Origin: Aquisalimonas sp.
Lineage (GTDB): Bacteria; Pseudomonadota; Gammaproteobacteria; Nitrococcales; Aquisalimonadaceae
Assembly (NCBI RefSeq): GCF_007120195.1
Contig: NZ_SKOG01000008.1
Location: 1-56,797, forward strand
Direction of reading: 5' to 3'
Length of the DNA: 56,797 nucleotides
Positions within the stretch are counted from its first letter, which is position 1, and the number at the start of each line of letters is the position of its first letter. Made by a program: the position numbers and the translations under genes. The notes beneath the pieces are model-generated. The model was not told where the DNA came from. It ran no database searches and was given only the letters and a program-made list of their open reading frames with translations. Shown here in pieces: positions 1 to 56,797 of the stretch.

Positions 1-396
1 AACAATTTGGTTCGACGACGTAGCGAAGCGGAGTCGGTCGTTGGCGCGCAGCGGCAACGACCCGCAGGGCAAGGCGCGCAGCGCCGCAGCAATCCCTCCC
101 TCTCCGCCACCTTTCCTAAGCGGGGCCGCAGGTCCCGCTTAGGAAAGGTCATGGACTCGGGGGATTCGAACCCCCGGATGAACAATTTGGTTCGACGACG
201 TAGCGAAGCGGAGTCGGTCGTTGGCGCGCAGCGGCAACGACCCGCAGGGCAAGGCGCGCAGCGCCGCAGCAATCCCTCCCTCTCCGCCACCTTTCCTGAG
301 CGGGGCCGCAGGTCCCGCTCAGGAAAGGTCATGGTCCGGGGGATTCGAACCCCCGGATGAACAATTTGGTTCGACGACGTAGCGAAGCGGAGTCGG
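1..396 (+). repeat. Tandem ~180-bp repeat with tRNA-Ser 3' tail and hairpin
   Basis: Two full units (1-180 and 181-359) and a truncated third (360 to about 396) are nearly identical; units 1 and 2 start with the same bases exactly 180 bp apart. Each unit holds a GC-rich segment, then a stretch identical to the 3' end of the tRNA-Ser gene at 56.2 kb including CCA, then a long inverted repeat (about 107-154 and 287-334), then a short palindrome resembling a tRNA T-arm on the minus strand. No complete tRNA is present here. The same unit recurs after the real tRNA-Ser at 56318-56500. An open frame runs through the units but is a by-product of the repeat. Confidence 0.85.
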
Positions 397-552
397 TGGC
401 TTCCTTAGCGCACTGGTGCCGCCGCCCCGCCCGGTGCCGTAACTATTCTACTGCGTGTGTAGCCACGCACTGTTTGCGTGACATCACCTGGATGGCCCCA
501 CGGGCACACCCGGGTCCCAGGGAGCAGGCCTGCAATCGGGGGATTAGCCGAA
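397..552. other. Intergenic stretch between repeats and DUF882 gene
   Basis: After the truncated third repeat unit the sequence is unique. A GGGGGA ribosome-binding site at about 537-542 serves the ATG at 553. No further feature is recognised. Confidence 0.4.
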
Positions 553-1110
553 ATGTGCAGCGAATCGGGAGGCCGCCAACTCAGCCGTCGTCGAATCATT
601 GCTGCCTCCGCCTGGGCCCTTGCCGGTGCGATCTCGCCAAGTGCAATGATGGCGTTCGCCGCAAGCCGCCAGCGCAGCCTGCGCCTTCACAATTTGCACA
701 CCGGGGAGGCCCTGTCTGTCACCTACTGGGAAGATGGCAACTACCTCCCGGACGCCGTGGGGGAGATCAGCTACCTCCTGCGGGACCACCGCACCGATGC
801 TGTTCACCCGATCGACACGGAGCTGTTGGATACGTTGAACGCGCTGCAGTCCAGCCTCGGTTTTGACGCTCGCTATGAGGTTATCTCCGGTTATCGCTCA
901 CCGGCGACCAATGAGATGCTGCGTCGCAAGGGCCGGGCCGTAGCCAAGCGGAGCATGCACATGGAAGGCAAGGCAGTCGATGTCAGAGTGCCTGGCCAGC
1001 CGCTGGAGCGGGTGCGACAGGCAGCGATGGCTCTACGTGCTGGCGGCGTCGGTCATTATGAGAACTCCGGTTTTCTCCACGTTGATGTCGGGCGGGTCCG
1101 CTCCTGGTAG
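553..1110 (+). CDS. Tat-exported DUF882 / YcbK-type M15 peptidase-like protein
   Basis: This 185-residue protein belongs to the DUF882 (YcbK) branch of the M15 peptidase fold, which acts on or binds peptidoglycan in the periplasm. ATG 553 follows GGGGGA by about ten bases and is preferred to an upstream in-frame ATG at 478. The N-terminus carries an SRRRII twin-arginine motif before a hydrophobic stretch, so Tat export is likely, as known for E. coli YcbK. The expected zinc-site signatures are visible: SMHMEGKAVDV in the middle and HVDVG near the C-terminus, with GYRSP between. Enzymatic specificity (L,D- or D,D-) cannot be told. It stands alone, convergent with rtcB. Confidence 0.85.
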   Translation: MCSESGGRQLSRRRIIAASAWALAGAISPSAMMAFAASRQRSLRLHNLHTGEALSVTYWEDGNYLPDAVGEISYLLRDHRTDAVHPIDTELLDTLNALQSSLGFDARYEVISGYRSPATNEMLRRKGRAVAKRSMHMEGKAVDVRVPGQPLERVRQAAMALRAGGVGHYENSGFLHVDVGRVRSW

Positions 1111-1177
1111 CCGACGCCCCGCCGCAAAACGCCGCGCCGCGAGCAGACACAGGACGGGCAGGGGCGAAGCCAGGGGA

Positions 1178-2374
1178 TCAACCCTTGACGCACACGATTT
1201 GCCGCAGCTCGTGCAGGCTTTCCACCAGATCCGACTGATTGGCCATGACCTGGTTGATGTCCTTGTACGCCCCGGGGGATTCATCCAGTACGCTGCGGTC
1301 CTTGCGGCACTCGACATGGCGCGTCTGTGCCCTGAATTCCGCCAGGCTGATGCGCTCTTTGGCCTGACGCCGGCTCATCGCACGCCCGGCGCCGTGCGCG
1401 CAGGAGTCGAAGGCGTCCGCGCTGCCAAGGCCGCGCACGATGTACGAGCGCGCTCCCATGCTGCCGGGGATGATGCCGAGATCGTCCCGGCCAGCGCGGA
1501 TCGCTCCCTTGCGCGTGACCCAGACGGTCTTGCCGTAATGGGTTTCCCGGGCGATGTAGTTGTGATGACAGTCGATGACCTCATCGGTGACCTCGAATGT
1601 TGGTAATACCCGGCCCAGGGCGCCCAGAATGTTGCCCAGCATCACCTGGCGGTTCGTGTGGGCATAGTGCTGTGCCCACTCGACGGCCGCGACGTAGTCG
1701 TCGAACCAGCGTGTGCCTTCGCGCAGATAGGCGAGGTCGCGATCAGGCAGGTTGATGTTGTGAACGCGCATATCATCCCGGGCGAGTTCGATGAAATAGC
1801 GCCCGATGGCATTACCGACGCCTCGGCTGCCGGAATGCAGCATCACCCATACCTGCCCGGATTCATCCAGGCACACTTCGATGAAGTGATTACCGCCGCC
1901 GAGCGTGCCCATTTGCTCGATCCACTTCCGGTCCATGTTTCGCCCCATCTCGCCGATGACAGGATGTTCGTCGAGGATCTTGCGTAACCCCGGTTGCAGC
2001 GGCCGGCAGGCTGCCATGGGGGCATCTGCCGATTGGTGGCTTGCCTGGCCCAGGGGAACCACCGACTCGATGGCCTGGCGCATCGGGCGTAGATTGTCTG
2101 GCAGGTATGAGGCTTCCAGGCTCAAGCGCGCCGCAGTCATGCCGCAGCCGATGTCCACGCCGACCGCCGCGGGGATGATGGCCTCCCGGGTCGGGATGAC
2201 GGCGCCGACAGTGGCACCCCTGCCAAGGTGCGCATCGGGCATAGCGGCCACGTGATGGTGGATGATCGGCAAGGCCGCAATGCGCCTGAGCTGCTCACGA
2301 GTTGCGTGGTCCACCTCGTCCGTGTAGACGAGTACCGGAGCCCATTCGCCTTCGAGTTGCTGTCGGATCGGCAT
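1178..2374 (-). CDS. rtcB: RNA-splicing ligase RtcB
   Basis: The 398-aa protein is a full-length RtcB, the Mn/GTP-dependent ligase that joins 2',3'-cyclic phosphate or 3'-phosphate RNA ends to 5'-OH ends in tRNA repair and splicing. Hallmarks are all present: MPDAHLGRGATVG, GVDIGCGM (metal-binding Cys), GGNHFIE, HSGSRGVGN, an HHNY segment, and CAHGAGRAMSR, whose His is the guanylylated residue in the family. No RtcA, archease or RtcR gene is adjacent. ATG 2374 lacks a clear Shine-Dalgarno, and a 39-codon ORF with a very strong one lies 52 bases upstream on the same strand, so coupled or leader-controlled expression is possible (inference). Confidence 0.95.
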   Translation of the reverse strand: MPIRQQLEGEWAPVLVYTDEVDHATREQLRRIAALPIIHHHVAAMPDAHLGRGATVGAVIPTREAIIPAAVGVDIGCGMTAARLSLEASYLPDNLRPMRQAIESVVPLGQASHQSADAPMAACRPLQPGLRKILDEHPVIGEMGRNMDRKWIEQMGTLGGGNHFIEVCLDESGQVWVMLHSGSRGVGNAIGRYFIELARDDMRVHNINLPDRDLAYLREGTRWFDDYVAAVEWAQHYAHTNRQVMLGNILGALGRVLPTFEVTDEVIDCHHNYIARETHYGKTVWVTRKGAIRAGRDDLGIIPGSMGARSYIVRGLGSADAFDSCAHGAGRAMSRRQAKERISLAEFRAQTRHVECRKDRSVLDESPGAYKDINQVMANQSDLVESLHELRQIVCVKG

Positions 2375-2426
2375 GTTTCAGCACCGAAGCGGGGCCGAGA
2401 GCACACCCGGCCCCTCGTTTTGATGT

Positions 2427-2546
2427 CTACATGGAATCGAGGAACTCCTTCCAGGGCGTGGCGAGCATCGTCTCTGTGCTGCCGTGGCCATAGGAGCGAA
2501 TGATCATAGCCGCGCGCTCCACCGCTCTGGGGTCATCACTCGCCAT
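2427..2546 (-). CDS. 39-aa small ORF upstream of rtcB
   Basis: ATG 2546 is preceded at seven bases by a perfect AGGAGGT (complement of 2554-2560) and the frame runs 39 codons to TAG at 2427-2429. The peptide begins MASDDPRAVERAAMIIRSYG and ends with WKEFLDSM. It is soluble and acidic at both ends, with no signal sequence or membrane segment. I do not recognise a family. The ribosome-binding site is stronger than that of rtcB downstream. Translation looks likely; function is unknown (leader peptide or small partner protein). Confidence 0.55.
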   Translation of the reverse strand: MASDDPRAVERAAMIIRSYGHGSTETMLATPWKEFLDSM

Positions 2547-2763
2547 GACGAATACCTCCTGTCTCCCGGTGTGGGTTGGCAGGCGGGAATGCACACTCTA
2601 TTCGTAGAGTAAGCATAGACAAGCCCCGAGCATTCGACGAACGCGCGGCGGGGTAGTGGCGCGGCTTCGCGGGGCGGCGCTGCAGGGGACCGAGGAACCG
2701 CAGCCGGGCAGGGTTGTCTTATTCAATATCTGCGAGATATGGATTAATTCGGGGGTGTACGTC

Positions 2764-3342
2764 ATGCAGCCGGTTCGGCTACTGGTGGTTGTGCTTGTAC
2801 TTGTGCTTGTTCCGGCCGTTAGCGCAGCGTCTGGTCACTCGTCCTATGGGTATTGGGGTATCGACCTGCTGGGCACGAAAATTACCGAGGGCGCCGACGC
2901 TTTTGGTGACGACTTCGACGACGAGAGCGGCGGCGTGCGCTTCTACGGTGGCTACCGTGTCAACGAATGGGTTGGTGTTGAGGCGGGTCTCCACGACCTG
3001 GGGCGTTTCCGCCAGGGTGATTTTCGTGCCAGCTATAACGCCCTGGTGATCTCCGGCATGCTGTACGCGCCGGTCTCTCGCAGCGTTGACCTGTTCGGTC
3101 GTGTTGGTGGTGGTGTTGCGCGGCTCGATGAGCGCGACGACGGCTTCTCCGTGTTCACCCGCAAGCCAATTGGCAAGGCTGGGGTTGGTGTGCAGATCCA
3201 TGTCAATCCCCATCTCCTCGTGCGCGGTGGGGTGGACGTGTACGCCCTGGAGCCCCAGGTGCGCGGCCCGGGCGGCAGTGAAGGGGAGCGCACCAGTCAG
3301 CGAATTGGTGCGGGCTATCTGGGTCTGAACTTCCTGTTCTGA
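2764..3342 (+). CDS. Outer-membrane beta-barrel protein, OmpA/OmpW-like
   Basis: A 192-residue protein with a very hydrophobic signal peptide (many V/L residues, ending VSAASG) followed by alternating aromatic/glycine beta strands and a C-terminal Phe, as in small eight-stranded outer-membrane barrels. Motifs such as GGVRFYGGYRVNEWVGVEAG and the closing YLGLNFLF are typical of the outer membrane protein beta-barrel domain. ATG 2764 follows a GGGGGT box and is preferred to an in-frame upstream start at 2656 because the signal peptide begins there. Ligand or role is unknown; it has no operon partner. Confidence 0.8.
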   Translation: MQPVRLLVVVLVLVLVPAVSAASGHSSYGYWGIDLLGTKITEGADAFGDDFDDESGGVRFYGGYRVNEWVGVEAGLHDLGRFRQGDFRASYNALVISGMLYAPVSRSVDLFGRVGGGVARLDERDDGFSVFTRKPIGKAGVGVQIHVNPHLLVRGGVDVYALEPQVRGPGGSEGERTSQRIGAGYLGLNFLF

Positions 3343-3489
3343 CTCCCCCCTACGGGGGCCCAAATGCGAAAGATGACGCAACAGACTGCGGCCGGGCGCT
3401 CGCAACGAGTTCCCGCGCCCCGTGATGGTGTGTGGGCCCTTCAACTTGACCGGCATAATCCAGGTTCGATGTATTCATTAACTCTTTAA

Positions 3490-4240
3490 CCACCGGATCC
3501 GGCCATCGTCGGTGATCGTTGGCGCGACGTGTGGCATGCCCGCACGGAAGGCAGTGGCTTCTGGCTGGAACAGTGGCTCAGCCGTCAACGCCGTGATGAC
3601 TATTGGCGTCACGGGTCGGTGAACGAGCACTATCGGTGCCCCCGCGGTCACTCTGCAGGTCGCGGCGGATCGCCCTGTTGCAATGATCGCCGTGCGGCTG
3701 TCCGACGTCGCCGTGGACGACGAGGCCACCCGGGTCACCTACGGCCTGCTGAACCTCACCCATCGGGACGGGCACGACGAGCCCAAGCCGCTGGAACTCC
3801 CCATCCGGGCGGCGCGAGACAGTGTCGACGCTATCCGCGACCCTGGCCCCCCGCGCGGGGCGCCCGCCGGTCGGACAACCCTAAACAGGCCCAGAGACTA
3901 CGGTTGGACCGTGGTGCGGGATTTGGCGGCCGATTGCTCAACCCTGGAGGTGAAGAAGGACGAGGGCGAGTTTCGCTTCGACGAGCTGCAGGTTGCCATG
4001 CAGGTGCGCACAACGGAGTGGTACAGCCACACCAGAAACGATTACGATTCGGTGCGGGGCGAGGTTGAGTGTGTTCGCGGTATGTCCCGTGGTGACTGGT
4101 CGATTTCGGTGCGTACCCGCACGGTACTGACCTCCGATTGCGACGACTTCCATCTGCGCGCGGAAATGGACGGCTACGAAGGCGACCAACGCGTGCATTC
4201 CCATAATGTGGACCGCTCCATTCCCCGGGATCTGATGTAG
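3490..4240 (+). pseudogene. Decayed CocE/NonD-family hydrolase gene
   Basis: Fragments of one serine hydrolase (peptidase S15 / CocE-NonD family) are spread over two frames. Frame A, from about 3493, reads a piece of the catalytic-domain region including EGSGFWLEQWLSRQRRDDYW and WRHGSVNEHY. Near 3635 the frame changes, and the C-terminal beta-sandwich begins (GAPAVTLQVAADRPVA, then TRVTYGLLNLTHR), ending RGDWSISVRTRTVLTSD and RSIPRDLM. A real family member is about 600-700 residues; here the N-terminal half and two internal segments are missing. The fragment order is collinear with the family, so this is in-place decay rather than a functional short gene. Confidence 0.8.
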
Positions 4241-4484
4241 CAGACGGGGACTTTGAGCCGTTTGACCGGGGGAACCGCTTGGGCACGGGGCTGCTGCATT
4301 GGACAACATAAGCCTCAAGACGCCAGTATGCACTGGATTAAGTTCTGAGCAGTGCCTTGCGATTGAGACGGACGTGTTTCCGCGCTTCGTTGCAGGCTGA
4401 ACCGCTTGCAGGGGGTGCGAGTGACGTCACTCAGATTTGCGCGGTGGTCCGTGTCGCCAGACCGAGGTCGCCCTCGACGGAGTC
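4241..4484. other. Intergenic region before the papain-like gene
   Basis: About 240 bases follow the hydrolase remnant. No convincing promoter, terminator or RNA gene is seen. A GGAG at 4479-4482 serves the next gene. Confidence 0.35.
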
Positions 4485-4487
4485 ATG

Positions 4488-6479
4488 ATGACAGACGATA
4501 GCGCCGAACAGCAGGCCCGTCTGGAGCGATTCGCCCAGCGCCTCGATGACGCCTGTGAGCGGCTGGCGCAGGTCCAGTCCTTTGCCAAATTCACCCAGAG
4601 TGCAGGTGCATTGGAGGCGGCCCGACGCTTGATGGCGGTGCCGGGGGGCGTAGAGGTGGTCTACCGCCGTATCTGTGCGCTCGAGGCGGCCGGCATATTC
4701 ATGGGCAGCGACTGGGAGTTCCCGGAAAAGCTCCAGCCCGTTATGGCTGCTAACACGCTCAAGTTGAGCAACGATCACACCCTGATCCTGGAATGTCTCA
4801 GCGAACTGCGTCTGGTGGCGGTGGCGCGAGGGGAATTGGCATCGGCGACCCTCTCACCCGACGATGCCCGGCAGTTTCTCGCCCGGGTGCTGGCGCTCAA
4901 CCTGCGACTGGTCTTTGGCCAGATGGATGAGTCCGAGCGTATTCGCCTGGGCCGGAACGCCGAGCTTGTGTATCAGCACCAGCGGTTCGTGGCAGAGCAG
5001 GTCGGTTTCGGCGAAGTGGTCGAGGAGCTGATCAGCGAAATCTGGCGCATCCTTGCGCAGCGGCCGATCGAGTTGGGCCATGTCCACCAAATGATCAATA
5101 GCGTTGCCGGCTACCTCAACAGCGGCGAACCGGGGGTGCCCGCGGCGAGCGCGCGCGGTGCCGAAAGGCTGATCAGTGCGCTTTACGGGCCGACCCGCGG
5201 CTGCCAGGAGGATCCGGGGCTCGATGTCTTTCGCGACCGCCTGGCCGGCATGGACGAAGCGGCGTTGCGCAATGAAGCCCTTGGTTTTGGGCGGGCCATG
5301 CATGACACCGGGCTGGTCTCCCCTTACCACCCGGTGTTTCTGCACTATGTGCTCGACCATGCGCCGGACCTGGTGTCGTCCACCCTGGGTTTGAGCAGCA
5401 CAGGGGTTGATGGGCTCACCTGTTACAGCGAGCTTGTCCACAAGCTGATCCGCGAGGCACTGTGGCCCGAGACGGCACAGGCGGTGTACGGGCTGGCCGG
5501 GTTGCTTGAGCGCGGTGTGCTCTACAGTGGTCCGGTGCCGGCCGCTTTGTGGCGGCAGATCCACCTTCAGCTCTCGCCGGAAGCGGAACGGCTGCTCGGC
5601 GTACAGGACGACAATGCCCGCTCGGCGGCATGGGCACGCCTGCTCGCCGGGGTGATCAATGTGCTCGGCTGTCCGCGGGGTATTGGTCAGGGCAACAATC
5701 CCACCTGCCAGTCCGCGCGGGCGCTGTCCATGTGGTCGAGCAACGACCCGGATTACCTGCTGCAGGTCGTGGCCTGGGCCACGCGCGATAATGATGTAAG
5801 CGCGCACTTCGAGGGCAAAGCGCTCTCGTCGGCGGCGCTCACGGCGCATATGCCACCGGCCCCGTTATATGATGTTGATCCCGTTTCGGCAGTGACTGTG
5901 CCGCACCTCGATGCCCTGTATATGGAGATGGGGCGGCTTTGCGCGTTTCGCAGCGAGGACCCACACAAATGGGTGAATCCAGAGTTCCATGGGTGGTGGG
6001 TGGGGCGTGGATTCGCCATCGTGGTCGATGTGGCGACTGGAGCTGTGGTCAATTTCGCGCGCTTTATACGCCGTTTCTACGCCTGCTACCATCCGTTGTA
6101 CAATGGCAAGAACCCGGTGATCCATTCCCAACCCGCCGGCATTGCCGTCACGGACTCAACCGCAAAGTTCGTGGGCTGGCATGCCATTGCCATCGAGCGC
6201 GTCGGTTATGATCCCGACGGCGAGATGCGTGTGTATTTTTTCAACCCCAACAACGACAGCACTCAGGATTGGGGGAACGGGGTGGAGGTGTCCACAGAAG
6301 GGGCGGGCGAACGGCACGGGGAGTCGTCGTTGCCATTCGAGCAGTTCCTCTCGCGGCTGTATATCTTCCACTTCGACCCGCGGGATGAAGCCGTGGATGC
6401 CACGATTCCCGAGGGCGCGGTTGAGAGAATTGCCGACATGGCCAAGAATAGCTGGGCGGCCGGCCGCCAGTTCAGCTGA
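4488..6479 (+). CDS. Large protein with C-terminal papain-fold-like (Cys-His-Asn) domain
   Basis: I do not recognise a named family for this 663/664-residue soluble protein. The first ~390 residues are leucine/alanine-rich and largely helical. In the last third, the pattern NNPTCQSARALSMWS (Cys407), KFVGWHAIAIERV (His565) and YFFNPNND (Asn586) looks like the Cys, His and Asn of a papain/transglutaminase-type site; spacing and order fit. No signal peptide or membrane segment is visible. The start could be ATG 4485 or 4488; GGAG at 4479-4482 fits 4488 better. It converges on the ATP-grasp gene with a 47-base gap, and a second papain-fold protein (BtrH-like) lies in that cluster. Protease, amidase or acyltransferase activity is inference. 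Confidence 0.7.
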   Translation: MTDDSAEQQARLERFAQRLDDACERLAQVQSFAKFTQSAGALEAARRLMAVPGGVEVVYRRICALEAAGIFMGSDWEFPEKLQPVMAANTLKLSNDHTLILECLSELRLVAVARGELASATLSPDDARQFLARVLALNLRLVFGQMDESERIRLGRNAELVYQHQRFVAEQVGFGEVVEELISEIWRILAQRPIELGHVHQMINSVAGYLNSGEPGVPAASARGAERLISALYGPTRGCQEDPGLDVFRDRLAGMDEAALRNEALGFGRAMHDTGLVSPYHPVFLHYVLDHAPDLVSSTLGLSSTGVDGLTCYSELVHKLIREALWPETAQAVYGLAGLLERGVLYSGPVPAALWRQIHLQLSPEAERLLGVQDDNARSAAWARLLAGVINVLGCPRGIGQGNNPTCQSARALSMWSSNDPDYLLQVVAWATRDNDVSAHFEGKALSSAALTAHMPPAPLYDVDPVSAVTVPHLDALYMEMGRLCAFRSEDPHKWVNPEFHGWWVGRGFAIVVDVATGAVVNFARFIRRFYACYHPLYNGKNPVIHSQPAGIAVTDSTAKFVGWHAIAIERVGYDPDGEMRVYFFNPNNDSTQDWGNGVEVSTEGAGERHGESSLPFEQFLSRLYIFHFDPRDEAVDATIPEGAVERIADMAKNSWAAGRQFS

Positions 6480-6526
6480 CGGCCGCCGGGCCCTCGGAGA
6501 TACGCGAACGAAGCGTTGCCGCGGCG

Positions 6527-7753
6527 TTACACGTAGAAATCCAGCTCCTCTTGGTGCTTCAGCAGATCCCGCAGTTTGTGCGGGTTGTCACCAAAGAAGT
6601 AAATCAGACCCCAGTGGGTGCCGAAGGCGGTGCGCTTGGTCACCGTCTCCTCCAATGGAGGCGTGAGTTCGTGGTACTCGAAGTACTCGTGGTTCTCGGT
6701 CTCCTCCGGAATCTCTAACTTGCTGACCACACGGCGGCGCGGGTAGACGCCGAAGCAGCCCGCATGGCCCTTGGCATCCAACACCGGGCGGGGGAAGAAC
6801 GCCTCGATCTCTTCTTCCGTGGTCTTCGGATCGAATGCCAGTACCATGCCCTGATAGGCGTTAAAGCCGTACGCGCGCTCCAACAGCTCGAAGACCTTGA
6901 AGCCCGGCGGCCGATACGCGACCTCGCCGAAGTACATGGTGCCGTCGCTGGTCACGAAGTACTCCGGGTGGATGAACCCGAATTCGATGTCGAAGGTCTT
7001 GATGAGTTTCTCGATTTCTTTGGTGATCAGGTTGCGCCAGCTTTCCAACTCCGGCGTCGCTGGCACGAATACCGAATAACCCAGCGTGACGTACTCGGAA
7101 ATATTCAGGAAGCGGATCTTGCCATTCTGGATCCAGGCCTCAACGGCGAATTCCCAGCCGTCCAGGTGGCTTTCCATCAGCACCGGAAACTCTTCTTCCG
7201 GAATCGTGTCGATATCTTCCGGCTTGCGAATCACCCGGTGCCCGAGGCAGCCGGCCTTGTCGAACGCCTTGAGGTGAATCGGGTCATCCGGGTCACCGTC
7301 GAGCTTGAGCAGGGTCTGGTTGACGCGCTTGAGGAAGCGGATCACGTCCTGGCGGTCATGGGCTTCCTCGAAAATGCCCACGCGGATGCCGCCGAGCTGG
7401 GCGCGGCGCTTCATCAGGGCCTTGTCCCGGAAGAGAACGGCCTGGCCGTGCAGCCGCGGGTTGCCCATGAGCACGGCGTTTACGGCGCCCGCCCATTCCA
7501 CTGTCTCCTCGAATAGTGGGATAGCGACATCCACACCCTCGTCCCGCAGCCGCTCGGCGATCTCCATGGAACGGTCGTTGAGGCGCTCGAAATCCCATGG
7601 AATAAACGGGATGTTGTGCTCTTTGGCATAGTCCGCGGCCCATTCAGGGGCGACGATGACGTAGCGCCGGTCGAAACGCTCCAGGGCATCGATGCAGCTG
7701 ATGCTCCAACCGAGGATGGCAATGTAGCCTTTGTTCGGATCTTTCTCAGTCAT
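6527..7753 (-). CDS. ATP-grasp ligase-like protein
   Basis: A 408-residue protein of ATP-grasp type. It has an N-terminal Rossmann-like part (GYIAILGWSISCIDALERF), a central segment rich in Glu with EFPVLMESHLDGWEFAVEAW, and a C-terminal catalytic portion (IEFGFIHPEYFVTSDGTMYFGEVAYRPPG) where the Mg/ATP-binding Glu residues usually sit. ATP-grasp enzymes activate a carboxylate or bicarbonate as acyl phosphate and join it to an amine or thiol; the substrate here is unknown. A GGAGAAG box precedes ATG 7753. It is the last gene of a minus-strand set with the carbonic anhydrase-like and BtrH-like genes, although 277 bases separate it from the former. Confidence 0.8.
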   Translation of the reverse strand: MTEKDPNKGYIAILGWSISCIDALERFDRRYVIVAPEWAADYAKEHNIPFIPWDFERLNDRSMEIAERLRDEGVDVAIPLFEETVEWAGAVNAVLMGNPRLHGQAVLFRDKALMKRRAQLGGIRVGIFEEAHDRQDVIRFLKRVNQTLLKLDGDPDDPIHLKAFDKAGCLGHRVIRKPEDIDTIPEEEFPVLMESHLDGWEFAVEAWIQNGKIRFLNISEYVTLGYSVFVPATPELESWRNLITKEIEKLIKTFDIEFGFIHPEYFVTSDGTMYFGEVAYRPPGFKVFELLERAYGFNAYQGMVLAFDPKTTEEEIEAFFPRPVLDAKGHAGCFGVYPRRRVVSKLEIPEETENHEYFEYHELTPPLEETVTKRTAFGTHWGLIYFFGDNPHKLRDLLKHQEELDFYV

Positions 7754-8030
7754 TGGCGAATCTTCTCCAATAGGGGTGGGATGGGCGGGCGTCGTTGCAT
7801 GCCCGCGCTACGAGCGCACCGGTAACGGGGGAGACAGTTCAAGTGCGAAGGCGGTGCGGCCTGGTGCCCTGCTGTCGGGACGTGCCGACAAACCTGTCGC
7901 CCCGTTGTCATTGTTGGTACAAATATTACGCACTTATTGGTCAGGTTAACACGTCGGCGACGCCGATTTTGGTTGCCATACTGGCATACGACCGCCTTGG
8001 CGTATATGACGGGCGTGCGAGTGCGCAATG
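7754..8030. other. Gap inside the BtrH/carbonic anhydrase/ATP-grasp set
   Basis: This stretch separates the carbonic anhydrase-like gene from the ATP-grasp gene. An AT-richer patch at about 7915-7945 contains, on the minus strand, TAATAT with a TTAACC upstream, a possible weak promoter for the ATP-grasp gene. A 92-codon minus-strand frame starting at TTG 8028 fills the gap and ends in a 4-base overlap with the ATP-grasp ATG, but its composition is not convincing. Confidence 0.35.
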
Positions 8031-9134
8031 CTAGCTGGTCATTTCCAGTATATCCAGGCGTCGAGTGGGCCAGTTAACCACTGCGGTGTATGCGGTCATG
8101 CGCTTGGCAAGCTCTGGATGATCCCGGCGGATCACCTCGGCGGCAAAGTGGGCGAGAAAGCGGGATTTCAATTCCGCGCGGGCGCGGTCGACACCGAATT
8201 CCTGATACGGTGTCGAGGCGAGCAGCAGAAAGCCGTCATCGGGGATGCGCCCGGCGGCCATGTTGTCGACGATGATTCCTGCGGCGGTGCCGATTGGCTC
8301 CGAGAGGTTGGGGTTGTAGGGGCCGATGATGAGCGCCATGTTTGGCACGTGCAGGAAATCGAATCCGCCACCCAGGCAGATCGCCCACTCCCGGTGCTCG
8401 ATGTCCAGCTCGCGGGCCACGCCGCGAATGGAGTGAACGTGCGCCAGATTGCCCTCCAGGAACGGCAGCAAATCCCGGCAGACCGGGGCCGGCATGTCCG
8501 GACAAAGGGCCATCACCCGCTGCTCAAGCGACGGCGCGTCATCGACGTCGAGGGCCGATACATCGAGGGTGGCGCCGTCGTTACCGTGAATGATCAGGGC
8601 ATCGCTGTCCGTTTCGAAGCCGCAAACCAGCGGGTAGACATGGGCGTGATCGTCGCCGAACAGGGCCTCCGCCTGGGTGCGGATCTGGTAGGCGTGGTCC
8701 ACGGCGGCCTCGGTGTCGCAGTCAAACCCGGCACAACCACGGGAGGGATCGCCCCGGGAGAAATGGTAGGTGATGAGCATGAGCGCGGGATGCCCGGCGC
8801 GGGTGGCCTCGTGCACCGTGCCCGTAAGTATCTCGCCCAGATAGGGCCAGCCCAGATCGAAGATGCCGCCGAGGTTGCGGAATGGGTAAATGATGCCCAG
8901 CGGGGTGCGCGTTGTATGGGGAATCTGGATGCGCCCATCCATGCACTTGAGCACGATGATGCGGGTGGGATGCACGGCCAGGTAGCGTTCGCGCGCGAGC
9001 CACGCCGACGGGCTGCAAAAGCCCTCCGAATACGCCCGCGAGAGTTCCATGAGCCAGTTGACGCGTTCATTGATGGGACGGGTGTGGATCTGCATCGGTC
9101 TCGCGGCCCCTGCTGCCTGGGTGGTTCCCATCAT
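8031..9134 (-). CDS. Beta-carbonic anhydrase-like protein, CsoSCA-type motif
   Basis: This 367-residue protein carries a beta-carbonic anhydrase zinc signature: KCMDGR (Cys64, Asp66, Arg68; CxDxR), then YHFSRGDPSRGC (His124, Cys134). Ordinary beta-CAs have His-x2-Cys; the wide His-to-Cys gap (10) resembles carboxysomal CsoSCA, where I recall 11. No RuBisCO or carboxysome shell gene is in the window. The ATG at 9134 overlaps the stop of the BtrH-like gene (ATGA), so the two are translationally coupled. A likely role is to interconvert CO2 and bicarbonate, or to bind zinc in a repurposed enzyme, for the neighbouring ATP-grasp/BtrH pathway (inference). No signal peptide is seen. Confidence 0.65.
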   Translation of the reverse strand: MMGTTQAAGAARPMQIHTRPINERVNWLMELSRAYSEGFCSPSAWLARERYLAVHPTRIIVLKCMDGRIQIPHTTRTPLGIIYPFRNLGGIFDLGWPYLGEILTGTVHEATRAGHPALMLITYHFSRGDPSRGCAGFDCDTEAAVDHAYQIRTQAEALFGDDHAHVYPLVCGFETDSDALIIHGNDGATLDVSALDVDDAPSLEQRVMALCPDMPAPVCRDLLPFLEGNLAHVHSIRGVARELDIEHREWAICLGGGFDFLHVPNMALIIGPYNPNLSEPIGTAAGIIVDNMAAGRIPDDGFLLLASTPYQEFGVDRARAELKSRFLAHFAAEVIRRDHPELAKRMTAYTAVVNWPTRRLDILEMTS

Positions 9135-10180
9135 GAGGGTTTGGATGCCACCTTTTCCAGCCCCCGCACGGCGTTTTCTTCAGCATCCGGCAGACGTGCT
9201 GCGGCGTCGGCAATGCCGGCGGGGTCCGGCGCTTCGAGTCGGGTCTGGTTGGCCAGATGGCTCCAGGCGTCCGCGCAGTGCCGATAGGCGATCGCGGCAT
9301 CATGGAAACCCGCATCACCGGTCAGCCGCGCCACCTCGGCACAGAACCCGGCTTGCAAGCGTCGGAAGAGCCCGCCACCGGTGCCGGCTTTCTCCACGAA
9401 CACCGGGATGGCCCGCACTGACGCGGTCAAGGTGCCGTCATCGAAGATCTCCGGCCAAGCGGCGATGTCCTGGGCGAAGGTGCGTACGCCCTCCAGACCG
9501 GTGGCCGTGAGGGCGCCGGCGGGCAACACGTTCGGGTCGAACAGGGAGCCTGTCCCCTGCCGCATGTGCCGCGCGGCTTCTGCGGCAGCATCCCGCGCGA
9601 CCGTCAGGAGGTCCGGCAGACGGCGCGGGAAGCGCAAGAGGAGTGCGGCGTGACGGTTCGGATCCGGAAAGCCCTGCGAGTTGCGCGCGCGGGCCAGGGC
9701 GTCCAGAGGCACCTCCTGGATGGTTTCGCGGTCATTGTCCGCGAGCCACGCGACGCCGCGGCCCTCGTCGTAGCCGACGACGACGATGGAGTGCCGTGTG
9801 TTGGAAAGACGCACGCGCAGGTAAGGGAGCTCGGCGATATCCGCATGGATGAGCACCGGGCATCCGGCATCCAGCTCTTCGGTGATCCAGCGCCAGCCCT
9901 CGTCCGGGTTATCGGTTCGGCGGGCGGTGGCGGTGATGCCGAGCCGCCGGCAGACATTCTGCTCCACGTCGGCATTGCGGCCGACGACGTAGATTGGCGG
10001 CTTCAGTCCCGGGGCGCGCGTGTACAGGAAAGACAAACCGCCGCTTAGGCCGAACACCAAACCTTCTTCGGGCGCGCCGTCCCATCCCAGCGCCGCCCAC
10101 TCCATCAGGTCGCGCAGTGCGCCGGAGCCACAATGCCCGGCGACACGATGGGGATAGTCATGGATTATGGCTGCGGCCAT
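9131..10180 (-). CDS. BtrH N-terminal / DUF4872-type protein (C39-like acyltransferase fold)
   Basis: The 349-residue protein resembles BtrH-family proteins: an N-terminal papain/C39-like domain followed by a DUF4872-like C-terminal half. Visible catalytic candidates are HCGSGALRD (Cys17), NTRHSIVVVGYD (His130) and WLADND (Asp148-Asp150). In butirosin biosynthesis BtrH transfers an acyl side chain from a carrier protein to the aminoglycoside, and an ATP-grasp enzyme (BtrJ) loads that carrier; both enzyme types occur in this cluster. No acyl carrier protein gene was found nearby. It is the first gene of the minus-strand set and overlaps the carbonic anhydrase-like gene by four bases. Confidence 0.75.
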   Translation of the reverse strand: MAAAIIHDYPHRVAGHCGSGALRDLMEWAALGWDGAPEEGLVFGLSGGLSFLYTRAPGLKPPIYVVGRNADVEQNVCRRLGITATARRTDNPDEGWRWITEELDAGCPVLIHADIAELPYLRVRLSNTRHSIVVVGYDEGRGVAWLADNDRETIQEVPLDALARARNSQGFPDPNRHAALLLRFPRRLPDLLTVARDAAAEAARHMRQGTGSLFDPNVLPAGALTATGLEGVRTFAQDIAAWPEIFDDGTLTASVRAIPVFVEKAGTGGGLFRRLQAGFCAEVARLTGDAGFHDAAIAYRHCADAWSHLANQTRLEAPDPAGIADAAARLPDAEENAVRGLEKVASKPS

Positions 10181-10381
10181 TTGTTGAGCTCGTCAGGTAT
10201 CGTCATTGAGTCGATGGTGCGCATGGTCTCGCCGAGGCTGACAGCCAACGGCGCCTGTGCTCCTTATCCCTGGCCGCACAGCGTATCAAGCATGACGCAA
10301 TAGGGTCGCCGGCTCGCTGGGCGGCGGCTGTGTGGCAAGTAAGTCCGATGTGCGCGGCGGTTTCAAGCTCCCGCAACGTGA
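10181..10381. other. Intergenic region upstream of the BtrH-like gene
   Basis: Two hundred bases that should contain the promoter of the BtrH-like operon and the 3' end of the DUF3299 transcript. No convincing promoter boxes or terminator hairpin were recognised. Confidence 0.3.
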
Positions 10382-11260
10382 TTATTCTCGCTCCACTTGC
10401 GCGTCTTCCAGCCGATAGAACAGCCCCATGTCGCTGTCCTCCAGCAGCGTCATGCGACCGGAGAGCACCACCGGTTCGAACGTAAACGCAACTGCCCGTG
10501 CTGCTTTGACCTCCACCACGCTTTCCGGCCCCCCCGGCAGGCAGTAGAAGCAGCTCGGCGGGGTTCGCGTGATCAGGAAGTGCTGCTGCCTCTCGCTGTT
10601 GTCCAAAGGCATCATAAACCCTTGAAGTTTCACGTCGCGCCCGTCCAGATCCCGGATCTCGTCATCGAAGAGCGGCTCCAGCAGCCCATGCCGGCCTCCC
10701 TGTGTCTCGACCCCGCCAAGCAGATCCCAGGAGACGGCTCCCTGCACCTGTGGCAGCTCGGTGGCGTGCTCCTCCACGGGGTCGAGGGAGTGGCCGTACG
10801 CCTCATCGCTGACATAGACGCTCAGCTGCTTGCTGGTGCCTGCGCCGGTGACGGTCAACGTGTCCTGGCCAGGCAGGATCGCTCGGAACCGGAGGTCGGT
10901 TTTACCCTTGGCATCGGTAGTTACTTGGCTCTTGTTGAGCTCGTTGCCCACCAGCGAACTCACGTCAAGCGTTTCGGAGGCGATGGGCTTGCCGCCGTCG
11001 TCCTCCAGTGCCAGGGTGAGATCCAGGTATCCCTCCCTGGAGGTGGTCAGCCCCGCGACCTCGCCGAAGTCATCCATGCCGACCATGTAAATGCGAATGG
11101 CATTGCCGTTCCGATCGGCCGCCCCCTGGGCGATGGGTCTTTGGGGATCGGCCTGGGCATCGGTGTCCGCCAGACTGTCCGTCGAGGGTTCATCCGACCC
11201 GCAGCCGGCGAGGGCAAGGCAGACGGCGGTGATCAAAAGCGCCTGTGAGAATCGCAACAT
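10382..11260 (-). CDS. DUF3299 lipoprotein of a metal ABC system
   Basis: A 292-residue lipoprotein: signal peptide ending in the lipobox LAGC (Cys20), a Ser/Asp-rich linker, and a C-terminal DUF3299 domain with GRDVKLQGFMMPLDN and a Cys pair in PPSCFYCLPGGPE. The Cys-x2-Cys could bind metal. It is the third gene of an operon with an ABC ATPase and an FtsX-like permease. The same trio occurs in the Zur-regulated Pseudomonas aeruginosa PA4064-PA4066 operon, so a periplasmic role in zinc handling is inferred. ATG 11260 begins the signal peptide. Confidence 0.8.
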   Translation of the reverse strand: MLRFSQALLITAVCLALAGCGSDEPSTDSLADTDAQADPQRPIAQGAADRNGNAIRIYMVGMDDFGEVAGLTTSREGYLDLTLALEDDGGKPIASETLDVSSLVGNELNKSQVTTDAKGKTDLRFRAILPGQDTLTVTGAGTSKQLSVYVSDEAYGHSLDPVEEHATELPQVQGAVSWDLLGGVETQGGRHGLLEPLFDDEIRDLDGRDVKLQGFMMPLDNSERQQHFLITRTPPSCFYCLPGGPESVVEVKAARAVAFTFEPVVLSGRMTLLEDSDMGLFYRLEDAQVERE

Positions 11261-11317
11261 GCTTCGTGTCCCGTGAGATCCGAATTGAGCCGCTCCGTTG
11301 GCCCCGCCAATGGGATG

Positions 11318-12616
11318 TCAGCGGCCGCGGCCAAGCGTCTCGGCGATATCGGTGCGGTACGCCTGGACGGCGGGGATCACCGCCGCAACGATGCCAACCG
11401 CCACTGCGAGCCCCACGAGCCACAGCTCTTGGGTGAGGAACACCGCACCGGTAATCTCCAGTTGTTGCGTTTGGCGGAACGACTGGCCCAGAACTTCCGC
11501 TGCCACGTGGCCCAGAGCGAGCCCGAGCAGGGCGCCCATTACCGCGAGCATGATCGCCTCGGTGAGAATATGATTGAACAGGCGCCTGCGCGAGGCACCG
11601 AGGGTGCGCATCTGCGCGAGATCGTAGCGCCGGTCTTTGAGCGCATTGTAAAGCCCGATGAAGACGCCGAGCCCGGCGGCGATGACGAGCACCCAGCCGA
11701 AGGCGCGCAGGGTGTCCAGGCCGATACCCATCATCTGCATCAGACGTGCGGTCTCGTAGGCAGGCGCGGCGGCCTGCAGTGGCCCGCGGCTATTGATGAC
11801 CCGGGGCAAGGTCACGGCCGCAAGGGGCGATTGATACTGAACCAGCAGTGCGGTGAGTTCGCGCTCGTCGTCAGGCCCCTGCGCCCCCTCGTCATCGCTT
11901 TGCGCATCCCCGTTGCCATCGACGGCGCCATCTTGCGCAGGGCGTCCACCGGCGTGCTCATGTTCCGGGCCCAGACCGGCCTCATGGTCGTAGCCATGCA
12001 CCTTCCAAACACTCGGGACGCTGACAAGGATCAGGCGATCGAGCACACTGTTGGTGTGCCGGAGAACCCCCGTGACTGTGTAAGGGTGGTCCTCGTGGAC
12101 CTCACCGCCCACCGCCTCGCCCCCCGTGATTCCATGAACCCCCGCAAACCGATCGCCCACCCCCAGGCCGGTGCGTTCCGCGACCCGGGCGCCCAGCACA
12201 GCTTCCATGTCGTCGTCCCATAGGCTTCCACCTGCAGGAGCGCCACCATAGTGGCGCACATACCGGGGCGTGGTGCCGACGATGCGGAAGCCGCGGTAGC
12301 TGTCACCCAGTGCCAGTGGGATCGTGCCAGCCACCAGCGGGTGGTTTTGCACCCAGCGCGCTTCGTGGAGTGGAATATTCCCGGTGGGCACGTCGATATG
12401 AAAGACGCTGGAGAGGATCAGCTGCATGGGGCTGCCTTTTGCCCCGACGACCATGTCGATATCGGCGGCGTCGCGGGTCAGCCGCTGTTCCACCTGATAA
12501 CTGAACAGCAGCAGGACTGTAATGGTCGCGATGCCCAGCGCCAGCAACAGCACATTGAGCAAGGCTGAAAGTGCGTTGCGGCGCAGATACGCCAAACTCA
12601 GGCGAAAGAGGTTCAT
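11318..12616 (-). CDS. ABC transporter permease, FtsX/MacB type, with metal-ligand-rich insert
   Basis: The 432-residue protein has the four-helix MacB/FtsX topology: one N-terminal membrane helix (ALSALLNVLLLALGIATITVL), a large periplasmic domain, and three C-terminal helices ending with a conserved IPAVQAYRTDIAETL tail. The periplasmic domain contains an unusual run of His, Asp and Glu (roughly residues 215-255, including GYDHEAGLGPEHEHAGG), which looks like a metal-binding loop. Its start overlaps the end of the ATPase gene by four bases. Such transporters are mechanotransmitters or lipoprotein/metal exporters rather than typical importers; a zinc-related function is inferred from the DUF3299 partner and the upstream Zur-like box. 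Confidence 0.85.
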   Translation of the reverse strand: MNLFRLSLAYLRRNALSALLNVLLLALGIATITVLLLFSYQVEQRLTRDAADIDMVVGAKGSPMQLILSSVFHIDVPTGNIPLHEARWVQNHPLVAGTIPLALGDSYRGFRIVGTTPRYVRHYGGAPAGGSLWDDDMEAVLGARVAERTGLGVGDRFAGVHGITGGEAVGGEVHEDHPYTVTGVLRHTNSVLDRLILVSVPSVWKVHGYDHEAGLGPEHEHAGGRPAQDGAVDGNGDAQSDDEGAQGPDDERELTALLVQYQSPLAAVTLPRVINSRGPLQAAAPAYETARLMQMMGIGLDTLRAFGWVLVIAAGLGVFIGLYNALKDRRYDLAQMRTLGASRRRLFNHILTEAIMLAVMGALLGLALGHVAAEVLGQSFRQTQQLEITGAVFLTQELWLVGLAVAVGIVAAVIPAVQAYRTDIAETLGRGR

Positions 12617-13251
12617 TCTGCGGGCTCCAGCTCCAGGGCATGCTCCAGCACACCGCGCACGCGGGCGTCATGGGTCGCGATCACCAGGGTGGCGTGACAG
12701 GCCAGGGCCTGTGCCGTGAGCAGTTCCAGCACCTGCTGGCAGGTTTTGTCATCCAGGGCGGAGGTCGGTTCGTCGGCCAGGATGACTGCAGGCTCGTTGA
12801 TGATGGCACGCGCCAAGGCAACCCGCTGGGCTTGTCCCTGGCTCAGGCGATGCGGGTGGTGTCGGGCGACTTCCGCCACGCCCAGACGATCCAGGACCTC
12901 GAGGATCTGGTTACGGTCCTGGGAGAGTCCGGCGAAGTACCGGGCGAGGCGCAGATTGTTTTCCACGGTCAGCGCATCCACCAGATGCAGCGTTTGGAAG
13001 ACGACGCCGATATGCTGGCCCCGAAACTGGTCCAGTGCCCGCTCGCCGAGTTGGTCCAGGCGCCGCTCGCCGATGAATACCTGGCCCCGCTGCGGTCGCA
13101 GTAGGCCGCCAAGGATATGCAGCAGCGTCGTCTTGCCGCTGCCGGAAGGCCCAAGCAGCGCCCAGTGTTCGCCATCCTGGGCCTGCCAGTTCGGCAGCGT
13201 GATGGTGGTGCCATCACGGTAGCGATGGGTGACGTCCCGAATCCCGAGCAT
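12613..13251 (-). CDS. ABC transporter ATP-binding protein (MacB/LolD class)
   Basis: A 212-residue ATPase subunit with Walker A GPSGSGKTT, Q-loop VVFQTLHLVDALTV, Walker B ILADEPTSALD and the switch His in VIATHDAR. The signature is LSQGQAQRVALARA rather than LSGGQ, a tolerated variant in this class. It energises the FtsX-like permease encoded directly downstream. GGAGG at 13256-13260 precedes ATG 13251. A Zur-like palindrome and a TATTAT -10 candidate lie just upstream, so this is the first gene of the three-gene operon. Confidence 0.9.
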   Translation of the reverse strand: MLGIRDVTHRYRDGTTITLPNWQAQDGEHWALLGPSGSGKTTLLHILGGLLRPQRGQVFIGERRLDQLGERALDQFRGQHIGVVFQTLHLVDALTVENNLRLARYFAGLSQDRNQILEVLDRLGVAEVARHHPHRLSQGQAQRVALARAIINEPAVILADEPTSALDDKTCQQVLELLTAQALACHATLVIATHDARVRGVLEHALELEPAE

Positions 13252-13271
13252 CCCGCCTCCGGGCGATCTTC

Positions 13272-13295
13272 ATAATAAAGGTGTTATGATGTAAC
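13272..13295 (-). promoter_or_regulatory. Putative Zur box and promoter of the metal ABC operon
   Basis: An imperfect palindrome GTTATGATGTAAC (13283-13295) resembles the GTTATANTATAAC core of gammaproteobacterial Zur sites. A -10 candidate TATTAT (complement of 13272-13277) sits next to it on the minus strand, about 20 bases before ATG 13251. Repressor binding would cover the promoter. The match is partial, and assignment to Zur rests on the operon's similarity to PA4064-4066. Confidence 0.5.
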
Positions 13296-13544
13296 TGGAT
13301 TACTGGTCGAGACCAGCCTCGTTTGCGCAGCGGCGTATCATCAGGGCCATGCTGTGCAACGGCTCATGGGGCCAATTTGGTGGCGCGGCAGAGAGTATCC
13401 CACGTCCTGACCAAGGTGATAACCGTTTCGCTCGGAGTGGGCAAGAGGACGGCCCTTCGCAGTCTCCCTTGAGCGGTTTCCGACAGCCGAAGCCTGCGCT
13501 CGGGCCCTCTCGCCCTTCAAAAGCCTTGATGGTCGGTGCGTGGT

Positions 13545-13752
13545 GTAGTCATTAGCGCAGCGTAATCCACGGCCACGGCGTGTCGCCACCCCATGGCACC
13601 GCGGCCGATCGAAGGGCGTAGGGGGCATTATCGACAGCGTAATGCACCGTCTAACAAACCGCGCCGCAGGCGCACAAGCGCAGCATGAGTCGTGCGCCTG
13701 CGGCGCCATGTCATCGACGGTGGATTACGCTACGCTAATCCACCCTACGCGC
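13545..13752. repeat. REP-like palindromic element, copy 1
   Basis: The 540-base gap between the ABC operon and fadJ contains a cluster of palindromes. Core hairpins lie near 13550-13573, 13612-13652 and 13715-13752, each with an inverted ATTA...TAAT stem around GCGCAGCG-like loops. Between the last two is a perfect 15-bp inverted repeat (GCGCCGCAGGCGCAC and its complement, about 13660-13706). A related element closes the window at 56.6 kb. The stems differ between copies in a pairing-preserving way, typical of REP/BIME elements. Confidence 0.75.
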
Positions 13753-13791
13753 TTCGATGATCCTGCACGCCGGAACCGAGGTGCGCTCCGG

Positions 13792-15960
13792 TCACTTCTG
13801 ATGGAATTGTTCGCCGCTGGCTGCCATGCGCTCCAGGATCGGCGCCGGCGCAAAGCGCTGCCCGTGCCTGCCCTGGTGTTCCTTCAGCCGCTGCACGATC
13901 TCCGGGAGTCCAAGCTCGTCCATGTAACGGAACGGCCCACCACGAAAGGGCGGGAAGCCGATGCCGTAGACCGCACCGATGTCCCCGTCGCGCAGCGTGC
14001 GGATCACCCCCTCGTCCCAGCAACGCGCCGCTTCGTTGACCATCATCAGCACGGTGCGGTCAATGATGTCCGACTCCGGCGCCTCCGCGCTGGGGTCAAC
14101 CTTCAGCAGGCTGTAGACGCTTCTGTCCACCTCCTTCTTGCCCTTTTTCTTCTTGCCGCCGTACTGGTAAAAGCCCTTCTGGCTCTTCTTGCCGTAGCGC
14201 CCGTCTTCGAGCATGGCATCCGCGGCTGGCACCGGTCGCATGCGCTCGCCGAAGGCCTCGTGCAGGATCGGTGCAACCTTGGCGGTCACATCCAGGCCGA
14301 CCTCGTCGAGCAGGGCGAACGGCCCCACGGGGAAGCCGAAGTCGAGCAGGGTCTCGTCGATGCGATCGATGGCCACACCCTCGCTTAGCATGTGGCAGGC
14401 CTCATTGATGTACGGGGCGAGGATGCGATTGACATAAAAGCCGGCGCCATCCTTGACGACGATCACCGTCTTGCCCTGGCGGCGACCCATGTCCACGGTG
14501 GTGGCGATGACCTCCGGGTGGGTCTGTTCTGTGGCGATCACCTCGAGCAGCGGCATTTTCTCCACCGGCGAGAAGTAGTGCATGCCGATGACGTTGTGCG
14601 GCCGCCGTGCGCCCTGGGCAATGTGCGTGATCGGGATGGACGAGGTGTTGCTGGCGAAGATGGTCTGATCGCCGGCGTTCGCTTCCACGTCCTGAACCAT
14701 CCGGTGTTTAAGATCGAGATCCTCGAACACTGCCTCAATCGCCACGTCGACGCTGGTGAAACCCGTGTACTCCACGGTCGGTGTGACGCGATTGCGCTGC
14801 ACCTCGGCCTCGAAGGCCGTCATGCGGCCCCGCTTGACCCGCTCCCGGAGCTGATCGTTGACGTGCCGCATACCCTTGTTCAAGCCTTCTACGGCGATGT
14901 CCTTCAGCCGCACCGGCAGGCCCGCCTTGTTGGTGGTCACGAACGCGATGCCCGCGCCCATGAGGCCGGCACCGAGGACGGCCACCCGGCGGACCCCCCG
15001 CGGTTGCGCCGAGGCATCGTCGCTGCCGGGATCCTTTTTCATGGCCGTGGTGGCGAAGTAAATGTTCATGAGTTGCCGCGCCTGGGGCGTCATGGCCAGC
15101 TCGCCGAAGCGCTTCGCCTCCAGTTCGAGTCCCTTTTCCATGCCCTGGCTCATGCCCGTCTCGATGCACTCGATGATCCGCGGCAGGGCCGGGTAGTTGC
15201 CGCGCGTCTTCGACTGGGCCTGTTTGCGCGCCTGGTCGAAGACAACGCGCCGGCCGATGGGGTTGGTCTCCAGCAATAGCTCCATCCATGACCGTCGCCG
15301 CTCGTTGCCCGACTTCCTGCCCTGTAACTTCCGGGTCAGGCGCACGGCGGCATCTTCGAGGATCGGCTCGGGCACCACGTCGTCCACAAGGCCTATGCGC
15401 TTTGCCTTGCCGGGAGTGACCTGCTTGCCCGTGAGCGCCATGTCAAGTGCCGACTGTATCCCCGCCCGGCGCGGAAGCCGCTGGGTGCCGCCGCTGCCGG
15501 GTAACAGGCCGAGCATGACCTCGGGCACGCCCAGCGCTGTGCTTTCGGAGTTGGTACAGACGCGGCCGCGGCAGGCCAAGGCGAACTCCAGACCGCCACC
15601 CAGACAGGAGCCGTTGATGGCGGCGACCACGGGCACGCGGAAGCTCGCGATGCGGTCGAAGAAGGCCTGTCCAGAGCGGGCGAGCTCCGTGGCCTCTTCA
15701 GCGGTGTTGCAGGCGTGCAGCATTTCGACGTCCGCCCCGGCGATAAACGAGCCAGGTTTCGAACTCATGAACACCACGCCGTTGAGCTGCTCCTCCGTCT
15801 CGAGGTCGTCCAGACATTGGCGGGCTGCGTCCATGAGGGCGCGGTTTAAGATGTTATGGCTCTTCCCAGGGACATTGATGGTGACCACGGCAATACCGTC
15901 GTCACGCTTGTTGATCTGGAAGATGCTTGCATCCGTCTCTTCGGGCGTCGCCGTTGCCAT
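13792..15960 (-). CDS. fadJ: Fatty acid oxidation complex alpha subunit FadJ
   Basis: The 722-residue bifunctional enzyme has an N-terminal enoyl-CoA hydratase/isomerase domain (about 1-190, with GSFIAGADVEML and GSGGTQRLPR) and a C-terminal 3-hydroxyacyl-CoA dehydrogenase (NAD-binding VLGAGLMGAGIA, catalytic-His region GMHYFSPVEKMPLLEVI). It carries out the hydration and dehydrogenation steps of beta-oxidation with the thiolase FadI encoded just upstream; the ATG overlaps the fadI stop (TAATG). A Lys-rich GGKKKKGKKEVDR loop near the C-terminus is somewhat unusual. FadJ rather than FadB is chosen from the I-then-J order and about 720-residue length. Confidence 0.92.
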   Translation of the reverse strand: MATATPEETDASIFQINKRDDGIAVVTINVPGKSHNILNRALMDAARQCLDDLETEEQLNGVVFMSSKPGSFIAGADVEMLHACNTAEEATELARSGQAFFDRIASFRVPVVAAINGSCLGGGLEFALACRGRVCTNSESTALGVPEVMLGLLPGSGGTQRLPRRAGIQSALDMALTGKQVTPGKAKRIGLVDDVVPEPILEDAAVRLTRKLQGRKSGNERRRSWMELLLETNPIGRRVVFDQARKQAQSKTRGNYPALPRIIECIETGMSQGMEKGLELEAKRFGELAMTPQARQLMNIYFATTAMKKDPGSDDASAQPRGVRRVAVLGAGLMGAGIAFVTTNKAGLPVRLKDIAVEGLNKGMRHVNDQLRERVKRGRMTAFEAEVQRNRVTPTVEYTGFTSVDVAIEAVFEDLDLKHRMVQDVEANAGDQTIFASNTSSIPITHIAQGARRPHNVIGMHYFSPVEKMPLLEVIATEQTHPEVIATTVDMGRRQGKTVIVVKDGAGFYVNRILAPYINEACHMLSEGVAIDRIDETLLDFGFPVGPFALLDEVGLDVTAKVAPILHEAFGERMRPVPAADAMLEDGRYGKKSQKGFYQYGGKKKKGKKEVDRSVYSLLKVDPSAEAPESDIIDRTVLMMVNEAARCWDEGVIRTLRDGDIGAVYGIGFPPFRGGPFRYMDELGLPEIVQRLKEHQGRHGQRFAPAPILERMAASGEQFHQK

Positions 15961-17276
15961 TACGCCACCTCCAGAACCATTGCCGCGCCCAGTCCGCCCG
16001 CTGCACAGGCGGTGTTCAGTGCCACACCGCCACCACGCCGGCGCAGTTCATTGAGCGTCTGGATGATCATGCGCCCACCGGTGGCGGCGAATGGGTGGCC
16101 GTAGGCGATCGACCCGCCGAGCACGTTGAACCGCTGCCAGTCCACCTCGCCGATGGCCTCGTCGCGGCCCAGTACATCTCGGGCGAAACGCCGGGAAGGC
16201 CAGTTCTTGATGTTGGCCAGAGTCTGGGAGGCGAAGGCCTCGTGCATGTCAAGCAGGTCCAGGTCTCCTAGCTTGAGCCCGGCACGATCCAGCGCCTTGG
16301 GGGTCGCGTAAGAGGGACCCATCAGTGCGTCGTTGAAGGGGTTCGTCGCCGCAAACGCCCAAGAGCGGATGAAACCCAGCGGTTCGTAACCCAGCTCCAG
16401 GGCGCGACCTTCTCTCATGAGTACCAAGCTCGAGGCGCCGTCGGTGAGCGGCGTGCTGTTGGCGGCGGTGACGGTGCCATGGTCACGGTCGAAGGCAGGG
16501 CGAAGTTGACTCAGCTTTTCCATGCTGGTGTCACCGCGGACGTTGTTATCCCGCTCCAGGGGGGGCTCCCGGTACGGCGGCACGAAAGCCGTCATGACCT
16601 CGGCTGTCAGCTTGCCTTCTTCCCGGGCCCGGGCCGCCAGCTGGTGAGAGCGCAGCGCGAACTCATCCTGTTCCTCGCGGCTGATGTGGTGGTTCTTGGC
16701 CATCTGTTCGGCGATGTCCCCCATGCCGAGATTGGTGGAGTAGTCCTTCACCGCCGGCGGGTTCGGCGCCAGATCCCTGGGCCGGATACCTTTGAACAGG
16801 CGCAGCTTCCCGCCCAAGGTCTTGGCCTTGGTGGCATGAATCAGCGCCCGCGAGAGCTTCTTACTGAACTGGATCGGCAGCACCGACGTGGAATCCGCGC
16901 CGCCCGCCATGCCGATGTCGATGTCGCCCAGCTGGATGGCCTGGGCAATGTCCGCGGTGGACTGGAAGCTGGAGGCGCAGGCGCGTGAAATGCTGTAGGC
17001 GTCTGTGGCGGGCAACATGCCTGCGGCGAGCATGACTTCCCGGGCGATATTCGGTGCCTCGGGCTGAATGCCCACTTGTCCGTACACGATTCGCTCCACC
17101 AGGGCAGGGTCCAGGTCCAGGCGAGCGAGCAGCTCCGTGGTCACCAGGGTGCCCAACTGGATGGAGTTGAGATCCTTGAAAGCCGTGACCTGCCGCGCAA
17201 AGGGCGTTCTCAGGCCGCCGACGACGGCGATGCGGCCACCGGCTTGGTGCTGTTTTTGATCGTTTGCTGTGGCCAC
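15960..17276 (-). CDS. fadI: Acetyl-CoA C-acyltransferase FadI
   Basis: Thiolase of beta-oxidation that cleaves 3-ketoacyl-CoA to acetyl-CoA and a shortened acyl-CoA. Nucleophile Cys in ISRACASSF, catalytic His in LLDMHEAFA and Cys in [10 protein letters not shown] are all present. I choose GTG 17276, preceded by AGAGGA, giving 438 residues, close to E. coli FadI. An in-frame GTG at 17312 would add 12 residues but has no ribosome-binding site. It is first in the fadIJ operon and divergent from a GntR regulator, with three operator-like palindromes between them. Confidence 0.92.
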
Positions 17277-17313
17277 GATGTCCTCTGGGGTGGCTGTTTG
17301 ATTCCTTGGCACA

Positions 17314-17383
17314 ATGTCGACAATTCTGCAAATGTTCAGCTACTTGTCAACAAACGTTCTGTCTGACTAACTATTGTTAACAG
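17314..17383. promoter_or_regulatory. Three 30-bp-spaced operators in the fadI / gntR divergent promoter
   Basis: Three TTGTnnACAA-like palindromes occur: ATGTCGACAA (17314-17323), TTGTCAACAA (17344-17353) and TTGTTAACAG (17374-17383). Their centres are exactly 30 bp apart. The middle one overlaps a TTGACA -35 for fadI on the minus strand (17345-17350; -10 CAGAAT, complement of 17323-17328, 16-bp spacer). It also overlaps TTGTCA as -35 for the regulator gene (-10 CTAACT 17367-17372, 17-bp spacer). The pattern is consistent with GntR/FadR-type binding and control of both genes, including autoregulation. Confidence 0.65.
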
Positions 17384-17407
17384 TGTATGTCAGTCAAGAG
17401 GCACCCC

Positions 17408-18097
17408 ATGGCCACTTGCCCATCGCTCGAAGCAGTGCCGCGAGCCATCGGTGATGGCAACCTCTCAGTGTCCATCGCCAATGCGCTGGGAGAGCGCATT
17501 ATCCGGGGCGAGGTGGCGCCGCAGACGCGGCTGCTGGAAGTCCAGCTGGCGCGGGATATGGGAGTGAGCCGAGGGCCATTGCGCGAGGCGTTGCGTGTGC
17601 TTGAGAAACGGCGGCTGGTACGCATTCTGCCGCGGCGGGGCGCGCTGGTCACCAAGATGGGACCCGACGATGTCCATTGTCTGTACGAAGTGGTGACGCC
17701 GCTGTATCAGACGCTGACACGCGGTGTTGCCCACCGCTGGTCGCCCGAAAATCTCCCCGGCCTTTATACGGTGGTGGAGCAGATGGTCGCTTGCGCCGGG
17801 CGGGGTGACGTGGAGGGTTATTACGAACATAATTTCGCCTTTGCGCATGCCTGTGCCCCTATCGTCGGCAATTCATTGCTGGAAGAATTGTTGCTGGACC
17901 TGGAGCCGGGATTGCGGCGCGTGCTCTACCGCTCCCGGGAGCAGCGTGCCCGTGCAGTAAATCAGCACCTTGCGATCATGCGGCGTATGATGCGTGATGT
18001 GATGGACAGGGAGGCGGAGCGCGCCGCCGCGGCCATCGCCGAACTGGCGGCCCTGGAGGCGAAGCTCGCAGCGGCGAGCTTCGAGGTGGGGGATTGA
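17408..18097 (+). CDS. GntR-family regulator (FadR/FCD subfamily)
   Basis: A 229-residue transcription factor with an N-terminal winged helix of GntR type (LGERIIRGEVAPQTRLLEVQL, then MGVSRGPLREALRVLEKRRL) and a helical FCD-type effector domain with His residues (HNFAFAHAC, NQHLAIMRRMM) that usually bind a metal and a carboxylate ligand. ATG 17408 follows AAGAGG by a good distance; an upstream in-frame ATG at 17387 has no ribosome-binding site and overlaps the promoter region. Divergence from fadIJ and shared operators suggest it controls beta-oxidation in response to an acid or acyl-CoA. Confidence 0.85.
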   Translation: MATCPSLEAVPRAIGDGNLSVSIANALGERIIRGEVAPQTRLLEVQLARDMGVSRGPLREALRVLEKRRLVRILPRRGALVTKMGPDDVHCLYEVVTPLYQTLTRGVAHRWSPENLPGLYTVVEQMVACAGRGDVEGYYEHNFAFAHACAPIVGNSLLEELLLDLEPGLRRVLYRSREQRARAVNQHLAIMRRMMRDVMDREAERAAAAIAELAALEAKLAAASFEVGD

Positions 18098-18194
18098 TCG
18101 AGACGATTGCGCGGATCGGCAGCAACCGGCAAGCGGGGGCCGGTCCACGGTGTACCATTCATTCCAGATACAGTGCAGCTAAACGGGAGGGGTC

Positions 18195-18521
18195 ATGTCA
18201 GACCGTATTGTGCACACAACCGACAGCACGTTCGATAAAGAGGTGCTCAAGTCCTCAAAGCCGGTCCTGGTGGACTACTGGGCCGAGTGGTGTGGGCCGT
18301 GCAAGATGATCGCGCCTGTGCTGGACCAGGTAGCCGACGACTATGCTGACCGCCTCAAGGTGGTGAAGATCGACATCGACGAGAACCAGGAGACCGCACC
18401 GAAGTACGGTGTCCGGGGTATTCCGACACTGATGCTGTTCAAGGACGGCAACGTCCATGCGACCAAAGTTGGGGCTGTGTCGAAGCGTGAGCTCACCACG
18501 TTCATCGATCAGAACTTGTGA
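18195..18521 (+). CDS. trxA: Thioredoxin TrxA
   Basis: A 108-residue cytoplasmic thioredoxin that reduces protein disulfides. The active site WCGPC is at about residues 32-36, the buried Asp in LVDYWAEWC and the cis-Pro in RGIPTLMLF are present, and length is standard. GGGAGGGG just upstream of ATG 18195 is a strong ribosome-binding site. It is monocistronic here, followed by a short hairpin and then the LOV gene. Confidence 0.96.
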
Positions 18522-18587
18522 GCGTCCTTCTGTCCCGCTACCGCGACGAACCGTTCAGCACCCCCTGAACGACTCACTTGTCTTTGA

Positions 18588-18606
18588 GGCCGGTGCCATA
18601 CCGGCC
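18588..18606 (+). terminator. Hairpin downstream of trxA
   Basis: GGCCGGT / ACCGGCC forms a perfect 7-bp stem with a 5-base loop, 66 bases after the trxA stop. It is followed only by TTGCTCT, so if it terminates transcription it is a weak site. Confidence 0.4.
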
Positions 18607-18792
18607 TTGCTCTCCTGGGAGTGGCCTGCAAGTCTGTTGACACCATGATCCCGGGGCTCCCGGCTTGTCCGAACTGCCCCGGTCCAGCACAATCACCGCA
18701 GGAGCGCTGACCGTCGGCCGGGCTGCGCATGCATCACGGTCGCAGGCAACGACCCAGGCCCAACCAGCAGCAACAGGACACGAGTCATCATC

Positions 18793-19227
18793 ATGAATGA
18801 TCTGGAGACCATTCCGGCCGATCTGCTGAGGAGACTCGTCAATGCGTCGAACGACGGTATCGTCATTGCCGAGCAGGAGGGCGAGGATAATGTCCTAATC
18901 TATGTCAATCCCGCCTTTGAGCGGCTGACTGGATTCAACGCAGACGAGATCCTCTATCAGGATTGCCGGTTCCTGCAGGCCGATGACCGGGACCAGGAGC
19001 CACTGGATGAAATCCGTGCAGCGCTGCGTGATGGCCGTGCCACCCGCCAGGTTCTACGCAATTATCGCAAGGACGGCTCGATGTTCTGGAATGAACTGAG
19101 CATCACGCCCGTCTATAACGATCAGGATCAGCTCACGTACTATATCGGCATTCAGAAGGACGTGACGGTGCAGAAGGAGTTGGAGCAGCGGCTCGCTGCG
19201 CTGGAGGGCGATAAAGGCACCACCTGA
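18793..19227 (+). CDS. Short LOV (PAS) photoreceptor-like protein
   Basis: A 144-residue single-domain PAS protein. The motif YQDCRFLQ (Cys58) matches the LOV consensus GxNCRFLQ in CRFLQ, with G and N replaced by Y and D. Other LOV features are present: an NPAFERLTGF start, RNYRKDGSMFWNELSITPV, and YYIGIQKDVT with the flavin-contacting Gln. The photo-adduct Cys is therefore retained. There is a short C-terminal helix (VQKELEQRLAALEG) and no output domain, as in the short-LOV proteins of Pseudomonas putida. Light-dependent dimer changes are known for that family; the partner here is unknown. A strong terminator follows. Confidence 0.85.
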   Translation: MNDLETIPADLLRRLVNASNDGIVIAEQEGEDNVLIYVNPAFERLTGFNADEILYQDCRFLQADDRDQEPLDEIRAALRDGRATRQVLRNYRKDGSMFWNELSITPVYNDQDQLTYYIGIQKDVTVQKELEQRLAALEGDKGTT

Positions 19228-19476
19228 GGCGGCCCCTTGGGCAGACCGCAGGGTGTGTGACCGGGATCTAGACGCGCTCGTCCGCGCCGCGCTGGTCGAC
19301 TCGCGGCATGCGCTGGAGGTGGAACCGAAGTACCGGAGTGCTAGCGTGGCCCGCGCCAAAAGATCCCCGTCATCTGTCAGTGACGACGATTGCGCCGGGC
19401 GCTGCGACACAGCACCGCAAGCTCAGGGATGCCGGAGATCGTCGCTACCCCGGATGACCCCCCGGGGTAGCTTGTT

Positions 19477-19511
19477 CCCCCGAGCGCACTTGGGCGCCGG
19501 GGGGCCTTTTT
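19477..19511 (+). terminator. Rho-independent terminator
   Basis: CCCCCG-A-GCGC (19477-19487) pairs with GCGC-CGGGGG (19494-19503) around a 6-base loop, with one bulged A, and is followed by a TTTTT run at 19507-19511. It ends the plus-strand LOV transcript and also separates it from the convergent cyanate operon. Confidence 0.8.
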
Positions 19512-19518
19512 GTAGGCT

Positions 19519-19962
19519 TTACCAGCGCTTGTAGGGAAGGAACTTGCCATTTAGGGTGAGCACCACGCGATCGCCCTTGGGGTCCTTGATCTTGTCAACA
19601 TCCATTGAGAAGTCGATGGCGCTCATGATGCCGTCGCCGAACTTTTCCTGGATCACCTCCTTGAGTGTCTCGCCATAGACCATCACCACTTCGTTAAGAC
19701 GATAGACGAGGGGGTCGCTTAGCATGGTGTCAGCGCGCTGCCCCTTGTTTGGGTAGGCCTCCAGCGTCGCCGCAAGGTGGCCCGGCAGGTCCAGCGCGTT
19801 AACGACGGCCTGTGCCTGCTCTGGCAGCAAGCTGTTCTCGCCAAGGCAGGCTGAGCAAACGAATACCGGCGAGAGGCCGGTGGCCTCGCCGAGTGCTTCC
19901 CAGGTGATGCCCTTGCGCTGCTTCGCCTCGAGAACGGTTTCACGCATGGCGTTCTTGTCCAT
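19519..19962 (-). CDS. cynS: Cyanase CynS
   Basis: Cyanate hydratase, which converts cyanate and bicarbonate to ammonia and CO2. The 147-residue protein has the N-terminal helical domain and the conserved C-terminal catalytic block YRLNEVVMVYGETLKEVIQE ... GIMSAIDFSMDV containing the Arg, Glu and Ser of the active site, ending in the family's typical GKFLPYKRW. ATG 19962 is preceded by AAGGAG; an in-frame TTG upstream is not needed. It is the last gene of a cyanate transport operon (cynABD-cynS), 32 bases after the ATPase gene. Confidence 0.96.
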   Translation of the reverse strand: MDKNAMRETVLEAKQRKGITWEALGEATGLSPVFVCSACLGENSLLPEQAQAVVNALDLPGHLAATLEAYPNKGQRADTMLSDPLVYRLNEVVMVYGETLKEVIQEKFGDGIMSAIDFSMDVDKIKDPKGDRVVLTLNGKFLPYKRW

Positions 19963-19994
19963 GATGCTCTCCTTCGTTGGCAATGGTGGAAAGG

Positions 19995-20876
19995 TTAGAG
20001 TCTGGTGCCGGCAACGACCCGCGGATAAGGCGCTTGATCATCGTCATGGCTGGGCGTCTCATTAGTCCCAGTGTCGTATTCCCCTTGCAGCTCCTTCGAT
20101 CGGCGTACCAGGAAGTCCACCAGGTGGTTACGGGTCTCGTAGTAGCCCGCCTGCTTCACCAGAGTCTCCCGCTGACGCGGGCGGGGGATATCCACGGTGA
20201 CGGATTCGGCCACTTGGGCGTACGGCCCATTGGTCATGAGCAAGATGCGGTCCGAGAGCAGGATGGCTTCGTCCACATCGTGGGTAATCATGAACACCGT
20301 CTGGTTGGTCCGGCTGCAGATCCGCAGCAGCTCATCCTGGATGCTGCCGCGAGTCAGGGCGTCCAGGGCGCCGAACGGCTCATCCATAAGCAGCATTTTC
20401 GGCTCAATGGCAAAGGCACGCGCGATGCCGACGCGCTGGCGCATACCGCCGGACAGCTGTGCTGGACGGCGATGCTCCGAGCCGGTTAGGCCAACCAGCT
20501 CGATGTACTTCATGGCATGCTCGTTGACCTTTTTCTTTGACCAGCCGGGCCACTTGGCCTTTACGGCAAACGCCACGTTGCCCAGCGTCGACTTCCACGG
20601 CAGCAAGCTGTGATTCTGGAAAATCACGCCACGGTCAAGGCTTGTTCCCTTGATTTCCTTGCCGTCCATGAAGACGTAGCCGTCTGTTGATTGCTCCAGG
20701 CCTGCCATGACGTTGAGGATGGTCGACTTGCCACAGCCCGAGTGACCGATAACACAGACGAACTCGTTCTTCTCGATGCCAAAGCTGACGTTCTCGAATA
20801 CGGTCAGTTCGTCTTCGCCCTTGGGCCCCGGGAACTTCTTGGTCAGGTTTTCCACGTACAGGAATGGTTTGGTCAT
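19995..20876 (-). CDS. cynD: ABC transporter ATPase of cyanate (NrtD/CynD-type) uptake system
   Basis: A 293-residue ATP-binding subunit of the nitrate/sulfonate/cyanate family: Walker A GHSGCGKST, signature LSGGMRQRVGIARA, Walker B MLLMDEPFGALD and switch THDVDEA. It powers the membrane protein encoded ten bases upstream. A short acidic C-terminal tail extends beyond the conserved domain. The substrate is assigned as cyanate because cynS is next in the operon; nitrate or taurine systems look alike by sequence, so specificity rests on context. Confidence 0.8.
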   Translation of the reverse strand: MTKPFLYVENLTKKFPGPKGEDELTVFENVSFGIEKNEFVCVIGHSGCGKSTILNVMAGLEQSTDGYVFMDGKEIKGTSLDRGVIFQNHSLLPWKSTLGNVAFAVKAKWPGWSKKKVNEHAMKYIELVGLTGSEHRRPAQLSGGMRQRVGIARAFAIEPKMLLMDEPFGALDALTRGSIQDELLRICSRTNQTVFMITHDVDEAILLSDRILLMTNGPYAQVAESVTVDIPRPRQRETLVKQAGYYETRNHLVDFLVRRSKELQGEYDTGTNETPSHDDDQAPYPRVVAGTRL

Positions 20877-20886
20877 GATGCGTGCC

Positions 20887-21726
20887 TCAGTGGTCGTACT
20901 GGACCATGCGTGTGGCAGCGGCCAGCAGGCTGTCCAAGAACATGCCGATCACGCCGATCATCAGGATCGAGAAAATGACGCTGGTGAGATCCAGGTTGTT
21001 CCATTCGTTCCAGACGTAGTAGCCGATACCGGTGCCGCCCACGAGCATTTCGGCGGCTACGATCACCAGCCAGGAAATACCGATGGCAATGCGCATGCCT
21101 GTGAGGATGGTTGGCGCAGCGGCCGGCAGGATGACGGCGAATGCGGTCTTTAGTGACGACAGCTCCAGGGTGCGTGCCACGTTGCGTAGGTCTTTGGAAA
21201 CCGCCGAGACCCCGAATGCCGTATTAACGAGAATGGGCCAGATGGAACAGATGAAGATCACGAAGATCGACGACGCCCCCGAGTCGCGGATGATGAACAG
21301 TGCCAGGGGCATCCACGCAAGCGGTGAGATTGGGCGCAACACCTGGATATAGGGGTTGAGTGCTTTGTACATGAGCGGTGACATGCCGATGACAAAGCCC
21401 AGGGGGACCGCCACGAGCAGGGCCATGGAATAGCCGGCGAACACCCGGCCGACCGAATGGGCCAGCTGTATGCCGATGCCCATGTCATTGCTTCCGCGGA
21501 CATAGAACGGGTCGCTGAGCTCGGTGATGGCATGGCTTATCACTGCCGAGGGAGCCGGTATCCGTGAGCCACCACCGCTGCCACCCGTGAGCTGCTCATA
21601 CTCGCTCAGCTCCTGGTCGCCCGTCGGGACGATGGCACCCTCAATGCTCCACTCCCAGGCACCGAGCAGCACGATGAGGATGGCGAGACTGAGCAGCGCT
21701 GCTTTCAGGTTCTCCATGGTCAGCAT
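20887..21726 (-). CDS. cynB: ABC transporter permease, NrtB/CynB type
   Basis: The 279-residue membrane protein has an N-terminal helix (LKAALLSLAILIVLLGAWEW), a periplasmic Gly-rich linker (LTGGSGGGSRIP), and a BPD-type permease core with a coupling helix region (LRNVARTLELSSLKTAFAVILPAAAPTI). It forms the channel with CynD. The start lies three bases after the cynA stop, so the genes are co-translated. Family members import nitrate, sulfonates or cyanate; cyanate is inferred from the operon. Confidence 0.8.
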   Translation of the reverse strand: MLTMENLKAALLSLAILIVLLGAWEWSIEGAIVPTGDQELSEYEQLTGGSGGGSRIPAPSAVISHAITELSDPFYVRGSNDMGIGIQLAHSVGRVFAGYSMALLVAVPLGFVIGMSPLMYKALNPYIQVLRPISPLAWMPLALFIIRDSGASSIFVIFICSIWPILVNTAFGVSAVSKDLRNVARTLELSSLKTAFAVILPAAAPTILTGMRIAIGISWLVIVAAEMLVGGTGIGYYVWNEWNNLDLTSVIFSILMIGVIGMFLDSLLAAATRMVQYDH

Positions 21727-21729
21727 GGG

Positions 21730-23148
21730 TTAGGCCCTCCGGATCTCAAAGCTTTCTACATATTCTTCCGGGGTTTCAGGGTCGAACTCCTTGCCCATGA
21801 TGGTGTGGGATTTGTACGTGACGCCCGGTGCCTCGTATCCGAGGTCCTCCATGAGCCTGCCGCAGTCCGTTGCCAGGTACACTTGCTCGGCGACGCCTTT
21901 GTAGTCCACGTCGCCATCGATATAGCCCCAGCGCTTCATTTGCGTCAGGATCCACACCCCCATGGAGTGCCAGGGGAAGGGATCGAAGTCGATGCGATTC
22001 GGCTCGTCCTTGACCTCACCAAGGCCGTCGGCATAGCGACCGGTGAGGACTTGTTCCACAACGGAAACGGGCTGATTCAGGTAGTTGCGACCGGCAATGG
22101 CCTCAGCGATTTCCGCGCGGTTCTCATGCGCGGAGGAGTAGTGCGTGGCATCAACGATGGCCTTGAACAGGGCCCCAAAACTGTTGGGTGCCTCTTCAGC
22201 AAATGCACGGCTGGTGCTGAATGCACAGCATGGGTGGCCGTCCCAAATGTCCTTGGTGAGCATGTGGATGAATCCCACCTCGTCCCACACAGCGCGCTGG
22301 TTGAACGGATCGGGGGCGAGATAGCCGTCCACGTTGCCGGCCTGCAAGTTGGCCACCATCTCCGGTGGAGGCAGCACGCGGATTTGAATGTCCTGGTCCG
22401 GGTCAAGCCCGTGCTCCGCGACGTAGTAGCGCAGCAAGAAATTGTGCATCGAGTACTCGAATGGCACAGCGAAGGTGAATCCTTTCCAGTCCTTGGGGTC
22501 GCGCTTGTCCTTGTGGTCGTTGCGCAATGTGATGGCCTGGCCATTGATATTCTCGACAGCGGGCATGAGAAACGGCATCGAGCTCGAGCCCGCGCCCATG
22601 GTGATGGCGAGGGGCATGGGGGTGAGCATGTGCGCCGCGTCGTACTCGCGGTTCAACGAGTTGTCCCGGACGACCGCCCAGCCGGCAGCCCGCTCGACGT
22701 CCACATTTAGACCGTAGCGTTCGTAGAAGCCCATGGGGTGCGCCATGATGATCGGGGTGGCGCAGGTGATTGGGATGAAACCAATACTCAGGTCTTTTTT
22801 CTCGGGCGTGCCGAGGTCGTCCTTGAGAAGGGCTTTGGCGGCGTCGAGTGGGAAGAAAGATGCCAAGGCCGCGGCGAACGTGCCCGAGCCCATCATCTTC
22901 AGGACTTGACGCCGGCTGGGGTCATGGTGGGCAAAGAGGGAGCGGACCACGGCGCTCTCAATGAGCCGATCCATCATGGTTTCCCGGCTCATGGAGGATC
23001 CGGTGTCGTCTGCCGCCTTATCGTGATGCGCCTGCCGATGCGCAAAGGCGCTGTCGTTTCCACGCTCGCAGCTGTTGCACGTGCAGCCCGCGCTATGACG
23101 CAGGTCAATGTTCGGATCGAATGGATCGCCTAGTGACTTATTGGTCAT
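21730..23148 (-). CDS. cynA: Cyanate/nitrate-type ABC substrate-binding protein, Tat-exported
   Basis: A 472-residue NrtA/CynA-like binding protein. From ATG 23148 (GAGG nearby) the protein begins with about 75 polar residues including CTCNSC (Cys22, 24, 27) and several His. An SRRQVLKMMG twin-arginine motif (Arg79-80) and a hydrophobic Tat h-region follow, and then the mature ligand-binding domain (GFIPITCATPIIMAHPMGFYERYGL; DGYLAPDPFNQRAVW). Such a long pre-Tat extension is unusual. An in-frame start at 23283 would run into the sigma-54 promoter region. It is the first gene of the cynABD-cynS operon. Confidence 0.8.
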   Translation of the reverse strand: MTNKSLGDPFDPNIDLRHSAGCTCNSCERGNDSAFAHRQAHHDKAADDTGSSMSRETMMDRLIESAVVRSLFAHHDPSRRQVLKMMGSGTFAAALASFFPLDAAKALLKDDLGTPEKKDLSIGFIPITCATPIIMAHPMGFYERYGLNVDVERAAGWAVVRDNSLNREYDAAHMLTPMPLAITMGAGSSSMPFLMPAVENINGQAITLRNDHKDKRDPKDWKGFTFAVPFEYSMHNFLLRYYVAEHGLDPDQDIQIRVLPPPEMVANLQAGNVDGYLAPDPFNQRAVWDEVGFIHMLTKDIWDGHPCCAFSTSRAFAEEAPNSFGALFKAIVDATHYSSAHENRAEIAEAIAGRNYLNQPVSVVEQVLTGRYADGLGEVKDEPNRIDFDPFPWHSMGVWILTQMKRWGYIDGDVDYKGVAEQVYLATDCGRLMEDLGYEAPGVTYKSHTIMGKEFDPETPEEYVESFEIRRA

Positions 23149-23301
23149 CGTCTGGGCCTCAGTTGACGCAAGAATAAGGAGCCCCACAGGTGATGGTGGC
23201 AGGAGCCCTTGCCTGGAGGGGGTTGGCGCTACGAACCGCAATCCCGTCGTTGAGAACCACATCAGGCGGTGGTCCGCCGTCACGTGTGTCGTCCCATTCG
23301 A

Positions 23302-23317
23302 AGCAGGTACCGTGCCA
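23302..23317 (-). promoter_or_regulatory. Sigma-54 promoter of the cyanate operon
   Basis: On the minus strand the sequence reads TGGCACGGTACCTGCT, matching the -24/-12 consensus TGGCACGnnnnTTGCW with exact GG-to-GC spacing and one mismatch (C for the first T of TTGC). Transcription would start near 23290, leaving a 5' leader of about 140 bases before cynA. This implies RpoN and an enhancer-binding protein, most simply NtrC in a nitrogen-limitation response. Confidence 0.7.
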
Positions 23318-23402
23318 CGTGCATAACTGACTGATCAAAAAAGGGGGTTTGGGGGTGGAAGTATCAATGGGGGCGGCGGAATGCACTGGTTTGAATCATG
23401 AT

Positions 23403-23417
23403 GCACTGTAATTGCGC
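23403..23417 (-). promoter_or_regulatory. Candidate NtrC enhancer site
   Basis: GCACTGTAATTGCGC is a 15-bp near-palindrome matching GCAC-N7-GTGC with one mismatch. Its centre is about 120 bases upstream of the predicted sigma-54 start, the usual distance for NtrC enhancers. The rest of the 23149-23664 gap shows no gene. Confidence 0.4.
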
Positions 23418-23664
23418 GCGCTCCGCGGCCAGGGAGACTTGCTGCAGGCAAGCACCATGGCTCGGAGAGCGGGCACCGCGCGCTCGCGCTGAGGCAAAGG
23501 CTACGCTTCAAGAGGGTGCGGCGGTGCAGATGGCAACGGCGGGCGCGGCTGTTCCTCACTCCAGTCGGCTGCACGCGCCGACACGCTGTACCGCCGTCAC
23601 CACCTGCAACGGGAGCGAGCAGCGCTTTTGCTCGCGGGTCGCGGCGCGCAGGAGCCGAATGCCG

Positions 23665-24522
23665 TCAGTGCCCCATCGGCATGACGCCGAGGCCCACCAA
23701 AATTGCGAGCAGCCAGAGATACCACGAGAAAACCCGCAATTGCGCCTTGTAGAGCAGGCGGACGACCAGATAGAGGGCCGCCGTGCCCACTCCAGCGGCC
23801 ACAACCATACCCACCGTCATCTCCACCCAGCCTAGCTGGGTGGCGCCGCCGGCCTCCTGCAGTTCCAGTGCCTGCACAAGGGTGGCCGCGAGAATCGTGG
23901 GGATGGCAAGAAAGAAGCTGTACTCGGCGGCCCAGCGGCGTTTCAGGCCGAACAGCAGCGACGCGGCGATGGTGATGCCGCTGCGGCTGATACCCGGCAT
24001 CAGGGACAGCCCCTGAGCTACTCCGATGCCCAGGGCGGTGCTTGGCCGAATGCCCCGCAGCCCCATCGGCCGTGGCGGCAGCCGGTCGGTAATCCACAGC
24101 AGTGCGCCAGTGATCGCCAGGGTTGCCGCGATCATGGCCGGGCGGGCGAACACGGCCTCGAAAAAAAGCTTGAACGTGATGCCAATGATGCCCGTGGCAA
24201 GCACGGACAGGGCACACAGCAGGGCCAGTCGGATCGTCAGCGGTACCGGGCGGAACTGCTGGCGCATTCTCGCCAGACCGAGCAGGCCGTCGCGGACCAG
24301 GCGGTATAGGCTGCGACGGAAGACAATGACGATGGAAAAGAGGGTGCCCACATGCACGACCAGATCAAAGAGGATCATCTCGGCGCTGTCCGGCGCCGGC
24401 ATGTCCGCGCCCTGGGCAATAAGCCAGTGCTGGGTCAGGACCAGGTGTGCCGTCGAACTCACTGGCAAGAACATGAACGCGCCCTGGACAATACCCAGAA
24501 GCACCACGATATACAGGGCCAT
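23665..24522 (-). CDS. uppP: Undecaprenyl-diphosphatase (UppP/BacA) homologue with altered active site
   Basis: A 285-residue polytopic membrane protein of the BacA family, which dephosphorylates undecaprenyl diphosphate in cell-wall lipid recycling. PGISRSG, FLPVSSTAHL and the characteristic membrane topology identify it. ATG 24522 is nine bases after GGAGG; an in-frame ATG at 24531 abuts that box. Notably, the N-terminal (E/Q)xxxE motif reads QGAFM: the second, catalytically important Glu of the family is Met, and STGH is STAH. The protein may be a paralogue with altered activity, or the cell may depend on another phosphatase. Confidence 0.85.
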   Translation of the reverse strand: MALYIVVLLGIVQGAFMFLPVSSTAHLVLTQHWLIAQGADMPAPDSAEMILFDLVVHVGTLFSIVIVFRRSLYRLVRDGLLGLARMRQQFRPVPLTIRLALLCALSVLATGIIGITFKLFFEAVFARPAMIAATLAITGALLWITDRLPPRPMGLRGIRPSTALGIGVAQGLSLMPGISRSGITIAASLLFGLKRRWAAEYSFFLAIPTILAATLVQALELQEAGGATQLGWVEMTVGMVVAAGVGTAALYLVVRLLYKAQLRVFSWYLWLLAILVGLGVMPMGH

Positions 24523-25301
24523 GTTGGCCATCCTCCGAGCCGGTGTGGCGGGATTGCACGGGCCGGGCCGTGGTGGCCCGGGTCCATGGGCGAAGGAAGC
24601 GCTGCACGATTCCCTTTGCTCTTGTGCAGCCGCCTTGCCCATGCGCCATGGGGCGGCCGCCCGCCCTCAGGGGCATTCGGGGGCGCCGTGGTCGTGCGTT
24701 GCACCGGCAAGCAATGAGCCTACCTGCGGCAACGCCTCGGGTCTCCCAGCGCGCTCGAAAGCCATAAGGGCACGGGACTCGTGCAGGACTTTCCGGATAA
24801 CTGCGCGAGCCTACCGGAGGCAGCTCACCCGGGGAAGTGCAGCGGAGGTGGGCGCAGGGCTGGCGGCCAGTGAGGCGGCTGCGCAATAGAGGACTGAACC
24901 GCAAGGAAATATCTGCATAGTCATTGATTTACGACGTTGTGCAGCGTAGCATTTTACGGTGTAGTAACGGCCCTCTGACCGAACGGATCGGTGCGGCACG
25001 CAGCCCAAGGGGGTTGCCATGGGCGACAAAAATTAGCTGGTCTACCGCCATGGGCGCCTCCAGCTTCCGGGGGGCATTGTGGACTGGCGGGTCGCGCGGC
25101 GGAGTCCATCCTTACCCGGAACCGGGGCCGGGCAGTGCGCTAAACTGTCGATTGGTCGGTTTCCCGAGCTCGGCGCGGGGGCTTATGTTACCGCCATGAA
25201 TGACGCCGGCGCGGCTACGGCCGCTGTAGTGGGTCTGCCGGATCCCCATCGATTCCCGGTGTGGAGTGTGCGGTCCGGTTTGGCCGTTTCAGGATACATA
25301 C
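24523..25301. other. 780-base intergenic region
   Basis: Between divergent uppP and the metallophosphoesterase gene. Several open frames run through it on both strands, but none has a ribosome-binding site with plausible protein composition. An AT-richer patch at about 24895-24965 may hold the uppP promoter. AGGA at 25291-25294 serves the next gene. I see no RNA gene or repeat. Confidence 0.4.
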
Positions 25302-26255
25302 ATGGATCACGAGGATGAAGCGCTCCGGCGTTATCTGGATGGCCGCTTGGCAGTGGGGCATCTGGAGGCGCGACTGAGGCGTGAAACGCCGGGTGGTGAG
25401 CCGATTTTTGATTGGCAGGCGGGCGCGCTCCATCTGGAAAACGCTTCCGTCACTCGCTTTTGCCTGCGCTGGGCGCTGCGCTTGAGCGGCCTCTACACAC
25501 GGGGGCGGCGCAACACCCGCGCGCTGCAGATCCGCGAGCACCGCCTGGCGATGTCGGGGTTGCCAGCGTCGATGCGAGGCTTTCGTCTGTTACAAATCAG
25601 CGATCCGCATATCGACATCGATGCAGATTTTCCGGCGTATCTGGCGCAGCAATTGCGAGGGCTGAGCTGGGATGCCTGCGTGATCACCGGGGATATTCGC
25701 TACAAGACGAATGGCAATGCGCGCCCCGCCATGGCTGGTCTCGAACATATGCTCGAGGCCTTGGATGGTCCCGTATACGCCATTCTCGGGAACCACGACA
25801 GCATTCGCATGGTGCCGTCTATGGAAGCGCTCGGTGTGCGCGTGCTGCTGAACGAGGGCGTCGTCCTGGGCGACGGCAACGGCAGCGGTGTCTGGCTCGC
25901 CGGTGTGGATGATCCGCATTACTACCGCCAGGACGATGTTCGTCGTGCCCTGCGAGAGCGGCCCGACACCATGCCGGTGCTGTTGCTTGCCCATTCTCCC
26001 GAGGCTTACGGGGAGGCCCTGGCAGCGGGTGTCGACGCCATGCTGTGCGGGCACACCCATGGCGGCCAAATCCGCCTGCCGGGAGGCATTCCGCTGGTGA
26101 CCAACGCCGACTGTCCCCGGGATCTCAAGAGCGGTGCCTGGCAATGGCAGGCGTTGACCGGCTACACCTCTGTCGGCGCCGGTTCGTCGGTACTGGATGT
26201 CCGCTACAATTGCCCCCCGGAGGTCGTGATTCACTACCTGGAAGATTCGCTCTAG
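25302..26255 (+). CDS. Metallophosphoesterase (YaeI/calcineurin-like)
   Basis: A 317-residue calcineurin-fold phosphoesterase with all five metal motifs: DPHID, GDI (TGDIRY), GNHD, AHSPE and GHTHGGQ. Family members hydrolyse phosphodiesters or act on lipid A precursors and phospholipids at the membrane; the first ~75 residues are basic and could be peripheral, but no clear membrane helix is present. ATG 25302 has AGGA seven bases upstream. No operon partner is obvious, so the substrate is unknown. Confidence 0.88.
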   Translation: MDHEDEALRRYLDGRLAVGHLEARLRRETPGGEPIFDWQAGALHLENASVTRFCLRWALRLSGLYTRGRRNTRALQIREHRLAMSGLPASMRGFRLLQISDPHIDIDADFPAYLAQQLRGLSWDACVITGDIRYKTNGNARPAMAGLEHMLEALDGPVYAILGNHDSIRMVPSMEALGVRVLLNEGVVLGDGNGSGVWLAGVDDPHYYRQDDVRRALRERPDTMPVLLLAHSPEAYGEALAAGVDAMLCGHTHGGQIRLPGGIPLVTNADCPRDLKSGAWQWQALTGYTSVGAGSSVLDVRYNCPPEVVIHYLEDSL

Positions 26256-26286
26256 CCGCTGCCAGGTGTGCGCGGGTGTCATCGCG

Positions 26287-26769
26287 TCAGTGGGGTTCGC
26301 GGCGAATCCCGGCGTGATACAGCAGCCAGGACAAAGGTGGGCCGAGCACGACAAACAACAGCGCAGCGCTCAGCCCATTCCACAGCTCCACCTCCGTCAG
26401 CGGGATGAGCACCAACAGCGGGAAAAACGCCTCAGGCACTTGGTCCAGGCCCAGGAATCGGCTGCTTGGTTCGAGTCCGAGGCGCCGCTTGGTAAAGCTG
26501 GACAGAAGGTCGCCTGTCATTGCCATTGCTCCGGCGGCGGCGCCGGCGAGGATAGGCAGCCCAACAATCCAGGCCACTGCCGCTGCCGCGATGATGGCTG
26601 CCACCACCCCGCGAATGGACTTTGAGGCGCCGAACAGCCGCCTGCCGTCGCGCCATTGCAGGCCCCCGTCCACCGGCCAAGCCGGCTCCTGGCGCAGCAT
26701 CAGCTTCAGCGTCACCGGTGCCGCGTTTGCCGCTACGATGAGGAGCAGGACGTCAAGCGTAGCTATCAT
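26287..26769 (-). CDS. CDP-archaeol synthase-like membrane protein (CarS/DUF46)
   Basis: A 160-residue membrane protein of the CTP:lipid cytidylyltransferase-like CarS/DUF46 family. Visible signatures are PAWPVDGGLQWRDGRRLFGASKSIRG, the conserved nucleotide/lipid motif, and GDLLSSFTKRRLGL followed by LDQVPEAFFP. About four membrane helices are predicted from hydrophobicity. Archaeal members make CDP-archaeol; the role of bacterial relatives is unclear to me, so only the family is assigned. It is followed on the same strand by the DUF985 gene's end-to-start arrangement at 31 bases. Confidence 0.75.
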   Translation of the reverse strand: MIATLDVLLLIVAANAAPVTLKLMLRQEPAWPVDGGLQWRDGRRLFGASKSIRGVVAAIIAAAAVAWIVGLPILAGAAAGAMAMTGDLLSSFTKRRLGLEPSSRFLGLDQVPEAFFPLLVLIPLTEVELWNGLSAALLFVVLGPPLSWLLYHAGIRREPH

Positions 26770-26800
26770 GCGCTGCCTGGGGCTCCCCGGTGCCGTTCCT

Positions 26801-27304
26801 TCACAAAAGGGCCATCAGTTCCGGGGCATGACCCGCCAGCCACTCCCGACCGCCGTCTGTGTCCCGCAACAATGTGAAGCCCTCGAACGCAAAGCCGGGC
26901 CCCACCGCACAAGTCGTAAGCGTCCAGCTACCGGAGGGTGTGGCGGCCTGCCAGTCCCCGCACGGCACGACGATCACCGGCAACGACTGCGGCGGTGGAC
27001 CCAGGCGCAGGTCGCAGCGTGTGCCGTTGTTGCTCAGCCGCCGCAGGGTGAGCGGCTCGCCATCCAGATAATGCCAAATCTCGTCGCCATCAACGCGATG
27101 CCAGGCGCTGTAGGCGCCCGCTGGCAAGAGGTAGTGAATAAGCGTGATCCCGGGCCGCTGTGTGCCATCCGGCCGCGTAACCGGCACTGTTCCTGTATGG
27201 ATGCGACGGTACCAGCCCCCCTCGGGATGCGGGATGAGCCCCAGGTGCGTCACCAGGTGGGCGGCTGCTGCAGGCAGCGCATTCTTGTCGGAAGTCGTGC
27301 TCAT
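26801..27304 (-). CDS. DUF985 cupin-fold protein
   Basis: A 167-residue DUF985 (cupin_5) protein. It starts with an ALPAAAAHLVTHLGLIPHPEGG segment and contains ITLIHYLLPAGAYSAWHRVDGDEIWHYLDG and GPGFAFEGFTLL, the conserved double-stranded beta-helix core with a possible metal-binding His pair. The function of the family is not established to my knowledge. It lies between the CarS-like and Nudix genes on the same strand with short gaps (31 and 16 bases), suggesting a small operon. Confidence 0.85.
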   Translation of the reverse strand: MSTTSDKNALPAAAAHLVTHLGLIPHPEGGWYRRIHTGTVPVTRPDGTQRPGITLIHYLLPAGAYSAWHRVDGDEIWHYLDGEPLTLRRLSNNGTRCDLRLGPPPQSLPVIVVPCGDWQAATPSGSWTLTTCAVGPGFAFEGFTLLRDTDGGREWLAGHAPELMALL

Positions 27305-27320
27305 GCATTCGAGGCGTGTC

Positions 27321-28082
27321 TCACGCCGGATCCGGAAAGCGCTGTTCCATCAGTCCGTGCCCGGGAATGGCTGACCCCTGTCGCTCCTTGCCACGTGCCA
27401 GTTCAGCGATCACCGCGCCGGTCGACGCGTAGCGCCGCAGTCGCTCCAGAGTGTCGCTGGTCGGCGTCATGAGATCAAGTTCGCCGCTGCGGTGTGCCTC
27501 CAGGCCGGCCTCGGGCGTGGTCCAGTATTGGTCCACCGTCTCCCGGCCGCAGCAGGTGGCTTCCTGACGCGGGGGGACGACGGCCAGAAAGAAACGGGTG
27601 TCAAACCGCTTGGGGGAGTAGGCGGGGGTGATCCAATGGCTGACATAGTGCAGTCGCGAGCCATACACTTGCAGGTCTTCGTGCCGGCACAGCTCAGCCA
27701 GGCTAAGACGCTGATGGCGCAGCGCCTCGCGGCGCTGCTCGAAGCGGCGCAGCATGTCCGGATGATCCATCGTGATGGGGGAACCGTCGGTGTGTTGCGC
27801 GAGGAGGATGCCGGCCTCCTCGAAGCACTCCCGGATGGCGGCCATGCGATAGGCAAGCCCTGCTGTTGTGAGGCCGAGCTCGGCACTGGCGGTGGCGTCG
27901 TCCAGGTTGCACGGGGGTTGGTCCGGCCCCGCATCCACCGCATCCACGGCCCCTCCGGGGAAAACGGATGCGCCCGGCCCGAACAGGGTGCGCGCATGGC
28001 GTTTTAGGAGCAGGACTTCCAGTCCCGGCGCACCATCGCGAAGCAGAATAACGGTAGCGGCGGGGCGGGCTCGAACGGGCAT
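27321..28082 (-). CDS. Nudix hydrolase with interrupted Nudix box (NUDT19-like)
   Basis: The 253-residue protein begins with a typical Nudix strand (RPAATVILLRDGAPGLEVLLLKRHA), then FPGGAVD. The Nudix helix AIRECFEEAGILLA follows only after about 30 extra residues, instead of directly. This split Nudix box is known from NUDT19/RP2-type CoA diphosphatases, so a CoA or acyl-CoA pyrophosphatase is the best guess. ATG 28082 gives a conventional N-terminus; an in-frame ATG at 28130 would add 16 residues. Neither has a strong ribosome-binding site. It is divergent from the PA2779-family gene. Confidence 0.8.
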   Translation of the reverse strand: MPVRARPAATVILLRDGAPGLEVLLLKRHARTLFGPGASVFPGGAVDAVDAGPDQPPCNLDDATASAELGLTTAGLAYRMAAIRECFEEAGILLAQHTDGSPITMDHPDMLRRFEQRREALRHQRLSLAELCRHEDLQVYGSRLHYVSHWITPAYSPKRFDTRFFLAVVPPRQEATCCGRETVDQYWTTPEAGLEAHRSGELDLMTPTSDTLERLRRYASTGAVIAELARGKERQGSAIPGHGLMEQRFPDPA

Positions 28083-28256
28083 GGCACTTGACTCGAGACG
28101 GCGAACGGTTATGGGATACTTACTCGCCATCAGAATACCGGTTTTCGGCCGTCACGCCATCGCATGGCTTGCATTAGGCGGCGGAGACATGAGTAGTGCG
28201 GCGCGACGTGGCAAACGAACCGTCGCGGCTGTGAACAAACTAAAATGAGGGCATCC

Positions 28257-28670
28257 ATGTTGCAGAAACGAATCGGCTTTCGGGCGTTGGCGGCGCTTTG
28301 GTCGGCTTTGTTCCTGGTCATCTCGGTGTGGCTTCCTGCTGCCCAGGCGAACATGATCGGCACTGACGCCGTGGTGGGTGCTGCAGAACTGGAGCAGACG
28401 CGCGGTGACGTCCTCGAGTGGCTGGCGGAGGACACCGTTCGCGAGCAGCTTGTGGCCTGGGGGGTGGACCCCGAGTATGCCGAGCAGCGTGTCAGTGCAT
28501 TGACCGCAGCGGAGCTTCAGACCCTGAGCGAGCGTATGGGCGAAGCACCGGCCGGGGCCGGCGTGAGTTCAGTGGTCAGCGCTGCCCTGATCGTTTTCCT
28601 GGTATTGCTGATTACCGACATCATGGGGTTCACCAACGTCTTCCCGTTCGTGGAGCAAACCGCGCGGTAG
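28257..28670 (+). CDS. PA2779-family small exported membrane protein
   Basis: A 137-residue protein with an N-terminal signal sequence (FRALAALWSALFLVISVWLP, then AAQA), a helical middle (VREQLVAWGVDPEYAEQRV, TAAELQTLSERM) and a C-terminal membrane helix (SSVVSAALIVFLVLLITDIMG). This is the layout of PA2779-like proteins, often followed by a PA2778-like cysteine peptidase; that partner is absent here. ATG 28257 follows GAGGG. Function is unknown. Confidence 0.75.
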   Translation: MLQKRIGFRALAALWSALFLVISVWLPAAQANMIGTDAVVGAAELEQTRGDVLEWLAEDTVREQLVAWGVDPEYAEQRVSALTAAELQTLSERMGEAPAGAGVSSVVSAALIVFLVLLITDIMGFTNVFPFVEQTAR

Positions 28671-28794
28671 GCGTGCCCCGGGGAGTCAAGCCCTGGATGG
28701 GTCGGGGTGGTGGATTTGGGCGATACGGGCATATAGGCGCTGACAAGGCTGTGTCTATAATGACGGAACAGGAGCGAGCCACGCAGGATTGTGC

Positions 28795-29571
28795 ATGGAG
28801 TCCGCGCAACTATTCATCGGCTACGACTGGACGCTATTCACCGGTCGTGTAGATGCGGTGGATGCCCACCGTAATCCCGCCCATACATTGATCATGGGGA
28901 TCGACGGCCCCTACGCAATGGGCAACGGGGTCCCGCGCCTGGTGCGCAGTGCCTGGGTATTCCCCGGGGCCACGGTTCCCGCCCTCAATTACCAGGGAAC
29001 GCGGATTGCTCAACTGTTGCTCGGGCCGCACCATCCGGTGGCCCGTCATGCCAGGCACCTGGGCTCGGAGGCGCTAATCACCGATGGCCTGCCATCAGTG
29101 CTGACGACGGAATTGTCCGATATCATGGACCGGGCGGCCCGAGGCGATATGGTGCCAGAAGGCGTGTTAGGGCGATTGGACGACCATCTGCCCGGGCCGA
29201 AAGCGCTGGTGCTGGATCCACGTGTTCAGCGCATCATCGACATTCTGCTGGAGCAACCCCGGCCGCCCGCTGATCAGGAGGCCCTTGCCAATGAGGTGGA
29301 GCTCTCCGCCAGTGGCCTGGGACAGCTGTTTCGCGACGAGCTTGGCGTCTCCTTTGGACGGTTTCGGCTGTGGACGCGTATGCAGCGCTTTGCCATGGCC
29401 ATTGGCGTCAGCGGTAGCATTACCGAAGCCGCACTGTCGGCGGGATTCCGGGATCCGGGCCAGCTGGCCCGGGACTTCCGTATGCTGTTCGGCCTGAAGC
29501 CATCCAGCATCATTCGCAATGCCCAGCCCCTTGCGATTCACCCGCTCTTCGAGCGCTCCAAGGCTCCCTGA
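28795..29571 (+). CDS. AraC-family transcriptional regulator
   Basis: A 258-residue regulator. The C-terminal ~100 residues form the AraC double helix-turn-helix: VELSASGLGQLFRDELGVSF ... RLWTRMQRFAMAI ... SITEAALSAGFRDPGQLARDFRMLFGLKPSSI. The N-terminal part resembles a cupin-like sensor (FPGATVPALNY) but has no obvious ligand signature. ATG 28795 has AGGA six bases upstream. No divergently oriented target stands out; the neighbours are an MltB-like transglycosylase (convergent) and the PA2779-family gene. Confidence 0.85.
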   Translation: MESAQLFIGYDWTLFTGRVDAVDAHRNPAHTLIMGIDGPYAMGNGVPRLVRSAWVFPGATVPALNYQGTRIAQLLLGPHHPVARHARHLGSEALITDGLPSVLTTELSDIMDRAARGDMVPEGVLGRLDDHLPGPKALVLDPRVQRIIDILLEQPRPPADQEALANEVELSASGLGQLFRDELGVSFGRFRLWTRMQRFAMAIGVSGSITEAALSAGFRDPGQLARDFRMLFGLKPSSIIRNAQPLAIHPLFERSKAP

Positions 29572-29608
29572 AGCGAACCGGCGTGCGGGGCGTGCGGGAT
29601 AGCCCGGA

Positions 29609-30799
29609 TCAGGCGTCCGTTTCTCTCAAGGCCGCCCGCAGGGCGTCCAGCAGCTCGTGGTCGGGGTGACCGTCCGGCGTGCGACCGACGGCGCCCTGAA
29701 AGGCGCGGATCGCCGCCCGTGTCTTCGGGCCGGGCATGCCGTCGGGTTCGCCGCTGTTATGCCCGAGCGTATTCAGGTGGCGTTGAATTTCCTCGACCGC
29801 CTCGATGCTCAACGCCTCCTCGTCCCAGTCGGCGTAAAGTGCGCCCATCCCGGCAATACGGTCGGCCAGGTGCCCTACGGCCAGGGCGTAGGAGATCGAG
29901 CGGTTCCAGCGCATGATCACGCGGAAGTTCTCATAGACCAGGAACGCCGGCCCGTTGTGCCCCGAGGGGACGATAATGCTGCCGTCCATGTCGGCGCTCG
30001 GTAACGGGTTGCCGGCGGCGGTGCGGACACCGCGGTCTGCCCAGTCACTGATGCTTCGGCGCGTGTTCAGCGAGGCCTCGGCGTAGTCAAAATCGTCCGG
30101 TAAGCTCACTTCCCGGCCCCAGCGTTCGCCGGGTTGCCAGCCGATGCCGCGCAGGAAGCTGCCCGCGGAGCCAAAGGCGTCGGCAAGGCTGTTCCAGACG
30201 TCGATCCGGCCGGAGTCATCATAGTCGACGGCGTGGGCTATGAAGGTGGAAGGCATGAACTGCATATGTCCCATGGCACCCGCCCAGGACCCGCGCATGT
30301 TGTCTGGCGCTATATTGCCCGCGTCAATAATGCGCAGGGCATCGATCAATTCACCGGTAAAGAACTGGGAGCGGCGTTGATCGCAGGCAAGCGTTGCCAG
30401 CGCATCGAGCACGGGGACACGACCAAAGTAATCGCCGAAGTGGGTTTCCAGTCCCCAAAAGGCAACCACGTACGCTGGAGGAACGCCGAAGTCCCGGTGC
30501 ACCTGCCCCAGCAGTGCGCCATGTTGCTCCAGGAGCGCTCGGCCGCGTTGCACGCGCTCCGCAGTGACACGCTGGTCGAGATACGCCTGGAACGTTTGTA
30601 CGAACTCGGGCTGACTCCGATCGAGTTCCAGGATGCGCTCGCGTTGTTCCACCCGGGCGAGAGCCTCCAGGGCGGTCGTTGACGTGATGCCGGCATCCCT
30701 TGCCTGCTGTTGTAATCGGTCACGGCACGCTTCGAAGTCGGCCTGAGCGAGTGCGGAGGTGAGCAGCAGAGCTGGGGCAACGTAACGGACGCACTTCAT
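29609..30799 (-). CDS. Lytic murein transglycosylase, MltB family with PG-binding domain
   Basis: A 396-residue periplasmic lytic transglycosylase that cleaves the MurNAc-GlcNAc bond to form 1,6-anhydro products. It has a signal peptide (to about residue 20), an SLT_2/MltB domain with the catalytic Glu in FWGLETHFGDY and the family motif SWAGAMGHMQFMPSTF, and a C-terminal peptidoglycan-binding PG_binding_1 domain (VEEIQRHLNTLGHNSGEPDG, KTRAAIRAFQ). No lipobox is present, so it is soluble rather than outer-membrane anchored. It is divergent from the TRAP transporter genes. Confidence 0.92.
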   Translation of the reverse strand: MKCVRYVAPALLLTSALAQADFEACRDRLQQQARDAGITSTTALEALARVEQRERILELDRSQPEFVQTFQAYLDQRVTAERVQRGRALLEQHGALLGQVHRDFGVPPAYVVAFWGLETHFGDYFGRVPVLDALATLACDQRRSQFFTGELIDALRIIDAGNIAPDNMRGSWAGAMGHMQFMPSTFIAHAVDYDDSGRIDVWNSLADAFGSAGSFLRGIGWQPGERWGREVSLPDDFDYAEASLNTRRSISDWADRGVRTAAGNPLPSADMDGSIIVPSGHNGPAFLVYENFRVIMRWNRSISYALAVGHLADRIAGMGALYADWDEEALSIEAVEEIQRHLNTLGHNSGEPDGMPGPKTRAAIRAFQGAVGRTPDGHPDHELLDALRAALRETDA

Positions 30800-31080
30800 G
30801 AAAAACCACTCCCTTCTTCGAGGTGCCGGCGGTGTGCTCTTGTGTTATGGGGGAACGCTCACGTCATGACAACAGCATTCTACCCGTCCTCGCTGTTCCG
30901 GGGCATGCGAAATAACGCCCTTGATTGAGTTCGGGCTGGTGTCGTCCCTGCACGCGGGGGCTTTGAAAGCGCCTGGCAGCTTGCGTGGGGCGCAGCCCTG
31001 GTCGCCCCGCGGATCGCGTTCTTTGCAGCCGTATCGCGCGCCCGTTATGATTCCGGCTTAGGAGGACGCCGGGGACGGTG

Positions 31081-31659
31081 ATGTCCGCTTTACTGCTGAT
31101 CGCGCGGATCATTGATGGGTTGAACGGCCACATTGGGCGGGCCATGGGTTGGGTGGCGCTCGTTATGGTCGCCATCGGCGTGATCAACGTTATTGGCCGC
31201 TATCTTGGGGCAACACTTGGCATGCAGCTGAGCAGCAATGCCATGCTGGAAGCTCAGGTCTACGCCTACGGTCTCGTTTTCCTGCTTGCCGCCGCTTACG
31301 TGCTTTGCCGTAACGGTCATGTCCGCGTCGACGTCATCTACGCCACACGAAGCCGGCGGACGCGCGCCTGGGTGGATCTATTCGGCACCATCTTTTTCCT
31401 GATCCCGTTCTGCTTATTCGTCCTGTATTTTAGTGTCGATTACGTCGCGCGCTCGTGGAGCGTGCTGGAATCCAGCCCCAACCCGGGTGGATTACCGCGT
31501 TATCCAATCAAGAGCGTCATCCTGCTCGGCTTCTCCATGCTGCTACTCCAGGGTATCAGCGAGATCATCAAGCGCGTGGCCTGGTTGCGGGGTGTGCCGG
31601 GCGTTGCCGGGCCGGGTGAGCAGGGCGTGCGGCAACCTGACCCGGGCCGAGAAGGCTGA
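31081..31659 (+). CDS. TRAP transporter small permease (DctQ type)
   Basis: A 192-residue protein with four membrane helices (WVALVMVAIGVINVIGRYLG; YAYGLVFLLAAAYVL; LFGTIFFLIPFCLFVLYF; SVILLGFSMLLLQGI), the DctQ small subunit of a TRAP transporter that couples substrate import to a sodium or proton gradient. A GTG at 31078 precedes ATG 31081; either could start. The stop overlaps the large-subunit ATG (TGATG), so DctQ and DctM are coupled. The motif NGHVRVD after helix 2 is typical. Confidence 0.9.
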   Translation: MSALLLIARIIDGLNGHIGRAMGWVALVMVAIGVINVIGRYLGATLGMQLSSNAMLEAQVYAYGLVFLLAAAYVLCRNGHVRVDVIYATRSRRTRAWVDLFGTIFFLIPFCLFVLYFSVDYVARSWSVLESSPNPGGLPRYPIKSVILLGFSMLLLQGISEIIKRVAWLRGVPGVAGPGEQGVRQPDPGREG

Positions 31660-33026
31660 TGGAGTACGTCGCCTTCTGGATGTTCGCGGTGCTGCTGATC
31701 TTCATCCTGATCGGCTACCCGGTTGCCTTTGCCCTGGGCGGTACGGCCGTCCTCTTTACGCTGCTCTTCAGCGATCTGCTACCGAATTTGGGCCTGGCCC
31801 TGCCGTGGGATTCGGCTTTCAGCGCCCGCCGGCTGACCATTCTGCCGCAGCGCATCTTTGGCTCCATCATGGACAACTACACCCTGGTCGCGGTCCCGTT
31901 TTTCGTATTCATGGGGGTAATGCTGGAACGCTCCGGGCTCGCGGAGGATCTGCTTCAGACCATGGGTCGGCTTTTCGGCAAGATGCGCGGCGGCCTGGCG
32001 ATTTCCGTTGTGGCCGTGGGCGCGCTGCTTGCCGCCTCCACCGGCGTGGTGGGAGCCTCGGTTGTCACCATGACGGTGCTGGCGCTGCCGGTCATGCTCA
32101 AGTATGGCTACGATCGGGGATTGGCCAGTGGCACAATCGCAGCCAGCGGGACCCTTGGCCAGATTATCCCGCCCAGCATCGTCCTGATTATACTCGGCGA
32201 CCAGATGGTCCGCGTGAACGTGGGTGACCTGTTCATGGGGGCGCTGATTCCCGGGATGATGCTGGCCGGGGTGTATATGCTGTGGATCGCCGGTTACGCC
32301 TTCTTCAAGACCGACCGTGCCCCCGCCATGCCGGCAGGCGCCGAGGAGTTTGCCATCAGCAACCTCTGGTTGGCCGTCATCTGGAGCCTGCTGCCACCGC
32401 TGATCCTCGTGGGCGTGGTGCTGGGGACAATTTTCATGGGGATTGCGACGCCAACGGAGGCAGGTGCCATGGGGGCGTTTGGGGCGACCATTCTGGCGCT
32501 GCTCAACGGGCGGCTCACCCTGGCCAACGTCCGCGCCGTCAACGAGCAGACGGTGAGCCTGACCAGCATGGTCTTCATCATACTGGTTGGCGCCACGGCC
32601 TTTGCCATGGTCTTCAACGCCCTGGGTGGTCACTGGGTGGTGGAGGATTTTCTGTCAAATCTGCCGGGGGGCGAGTGGGGCTTCCTGGTGTTCGTGATGG
32701 TCACTATCTTTATTCTTGGTTTCTTCCTCGATTTTATCGAGATCACCTTCATCGTCGTGCCCTTGGTGACGCCGGTGGCGATCACGCTGGGGATTGACCC
32801 GGTGTGGTTCGGCGTGCTCATCGCCATGAACCTGCAGGCATCGTTCCTGACACCGCCGTTTGGTTTTGCACTGTTTTATCTGCGCGGGGCCGCGCCGGCG
32901 AGCGTGCGTACCCGGGATATCTACCGCGGGATTATTCCATTTATCCTCATACAGCTGCTCATGCTCGGGATCATTGTGGCATTCCCGAACCTGGTGTTGT
33001 GGCTGCCGGAGATCTCGCGGGCGTAG
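31659..33026 (+). CDS. TRAP transporter large permease (DctM type)
   Basis: A 455-residue, roughly twelve-helix permease of TRAP transporters. Conserved motifs include YTLVAVPFFVFMGVMLERSG, STGVVGASVVTMTVLALPVM, ASGTLGQIIPPSIVLIILGD, TPTEAGAMGAFGA and MNLQASFLTPPFGFALFYLRG. It works with DctQ and with a periplasmic binding protein, here encoded on the opposite strand directly downstream (33078-34157). The pairing of TakP-type DctP proteins with such permeases suggests a 2-oxoacid or related organic acid as substrate, but this is inference. Confidence 0.93.
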   Translation: MEYVAFWMFAVLLIFILIGYPVAFALGGTAVLFTLLFSDLLPNLGLALPWDSAFSARRLTILPQRIFGSIMDNYTLVAVPFFVFMGVMLERSGLAEDLLQTMGRLFGKMRGGLAISVVAVGALLAASTGVVGASVVTMTVLALPVMLKYGYDRGLASGTIAASGTLGQIIPPSIVLIILGDQMVRVNVGDLFMGALIPGMMLAGVYMLWIAGYAFFKTDRAPAMPAGAEEFAISNLWLAVIWSLLPPLILVGVVLGTIFMGIATPTEAGAMGAFGATILALLNGRLTLANVRAVNEQTVSLTSMVFIILVGATAFAMVFNALGGHWVVEDFLSNLPGGEWGFLVFVMVTIFILGFFLDFIEITFIVVPLVTPVAITLGIDPVWFGVLIAMNLQASFLTPPFGFALFYLRGAAPASVRTRDIYRGIIPFILIQLLMLGIIVAFPNLVLWLPEISRA

Positions 33027-33077
33027 AACCAGTGTGGGATCCGAACGCGGCGACCCCGCGTCCGTATCCCGCCCGCA

Positions 33078-34157
33078 TCAGCGGTTGAAGAGGTAGCTCT
33101 GATACTGGTAGGTCGTGCGCTCGTTCCAGCCGCGAACCTGCTTGCGAAAGGCGTCCCATTGCTCGTAGATCGTCGCGTACATCTCATCGCGCATGTCTTC
33201 CTCGTGCACTTCCTGTGCCCCTTCCCAGAACGCCTCCAAAACGGATTCCGGAAAGTCGAGCACCTCGACGCCATGCTCGTCACGCAGCTCCTCCAGGGCC
33301 GGTGGGTTGGTCGCGAGGTACCGCGCCGCCATCCAGCCGTCCGCCTCATAACAGCAGGCCTTGATTTGTGACTGAATGTCTGCTGGAAACTCCGCCCAAG
33401 TGTCCTCGTTGAAGTAGAATCCGAGCATGGCGCTCGGTTCCGCCCAGCTAGGCATGTAGTAGTACTTGGCCACCTCGTGCATGGCGAGGGTTTTGTCGTC
33501 GTACGGGCCAACCCACTCGGCGGCATCCAGCGCGCCACGGTCCATCGCCGTATAGACCTCGCCGCCGGGGAGTTGCTGAATGTTGACGCCCGCCTTGGCC
33601 ATGACCCGGCCCCCGTGCCCGGGGAAGCGCATGCGCAGGCCCCGCAGGTCGTCCGGAGAGTCGATGCGCTTGTTGAACCAGCCGCCGGTCTGGGCGCTGG
33701 TATTGCCGCCGGGAAACGCGACGAGGTGATCCCGCGCATTGAGCTCGTCCCAGAGTTCCTGGCCGCCACCGGCACGCATCCAGGCGTTTTGCTCGTCCAG
33801 CGTGAGGCCAAAGGGAATCGCCGTGTAGAACCCGTGGGCCGGAGACTCGCCGATGTAGTAGTAGGGCGCGGTGTGGCAGCAGGGGAATGCGCCGCTGGCG
33901 ACCGCGCCATACACTTCCAGCGGCCCCACCTGGTCGCCGCCCGGGTACGTGCGCACCTCCACGGCGCCATCGGTCATCTCGCCAATGCGTTTGGCGAAGT
34001 ATTCGGCGGTTCCGTAGAGGTTATCCAGGGCGGCCGGCCAGGAGGTGACCATCTCCAGGCGGAAACGGCGGTTGCTGGCAATCACATTCGGTGCGTACAC
34101 CGTGCTTGCGGCCACGGCGGCGGCCCCGGTTGCAGTGAGAAAATTGCGACGTTTCAT
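33078..34157 (-). CDS. TRAP transporter substrate-binding protein (DctP, TakP-like)
   Basis: A 359-residue Tat-exported binding protein: ATG 34157 follows GGAGGA and starts MKRRNFLTATGAA. The mature part contains SWPAALDNLYGTAEYFAKRI, FPCCHTAPYYYIGESPAH and ALDAAEWVGPYDDKTLAMHE, close to the TakP/2-oxoacid-binding branch. The gene is convergent with dctQM, separated by 51 bases, rather than in one operon with them; the three must be co-regulated from two promoters. A longer in-frame ORF starting at 34316 has no supporting ribosome-binding site. Confidence 0.92.
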   Translation of the reverse strand: MKRRNFLTATGAAAVAASTVYAPNVIASNRRFRLEMVTSWPAALDNLYGTAEYFAKRIGEMTDGAVEVRTYPGGDQVGPLEVYGAVASGAFPCCHTAPYYYIGESPAHGFYTAIPFGLTLDEQNAWMRAGGGQELWDELNARDHLVAFPGGNTSAQTGGWFNKRIDSPDDLRGLRMRFPGHGGRVMAKAGVNIQQLPGGEVYTAMDRGALDAAEWVGPYDDKTLAMHEVAKYYYMPSWAEPSAMLGFYFNEDTWAEFPADIQSQIKACCYEADGWMAARYLATNPPALEELRDEHGVEVLDFPESVLEAFWEGAQEVHEEDMRDEMYATIYEQWDAFRKQVRGWNERTTYQYQSYLFNR

Positions 34158-34332
34158 GGCGGCTCCTCCATCATTTTGTCTTTTGCGGTCTATCGGCCCG
34201 TCCGCAGGGGGGCTCAACGCCTGTTCAACCATATCGCGAGTGCTCGCGTGACGCGAGGTTTGACGCGCTTTCGCGCGGTTGGGCGCAGCCGGTATAGTGT
34301 CCCACCGCAAGTCCAATCAGAGGAGGCGGACC

Positions 34333-34869
34333 ATGTCCCGGCATTTCGAACGCGCCGAGGGTCTGTGCGAACAACCTGACCCGCAAACCCAGGAATTCGT
34401 GTTTAACCAGACGATGCTGCGCATCAAGGAGCCGAAGCGTAGCCTGGATTTCTACACCCGCGTCCTGGGGATGCGCCTGGTGCGCACGCTGGAATTCCCG
34501 GGCATGGAGTTCACCCTGTATTTCCTGGCGCTCGTGCCCGACGAACTGGCCGAGCGCGTTCCCAGTGACGAGGCCGAACGCACCCGGTGGACCTTCGGGC
34601 GTGAGGCGGTACTCGAGCTTACCCATAACTGGGGGACGGAGAACGATCCGCAATTCAGCTACCACAACGGCAATGATGCGCCGCAGGGGTTTGGTCATAT
34701 CGGTTTTGCCGTCCCGGAGGTCGAGGCCGCTTGCCAGCGCTTTGATGAGCTTGGTGTCGAGTTCGTCAAGCGACCCAATGACGGCAAGCTGAAAGGCATC
34801 GCCTTCATCAAGGATCCGGACGGGTACTGGATCGAGATCTTCCAGGCGCAGCGGATGGGGTCACTGTAG
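34333..34869 (+). CDS. gloA: Lactoylglutathione lyase, eukaryote-type glyoxalase I
   Basis: Glyoxalase I converts the methylglyoxal-glutathione hemithioacetal to S-lactoylglutathione in the cytoplasm. At 178 residues this is the long, human/yeast-like form, not the ~135-residue E. coli form. Motifs match human GLO1 closely: [48 protein letters not shown] and [11 protein letters not shown]. The metal ligands are therefore Gln, Glu, His, Glu, usually zinc. AGGAGG precedes ATG 34333. It is divergent from the TRAP binding-protein gene. Confidence 0.95.
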
Positions 34870-35064
34870 TGGCGCACTTCGTGCGACCTCGCCTTGCGCC
34901 GGTCTGCTAAGGGGGTGGCCGATTCTGGAACGATAGAGAATCATGGTGACCCGGCTTGGGCTGTGCTAATTAGTTACTGGGGGCACGGGGATGTGCCCGC
35001 CGGTCTGGCCCGGGAACTCGGGCGTGGAGCAAATCAATCATCGGCAACTTGAGGAACTCGATTC
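34870..35064. other. Intergenic region between gloA and DUF3015 gene
   Basis: Contains a short GGGCAC / GTGCCC hairpin near 34982-34999 without a T-run, and TTGAGGA at 35048-35054 as ribosome-binding site for the next gene. No other feature was recognised. Confidence 0.35.
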
Positions 35065-35544
35065 ATGAGACGGAAACTACTTCTGGCGGCGCTTGTGGGC
35101 ACGGTGTATGCGACTTCGGCACACGCCGACAGTACTGGCTGCGGCCTCGGAACCATGGTTTGGGACGGACAGCAGGGCATCGCGCCACAGACCTTGGCGG
35201 TGACGACCAATGGCATCGTCGGCAACCAGACCTTCGGTATCACGTCGGGCACGCTCGGCTGTGAGCAGGACGGTGTCGTTCGGCACAGCGCCCAATTGAG
35301 CATGTACACGGGCTCTAACATGGACGCCATTGCGCGCGACATGTCTGTTGGCTCTGGCGAATCCCTGCACGCACTGGCGGACATCCTGGGTATCGAGGCC
35401 GAGGACCGCTCCCGGTTCTTCGCGGCCTTGCAGGACAACTACGCCTCGATTTTCTCCGCCAGTGACGTGACCGCCGAGGACGTCATCGCCGGCATCAACC
35501 AAACCCTGGAAAACGACAGGCGCCTGGCTGCCTACGCAGCCTGA
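35065..35544 (+). CDS. DUF3015 periplasmic protein
   Basis: A 159-residue exported protein: cleavable signal peptide (MRRKLLLAALVGTVYA...AHA), then STGCGLGTMVWDG and FGITSGTLGC, the paired-Cys core of DUF3015 proteins, and a helical C-terminal half (SGESLHALADILGIEAEDR). The two Cys residues may form a disulfide. The function of DUF3015 is not established. In this genome it stands immediately before a DUF4105/Lnb gene encoded on the same strand 136 bases downstream, which is a pairing worth noting. Confidence 0.85.
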   Translation: MRRKLLLAALVGTVYATSAHADSTGCGLGTMVWDGQQGIAPQTLAVTTNGIVGNQTFGITSGTLGCEQDGVVRHSAQLSMYTGSNMDAIARDMSVGSGESLHALADILGIEAEDRSRFFAALQDNYASIFSASDVTAEDVIAGINQTLENDRRLAAYAA

Positions 35545-35680
35545 CGCGTCGTCTTAGCGACACAATCGGCTGCTCCGCTGCGGGGCAGCCGATTCGCGTG
35601 ACACGCCGGCCGTTGGCTCGATAACCGCCCGTTTCCAACCCACTGGTCTGCGGACCGCCCGCTCGCGCTGATTCGGTAGA

Positions 35681-37603
35681 ATGCCCATGGTTCCAAAGCG
35701 TTGCCTTGCGCTGCTCGCATCCATTGCGACTCTTGGGGTGTTCGGGACGGTGCATGCGGAGTATCCACCATCCCGTGAGCTTGACCACCTGCTGGAGCGG
35801 GCGCATGCCCTCGACCTGGCGGCTGAGCGGGAGTGGCAGGATTTGCTTCATTACCGCGACCGCCGCTTTGTACCAGGTCGCCGCAGTGAAACGCGCGATC
35901 CGGATTTTTTCAATGCCGACAACGGCTGGCATGATCCCGAAGCGGAGCTCGATGCCACCCTTGCCGCATTTTTCCGCGACCCGGCCGGTGTTGCCGAGGG
36001 CGAACAGCACCCGCAATGCCGATTCGTCGCCCGCCGAGCGTGGCTCAAGGAGCGGTTGGCCATTGACGCCGCGCAGTTGCCGGAAGTCGAATGTACCCGC
36101 TTCGAGGAGTGGTACGAGAGCATCAATCCCCATGAGCTGACCCTCGTCTTTGCGGCTGCCTATCTGGGCAACCCGGCGTCAATGTTTGGGCATACCCTGC
36201 TGCGGATCGACCCGCCGCGGCAGGATGCCGACACTCGGTTGCTCTCGTATGCCATCAACCATGCAGCTGCCACTGAAGAGACAAGCGGTCTGGTCTTCGC
36301 AGTCAGGGGGCTGACCGGTGGCTATCCGGGGCTGTTCTCCCTGATGCCTTATTACGACAAGGTCCAGGAATACAACAGTCTGGAAAGCCGCGATCTGTGG
36401 GAATACCGCCTGAACCTCGAGCCCGACGAAGTCGAACGGCTGATGCAGCATGCCTGGGAACTCCGGGGCACGCCCTTCCCTTATTACTTCTTTCTCCAGA
36501 ACTGTTCCTATCGGCTTCTAGGGTTGTTGGACGTGGCGCGGCCCGGGATGGGGCTCGCGGACCGCTTTGACTGGTGGGCTATCCCCACCGATACCGTGCG
36601 CGAGGTGCTGCGCGAGGCGGAGATGCTCAAAGAGGTGAACTATCGCCCGGCCGAGCGGGCCCGCCTGGACCACCAGCTCGGCATGCTCTCCCCGGAGCTT
36701 CTGGATTGGACCGTGGCGCTCGCCAACGGCGATCGGCCGGTAGAGGCGGCCGATGCGCTGGACCGCCACGAGCAGGCACTCGTCCTGGAGACAGCTTATG
36801 ACTATCTGCACTTCCTGCGGCGCTCCGGTGGCGCGCAGTCCGATCCGCGTGAGCGCATGCGCGAGCTGCTCGTCGCCCGCAGCGGCCTCGCTGGGGTTGA
36901 CCCGGCCGAATCGCCACCGACACCGCGGACAAGACCCGACGAGGGGCATGGCACGTTGCGCCTCGGCCTGGGAGGCGGGGAGCGAGGCGGCGCCGCTTTT
37001 GGGAGCCTCCACTGGCGACCTGCCTACCATGACGCCCTGGACCCGCCGCATGGCTATATCCCCGGGGCCCACATCGATTATGGCGATTTGGAATTGCGTT
37101 ACGACGATGGGCGTAATCGGGTGGAGCTGGAGCGCCTGATGGTTGTGGACATCGAGTCGCTGAGTCCCCAAGACCGCCTGTTTCGACCCTGGTCATGGAA
37201 CATCCGCGGCGGTGTCGAGCAGCGGCTGCGCCCGGAAGGCGGACGATCCCTCATGGGCGGTGTCGATGGTGGTGGAGGCGTGACCCGCGAGCTGGGTGGC
37301 TCGCCCCTGTGGGGATACGTTGGCCTGCAGGGGAGCGCCTGGGCATCCGAGCGCCTTGATGACAGCGTTCGTGCCAAGGGTGGAGCGCGGCTGGACTTGC
37401 TCTGGACCGGACAGACCTTGCGCACGCGGCTGCGCGCGGACGGCGGCTGGTCAACCGATGCCAGCCGGCCGGCGTGGCGAATCAGCGCAGAGCAGGCGCT
37501 GAACGTGACGAGGCAGCTCTCTGTGCGCCTCGGGCTGTCGCGTGAGCAGGACTTCGATGTGCATGAGACCGCCGCTCAGGCTGTGCTGTATGGCTATTTT
37601 TAG
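35681..37603 (+). CDS. Lnb/DUF4105-domain exported protein with C-terminal beta-barrel-like region
   Basis: A 640-residue protein with signal peptide (CLALLASIATLGVFGTVHA), a helical N-terminal domain, and a Lnb/DUF4105 NlpC-like periplasmic domain at about residues 140-300. The latter contains YLGNPASMFGHTLLRID, where the His may be catalytic, and YYFFLQNCSYRLLGLLDVARPG, where the Cys is the likely nucleophile. From about residue 430 the chain becomes rich in alternating aromatic and charged residues (LRLGLGGGERGGAAFGSLHWRP; WGYVGLQGSAW; AQAVLYGYF) and ends in Phe, like an outer-membrane barrel. Role is unknown; acyl or peptide hydrolysis at the outer membrane is possible. ATG 35687 is an alternative start. 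Confidence 0.85.
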   Translation: MPMVPKRCLALLASIATLGVFGTVHAEYPPSRELDHLLERAHALDLAAEREWQDLLHYRDRRFVPGRRSETRDPDFFNADNGWHDPEAELDATLAAFFRDPAGVAEGEQHPQCRFVARRAWLKERLAIDAAQLPEVECTRFEEWYESINPHELTLVFAAAYLGNPASMFGHTLLRIDPPRQDADTRLLSYAINHAAATEETSGLVFAVRGLTGGYPGLFSLMPYYDKVQEYNSLESRDLWEYRLNLEPDEVERLMQHAWELRGTPFPYYFFLQNCSYRLLGLLDVARPGMGLADRFDWWAIPTDTVREVLREAEMLKEVNYRPAERARLDHQLGMLSPELLDWTVALANGDRPVEAADALDRHEQALVLETAYDYLHFLRRSGGAQSDPRERMRELLVARSGLAGVDPAESPPTPRTRPDEGHGTLRLGLGGGERGGAAFGSLHWRPAYHDALDPPHGYIPGAHIDYGDLELRYDDGRNRVELERLMVVDIESLSPQDRLFRPWSWNIRGGVEQRLRPEGGRSLMGGVDGGGGVTRELGGSPLWGYVGLQGSAWASERLDDSVRAKGGARLDLLWTGQTLRTRLRADGGWSTDASRPAWRISAEQALNVTRQLSVRLGLSREQDFDVHETAAQAVLYGYF

Positions 37604-38462
37604 ATCTCCCCGACAGGGACACAGGCTACGCCTGTTGGCGGTGGTGCTGCTGGCGGTGACCATAACCGGCTGCAGCCATCTGTTCTTCCTGCCGGAGCAG
37701 GGGCACCGCTGGGATCCGAAAGAGGCGGGCATCGTCTACGAGGATGTCTGGTTCGAGGCCGATGATGGCGTCACCCTGCACGGCTGGTTTTTACCGGCGC
37801 AGGAGCCTCGCGGCACGGTGGTCTTCCTGCATGGCAATGCCCAGAACGTGAGCACGCACATCGGTGCCGTCTACTGGTTGCCGGAGCGGGGGTTCAACGT
37901 CTTTATGCCGGACTACCGTGGCTTCGGGCTGTCCAGCGGGAGCCCGGATTTCGTCGGCGTCCACCGCGATGCCGAGGCGGCGCTTGCCGTGGTCGTGGAG
38001 CGTGACGACGTGGATTCGGAGCGAGTCGCGGTCCTGGGACAGAGCCTGGGCGGCTCCGTTGCCATTACCACCGTGGCCGACCATGGGGAGGACTACGGTG
38101 TGGCGGCGCTGATCGCTGACAGCGCCTTCAGCAGCTATCGCGGCATCGCCCGCGAGAAATTTGGTGAATTCTGGCTGACCTGGCCATTCCAGTGGCCCCT
38201 GAGCCTCACCATCAGTGATCGATTCGCGCCGGTGGATCATATCGCCGATGTGAGCCCGATCCCCGTGTTGTTGATTGCCGGGGACGACGATTTCGTGGTG
38301 CCGCCGCATCACTCCCGCGAGCTCTACCAGGCGGCACGCCCGCCGGTGGAGATCTGGCGCTACCGGGGCGTGGGCCATGGGCAGGCGCCAACGCGAGCGG
38401 ATGTACGCCGGGCTCTGGTCGCCTGGCTTGACGAGGTGCTCGAGCCGAAACCCAATGACTGA
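37590..38462 (+). CDS. Alpha/beta-hydrolase lipoprotein
   Basis: A 290-residue alpha/beta hydrolase anchored as a lipoprotein: hydrophobic signal followed by the lipobox ITGC. The nucleophile elbow is GQSLGG (in VAVLGQSLGGSVAI), the oxyanion region is VVFLHGNAQN, the acid is in AGDDDFVVPP and the catalytic His in GVGHGQAP. This matches the YfhR/BEM46-like exported hydrolases. ATG 37590 overlaps the last 14 bases of the DUF4105 gene, so the two are translationally coupled and may act together on a lipid or cell-envelope ester. Substrate unknown. Confidence 0.85.
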   Translation: MAIFRSPRQGHRLRLLAVVLLAVTITGCSHLFFLPEQGHRWDPKEAGIVYEDVWFEADDGVTLHGWFLPAQEPRGTVVFLHGNAQNVSTHIGAVYWLPERGFNVFMPDYRGFGLSSGSPDFVGVHRDAEAALAVVVERDDVDSERVAVLGQSLGGSVAITTVADHGEDYGVAALIADSAFSSYRGIAREKFGEFWLTWPFQWPLSLTISDRFAPVDHIADVSPIPVLLIAGDDDFVVPPHHSRELYQAARPPVEIWRYRGVGHGQAPTRADVRRALVAWLDEVLEPKPND

Positions 38463-38510
38463 CAGGCGCACCAGGCGCCGGCTTTGACCGCCCCGGCCGT
38501 ATGCGTTTCA

Positions 38511-39380
38511 ATGCCCACTCACCCACGCCCCCCGGAGTCCACCTTCTCCATGTCCGCCCTGGGACCCCGCGAAGTCGAGCCCGAAGCCTGGAGTGAGTGG
38601 GTTCGGGAGGCCGCACGACTGTTGCTGCACCGGCCTTCCTACACCGGGGCGGTGCTGGCGCTGGTGCTCGTCGTACTCTATGCGGTGCATCTCGTTGAAT
38701 GGATACCCGCGCGGCGCTTCGCCATGCTGTTGTGCCTGCCCCTGGGCCTGATGGTGTTCATCCGCCTGGCGTGGTTCGCGGACCACGGGCGTCGCGCCCG
38801 GTTTGCCCAGCTCGTGCCAGGGGAGGGCGAGCTGCTCCTTGCCATCGGCTGTGCCGCGGCGGCCATGGCACTCCATGGCGGGCTCACGGCGGTGATCGAG
38901 CCGCTGCTCGATGGGTTCCGGACCGTTGTTGAGCAGACCGGGTTGTGGAGCCCGGTCCGCGCCGACGGCATGCCGGCTGATCCGCCGCTGCGCCATACCC
39001 TGCTTGGCCCGATTCTCGTTCCCGGCGGGCTCTTCGGCACCGGGCTGGTGGGGATGTTGCTCATGCTCCTCGCGTTCGGGCAGTGGTTTCTAGTGCCCAT
39101 GATGGCGCTCCATAATCCACCCCTGCCTCCGGCCATGGCCTCCAGTGCCCGCGCCTACGCGCTCAACCCCGTGCCCATGATGGGTATCACGGGAGTCCTT
39201 ATGCTCGCCGTGGGCCTGCTCGCCGTGACCGTTGGCTGGGCTTTTATCCTCCTGCTGCCATTCTTCGGCGCGCTGCTCTACGTGGGCTATCGGGATGTCT
39301 TTTTGGGGCGGGAATCGGACGCCCCGGAAGCCGTCGAAGATGAAGAGCAGGAAGAGGCGGGCGTGGGCACCCACGGTTGA
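38511..39380 (+). CDS. Membrane protein of unknown function
   Basis: I do not recognise this protein of about 289 residues. At least five membrane helices are visible (AVLALVLVVLYAVHLVEWI; AMLLCLPLGLMVFIRLAWF; LLLAIGCAAAAMALHGG; LFGTGLVGMLLMLLAFGQWF; MMGITGVLMLAVGLLAVTVG), followed by an acidic cytoplasmic tail rich in Glu. Three possible starts exist: TTG 38484, ATG 38511 and ATG 38550, none with a strong ribosome-binding site. It lies on the same strand between the hydrolase lipoprotein and rsmF with short gaps, so it may belong to that operon. Confidence 0.65.
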   Translation: MPTHPRPPESTFSMSALGPREVEPEAWSEWVREAARLLLHRPSYTGAVLALVLVVLYAVHLVEWIPARRFAMLLCLPLGLMVFIRLAWFADHGRRARFAQLVPGEGELLLAIGCAAAAMALHGGLTAVIEPLLDGFRTVVEQTGLWSPVRADGMPADPPLRHTLLGPILVPGGLFGTGLVGMLLMLLAFGQWFLVPMMALHNPPLPPAMASSARAYALNPVPMMGITGVLMLAVGLLAVTVGWAFILLLPFFGALLYVGYRDVFLGRESDAPEAVEDEEQEEAGVGTHG

Positions 39381-39453
39381 TGCGCCGGCCCTTCCCCCCT
39401 GGCAATCGGGCCACGTGGCGCCTTCTTTTGCATCACCCGTGGGGAGCGGACGT

Positions 39454-40929
39454 GTGAGTGATGTTGATCGTCCATTGCAACCCGATCGCGAGACCCTCGC
39501 CAGGGCACTGTGCGCCCGCTACCAAGGCCTCGTGGACGATCCGCAGGCGTTGATCGCTGCCCTTCTGCGCCCGTTGCCGGCGACCCTGTGGGCCAACCAC
39601 CACCGGATATCCCGGGATGCGCTGCTGACACGCCTGCGTGCCGACGGGCTTACGGCCGAGCCGTTGGCCTGGTCCCCCCTGGGCGTTCGGCTTTCCCCGC
39701 AGGCGCGTCCCGGCCGCCATTGGGGCTTTCTGGCCGGGTTGTTCCAGGTCCAGGAAGAGGCCTCCATGCTACCGGTGACGCTTTTGGACCCGCAGCCCGG
39801 GGAGCGTGTGCTCGACCTGTGTTCGGCCCCGGGGAATAAAACCGCCCAGATCGCGCTGGCCATGAACAACCGTGGCACGGTCATGGCCAATGACCTGCGC
39901 AGGGGCCGCCTGGCGGCGCTGCGTCAGACTGTAAAACGCCTGGGACTGCTGAACGTGGCCATCACCGTCCAGGACGGCCAGGCGGTCGGGTCCCGTGCCG
40001 GCGTCTTCGATCGCGTGCTGGTGGACGCACCCTGCAGTTGCGAGGGCACGTTCCGGAAGGTGACCCACCCGAGCGTGAGCACCGCGAGCTTCCGCTTCCG
40101 CCGGGCCGGCGTGCAGCTCCGGCTGCTGGAGCGCGCCTTGCGGCTCACCCGCCCCGGCGGGCGGCTGGTGTACTCCACGTGTACCCTGGCGCCGGAAGAA
40201 AACGAGGCCGTCGTCGACGCCCTGTTGCGGCGCTTTCCCGGGGAGGTGCGCGTTGTGCCCGCGGCGGTGCCGGGCCTGCTCGGGTCGCCCGGGGTCACCC
40301 AGTGGGAGGGGTGCCGTTACGATGCGTCGCTGGCGGGGGCATTGCGCCTGTGGCCGCATCACAATGACACGGGCGGTTTTTTCGTCGCCGTGCTGGAGCG
40401 CAGTGCGCACGCGCAGGCCGTGCCGGAACCGCGCTGGTTCACGCCGCCTCCGCAGCCACGGGAGTGGCTCGCCCCACTCACGCAGCGCTTCGGCATCCCC
40501 GAGTCGGCGTTTGCCGGCGTGCTGCCGGTAAAACGGGGCAACAAGCACGTGCACCTGGTGCCGGAGGGTCATCAGTACCCCGAGGCCCCGGCGCCGGAAA
40601 TGCTTGGGTTGCCGGCGATCCGGCGGCGCAGTATTCCGATCAAGCCGACCACGGCGGCCGCCATGCTTTACGGCGATGCGGCGAGCCGCAATGTCGTCGC
40701 GCTTCGCACGCAGCAAGCCCAGGCGTATCTCGACCGTCAGCCCATTGAGCGACCGGACCCGGAGCAGCTTGAGGCTTGCACCGGGCCCGGCTATGTGGTG
40801 CTGCGTTATCTCGGTTACACGCTGGGGCTCGGGCAGCTTATCTTCGATCGCGCGACCGGTGAGCCGCGTATCGCAAGCCTGATGCCCAAGGCCTGGGCGA
40901 AAGACTCCGCCACACTGGATGACGCCTGA
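39454..40929 (+). CDS. rsmF: 16S rRNA (cytosine-C5) methyltransferase, RsmF-like
   Basis: A 491-residue m5C RNA methyltransferase of the RsmB/Nol1 class, nearest to RsmF (YebU), which methylates 16S rRNA C1407 in E. coli. The SAM site DLCSAPGNKTAQIAL, the catalytic Cys of VLVDAPCSCEGTFRK and the second Cys in LVYSTCTLAPEENE are intact. A C-terminal extension (from about residue 330) with a PUA-like and RsmF-specific domain is present. GTG 39454 follows GGGGAG by seven bases. Target-site assignment is by homology only. Confidence 0.88.
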   Translation: MSDVDRPLQPDRETLARALCARYQGLVDDPQALIAALLRPLPATLWANHHRISRDALLTRLRADGLTAEPLAWSPLGVRLSPQARPGRHWGFLAGLFQVQEEASMLPVTLLDPQPGERVLDLCSAPGNKTAQIALAMNNRGTVMANDLRRGRLAALRQTVKRLGLLNVAITVQDGQAVGSRAGVFDRVLVDAPCSCEGTFRKVTHPSVSTASFRFRRAGVQLRLLERALRLTRPGGRLVYSTCTLAPEENEAVVDALLRRFPGEVRVVPAAVPGLLGSPGVTQWEGCRYDASLAGALRLWPHHNDTGGFFVAVLERSAHAQAVPEPRWFTPPPQPREWLAPLTQRFGIPESAFAGVLPVKRGNKHVHLVPEGHQYPEAPAPEMLGLPAIRRRSIPIKPTTAAAMLYGDAASRNVVALRTQQAQAYLDRQPIERPDPEQLEACTGPGYVVLRYLGYTLGLGQLIFDRATGEPRIASLMPKAWAKDSATLDDA

Positions 40930-40966
40930 AGTGGCGTGGCGGTGCCTGCCGGGTCACGAGTTTGCG

Positions 40967-41293
40967 TCACTGTCTCTTGGCCTCCACCTGGGGCCAGTTG
41001 GCCGTGATTTCGCGGCGCTGGTCGGCGGCGGAGAAGTATTCCCAGATCAGTCCGTTGACATCGTGATCGATGCACAGGGTTGGCGCTGCCGAATCTTCCC
41101 AGCCGATGTGCCGAACACGCCCGGCGGCGCCAGGCATGTGCCGAACGGAGAAATTGAGTTTGTCGGTCCGCCAAAGGGCATACCGGCCCGGGATGACAAT
41201 CTCCGGTTCGGCGCCGAGGCGCTCCGTATAGTCCTGGATACTTGACTCAACATCGGCAACGGCGAGGGCAAGGTGGAACCGTTTCATGGTCAT
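40967..41293 (-). CDS. VOC-family (glyoxalase/bleomycin-resistance fold) protein
   Basis: A 108-residue single VOC domain: KRFHLALAVADVESSIQDYTERLGAEPEIVIPGRYALWRTDKLNFSVRH and a closing GLIWEYFSA. His and Glu candidates for metal binding are present at the expected ends. Such proteins range from metal-dependent lyases to binding proteins; no function can be assigned. ATG 41293 has GGAG five bases before it; ATG 41287 two codons later is an alternative. Confidence 0.75.
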   Translation of the reverse strand: MTMKRFHLALAVADVESSIQDYTERLGAEPEIVIPGRYALWRTDKLNFSVRHMPGAAGRVRHIGWEDSAAPTLCIDHDVNGLIWEYFSAADQRREITANWPQVEAKRQ

Positions 41294-41622
41294 CGTCTCT
41301 CCATAAACGCAGGTGCGCCCGGGCATGCTAGCCGGCACGGATGACAGATCGTAAGGGCAGGTGGCGGCGTCGAGCAGGAGTGTGTCGTTCGCCTGTAGCT
41401 TGCCGGCACTGGTATCCGTGTCCCAGTGCTCTTCCTAATAATAGACGCTCTACAGCATTCCTCTTGGCATCATGGCTCGCGAGGGTGTCAGCGCCGCGAA
41501 CGGGATGTCTGCCCGGGTAATTCGGATCACGGCGCCGGGCGGGGCGTTGGCGGCTGTGTCGTGCCCCGGCCACAACGGGCGGCGCGTCTCTCATGGGGTT
41601 TGTCGGATGCCTCGGTGGCGAT
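41294..41622. other. 330-base intergenic region
   Basis: Lies between the VOC gene (minus) and the 3' end of rlmM (minus). Open frames are present on both strands, but none has good start signals or recognisable motifs. An AT-rich short patch at about 41435-41450 could be a promoter for the VOC gene. No RNA or repeat was recognised. Confidence 0.35.
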
Positions 41623-42732
41623 TCACCGCGAGCGGACCGGACGCGGGGAACGACGCGTGGGTATCACGCACACGGTGACTTCTTCGCGGTCGTGATACAG
41701 CTGCTTGCAGCGGATGCTCATGACCCGCCCGGCGCGATGGAGTTCATCGTGGAGTTGCTGCAAGCCGTCGCGCACGGTGGCGTAGCGCCGCTTCATGGGC
41801 AGTTTCAGGTTGAATACGGCCTGGTGGCAGTCTCCGCGGACCAGCCAGCGGCTCATCAGCGGCACAATGCGGCTGGGGCGCTCCACCATGTCGCACACCA
41901 TCCAGTCCACGGGGCGACGCGGCCTGAAACGGAAGCCGTCCACGCGCTGGTGATCAACCAGCCCCAAATCCATCAGCGCGGCGTCCATGGGACCGTTGTC
42001 CACGGCGGTGACGCGCAGCCCCCGGCGGGCCAGTTGCCAGGTCCACCCGCCCGGGGCGGCGCCCAGGTCCACAGCTGTGCGCCCCGGGCGGAGAAGGCGT
42101 TCCCGTTCCGCCGACCCAAGGAGGGTTAACAGCGCCTCTTCGAGCTTCAGTGTTGAGCGGCTGGGGGCCTGCACCGGCATACGCAGGCGGGGAATCCCCA
42201 GGGGCCAGGGCGAGCTGTTGGCCACCGGTGCGATGCCCGGGAAGACCGTCGCCGAGTCGCTGAACAGCAGGTGCAGGCGATAGCCTGCGTCGTCCGAGAA
42301 TGCGCCTTGCTGCTGAAGTGCCTGGCGGACAGCACCCGTGAACCTCCGGCAGAAGCGCGACAGGGTCTTGCCCGCGTTGGTATCGGGGTATTCCAACCAC
42401 AGGTCGGCGTAGCTTGCGCCGGCGGGCAGCGTCTGGAGCAGCGGGGCCAGACGGTTCTGCGCCGGGAGCGGGGGCAGCCAGCCTGGTCCCGCCAACCACT
42501 GGCGCACGAACACCAGGGACGTGAAATCCAGGGCGGCAAACACCGGCACGACAGGGGTGTCGTCGTGGGTGCGGAACTCCACCAGCCCGTCGTTCGGGTG
42601 TGCGCGGCAAAAACCGTGTACGCCCGCCTCGTTGGTACGCTCAGCGAGTTCCGCCGCGGCATCGTGCTCAAAGCCGCAGCGCGTGTACACGAGCAAAGCG
42701 GGGCTGCTCGCCCAGGCTGCTGAGTTCGGCAT
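41623..42732 (-). CDS. rlmM: 23S rRNA 2'-O-ribose methyltransferase RlmM
   Basis: A 369-residue RlmM (YgdE), which methylates C2498 of 23S rRNA. The N-terminal THUMP-like part is followed by the Rossmann methyltransferase: DLGAAPGGWTWQLARRG (SAM site), VDWMVCDMVERP (catalytic Asp), FNLKLPMKRRYA (Lys) and KQLYHDREEVTV (Glu), consistent with a K-D-K-E tetrad whose first Lys lies in RSTLKLEEALL. ATG 42732 has no Shine-Dalgarno, but TATACT lies seven bases upstream, so a leaderless mRNA is possible. A MITE-like element ends 14 bases before the ATG. Confidence 0.92.
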   Translation of the reverse strand: MPNSAAWASSPALLVYTRCGFEHDAAAELAERTNEAGVHGFCRAHPNDGLVEFRTHDDTPVVPVFAALDFTSLVFVRQWLAGPGWLPPLPAQNRLAPLLQTLPAGASYADLWLEYPDTNAGKTLSRFCRRFTGAVRQALQQQGAFSDDAGYRLHLLFSDSATVFPGIAPVANSSPWPLGIPRLRMPVQAPSRSTLKLEEALLTLLGSAERERLLRPGRTAVDLGAAPGGWTWQLARRGLRVTAVDNGPMDAALMDLGLVDHQRVDGFRFRPRRPVDWMVCDMVERPSRIVPLMSRWLVRGDCHQAVFNLKLPMKRRYATVRDGLQQLHDELHRAGRVMSIRCKQLYHDREEVTVCVIPTRRSPRPVRSR

Positions 42733-42746
42733 GGCGTCAGTATACT

Positions 42747-42910
42747 AGTGTCCTGTCCCGTAAATAGGTTGCGAAAATTGGCGTGGATCCTGAGGGTTCC
42801 TGGCAAGGCGCGCCGACGAGGCGTAGCGGGGACTACGACGAGGAGGCGCAACGCCGCCAGGGGCCGTCAGGGCCGCGACAATCGTAACGTTATTTGCGGG
42901 ACAGGACACT
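42747..42910. mobile_element. MITE-like element with 20-bp terminal inverted repeats
   Basis: AGTGTCCTGTCCCGTAAATA at 42747-42766 is the inverse complement of 42891-42910 with one mismatch (19/20). The 164-bp element has no coding capacity and further internal inverted sequences (CCTGAGGGTTCCTGGC against GCCAGGGGCCGTCAGG). It sits directly upstream of rlmM. A duplicated target site was not clear. The size and ends fit a non-autonomous IS-derived MITE; no full-length parent element is present. Confidence 0.7.
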
Positions 42911-43082
42911 TGCCTTTCTACCAGGCTTGCCAAGTCTCAGTGGCGGTGTTGCATCCGATGTGGTGGTTCCGTGCCGGGCGCCAGAGACGCTATGCTGAAC
43001 CTTAACGCCCCTCGACCGTCCAACGATGGGCGGCTCGGGCTGGCCGACTGTCAAATTGCTCCTCAACAATAAGGAGAAGTTC

Positions 43083-43874
43083 ATGGAAACCATTCTGCTC
43101 ATTATCGGTGCGGCACTGGTTGCCCTTGTGGCATCGGCTATCCGCATCCTGCGCGAGTATGAACGTGGTGTGATCTTCCAGCTTGGTCGCTTCTGGCGCG
43201 TCAAGGGACCAGGCCTGATCCTGGTCATTCCGCTGATCCAGCAGATGGTGAGGGTGGACCTGCGCACGGTCGTCATGGACGTCCCAAGTCAGGATGTGAT
43301 CTCCAAAGACAACGTCTCCGTGGGCGTTAACGCGGTCATCTACTTCCGCGTTGTTGACCCCCAGCGCTCCGTGATCAACGTGGAGGATTTCTTCGCCGCG
43401 ACCAGTCAGCTCGCGCAGACGACGCTGCGTTCGGTGCTCGGTAAGCACGATCTCGATGAGATGCTGCAGGAGCGCGATCGGCTGAATCAGGACATTCAGG
43501 AGATCCTCGACCAGCACACCGATGCCTGGGGCGTGAAGGTCGCCAATGTGGAGATCAAGCACGTGGATGTGGATGAGAGCATGATCCGCGCCATCGCCCA
43601 GCAGGCCGAGGCAGAACGTAGCCGGCGCGCGAAGATCATCCATGCCGAGGGCGAGATGCAGGCGGCCCAGAAGCTGCAGGATGCCGCCAATATCCTCTCC
43701 CAGAACCCGCAGGCGATGCAGCTGCGGTATCTACAGACCCTCACGGGCATCGCGCAGGACAAGAATTCGACCATCGTCTTCCCCATGCCTATGGACCTGA
43801 TGAGTGCCTTTGAGGACCTGGTCATGAGGGGTGGCCGCGGCGGTGGCAGCGAAAGCAGCGCAGCCAAGAGCTGA
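43083..43874 (+). CDS. Slipin / stomatin-like SPFH membrane protein
   Basis: A 263-residue Band-7 protein: one N-terminal membrane helix ([19 protein letters not shown]), the SPFH domain ([37 protein letters not shown]) and a C-terminal coiled coil ([31 protein letters not shown]). Slipins form oligomers in the membrane and are thought to scaffold proteases or channels. The usual NfeD partner gene is absent. ATG 43083 follows AAGGAGAAG. The 3' end overlaps the predicted xerD start. Confidence 0.9.
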
Positions 43875-44775
43875 ATCGCCGGAACCGGGAGCAGCGGCGC
43901 GCATCGAGGCGTTTCTCGATGCGCTGTGGCTTGAGCGCGGGCTGAGTCAGAGCACGCTCACCGCCTACCGTACCGACCTGCTGGGTTTTGCCCGCTGGTT
44001 GGCAGGCACTGGCACGCCGATTGAGTCCGCGCAGGCGGGCTTGGTGCTCGGCTATCTGGCCGAGCGGGTGCAAGGCGGCGCGCGTCCGCGGAGCACGGCG
44101 CGGCTGCTCTCAAGTCTGCGTCGATTCTATCGGTGGCTGCTGCGGGAGGCAGTGATCCAACGTGATCCCACCGCGAATGTTCAGCCGCCCCGCATCGGAC
44201 ACGGGTTGCCGAACGCCCTCACGGAGGCGGACGTCGAAGCGCTGTTGAACGCGCCGAGCACACAAGACCCCATCGGCCTGCGTGATCGCGCCATGCTCGA
44301 GATTCTCTACGCCACGGGGCTGCGGGTCTCGGAACTGGTCAGCCTGCGGCTGTCGCAACTAAACACCCGCCAGGGCGTGGTGCAGGTGGTCGGCAAGGGC
44401 GATCGGGAACGACTCGTGCCGTTAGGCGACGCCGCGCTGGACTGGCTTGAGCGCTATGTCACCAGCGGACGCCGGGCACTGCTTGGGCAGCGGCTCACCG
44501 CGACGGTGTTTGTCACCGCCAGGGGCGCCGGGATGACCCGACAGGCGTTCTGGTACCGGGTTCGTCGGTACGCGGTCGTTGCGGGCATTCGCAAGCCGCT
44601 TTCTCCCCACACCTTGCGGCATTCCTTTGCCACCCATCTGCTTAACCATGGCGCGGACCTGCGCGTGGTACAGTTACTTCTCGGACACAGTGATCTGTCC
44701 ACGACTCAGATATATACCCACGTGGCCCGGCAGCGTCTGCAGGAACTGCACGCCGTCCATCATCCGCGTGGCTGA
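43831..44775 (+). CDS. xerD: Site-specific tyrosine recombinase XerD
   Basis: A recombinase of 314 residues that with XerC resolves chromosome dimers at dif. The N-terminal SAM-like domain begins [18 protein letters not shown]; the catalytic residues are visible as [12 protein letters not shown] (Arg), [14 protein letters not shown] (His-x2-Arg), [16 protein letters not shown] (His, Tyr). The start is uncertain: the frame opens at GTG 43831, inside the slipin gene, and no ATG occurs before the conserved domain. Position next to dsbC matches the xerD-dsbC order of many gammaproteobacteria and argues against a phage integrase. Confidence 0.92.
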
Positions 44776-44817
44776 TGGGCGACGACGCCCGCGGTGGATT
44801 GCCGGAAGAGACGCCTT

Positions 44818-45537
44818 ATGAAATGGATAATTAACGCCCTGGTGGCCTCGGTGCTGGGTCCATTCGCCGGTTTCCTGGCCGCGGATGACATCGAAGCGCG
44901 CATCACTGAGCGGCTAGAGTCGATTAACCCGGAACTCGTCCCCGAGCATGTGGAACCCTCGCCGTTGCCTGGCATCTACCAGATCGTCGTGCAGGGGCAA
45001 GTGGCCTACATTTCCGAGGACGGGCGTTATCTTATTCAGGGGGACGTCCTGGACCTGGACACCCGCGAGTCCGTCTCGGAGGGGATGCAGAGCCAGTTGC
45101 GCCGCGATCGCATCGACGCGCATGGCGAAGAGAATATGATCGTCTATCAGCCTGAGGGCGGCGTGTGGCACACGGTGACGGTGTTCACGGATATCGATTG
45201 CCCCTATTGCCGGCAGATGCATGCGCGCATGGCCGAGTATCTGGACCGCGGTATTGCCATTCGTTACATCCAGATGCCGCGTGCGGGGGTGGATTCGGGC
45301 TCCTACCACAAGGCGGTCAGCGTGTGGTGCGCTGAGGACCGCAACGCGGCCATGGATGCGGCCAAGGCCGGTGAGACGCCGGCGCGCACGGAATGCTCCA
45401 ACCCCGTGCAAGACCAGCTGGCGCTCGCCCGCTCCCTGGGCGTGAATGCCACCCCGACCATCGTGAGCGAGGATGGCACGGTTTACCGCGGGATGGTGCC
45501 GCCGGCCGAGCTGGCGGCGCGCCTTGGAATGGATTAG
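44818..45537 (+). CDS. dsbC: Thiol:disulfide interchange protein DsbC
   Basis: A 239-residue periplasmic disulfide isomerase. It has a signal peptide (WIINALVASVLGPFAGFLA), an N-terminal dimerisation domain (IEARITERLESINPELVPE...), and a C-terminal thioredoxin fold with active site DIDCPYCRQMH and cis-Pro in NATPTIV. It corrects wrong disulfides with DsbD as electron source (known for the family). ATG 44818 follows GGAAGAG. It lies 42 bases after xerD and is probably co-transcribed with it. Confidence 0.94.
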   Translation: MKWIINALVASVLGPFAGFLAADDIEARITERLESINPELVPEHVEPSPLPGIYQIVVQGQVAYISEDGRYLIQGDVLDLDTRESVSEGMQSQLRRDRIDAHGEENMIVYQPEGGVWHTVTVFTDIDCPYCRQMHARMAEYLDRGIAIRYIQMPRAGVDSGSYHKAVSVWCAEDRNAAMDAAKAGETPARTECSNPVQDQLALARSLGVNATPTIVSEDGTVYRGMVPPAELAARLGMD

Positions 45538-45636
45538 ACAGGCCAACGGGGCAGCGACCGGGGGGCCCTTTCATGGCTTTTGCTCTGTCCGACGCGCCTG
45601 GAAGTCGTGGTTGCAGGGTGAGCGATGGGCGCGCCT

Positions 45637-45960
45637 TCAACGCTCCAGCAACTCAAGCTTGTTGGGTTTGCCGTCCCACTCCTCAGCGTCTTCCGGCGGA
45701 TCCTTCTGCTCGGTGATCACCGGCCACATCTGTGCCAGCTCCGCATTGAGCTCCAGGAAGTGACTCATCTCCTCCGGCAGGTCGTCCTCGGCGTAGATGG
45801 CTTCCGCCGGGCATTCCGGCTCGCACAGGGTGCAGTCGATGCACTCGTCCGGGTCTATGGCCAGGAAATTCGGCCCCTCGTGGAAGCAGTCCACGGGACA
45901 GACCTCCACGCAATCGGTGTATTTGCACTTGATGCAGTTTTCCGTGACGACGAAGGTCAT
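45637..45960 (-). CDS. fdxA: 7Fe ferredoxin FdxA
   Basis: A 107-residue ferredoxin with one [3Fe-4S] and one [4Fe-4S] cluster, judged from [17 protein letters not shown] and [12 protein letters not shown]. The ~40-residue C-terminal extension ([20 protein letters not shown]) is typical of FdxA. It carries electrons in the cytoplasm; the partner is unknown. GGGAG precedes ATG 45960. It follows mutS on the same strand, an order common in gammaproteobacteria. A longer in-frame ORF upstream (to 46122) has no start signals. Confidence 0.95.
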
Positions 45961-46218
45961 GGGTCGCTCCCTTGCGTTGATTGCGACGGCCGCTGCCCAG
46001 CCGAGGGGTTTCCTCACATGGACCACGGAGTCTGCGGCGAATACAGCCTGATTCCGATAGGGGGCGTTGCCGCGCCGCGGGTGTGTAACCGCGCCGCGGA
46101 CGCCGCCGGCCGCGCTTGACACTGCCCCCGGGAAACGCGGGATGTTTCGCTGCGGTGGCGTTTCCGGCGGTAGTTTAGCGTGTTTATACAGCGCTCACGA
46201 GCCCTGCACCGGGGGCGA

Positions 46219-48780
46219 TTATCCCGTTGCGAGCGCTTTTAGCTCATAGAGCAGGTCCAGCGCCTGGCGCGGCGTCAGCTCGTCCGGATCGACGGTCTGC
46301 AGCCGTGTTTCCACGGGGCCGGGTTGCGGGGTTGCGGCGAACAGCGGCAACTGGTTCACCGGCGCGTGCCGGCGGCTGCTCTCCCGCTCCAGCTCCTCGA
46401 GCTTATCCCGTGCGGCGGTGATGACGCTCCGGGGAACGCCGGCCAGTGTCGCGACCTGTAGCCCGTAGCTCTGACTGGCCGGGCCGTCCTTGACCGTGTG
46501 CAGAAAGACAATGCGCTCGCCGTGTTCCACCGCGTCCAGATGGAGATTATGGGCAGTGGGGTAGCGCTCCGGCAGTGAGGTCATCTCGAAGTAGTGAGTG
46601 GCGAACAGGGTAAACGCGTGCAGTTGGTCGGCGAGCCGCGCCGCCGCCGCCCAGGCCAGCGAGAGCCCGTCAAAGGTGCTCGTGCCACGACCGATCTCGT
46701 CCAGCAGAACGAGGCTCCGGGGTGTTGCATTGTTGAGGATGTTCGCCGTCTCCGTCATCTCCACCATGAACGTGGATCGGCCGCTGGCCAGATCATCAGA
46801 GGCGCCGATGCGGGTGAAAATGCGGTCGATGGGGCCCAGGCAGGCACTCCTTGCCGGCACAAAACTGCCGACGTGGGCGAGCAGCGTAATCAGCGCCACC
46901 TGGCGCATATAGGTCGATTTTCCGCCCATATTGGGGCCGGTGACGATCAGCATGCGCCGCTCGTCACTGAAGTGGACATCGTTGGGGACAAAGGCGTGGT
47001 TCAGCACATGCTCGACCACCGGGTGGCGCCCCTGGTCGATCGTGAGCCCGGTGGTCTCCTGGAGACGCGGGCGGCTGTAATTCAACGCGTCGGCGCGCTC
47101 AGCGAGGCAGGCCAGGGTGTCCAGCTCGGCCAAGCCCGCGGCGGCCACTTGCAGCCCGCTCAGGTCGCGGTTCAGGGACTCGAGGAGGTCCTCGTAGAGT
47201 GCCTTTTCCCGAACCAGGGCCTTCTCCCGGGCGCTCAGCACCTTTTCCTCGAACACTTTGAGTTCCGGCGTGACATAGCGTTCCGTGCCCTTGAGGGTCT
47301 GGCGACGGGTGTAGCGCTCGGGAATCAGCTCGGCATTGGCGCGGGTGACCTCGATGTAGTAGCCGTGGACGCGGTTGTAACTCACCTTCAGCGTGCTGAT
47401 CCCGGTGGCTTCGCGCTCTTCAGCTTCCAGATCCAGCAGGAACTGATCGGCGTTGTGGCTGAGCCCGCGCAGTTCATCCAACTCGGGATCGTAGCCTCCG
47501 GCGATCATGCCCCCGTCCCGCGTGAGCACCGGCGGGTTGTCCGTCAGTGCACGCTTGAGGAGCGCCACCGTCTCGGGGTGCGGTGCCAATTGCTCAGCGA
47601 CGGCGGCCAGGTGTCCGTCGGCGTCGTCCGCGAGCACGTTTTGTAGATGGGGCAACCGCTCCAGGGCCTGCCGCAGGCTGACCAGATCCCGCGGCCGGGC
47701 GGAGCGTAGCGCGACCCGCGCGAGGATGCGCACGGCATCGCCGGTGCCCTGGAGTATGTCGCGCAGCGCATCATAGCGGCGCCGCTCGATGAGTTGCTCC
47801 AGCGCGTCGTGGCGTGCACCGATTATCCGCTGATCGCGCAGTGGCCGGTGCAGCCAGCGCCGCAGCAAGCGGCTGCCCATGGCGCTGACTGTGCTGTCCA
47901 GCACCCAGGTGAGGGTGTTCTCCGTGCCGCCGCCGAGATTGGTTTCGATCTCCAGGTTCCGGCGGCTGGCGGCATCGATAATGATGCCCTCAGCACGCTG
48001 CTCGAGCGTGAGCGCCGTGACGTGGGGGAGGGCCGTGCGCTGCGTCTCGGTGATGTATTGCAACAGCGCCCCGGCGGCGCGTACGCACAATGTTAGGTGG
48101 TCGCAGCCGAATCCGCTCAGGTCACGCGTTCCGAACTGTCGGGTGAGCAGCCGCCGGCACGTTTCTTCCTCGAAATGCCAAGGTGGGCGCCGGGTGACGC
48201 CATTGCGCTCCGACAGGGGAGCGGGCGGCGGATGGTCCTCGTCATGGAGCAGTTCCGCGGGGCCCAGCCGCTCAATCTCGGCGAGCAGGCCTTCGGCGTC
48301 CTCGATCTGCTGGACGGTGAAGCGCCCGCTGGAGAGCTCCAGAGCCGCAAGCCCGTACTGCTCGCCATTGTCACTTATGGCAACCAGCAAATTGCTTCGG
48401 CGCTCGTCAAGCAGCGCGTCGTCCGTGAGCGTTCCGGGTGTGACAATGCGCGTGACCTGGCGGTCCACCGGGCCCTTTGCGGTATTGGGGTCGCCGATCT
48501 GCTCGCAGATGGCCACGGACTCACCGCGGCGAACCAGCCGCGCCAGGTAGTTCTCGACCGCATGTACCGGTACGCCGGCCATGGGGATGGACTCACCGGC
48601 GCTCTGCCCGCGCGCGGTCAGCGTAATGTCCAGCAACGCCGCCGCGCGTTTGGCGTCGTCATAGAAAAGCTCGTAGAAGTCCCCCATGCGGTAGAACACC
48701 AGGATATCCGGGTGGTCCGCCTTGATCCGCAGGTATTGCCGCATCATCGGGGTGTGGTTGCTCGGCGCGGATTCTGCCAT
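46219..48780 (-). CDS. mutS: DNA mismatch repair protein MutS
   Basis: A full-length MutS of 853 residues that recognises mismatches and recruits MutL. The mismatch-stacking Phe and Glu are in [11 protein letters not shown] (Phe35, Glu37); the ATPase has [13 protein letters not shown] (Walker A), [14 protein letters not shown] (Walker B) and the family's [11 protein letters not shown] segment. A C-terminal dimer/tetramer region is present. ATG 48780 is chosen over upstream in-frame starts because the protein then begins just before the conserved domain I; a GGG box precedes it. Divergent from pncC. Confidence 0.96.
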
Positions 48781-48867
48781 CGGGATCCCTTGCGTGGTCG
48801 GGTGCCGGGAGAGCGCTATGCTAGAGTCTGACCGATCACCCTGCAACGAACATGGAACGGACTGCTC

Positions 48868-49380
48868 ATGGACACTAGCCTTGCTCGTACGCCCGACGAT
48901 GCGCGCCTGGAACAGCTCGCAGGGGCCGTCGGCGAAGCCCTGCGTGCTGCCGGTCAAGTGGTGACCGTGGCGGAATCGTGTACCGGCGGCTGGATCGCCA
49001 AGACCCTCACCGATGTCTCCGGGAGCTCCGCCTGGTTCGAGCGCGGGGTGGTGACCTATTCAAACGCGGCCAAGATCGACTTGCTGGGCGTCCCCCCGGA
49101 CTTATTGGAGCGCCATGGTGCGGTCAGTGAGGAAGTGGTTCGAGCCATGGCCGAGGGCGCACTGGAACGCAGCGGAGCGGGCGTCGCCGTGGCGGTCAGC
49201 GGTGTCGCCGGCCCCGATGGCGGCACTGCCGCCAAGCCGGTGGGGCTGGTCTGGTTCGGCTGGTCCTTGCGCTCGGGCTTTGTCATCTCCCGGGCGGAGC
49301 GCCTTGCCGGGGATCGTGATACCGTGCGACGGGCGTCCGTGGCGGTGGCGCTCGAGGGTGTCCTGCGGCAGATCGGGTGA
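48868..49380 (+). CDS. pncC: Nicotinamide-nucleotide amidase PncC (CinA C-terminal domain)
   Basis: A 170-residue stand-alone CinA C-terminal domain, which deamidates NMN to nicotinate mononucleotide in pyridine-nucleotide recycling. [34 protein letters not shown] and [21 protein letters not shown] are all characteristic. Located between divergent mutS and thpR-recA, as in many relatives. The stop overlaps the region where thpR translation could begin. Confidence 0.93.
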
Positions 49381-49385
49381 ATGCA

Positions 49386-49898
49386 ATGGCACGCCTGTTC
49401 TTTGCCTTGTCGCCCGATGCCAGCGCGCGGCAGTCGCTAGCCGATGCGTTGCCCCCGGATCTCGAGGCGGGTCGCGCGATTCCCGTCGCCAACTTCCATG
49501 TGACCCTGGCGTTTCTCGGTGATCTGGCCGACGCACAGGAGGCTCAAGCCCGCGAGGTGGCCGCGGGGGTGTCTGCGCCGGCCTTCGTCATGCGCTTCTC
49601 CGATCTGGCATTCTGGCCGAAACCACGCCTGCGCGTGCTGCTGCCTGAGACAGTGCCCGCATCGGCTCAGGAACTCCGCGCCCGGCTGGCCTGGGGGCTT
49701 CGTGCCCATGGCATTCCCTTCGACGCGCGGGTCTGGCGCCCCCACGTGACCGTGGCGCGGCGGGCCCTCTCCGGGGAGCACTCGCTGTTACGCCCCGTTT
49801 GCGTATCGTTTCGCGAGTATGTGCTGATGCGGTCCCAGGCCAGCGCGCAAGGCTCGGTTTACGAGCCCGTGGCGCGTTGGCCACTTGCCAGCGGTTGA
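49386..49898 (+). CDS. thpR: RNA 2',3'-cyclic phosphodiesterase ThpR
   Basis: A 170-residue 2H-phosphoesterase that opens 2',3'-cyclic phosphates at RNA ends. Both HxT motifs are visible: NFHVTLAFLGD and WRPHVTVARR. ATG 49386 is used; a GTG at 49377 overlapping the pncC stop is an alternative. Its linkage to RNA-end chemistry may be relevant to rtcB elsewhere in the window, which also acts on 2',3'-cyclic ends, but the genes are not adjacent. Confidence 0.9.
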   Translation: MARLFFALSPDASARQSLADALPPDLEAGRAIPVANFHVTLAFLGDLADAQEAQAREVAAGVSAPAFVMRFSDLAFWPKPRLRVLLPETVPASAQELRARLAWGLRAHGIPFDARVWRPHVTVARRALSGEHSLLRPVCVSFREYVLMRSQASAQGSVYEPVARWPLASG

Positions 49899-50041
49899 CA
49901 TGAAGGCTGAAGGCGTGCGCGGGCGCCCCGCGGGGGTGGGAGGGTGCGGATGAGTATGGAATAATGCCGCCCGTTAGGCGGAGTGTTTGCCACGTGGGCA
50001 CCCGTCTCCAGGATGGGCTTAAACCAAGGCAGGGGTTGAGA
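49899..50041. promoter_or_regulatory. recA promoter region
   Basis: 143 bases upstream of recA. A GAGTATGGAATAATG segment at about 49948-49962 may supply a -10 element. No CTGT-N8-ACAG LexA box was found here by eye, unlike E. coli recA. Confidence 0.4.
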
Positions 50042-51082
50042 ATGGACGAGGATCGGAAGAAGGCGCTGGGTGCTGCGCTCGGGCAAATCGAAAAGCAGTT
50101 CGGGAAAGGTGCGGTCATGCGCATGGGCGATGCCGCGGCGGTCAAGGACGTTGAGGCCATTTCGACCGGATCGCTGAGCCTGGACGTGGCCCTGGGGATC
50201 GGCGGCATGCCCCGTGGCCGGGTGGCGGAAATCTATGGCCCGGAGTCGTCGGGCAAGACGACGTTGACCCTCCAAATCATTGCCGAGGCGCAACGTGCCG
50301 GCGGTACGGCTGCGTTTGTGGACGCGGAGCACGCCCTCGATCCGGATTACGCCGGCAAGCTCGGCGTTGACGTCGACGAGCTGCTGGTCTCGCAGCCGGA
50401 CACCGGCGAGCAGGCGCTGGAGATCTCGGACATGCTGGTTCGCTCCGGCGCCGTGGATGTGGTCGTGGTGGACTCCGTGGCTGCCTTGACACCCAAGGCC
50501 GAGATCGAGGGCGAAATGGGTGACTCCCACGTGGGCCTGCAGGCGCGGCTAATGTCCCAGGCGCTGCGAAAGCTCACCGCCAACATTAAACGAACGGGCA
50601 CGTTGGTGATTTTTATTAATCAAATCCGCATGAAGATCGGTGTCATGTTCGGCAGCCCTGAGACCACTACCGGCGGTAACGCCCTCAAGTTCTACTCCTC
50701 CGTGCGCATGGACATCCGCCGCATTGGCGCCATCAAGCGAGGGGACGAAGTCGTGGGTAACGAGACCCGCGTGAAGGTGGTGAAAAACAAGATGGCGCCC
50801 CCGTTCAAGCAGGCCGAATTCGAGATCCTCTACGGAGAAGGGATCTCCCGCGAAGGAGAGCTCATCGACCTGGGGGCGAAGCATAGCATCATCGACAAGG
50901 CCGGTGCCTGGTACAGCTACAACGGCGACCGTATCGGTCAGGGCAAGGAAAACGTCCGCAACTTCCTTAAGGAACACCCCGAGGTCGCTGATGATATCGA
51001 TCGCAAGCTGCGCGACATGCTCCTGCCGGGCCGCACCGCCCAAAGAGGAGGTGAGGCTGAAGCCACGGAGGTCGAGGCCTGA
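50042..51082 (+). CDS. recA: Recombinase RecA
   Basis: A 346-residue RecA that forms filaments on single-stranded DNA, drives strand exchange and promotes LexA cleavage. Walker A GPESSGKT is at residues 66-73; [18 protein letters not shown], the L2-region [18 protein letters not shown] and the acidic C-terminus are intact. ATG 50042 is preceded by GGGGTTGAG. recX follows after 19 bases. Confidence 0.98.
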
Positions 51083-51101
51083 CCTCACGGTGGTATGAGC
51101 C

Positions 51102-51572
51102 ATGGACGAGGCAGCGGGTGAACACGCAGTCGAGGCAGCCTATGAAACCGGCGTGCGGCTGCTCGCACGCCGTGAACATTCCTCCCTCGAACTTGCACGC
51201 AAACTGGGCAGTCGCGGCTATAGCCGTGATATTGTAGAGTCTGTTTTGGACCGTTTGGTCTGGCAAGGTTACCTCAGCGACGAACGCTTCACGGAAATGT
51301 TTATCCGCCAGCGCTGCGAGCAAGGTCAGGGGCCGGTCAGGATCGTCGCGGATCTGGCCCAACGGGGCATTGGCGAGTCGCTGGCTCGCCACTATCTCGA
51401 TCAGCAGGCGGTCGATTGGATCGACCAGGCCCGCTTGGTTCGGCAACGCCGATTCGGTGACACACGACCCACGAGCCGCCGCGACTGGGCCCGTCAGGCG
51501 CGGTTTCTTGCAGGCCGGGGGTTCAGTGCGGAACAGGTCCATGCGGTGCTGAATGCGCGCACCGATGAGTGA
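51102..51572 (+). CDS. recX: RecA regulator RecX
   Basis: A 156-residue RecX that limits RecA filament growth. Three tandem three-helix modules are visible: [42 protein letters not shown] and [23 protein letters not shown]. Encoded immediately after recA, probably by partial read-through. Its TGA overlaps the earliest possible alaS start. Confidence 0.95.
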
Positions 51573-51622
51573 TTCAAGAGCGCTTGGTGGAGGCCGCGGC
51601 TTTGCATAGGCAGGTGAGACCC

Positions 51623-54232
51623 TTGACGACGATCACGAGCGCTGAACTGCGTCGCATGTTTCTGGAGTATTTCCGGGAACACGGCCACGAGGTCGTGCCG
51701 AGCAGCCCGCTTGTGCCCGGGAATGATCCCACGCTGCTCTTCACGAACGCTGGCATGGTCCCCTTCAAGGACGTCTTCCTGGGGCGGGAGTATCGCGGCT
51801 ATACGCGCGCCTGCTCCTCCCAGCGTTGTGTTCGCGCCGGCGGTAAGCACAACGATTTGGAGAATGTCGGCTATACCGCGCGGCACCACACCTTCTTCGA
51901 GATGCTGGGCAATTTCAGCTTCGGCGATTACTTCAAGCGCGAGGCCATCGAGTACGCCTGGGTATTTCTCACCGAGGTAATCGGCCTTGCGCCCGAGAAG
52001 CTCTGGGTGACCGTCTACGAAGACGATGATGAGGCCGCGCGCATCTGGCTCGACGAGATCAGCATCTCGCCGGATCGCTTCTCGCGCATCGGTGCGCACG
52101 ACAACTTCTGGTCGATGGGTGATACCGGCCCCTGCGGACCGTGTTCCGAGATCTTCTACGATCACGGGCCGGAGGTGCCCGGTGGCCCGCCCGGCACCCC
52201 CGAGGAAGACGGCGATCGGTACATCGAAGTCTGGAACCTCGTGTTCATGCAATACAACCGGGATGCCGATGGCGTATTGAGCGATCTGCCGAAGCCCTGC
52301 GTGGATACCGGCATGGGGCTGGAACGGCTCGCGGCCATCGTCCAGGGCGTGCACAGTAACTTCGACATCGATCTGTTCCGCAACCTCATTCAGGCGTCAG
52401 CGCAGGCCACTGGTGTAACGGCAGATGCCGATAACAGCTCGCTGAAGGTCATTGCCGATCATGTTCGCGCCTGTGCATTCCTTATCACCGATGGCGTGTT
52501 TCCCGCCAACGACGGGAGGGGGTATGTGCTGCGGCGCATCATTCGCCGCGCCGTTCGCCACGGCTACAAGCTGGGTCAGCAAGAGGCCTTTTTCTACCGC
52601 CTGGTGCAGCCGCTGGTCGACGAAATGGGCGCTGCCTATCCGGAACTGGTTGAACACCAGGCGCAGGTGGAACGGCTGCTCAAGCGCGAGGAAGAGCAGT
52701 TCCACGAGACCCTGGAACAGGGGCTGAAACTGCTGGAATCCGACTTGGCGAGCCTGTCGGGCTCGGTCATCCCCGGTGAGACCGTATTCAGGCTCTACGA
52801 TACCTACGGCTTCCCGGTCGATCTCAGCGCGGATATCGCGCGTGAACGTGGCCTGACCCTGGATATGGAGGGCTTTGAGTCCCACATGGAGGCTCAACGC
52901 CAGCGTGCCCGTGCCGCCAGCCAGTTCCGGGCGGATCATGCCGGCGGCGCCGAGGTCTCCGCCACGTCACGGTTTACGGGCTACGATCAGCTGCACGATG
53001 ACGGCACCGTTGCCGCCCTGTTCGCAGATGGCCGGGCCGTGAATCGCCTGGAGACCGGAGACAAGGGCATGGTCGTGCTTGACCGGACACCGTTTTACGC
53101 CGAGTCGGGGGGGCAGGTCGGTGACAGGGGTGTGCTCACGGCGGCCGGCGTGCGCTTTGAGGTGGAAGACACCGTCCGGCAGGGCGAGGCAATTGGCCAT
53201 CTGGGCGTCGTTTGCCAAGGCGCCATCGAGCCCGGGCAAACGCTCCGGGCCACTGTAGATGCCGAGCGCCGCGCCGCCACGCAGCTCAACCATACTGCGA
53301 CGCACCTGCTCCATGCCGTGCTGCGCGAACGCCTGGGCACGCATGTGCATCAGAAGGGATCGCTGGTAGCGCCTGATCGGTTGCGCTTTGACTTTTCCCA
53401 CCCCGAACCCATCGATCGGGAGGAATTGACGCGCATTGAGCAGATCGTCAACGCCCGCATCCGCATGAATGAAACGGCGGATATCCGGGTCATGCCCTAT
53501 CGGCAGGCCATCGACATGGGGGCCATGGCCCTGTTCGGCGAAAAGTACGGGGACGTCGTGCGCGTGGTTCGCTTCGGCGAGCTCACCACCGAGCTCTGCG
53601 GCGGCACCCATGTCCAGCGCACGGGAGATATCGGGCTGTTTAAGATCGTCGACGAAGGCGGTGTCGCCGCCGGGGTTCGCCGCATCGAGGCCATCACCGG
53701 TGCCAGAGCCGTGGAGTGGGTGGAAGCGCAGACCGCCGCGGTCGGTCGAGTCGCCGAGATGCTGCGCGCCAGCCCTGAGAATATCCAGGTACGCCTGGAA
53801 CAGCTTCTGGAGAGAAACCGGCTGGCCGAGAAAGAACTGGAACGTTTGAAGCAGAAATTGTCCAGCCAGGCCGGCGGCGATCTGGTGGGCTCCGCAGTGG
53901 ACGTCAATGGCATTCAGGTCGTGGCCTCGATGCTCGAAGGCGGTGATGCGAAGTCGCTCCGCGATACAGTCGACCAGCTGAAGAACAGGCTCGTCAGCGC
54001 TGCGGTCGTGCTGGCGACGGTGGAGGGCGAGAAGGTGCGCCTGGTGGCTGGCGTGACCAGTGACCTTACAGATCGGGTCAAGGCCGGCGATTTAGTCAAC
54101 GCCGTCGCCGAGCAGGTCGGTGGTCGCGGTGGTGGCCGGCCGGATATGGCCCAAGCCGGTGGCACGCAGCCCGAGCGGCTACCCGATGCCATGAAATCCG
54201 TGCCCGAGTGGGTGCGGGAGCGGTTGCATTGA
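51623..54232 (+). CDS. alaS: Alanyl-tRNA synthetase AlaS
   Basis: Class II synthetase charging tRNA-Ala. It has the aminoacylation core ([39 protein letters not shown], motif with [15 protein letters not shown]), the editing domain ([14 protein letters not shown] and ELCGGTHV with its zinc ligands) and the C-Ala domain with a Gly-rich stretch. I favour TTG 51623, preceded by AGGTGA, giving 869 residues; GTG 51617 and GTG 51569 (overlapping recX) are alternatives. Position between recX and lysC is classical. Confidence 0.95.
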
Positions 54233-54287
54233 GCGTTGGCCGTAACAGCCGGACTGAACTGATAGCGACAAACAGGTATAGGGACTG

Positions 54288-55553
54288 ATGCCTCTGATCG
54301 TGCAGAAATATGGCGGAACCTCCGTGGGCTCCATCGAGCGCATCGAGGAGGTCGCGCGCAAGGTCATCAAGACCAAGGAGGCGGGCAATAATGTCGTTGT
54401 TGTCGTCTCCGCCATGAGCGGCGAGACCAACCGGCTCGTGGAACTGGCGAAGTCCATGAACCCGAACCCGCCCGCTCGCGAGCTCGATATGATGCTCTCA
54501 ACCGGCGAGCAGGTCACAATTGCCCTGCTCGCCATGGCCATCGAGAAGCAGGGTCATGCGGCGCGGTGTTACACCGGCGCGCAGGTGCAGATTCTCACGG
54601 ACAGCGCGCACAGCAAGGCGCGGATCCAGGAAATCAACGCCCAGGTGGTGACGCAGGATCTTAAGGAGGGCCGAATCGTGGTCATCGCCGGCTTCCAGGG
54701 GGTGGATTCCACCGGCGCCATTACGACCCTCGGTCGCGGCGGCTCCGATACCACCGCCGTTGCGCTGGCCGCCGCCTTGGGGGCGACCGAGTGCGAAATC
54801 TACACCGACGTGGACGGCGTCTACACGACGGACCCCCGGGTCGTGTCCAAGGCACGCCGCCTCGACCGGATCACCTTCGAGGAAATGCTGGAGATGGCGA
54901 GCCTCGGCTCGAAGATCCTGCAAATTCGGGCAGTGGAGTTTGCAGGTAAATACCATGTGCCCTTGCGGGTGCGTTCCAGCTTCGATGATGGCCCCGGTAC
55001 GCTGATTACGTATGAGGATGAGAACATGGAAGAGCCCCTGATTTCCGGAATCGCGTTCAATCGTGACGAGGCCAAGCTCACCATGCTGGGCGTCCCCGAT
55101 CAGCCCGGCATTGCCGGCCGGATTCTAGGGCCTGTGTCCGAGGCTGACATTGAAGTGGACATGATCGTGCAGAACATCAGCCAGAGTGGGCTGACGGACT
55201 TTACGTTCACGGTCCACCGCAACGATTACGAGAAAACGCTCAAGATCCTGCAGGCAATCAACGACGAGTTGGGCGCGCGCGAGATCTTCGGCGATACCAA
55301 GATCGTCAAGCTCTCCCTCGTCGGTGTGGGCATGCGGTCGCATGCCGGTGTGGCCAGCACGATGTTCAAGGCCCTGGCGCAGGAAGGTATCAATATCCAG
55401 ATGATCTCCACCTCCGAGATCAAGATTTCGGTGGTGATCGACGAGAAATACCTCGAGCTCGGTGTACGGGCTTTACATACGGCGTTTGAGCTGGACGACG
55501 AAGACTCGAACATTAGTGTGGAGGGCAAAAGCGGTAGCGGTTCATTGAGTTGA
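54288..55553 (+). CDS. lysC: Aspartate kinase
   Basis: A 421-residue monofunctional aspartokinase, first step of lysine, threonine, methionine and diaminopimelate synthesis. The kinase domain has VQKYGGTSVGS, TTLGRGGSDTTAVALAA and DVDGVYTTDPR; two ACT domains follow (LTMLGVPDQPGIAGRIL, VGMRSHAGVASTMFKAL) for feedback control. Residues at the ACT interface look complete, so allosteric regulation is expected. It sits between alaS and csrA as in many gammaproteobacteria. Confidence 0.95.
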   Translation: MPLIVQKYGGTSVGSIERIEEVARKVIKTKEAGNNVVVVVSAMSGETNRLVELAKSMNPNPPARELDMMLSTGEQVTIALLAMAIEKQGHAARCYTGAQVQILTDSAHSKARIQEINAQVVTQDLKEGRIVVIAGFQGVDSTGAITTLGRGGSDTTAVALAAALGATECEIYTDVDGVYTTDPRVVSKARRLDRITFEEMLEMASLGSKILQIRAVEFAGKYHVPLRVRSSFDDGPGTLITYEDENMEEPLISGIAFNRDEAKLTMLGVPDQPGIAGRILGPVSEADIEVDMIVQNISQSGLTDFTFTVHRNDYEKTLKILQAINDELGAREIFGDTKIVKLSLVGVGMRSHAGVASTMFKALAQEGINIQMISTSEIKISVVIDEKYLELGVRALHTAFELDDEDSNISVEGKSGSGSLS

Positions 55554-55846
55554 TGGTCCGCGTCGTCATCGGTGGCCTGAACCGGCTGCCGGTGGAGTCA
55601 CGGAAGGTGACAGCCACCGCTTGTTGGTGGTTTCCGTGGCGTTGTTGGTGCTTGACTGATGGTGGCGGTTGCGCGGGATGCGAACCGTTGAAACTCGAAA
55701 GGGGAACCGCGGGTCCACGTGTAACTACGGAGTCTTGGTTTGCGGTTTGAGGAGGCTGCGACGAGATTTCTAGATTGCGTCAACGTGGAAAACGTCTGGT
55801 GCTAAAACCAGCGTAGCGGGGGCCAGTGGACTTTAGGAGAGAGGCA
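55554..55846. promoter_or_regulatory. csrA upstream region
   Basis: 293 bases without a gene. A small CTGGT / ACCAG hairpin lies at 55796-55811, 36 bases before ATG 55847, and AGGAGAG at 55835-55841 is the ribosome-binding site. GGA in that site could allow CsrA autoregulation (inference). Confidence 0.4.
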
Positions 55847-56044
55847 ATGCTCATTCTGACCAGACGGGTTGGCGAGACGCTGATGATTGGTGACGAAGTC
55901 ACCGTCACCGTACTTGGAGTTAAAGGAAACCAGGTACGTATCGGCGTGAACGCGCCCAAGAACGTGTCCGTGCATCGGGAGGAGATCTACGAACGCATTC
56001 GGCATGAGAACGAAGATGACAAGAGCGTTCCCGGGGCCAATTGA
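55847..56044 (+). CDS. csrA: Carbon storage regulator CsrA
   Basis: A 65-residue RNA-binding dimer that controls translation at GGA motifs. The canonical [18 protein letters not shown] start, the [21 protein letters not shown] core and length are standard. ATG 55847 has a strong AGGAGAG. Order lysC-csrA-tRNA-Ser(GCU) matches E. coli alaS-csrA-serV. Confidence 0.97.
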
Positions 56045-56077
56045 GCCTCGGGCACAGACCCGTAAGGAGGTAGTCTA

Positions 56078-56122
56078 GTGGGTTTACCCCGGAGGCGAAA
56101 TCCCGTAGCCTACTGCGCTTGA
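56078..56122 (+). CDS. Possible 14-codon ORF with perfect Shine-Dalgarno
   Basis: AAGGAGGT (56064-56071) is followed at six bases by GTG 56078 and a 14-codon frame ending TGA at 56120-56122, reading MGLPRRRNPVAYCA. A strong hairpin begins immediately at 56123. It could be a leader-like micropeptide or a spurious start; there is no other evidence. Confidence 0.3.
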   Translation: MGLPRRRNPVAYCA

Positions 56123-56148
56123 CCGTTGGCGGGAAATCCCGCCAACGG
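56123..56148 (+). terminator. Hairpin between csrA and tRNA-Ser
   Basis: CCGTTGGCGGG (56123-56133) pairs perfectly with CCCGCCAACGG (56138-56148) around a 4-base loop, ten bases before the tRNA. There is no T-run, so it may be a processing or weak termination site. Confidence 0.5.
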
Positions 56149-56157
56149 TGCAGTTCC

Positions 56158-56246
56158 GGAGAGGTGGCCGAGTGGCTGAAGGCGCTCCCCTGCTAAGGGA
56201 GTATGGGTACTGCCCATCGAGGGTTCGAATCCCTCCCTCTCCGCCA
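56158..56246 (+). tRNA. tRNA-Ser(GCU)
   Basis: An 89-base type II tRNA: acceptor GGAGAGG pairs with CCTCTCC (56236-56242), anticodon loop CTGCTAA gives GCU, a long variable arm is present, the T-arm contains GGTTCGAAT, and CCA is encoded (56244-56246). Reads AGC/AGU serine codons. Location after csrA matches the usual serV position. Its 3' tail is copied in the repeats at both window ends. Confidence 0.96.
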
Positions 56247-56285
56247 CCTTTCCTGAGCGGGGCTTCAGGCCCCGCTCAGGAAAGG
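56247..56285. repeat. 17-bp-stem perfect hairpin after tRNA-Ser
   Basis: CCTTTCCTGAGCGGGGC (56247-56263) pairs perfectly with 56269-56285 around TTCAG, directly after the tRNA CCA end. No T-run follows. The same hairpin, with pairing-preserving changes, follows each tRNA tail copy in the repeats. Confidence 0.8.
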
Positions 56286-56317
56286 TCATGGACCCCGGGG
56301 GTTCGAACCCTCGATTA

Positions 56318-56500
56318 AACAATAGGGTTCGACGGCGTAGCGAAGCGGAGCCGGTCGTTGGCGCGCAGCGGCAACGACCCGCAGGGCCAGGCGCGGAGCG
56401 CCGCAGCAATCCCTCCCTCTCCGCCACCTTTCCTGAGCGGGGCTTCAGGCCCCGCTCAGGAAAGGTCATGGACCCGTGGGATTCGAACCCTCGGTTAGCA
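56318..56500 (+). repeat. Copy of the tRNA-tail repeat unit
   Basis: This ~183-bp segment matches the units at 1-396: GC-rich part, tRNA-Ser 3' tail with CCA (about 56409-56428), long hairpin, and T-arm-like palindrome. It follows the real tRNA-Ser and its hairpin. Confidence 0.85.
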
Positions 56501-56573
56501 GCAGTTCTAATTTTGCCGATCTGCCGTTGGCGCTGGCTCCGGGCCATCACTCCCGCGGTGGGTACGTGGTGGA

Positions 56574-56797
56574 GTCCTGACATGGCCCCGGGTCTGATCG
56601 AAGGGAGTAGGGTGCATTAGCGCGAGCGTAATGCACCGTCAAACAAACCGCGCCGCAGGCGCACAGGCGCAGGTTGAGGCGCACAGGCGCAGGTTGAGTT
56701 GCGCGCCCGCGGCGCGATGTTATCGACGGCGGGTTACGCTGCGCTAACCCGCCCTACGGGTATGGCGTGCAGTCCTGCCATGGCACCGGGTCTGATC
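56574..56797. repeat. REP-like palindromic element, copy 2, with 198-bp tandem start
   Basis: Related to the element at 13.6 kb. Hairpins GGTGCATTA...TAATGCACC (56610-56638 region) and GCGGGTTA...TAACCCGC (about 56728-56751) flank a GC-rich inverted repeat containing a 19-20-bp direct duplication. The segment starting GTCCTG at 56574 recurs at 56772, so a second tandem copy with a 198-bp period begins as the window ends. Confidence 0.75.

Follow-up and report, generated by a model that had tools for sequence, protein, structure and literature searches.

The gene for a 664-aa protein with a calpain-like thiol enzyme domain (A) and the gene for an ATP-grasp ligase (B) are a tightly linked pair common to halophilic bacteria and actinomycetes, and on balance the two proteins appear to make and process an amide conjugate, with B as an amide ligase and A as a thiol amidase or transferase. 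The pair was analyzed in Aquisalimonas sp. contig NZ_SKOG01000008.1, where the window (the whole stretch of DNA, 56,797 nt) includes the locus presented here, 4,488-10,180, with genes for A, B, a CsoSCA-like protein (C) and a BtrH-like protein (D); further genes labeled E to G serve as context. A (4485..6479, + strand) and B (6527..7753, - strand, 408 aa) are convergent with 47 bp between them, and a gap of 277 bp separates B from C (8031..9134, - strand, 367 aa), which lies on the same strand and is overlapped by D (9131..10180, - strand, 349 aa) over four bases (ATGA). All four are complete frames with zero internal stops. The frame coordinates thus bear out the layout described in the first-pass annotation, with D and C overlapping, B downstream on the same strand and A converging on them; the length given there for A, 664 aa, also stands, but its start had been placed at 4488, which is the next in-frame ATG, and the frame opens at 4485.

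Comparison of A loci across public genomes shows that B adjoins A in 71 of 80 (3 of the 71 being cut by a contig end), in three orientations and in both Pseudomonadota and Actinomycetota; within the order, 14 of 18 loci have B next to A. Among 97 loci, a count that includes some genomes twice, 69 have B leading into A on one strand, 12 are convergent, 3 are divergent and 13 have no B in the locus. The association also holds at the level of whole genomes: in a phylum sample (299 genomes) all 8 genomes with A carry B, in a class sample (274 genomes) all 8 genomes with a strong B carry A, and where A is unlinked, each of the 10 distinct genomes tested carries B at another site. In two genomes (G609 and G613) a remnant of B, its final 38-39 codons, persists ~45 bp upstream of A, and a full-length B is present elsewhere. 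Distances among A sequences correlate with those among B sequences (r 0.78 over 80 loci, a value reached by 0 of 1000 permutations), a correlation that partly mirrors shared ancestry. No B was found in two genomes that have A (G275 and G310), both 81-82% complete, and the stretches read around five distant relatives of B hold no A-like gene. Between the window and the Streptomyces versions of the pair, identity is ~53% for A and ~81% for B.

Pairing alone is no proof that A and B act on a common bond, and it is conceivable, though somewhat unlikely, that they serve one process through different bonds or steps, B for example making a peptide-like signal or cofactor needed by A as a regulatory protease. 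Co-occurrence demonstrates a common process rather than a common bond, and copy numbers are not 1:1 (4 A and 2 B in G385 and in G486; 1 A and 2 B in G365), several A copies per B in some genomes being what would be expected with varied protein targets; against this, neither a separate target nor a signal is known, and the compact two-gene layout of many loci fits closely joined steps.

The fold of A was not evident from sequence searches. Zero Pfam or NCBIfam families scored above cut-off, none of 13 A members matched a Pfam peptidase family at E <= 5, no match to BtrH_N was detectable, and a sequence profile of the catalytic domain matched zero PDB chains. The model of that domain (pLDDT 88.1) was more informative: calpain cores fill its top 18 places in VIA-align (Z 9.1-7.7; 203-222 residues aligned at 4.2-4.8 A). 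Foldseek alone, by contrast, gives nothing at E <= 0.001, its best match being calpain II (E 0.012). The model of the whole protein gives only middling matches, the best a helical repeat (Z 6.6). As modeled, then, A consists of ~360 helical residues, which probably bind a substrate or partner, followed by a C-terminal domain with a calpain-like papain fold. Consistent with this fold, Q402, C408, H566 and N587 are invariant in 106 of 106 aligned rows, and the Cys, His and Asn are also kept in 4 A copies outside that count; the Cys-His-Asn site noticed earlier in the 664-aa protein is therefore present as C408, H566 and N587. The invariant Gln six residues before the Cys, with His and Asn following in order, is the arrangement of papain-fold thiol enzymes, and the calpain protease core (peptidase family C2) aligns with the C-terminal domain over ~210 residues. 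Unlike calpain cores, A has no Pfam peptidase match, carries the ~360 helical residues in addition and is tied to a ligase gene. The libraries searched give the A family neither a name nor a role, but a single scan of public genomes yielded at least 584 confirmed stretches (one gene can count twice).

B was placed by profile matches, invariant residues and its pairing with A. Its score against Pfam PF13535 (ATP-grasp_4) is 22 bits, below the 27-bit cut-off, and a profile search matched the ATP-grasp core of two L-amino-acid ligases (4wd3 and BL00235, 3vot) at 2e-5. Residues K162, E264, E277 and R281, which we take to be the catalytic Lys, Glu and Arg residues, are invariant in 10 of 10 sequences. 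Judged by sequence, B thus resembles the ATP-grasp L-amino-acid ligases, from which it differs in its low identity to them, in forming a close clade of its own and in being paired with A.

Taking the pairing together with the conserved catalytic residues and the folds (recognized by sequence or in models), we infer both the chemistry and a bond type common to the two enzymes. B would activate a carboxylate as an acyl-phosphate and join it to an amine, giving an amide or peptide bond, and A would cleave, trim or transfer a bond of the same kind; what they yield may be a small metabolite resembling a peptide, or a cell component that carries a peptide tag. A more specific version, which we put forward tentatively as one possibility, is an undescribed ligase-protease system of halophilic proteobacteria and actinomycetes, in which B, itself very conserved, would put a peptide-like tag on a conserved cell component and the calpain-like A family would remove or mature the tag. 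An ATP-grasp ligase acting with a papain-fold thiol enzyme is a known theme, exemplified by BtrJ/BtrH in butirosin biosynthesis and by glutathionylspermidine synthetase/amidase; the A-B pair shares this theme and differs from both in its domain families, and, if the proposal is true, it would add a calpain-like member. Because A is tied to one ATP-grasp ligase, its function is directly testable. The idea in the first-pass annotation of an ATP-grasp ligase cooperating with a thiol enzyme survives in general form, but the conserved partner is A and not the BtrH-like D.

Apart from A and B, five clusters are shared between actinomycete loci and others among the 80 public loci. The most frequent, a generic ABC-ATPase cluster, accompanies the pair in 22 of the 80 (2 of 7 actinomycete loci), which leaves room for a transported product; the other four occur in 8, 7, 4 and 4 loci, of which one in each case is from an actinomycete. 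No shared-neighbour cluster is general across the 80 loci, and a general third partner of the pair was rejected on this basis. Nor do the shared neighbours of these 80 loci include a warhead-forming enzyme, which counts against a further reading, namely that the product of B is a small peptide-like inhibitor holding A in check. ATP-grasp enzymes of fungi, according to the part of PMC12568646 consulted, take part in the biosynthesis of E-64, a cysteine protease inhibitor, and A has a calpain-like site; the conservation of A is as strict as for a main actor, and we consider this reading improbable. Around three solitary A copies and a handful of B or A-B loci, the gene neighbourhoods are mixed.

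A defence or phage link was also considered and is opposed by zero PADLOC matches for A, B, C and D (E <= 0.1) and by the absence of A from all phage records searched; one plasmid record contains A, a Halomonas replicon of 1.83 Mb whose genes are not annotated at that point. A regulatory RNA at the locus found no support in Rfam scans, which gave one tRNA in the window, far from the locus, and, across 10 loci of different taxa (of the 80), a single SRP RNA with no further match. Promoter and terminator scans yielded no more than shuffles. A literature search on ATP-grasp enzymes with papain-like proteins or amidoligases, BtrH/BtrJ, calpain and Halomonas/Marinobacter returned no paper on the A-B pair, which the amidoligase survey of Iyer et al. 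2009 may list; the available parts of PMC10318531 and PMC4431377 do not mention it.

The fold labels first given to the four proteins hold in profiles and models (D BtrH-like, C CsoSCA-like, B ATP-grasp, A papain fold), but the proposal built on them, a single pathway in which C feeds bicarbonate to B while D and A transfer or edit an amide or carbamate, was rejected because of the co-occurrence data and the surroundings of eight other C genes and 80 public A loci, and we give it very little chance. Adjacency, the D-C overlap and the position of B downstream on one strand speak for it, as does a C homologue that adjoins purE-purK in G082 (1 of 8 other C loci), PurK being an enzyme that uses bicarbonate (in the part of PMC10880623 consulted). 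Full-length C occurs in 6 of 59 related genomes (5 of 58 besides the source genome) and BtrH_N proteins in 7 of 59 (6 of 58), and only the source genome has both, so that the two coincide in 0 of 58 other relatives. Neither B nor D turned up near C at any of its 8 other loci, B is missing altogether from three of the genomes with C, A and B recur without C or D in two phyla, and neither C nor D lies near A in any of the 80 public loci. In the sample examined, the recurrence check named in the first-pass annotation thus went against the four-gene pathway. A supply of bicarbonate from C finds no support in B: the solved structures that match B best are L-amino-acid ligases. C and D seem to be chance neighbours of the A-B pair, outside the unit, and dropping the four-gene pathway spares work on a chance arrangement.

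Considered separately, C has the sequence features of a free-standing CsoSCA-type carbonic anhydrase homologue. It scores 27.2 bits against Pfam CsoSCA_cat (cut-off 21.5), with part of the model covered, and 28.2 bits against the carboxysomal-enzyme equivalog, far under the 241.05 cut-off; the zinc-site residues C64, D66, R68, H124 and C134 are invariant in 4 of 4 sequences and align to 2fgy. C thus shares the catalytic core and zinc-site residues of CsoSCA, the carboxysome shell carbonic anhydrase, and at 367 aa is unlike the frames of weaker class matches, mostly 504-545 aa. At this locus and at 7 of the 8 further C loci, the subset of neighbours that was scanned includes no carboxysome genes, and no paper on 'CsoSCA-like' was found.

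By profile, D is classed as a BtrH-family protein, with matches along the lengths of both BtrH_N (137.5 bits against a cut-off of 29.7) and DUF4872 (138 bits against 28); its score against the DarH acyltransferase NCBIfam equivalog is 80.1 bits, under the cut-off of 300. In the source genome only, D and C together follow a MacB-type exporter operon that comprises a DUF3299 protein (E, 10382..11260), an FtsX/MacB-type permease (F, 11318..12616) and an ABC ATPase (G, 12613..13251), all on the - strand. A Zur-like site (13282..13295, - strand) matches the published consensus exactly; it is the one exact match in the window, which is chance level (mean 0.57; 50 of 100 shuffles give at least 1). 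No Zur sites precede D, C, B, A or the 8 other C genes. Two observations keep the site in view as no more than suggestive: its position, 30 bp upstream of G, and the situation in L049, of the same genus, where the sole Zur site stands just before that genome's own G and matches on either strand (2 is reached by 1 of 200 shuffles). In the parts of PMC11481552 and PMC4542158 consulted, PA4063-PA4066 of Pseudomonas aeruginosa is a Zur-regulated MacB-type exporter, whose ATPase, permease and lipoprotein genes resemble G, F and E when likened by gene kind; D and C are extra in the source genome.

The four genes described in the first-pass annotation are borne out. The 664-aa protein A (4485-6479, + strand), the 408-aa ATP-grasp ligase B (6527-7753, - strand), the 367-aa CsoSCA-like protein C (8031-9134, - strand) and the 349-aa protein D (9131-10180, - strand) are all encoded by intact frames, and D overlaps C by ATGA. 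The domain labels are borne out by Pfam, which assigns CsoSCA_cat to C, BtrH_N and DUF4872 to D, an ATP-grasp match under threshold to B and nothing believable to A; none of the four passes any NCBIfam model.

Comparison across genomes shows that A and B form a unit, and this pair is the real find. Public A loci were collected by scanning genome_contigs with an A alignment, which gave at least 584 confirmed stretches; because only the best 80 were used, distant A members are under-sampled. Of these best 80 loci, 71 have B next to A, three of the 71 being cut by a contig end. The nine loci lacking an adjacent full B comprise L144 (a remnant only), L066 (which ends at a contig end) and seven with no B nearby (L072, L082, L091, L112, L114, L126, L129); for all seven B is found elsewhere in the genome, as it is in four genomes of the order in which A stands apart from B (11 handles in all, representing 10 distinct genomes, since L072 is G298). 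A occurs in 8 of 299 phylum-sample genomes, all 8 with B, and strong B matches occur in 8 of 274 class-sample genomes, all 8 with A; around a Streptomyces, strong B is present in 4 of 396 genomes (centre counted), one B being split over two contigs. B was not found in A-bearing G275 and G310, both 81-82% complete. Over 97 loci, duplicates included, the order is B->A in 69, convergent in 12 and divergent in 3, with no B in the locus in 13. G609 and G613 both retain the 3' end of a B gene (38-39 codons) on the strand of A, ~45 bp upstream of it, and carry a complete B at another place; the B->A order has thus been lost in these two genomes without loss of B. Besides A and B, the largest shared clusters reach 32, 31 and 25 of the 80 loci, and just five have members in both actinomycete and other loci, the biggest of these a generic ABC ATPase (22/80). 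In a separate case, a full B stands beside a short, stop-containing A fragment, a decayed partner, with a full A on another contig (G612:C16:39052-40772).

By record title, proteobacterial hosts of A include Halomonas, Vreelandella, Marinobacter, Alcanivorax, Oceanimonas, Halorhodospira, Rhodospirillaceae and Pelagibius, and actinomycete hosts include Streptomyces, Nocardia, Amycolatopsis and Actinophytocola. The one record titled Phormidium and the one titled Planctomycetaceae are possibly misassigned and do not count here as further phyla. Copies of A and B stand at 4:2 in G385 and G486, 3:3 in G450 and 1:2 in G365. Some gammaproteobacterial genomes carry three or four A copies (L224-L226, L237-L240), several with no nearby B and with changes beside the active site, e.g. 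W565 to R and W504 to D. A second copy of A, ~52% identical and cut by a contig end, is present in the genome of the window itself (G000:C218:19041-20792, L236), along with a fragment of an A end (G000:C284:6-161).

The proposal that all four genes constitute one pathway is not supported. Among 59 related genomes (own included), A is present in 30, full-length C (E < 1e-100) in six (G000, G278, G279, G281, G282, G284; weak C-type matches in G280, G283, G285 and G307 were left out) and BtrH_N above cut-off in seven (G000, G072, G274, G298, G304, G305, G324); only the window's genome, G000, holds both C and BtrH_N. The check for joint recurrence found none of C, D or the exporter genes E and F near A in any of the best 80 public loci. 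A is present in all four remaining members of the genus and C in none of them; one (G274) encodes BtrH_N proteins, on other contigs, and another (G277, locus L049) has the exporter genes G-F-E, then other genes, one strictosidine synthase-like, then B and A, with neither C nor D at the locus. B is absent genome-wide from the class-sample C genomes G014, G082 and G106, and at eight other C loci neither B nor D is nearby and there is no general neighbour. With C loci that lack B and D, and A loci that lack C and D, the best reading of C and D is that they are local neighbours, not members of the A-B unit.

C belongs to a free-standing CsoSCA-like family of ~350 residues (L046, L047, L048, L244-L248), with zinc-site residues kept in 4/4 aligned sequences and no carboxysome genes among the neighbours scanned at these loci. 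In the 274-genome class sample C proper occurs in three other genomes (G014, 63% identity; G082, 59%; G106, 38%); a further 20 matches are weaker and lie for the most part in longer frames. Neighbours of the eight other C genes include bPH-domain genes at three loci and purE-purK at one, the latter adjoining the gene of the gammaproteobacterium G082 (L047, 7535-10365); bicarbonate is a substrate of PurK (PMC10880623).

The whole-protein model of A (pLDDT 80.6) has an all-helical region over its first 360 residues; the C-terminal domain was modelled alone from 33 sequences (pLDDT 88.1). In VIA-align the top 18 entries for this domain are calpains (Z 9.1 to 7.7, 203-222 residues, 4.2-4.8 A), followed by a papain-like toxin, a phytochelatin-synthase-like enzyme (2bu3, Z 7.0) and staphopains, with bleomycin hydrolases and cathepsins lower down; Z values below 8 can reflect a common arrangement, and here a single family, calpain, heads the list and spans most of the domain. 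Foldseek by itself gives a weak result (best 0.012). The proposed Cys-His-Asn site holds: Q402, C408, H566 and N587 are identical in 106/106 rows, and papain and calpain likewise have a Gln six residues before the Cys. In the domain model C408 starts helix 47-59, H566 is part of strand 201-214 and N587 comes after strand 220-225, which is the papain layout. By its model, A represents an unnamed calpain-like family. For B, a ten-sequence profile matches over the ATP-grasp core the L-amino-acid ligases 4wd3 (2.1e-5) and 3vot (2.5e-5), and also 4dim, named phosphoribosylglycinamide synthetase (1.2e-4); K162, E264, E277 and R281 are invariant (10/10). B is the more conserved partner, with a mean distance of 0.16 versus 0.34 for A over the same 80 loci.

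Tight co-occurrence, two folds and intact catalytic residues are shown for the pair. B would form an amide bond via an acyl-phosphate, and A would cleave or transfer the same kind of bond via a thioester, a fresh variation on the theme of amide ligase plus thiol amidase or transferase. The product would be either a small molecule or a tagged cell component. The presence of more than one A per B, together with the high conservation of B, leans toward a substrate that is macromolecular and shared; the resemblance of B to dipeptide-forming ligases leans toward a small one.

The neighboring MacB-type exporter operon (10382-13251, - strand) encodes, by Pfam, an ABC ATPase (G), an FtsX/MacB-type permease (F) and a DUF3299 protein (E), the last presumably corresponding to PA4066. 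In P. aeruginosa, a Zur-regulated MacB-type exporter with links to pyochelin and cobalt includes an ATPase (PA4064), a permease (PA4065) and a lipoprotein (PA4066) (PMC11481552, PMC4542158). With the Zur consensus as quoted in PMC10393844, the sole exact match in the window lies at 13282-13295, 30 bp before G, a number of matches at chance level (50/100 shuffles); the only Zur-like site of the same-genus locus L049 is in the same place, before G. This putative site is suggestive. The arrangement of G-F-E with its upstream Zur-like site (10382-13295) is repeated in L049. Transcription may run on from G-F-E into D and C, but D is preceded by a gap of 201 bp. Elsewhere in the window, 1178-2374 encodes a 398-aa RtcB-family protein whose top NCBIfam match is a model for intein-containing relatives, and the frame at 3683-4240, which matches only a PepX_C tail, is possibly the remnant of a gene related to a 682-aa frame in L049 (11054-13102).
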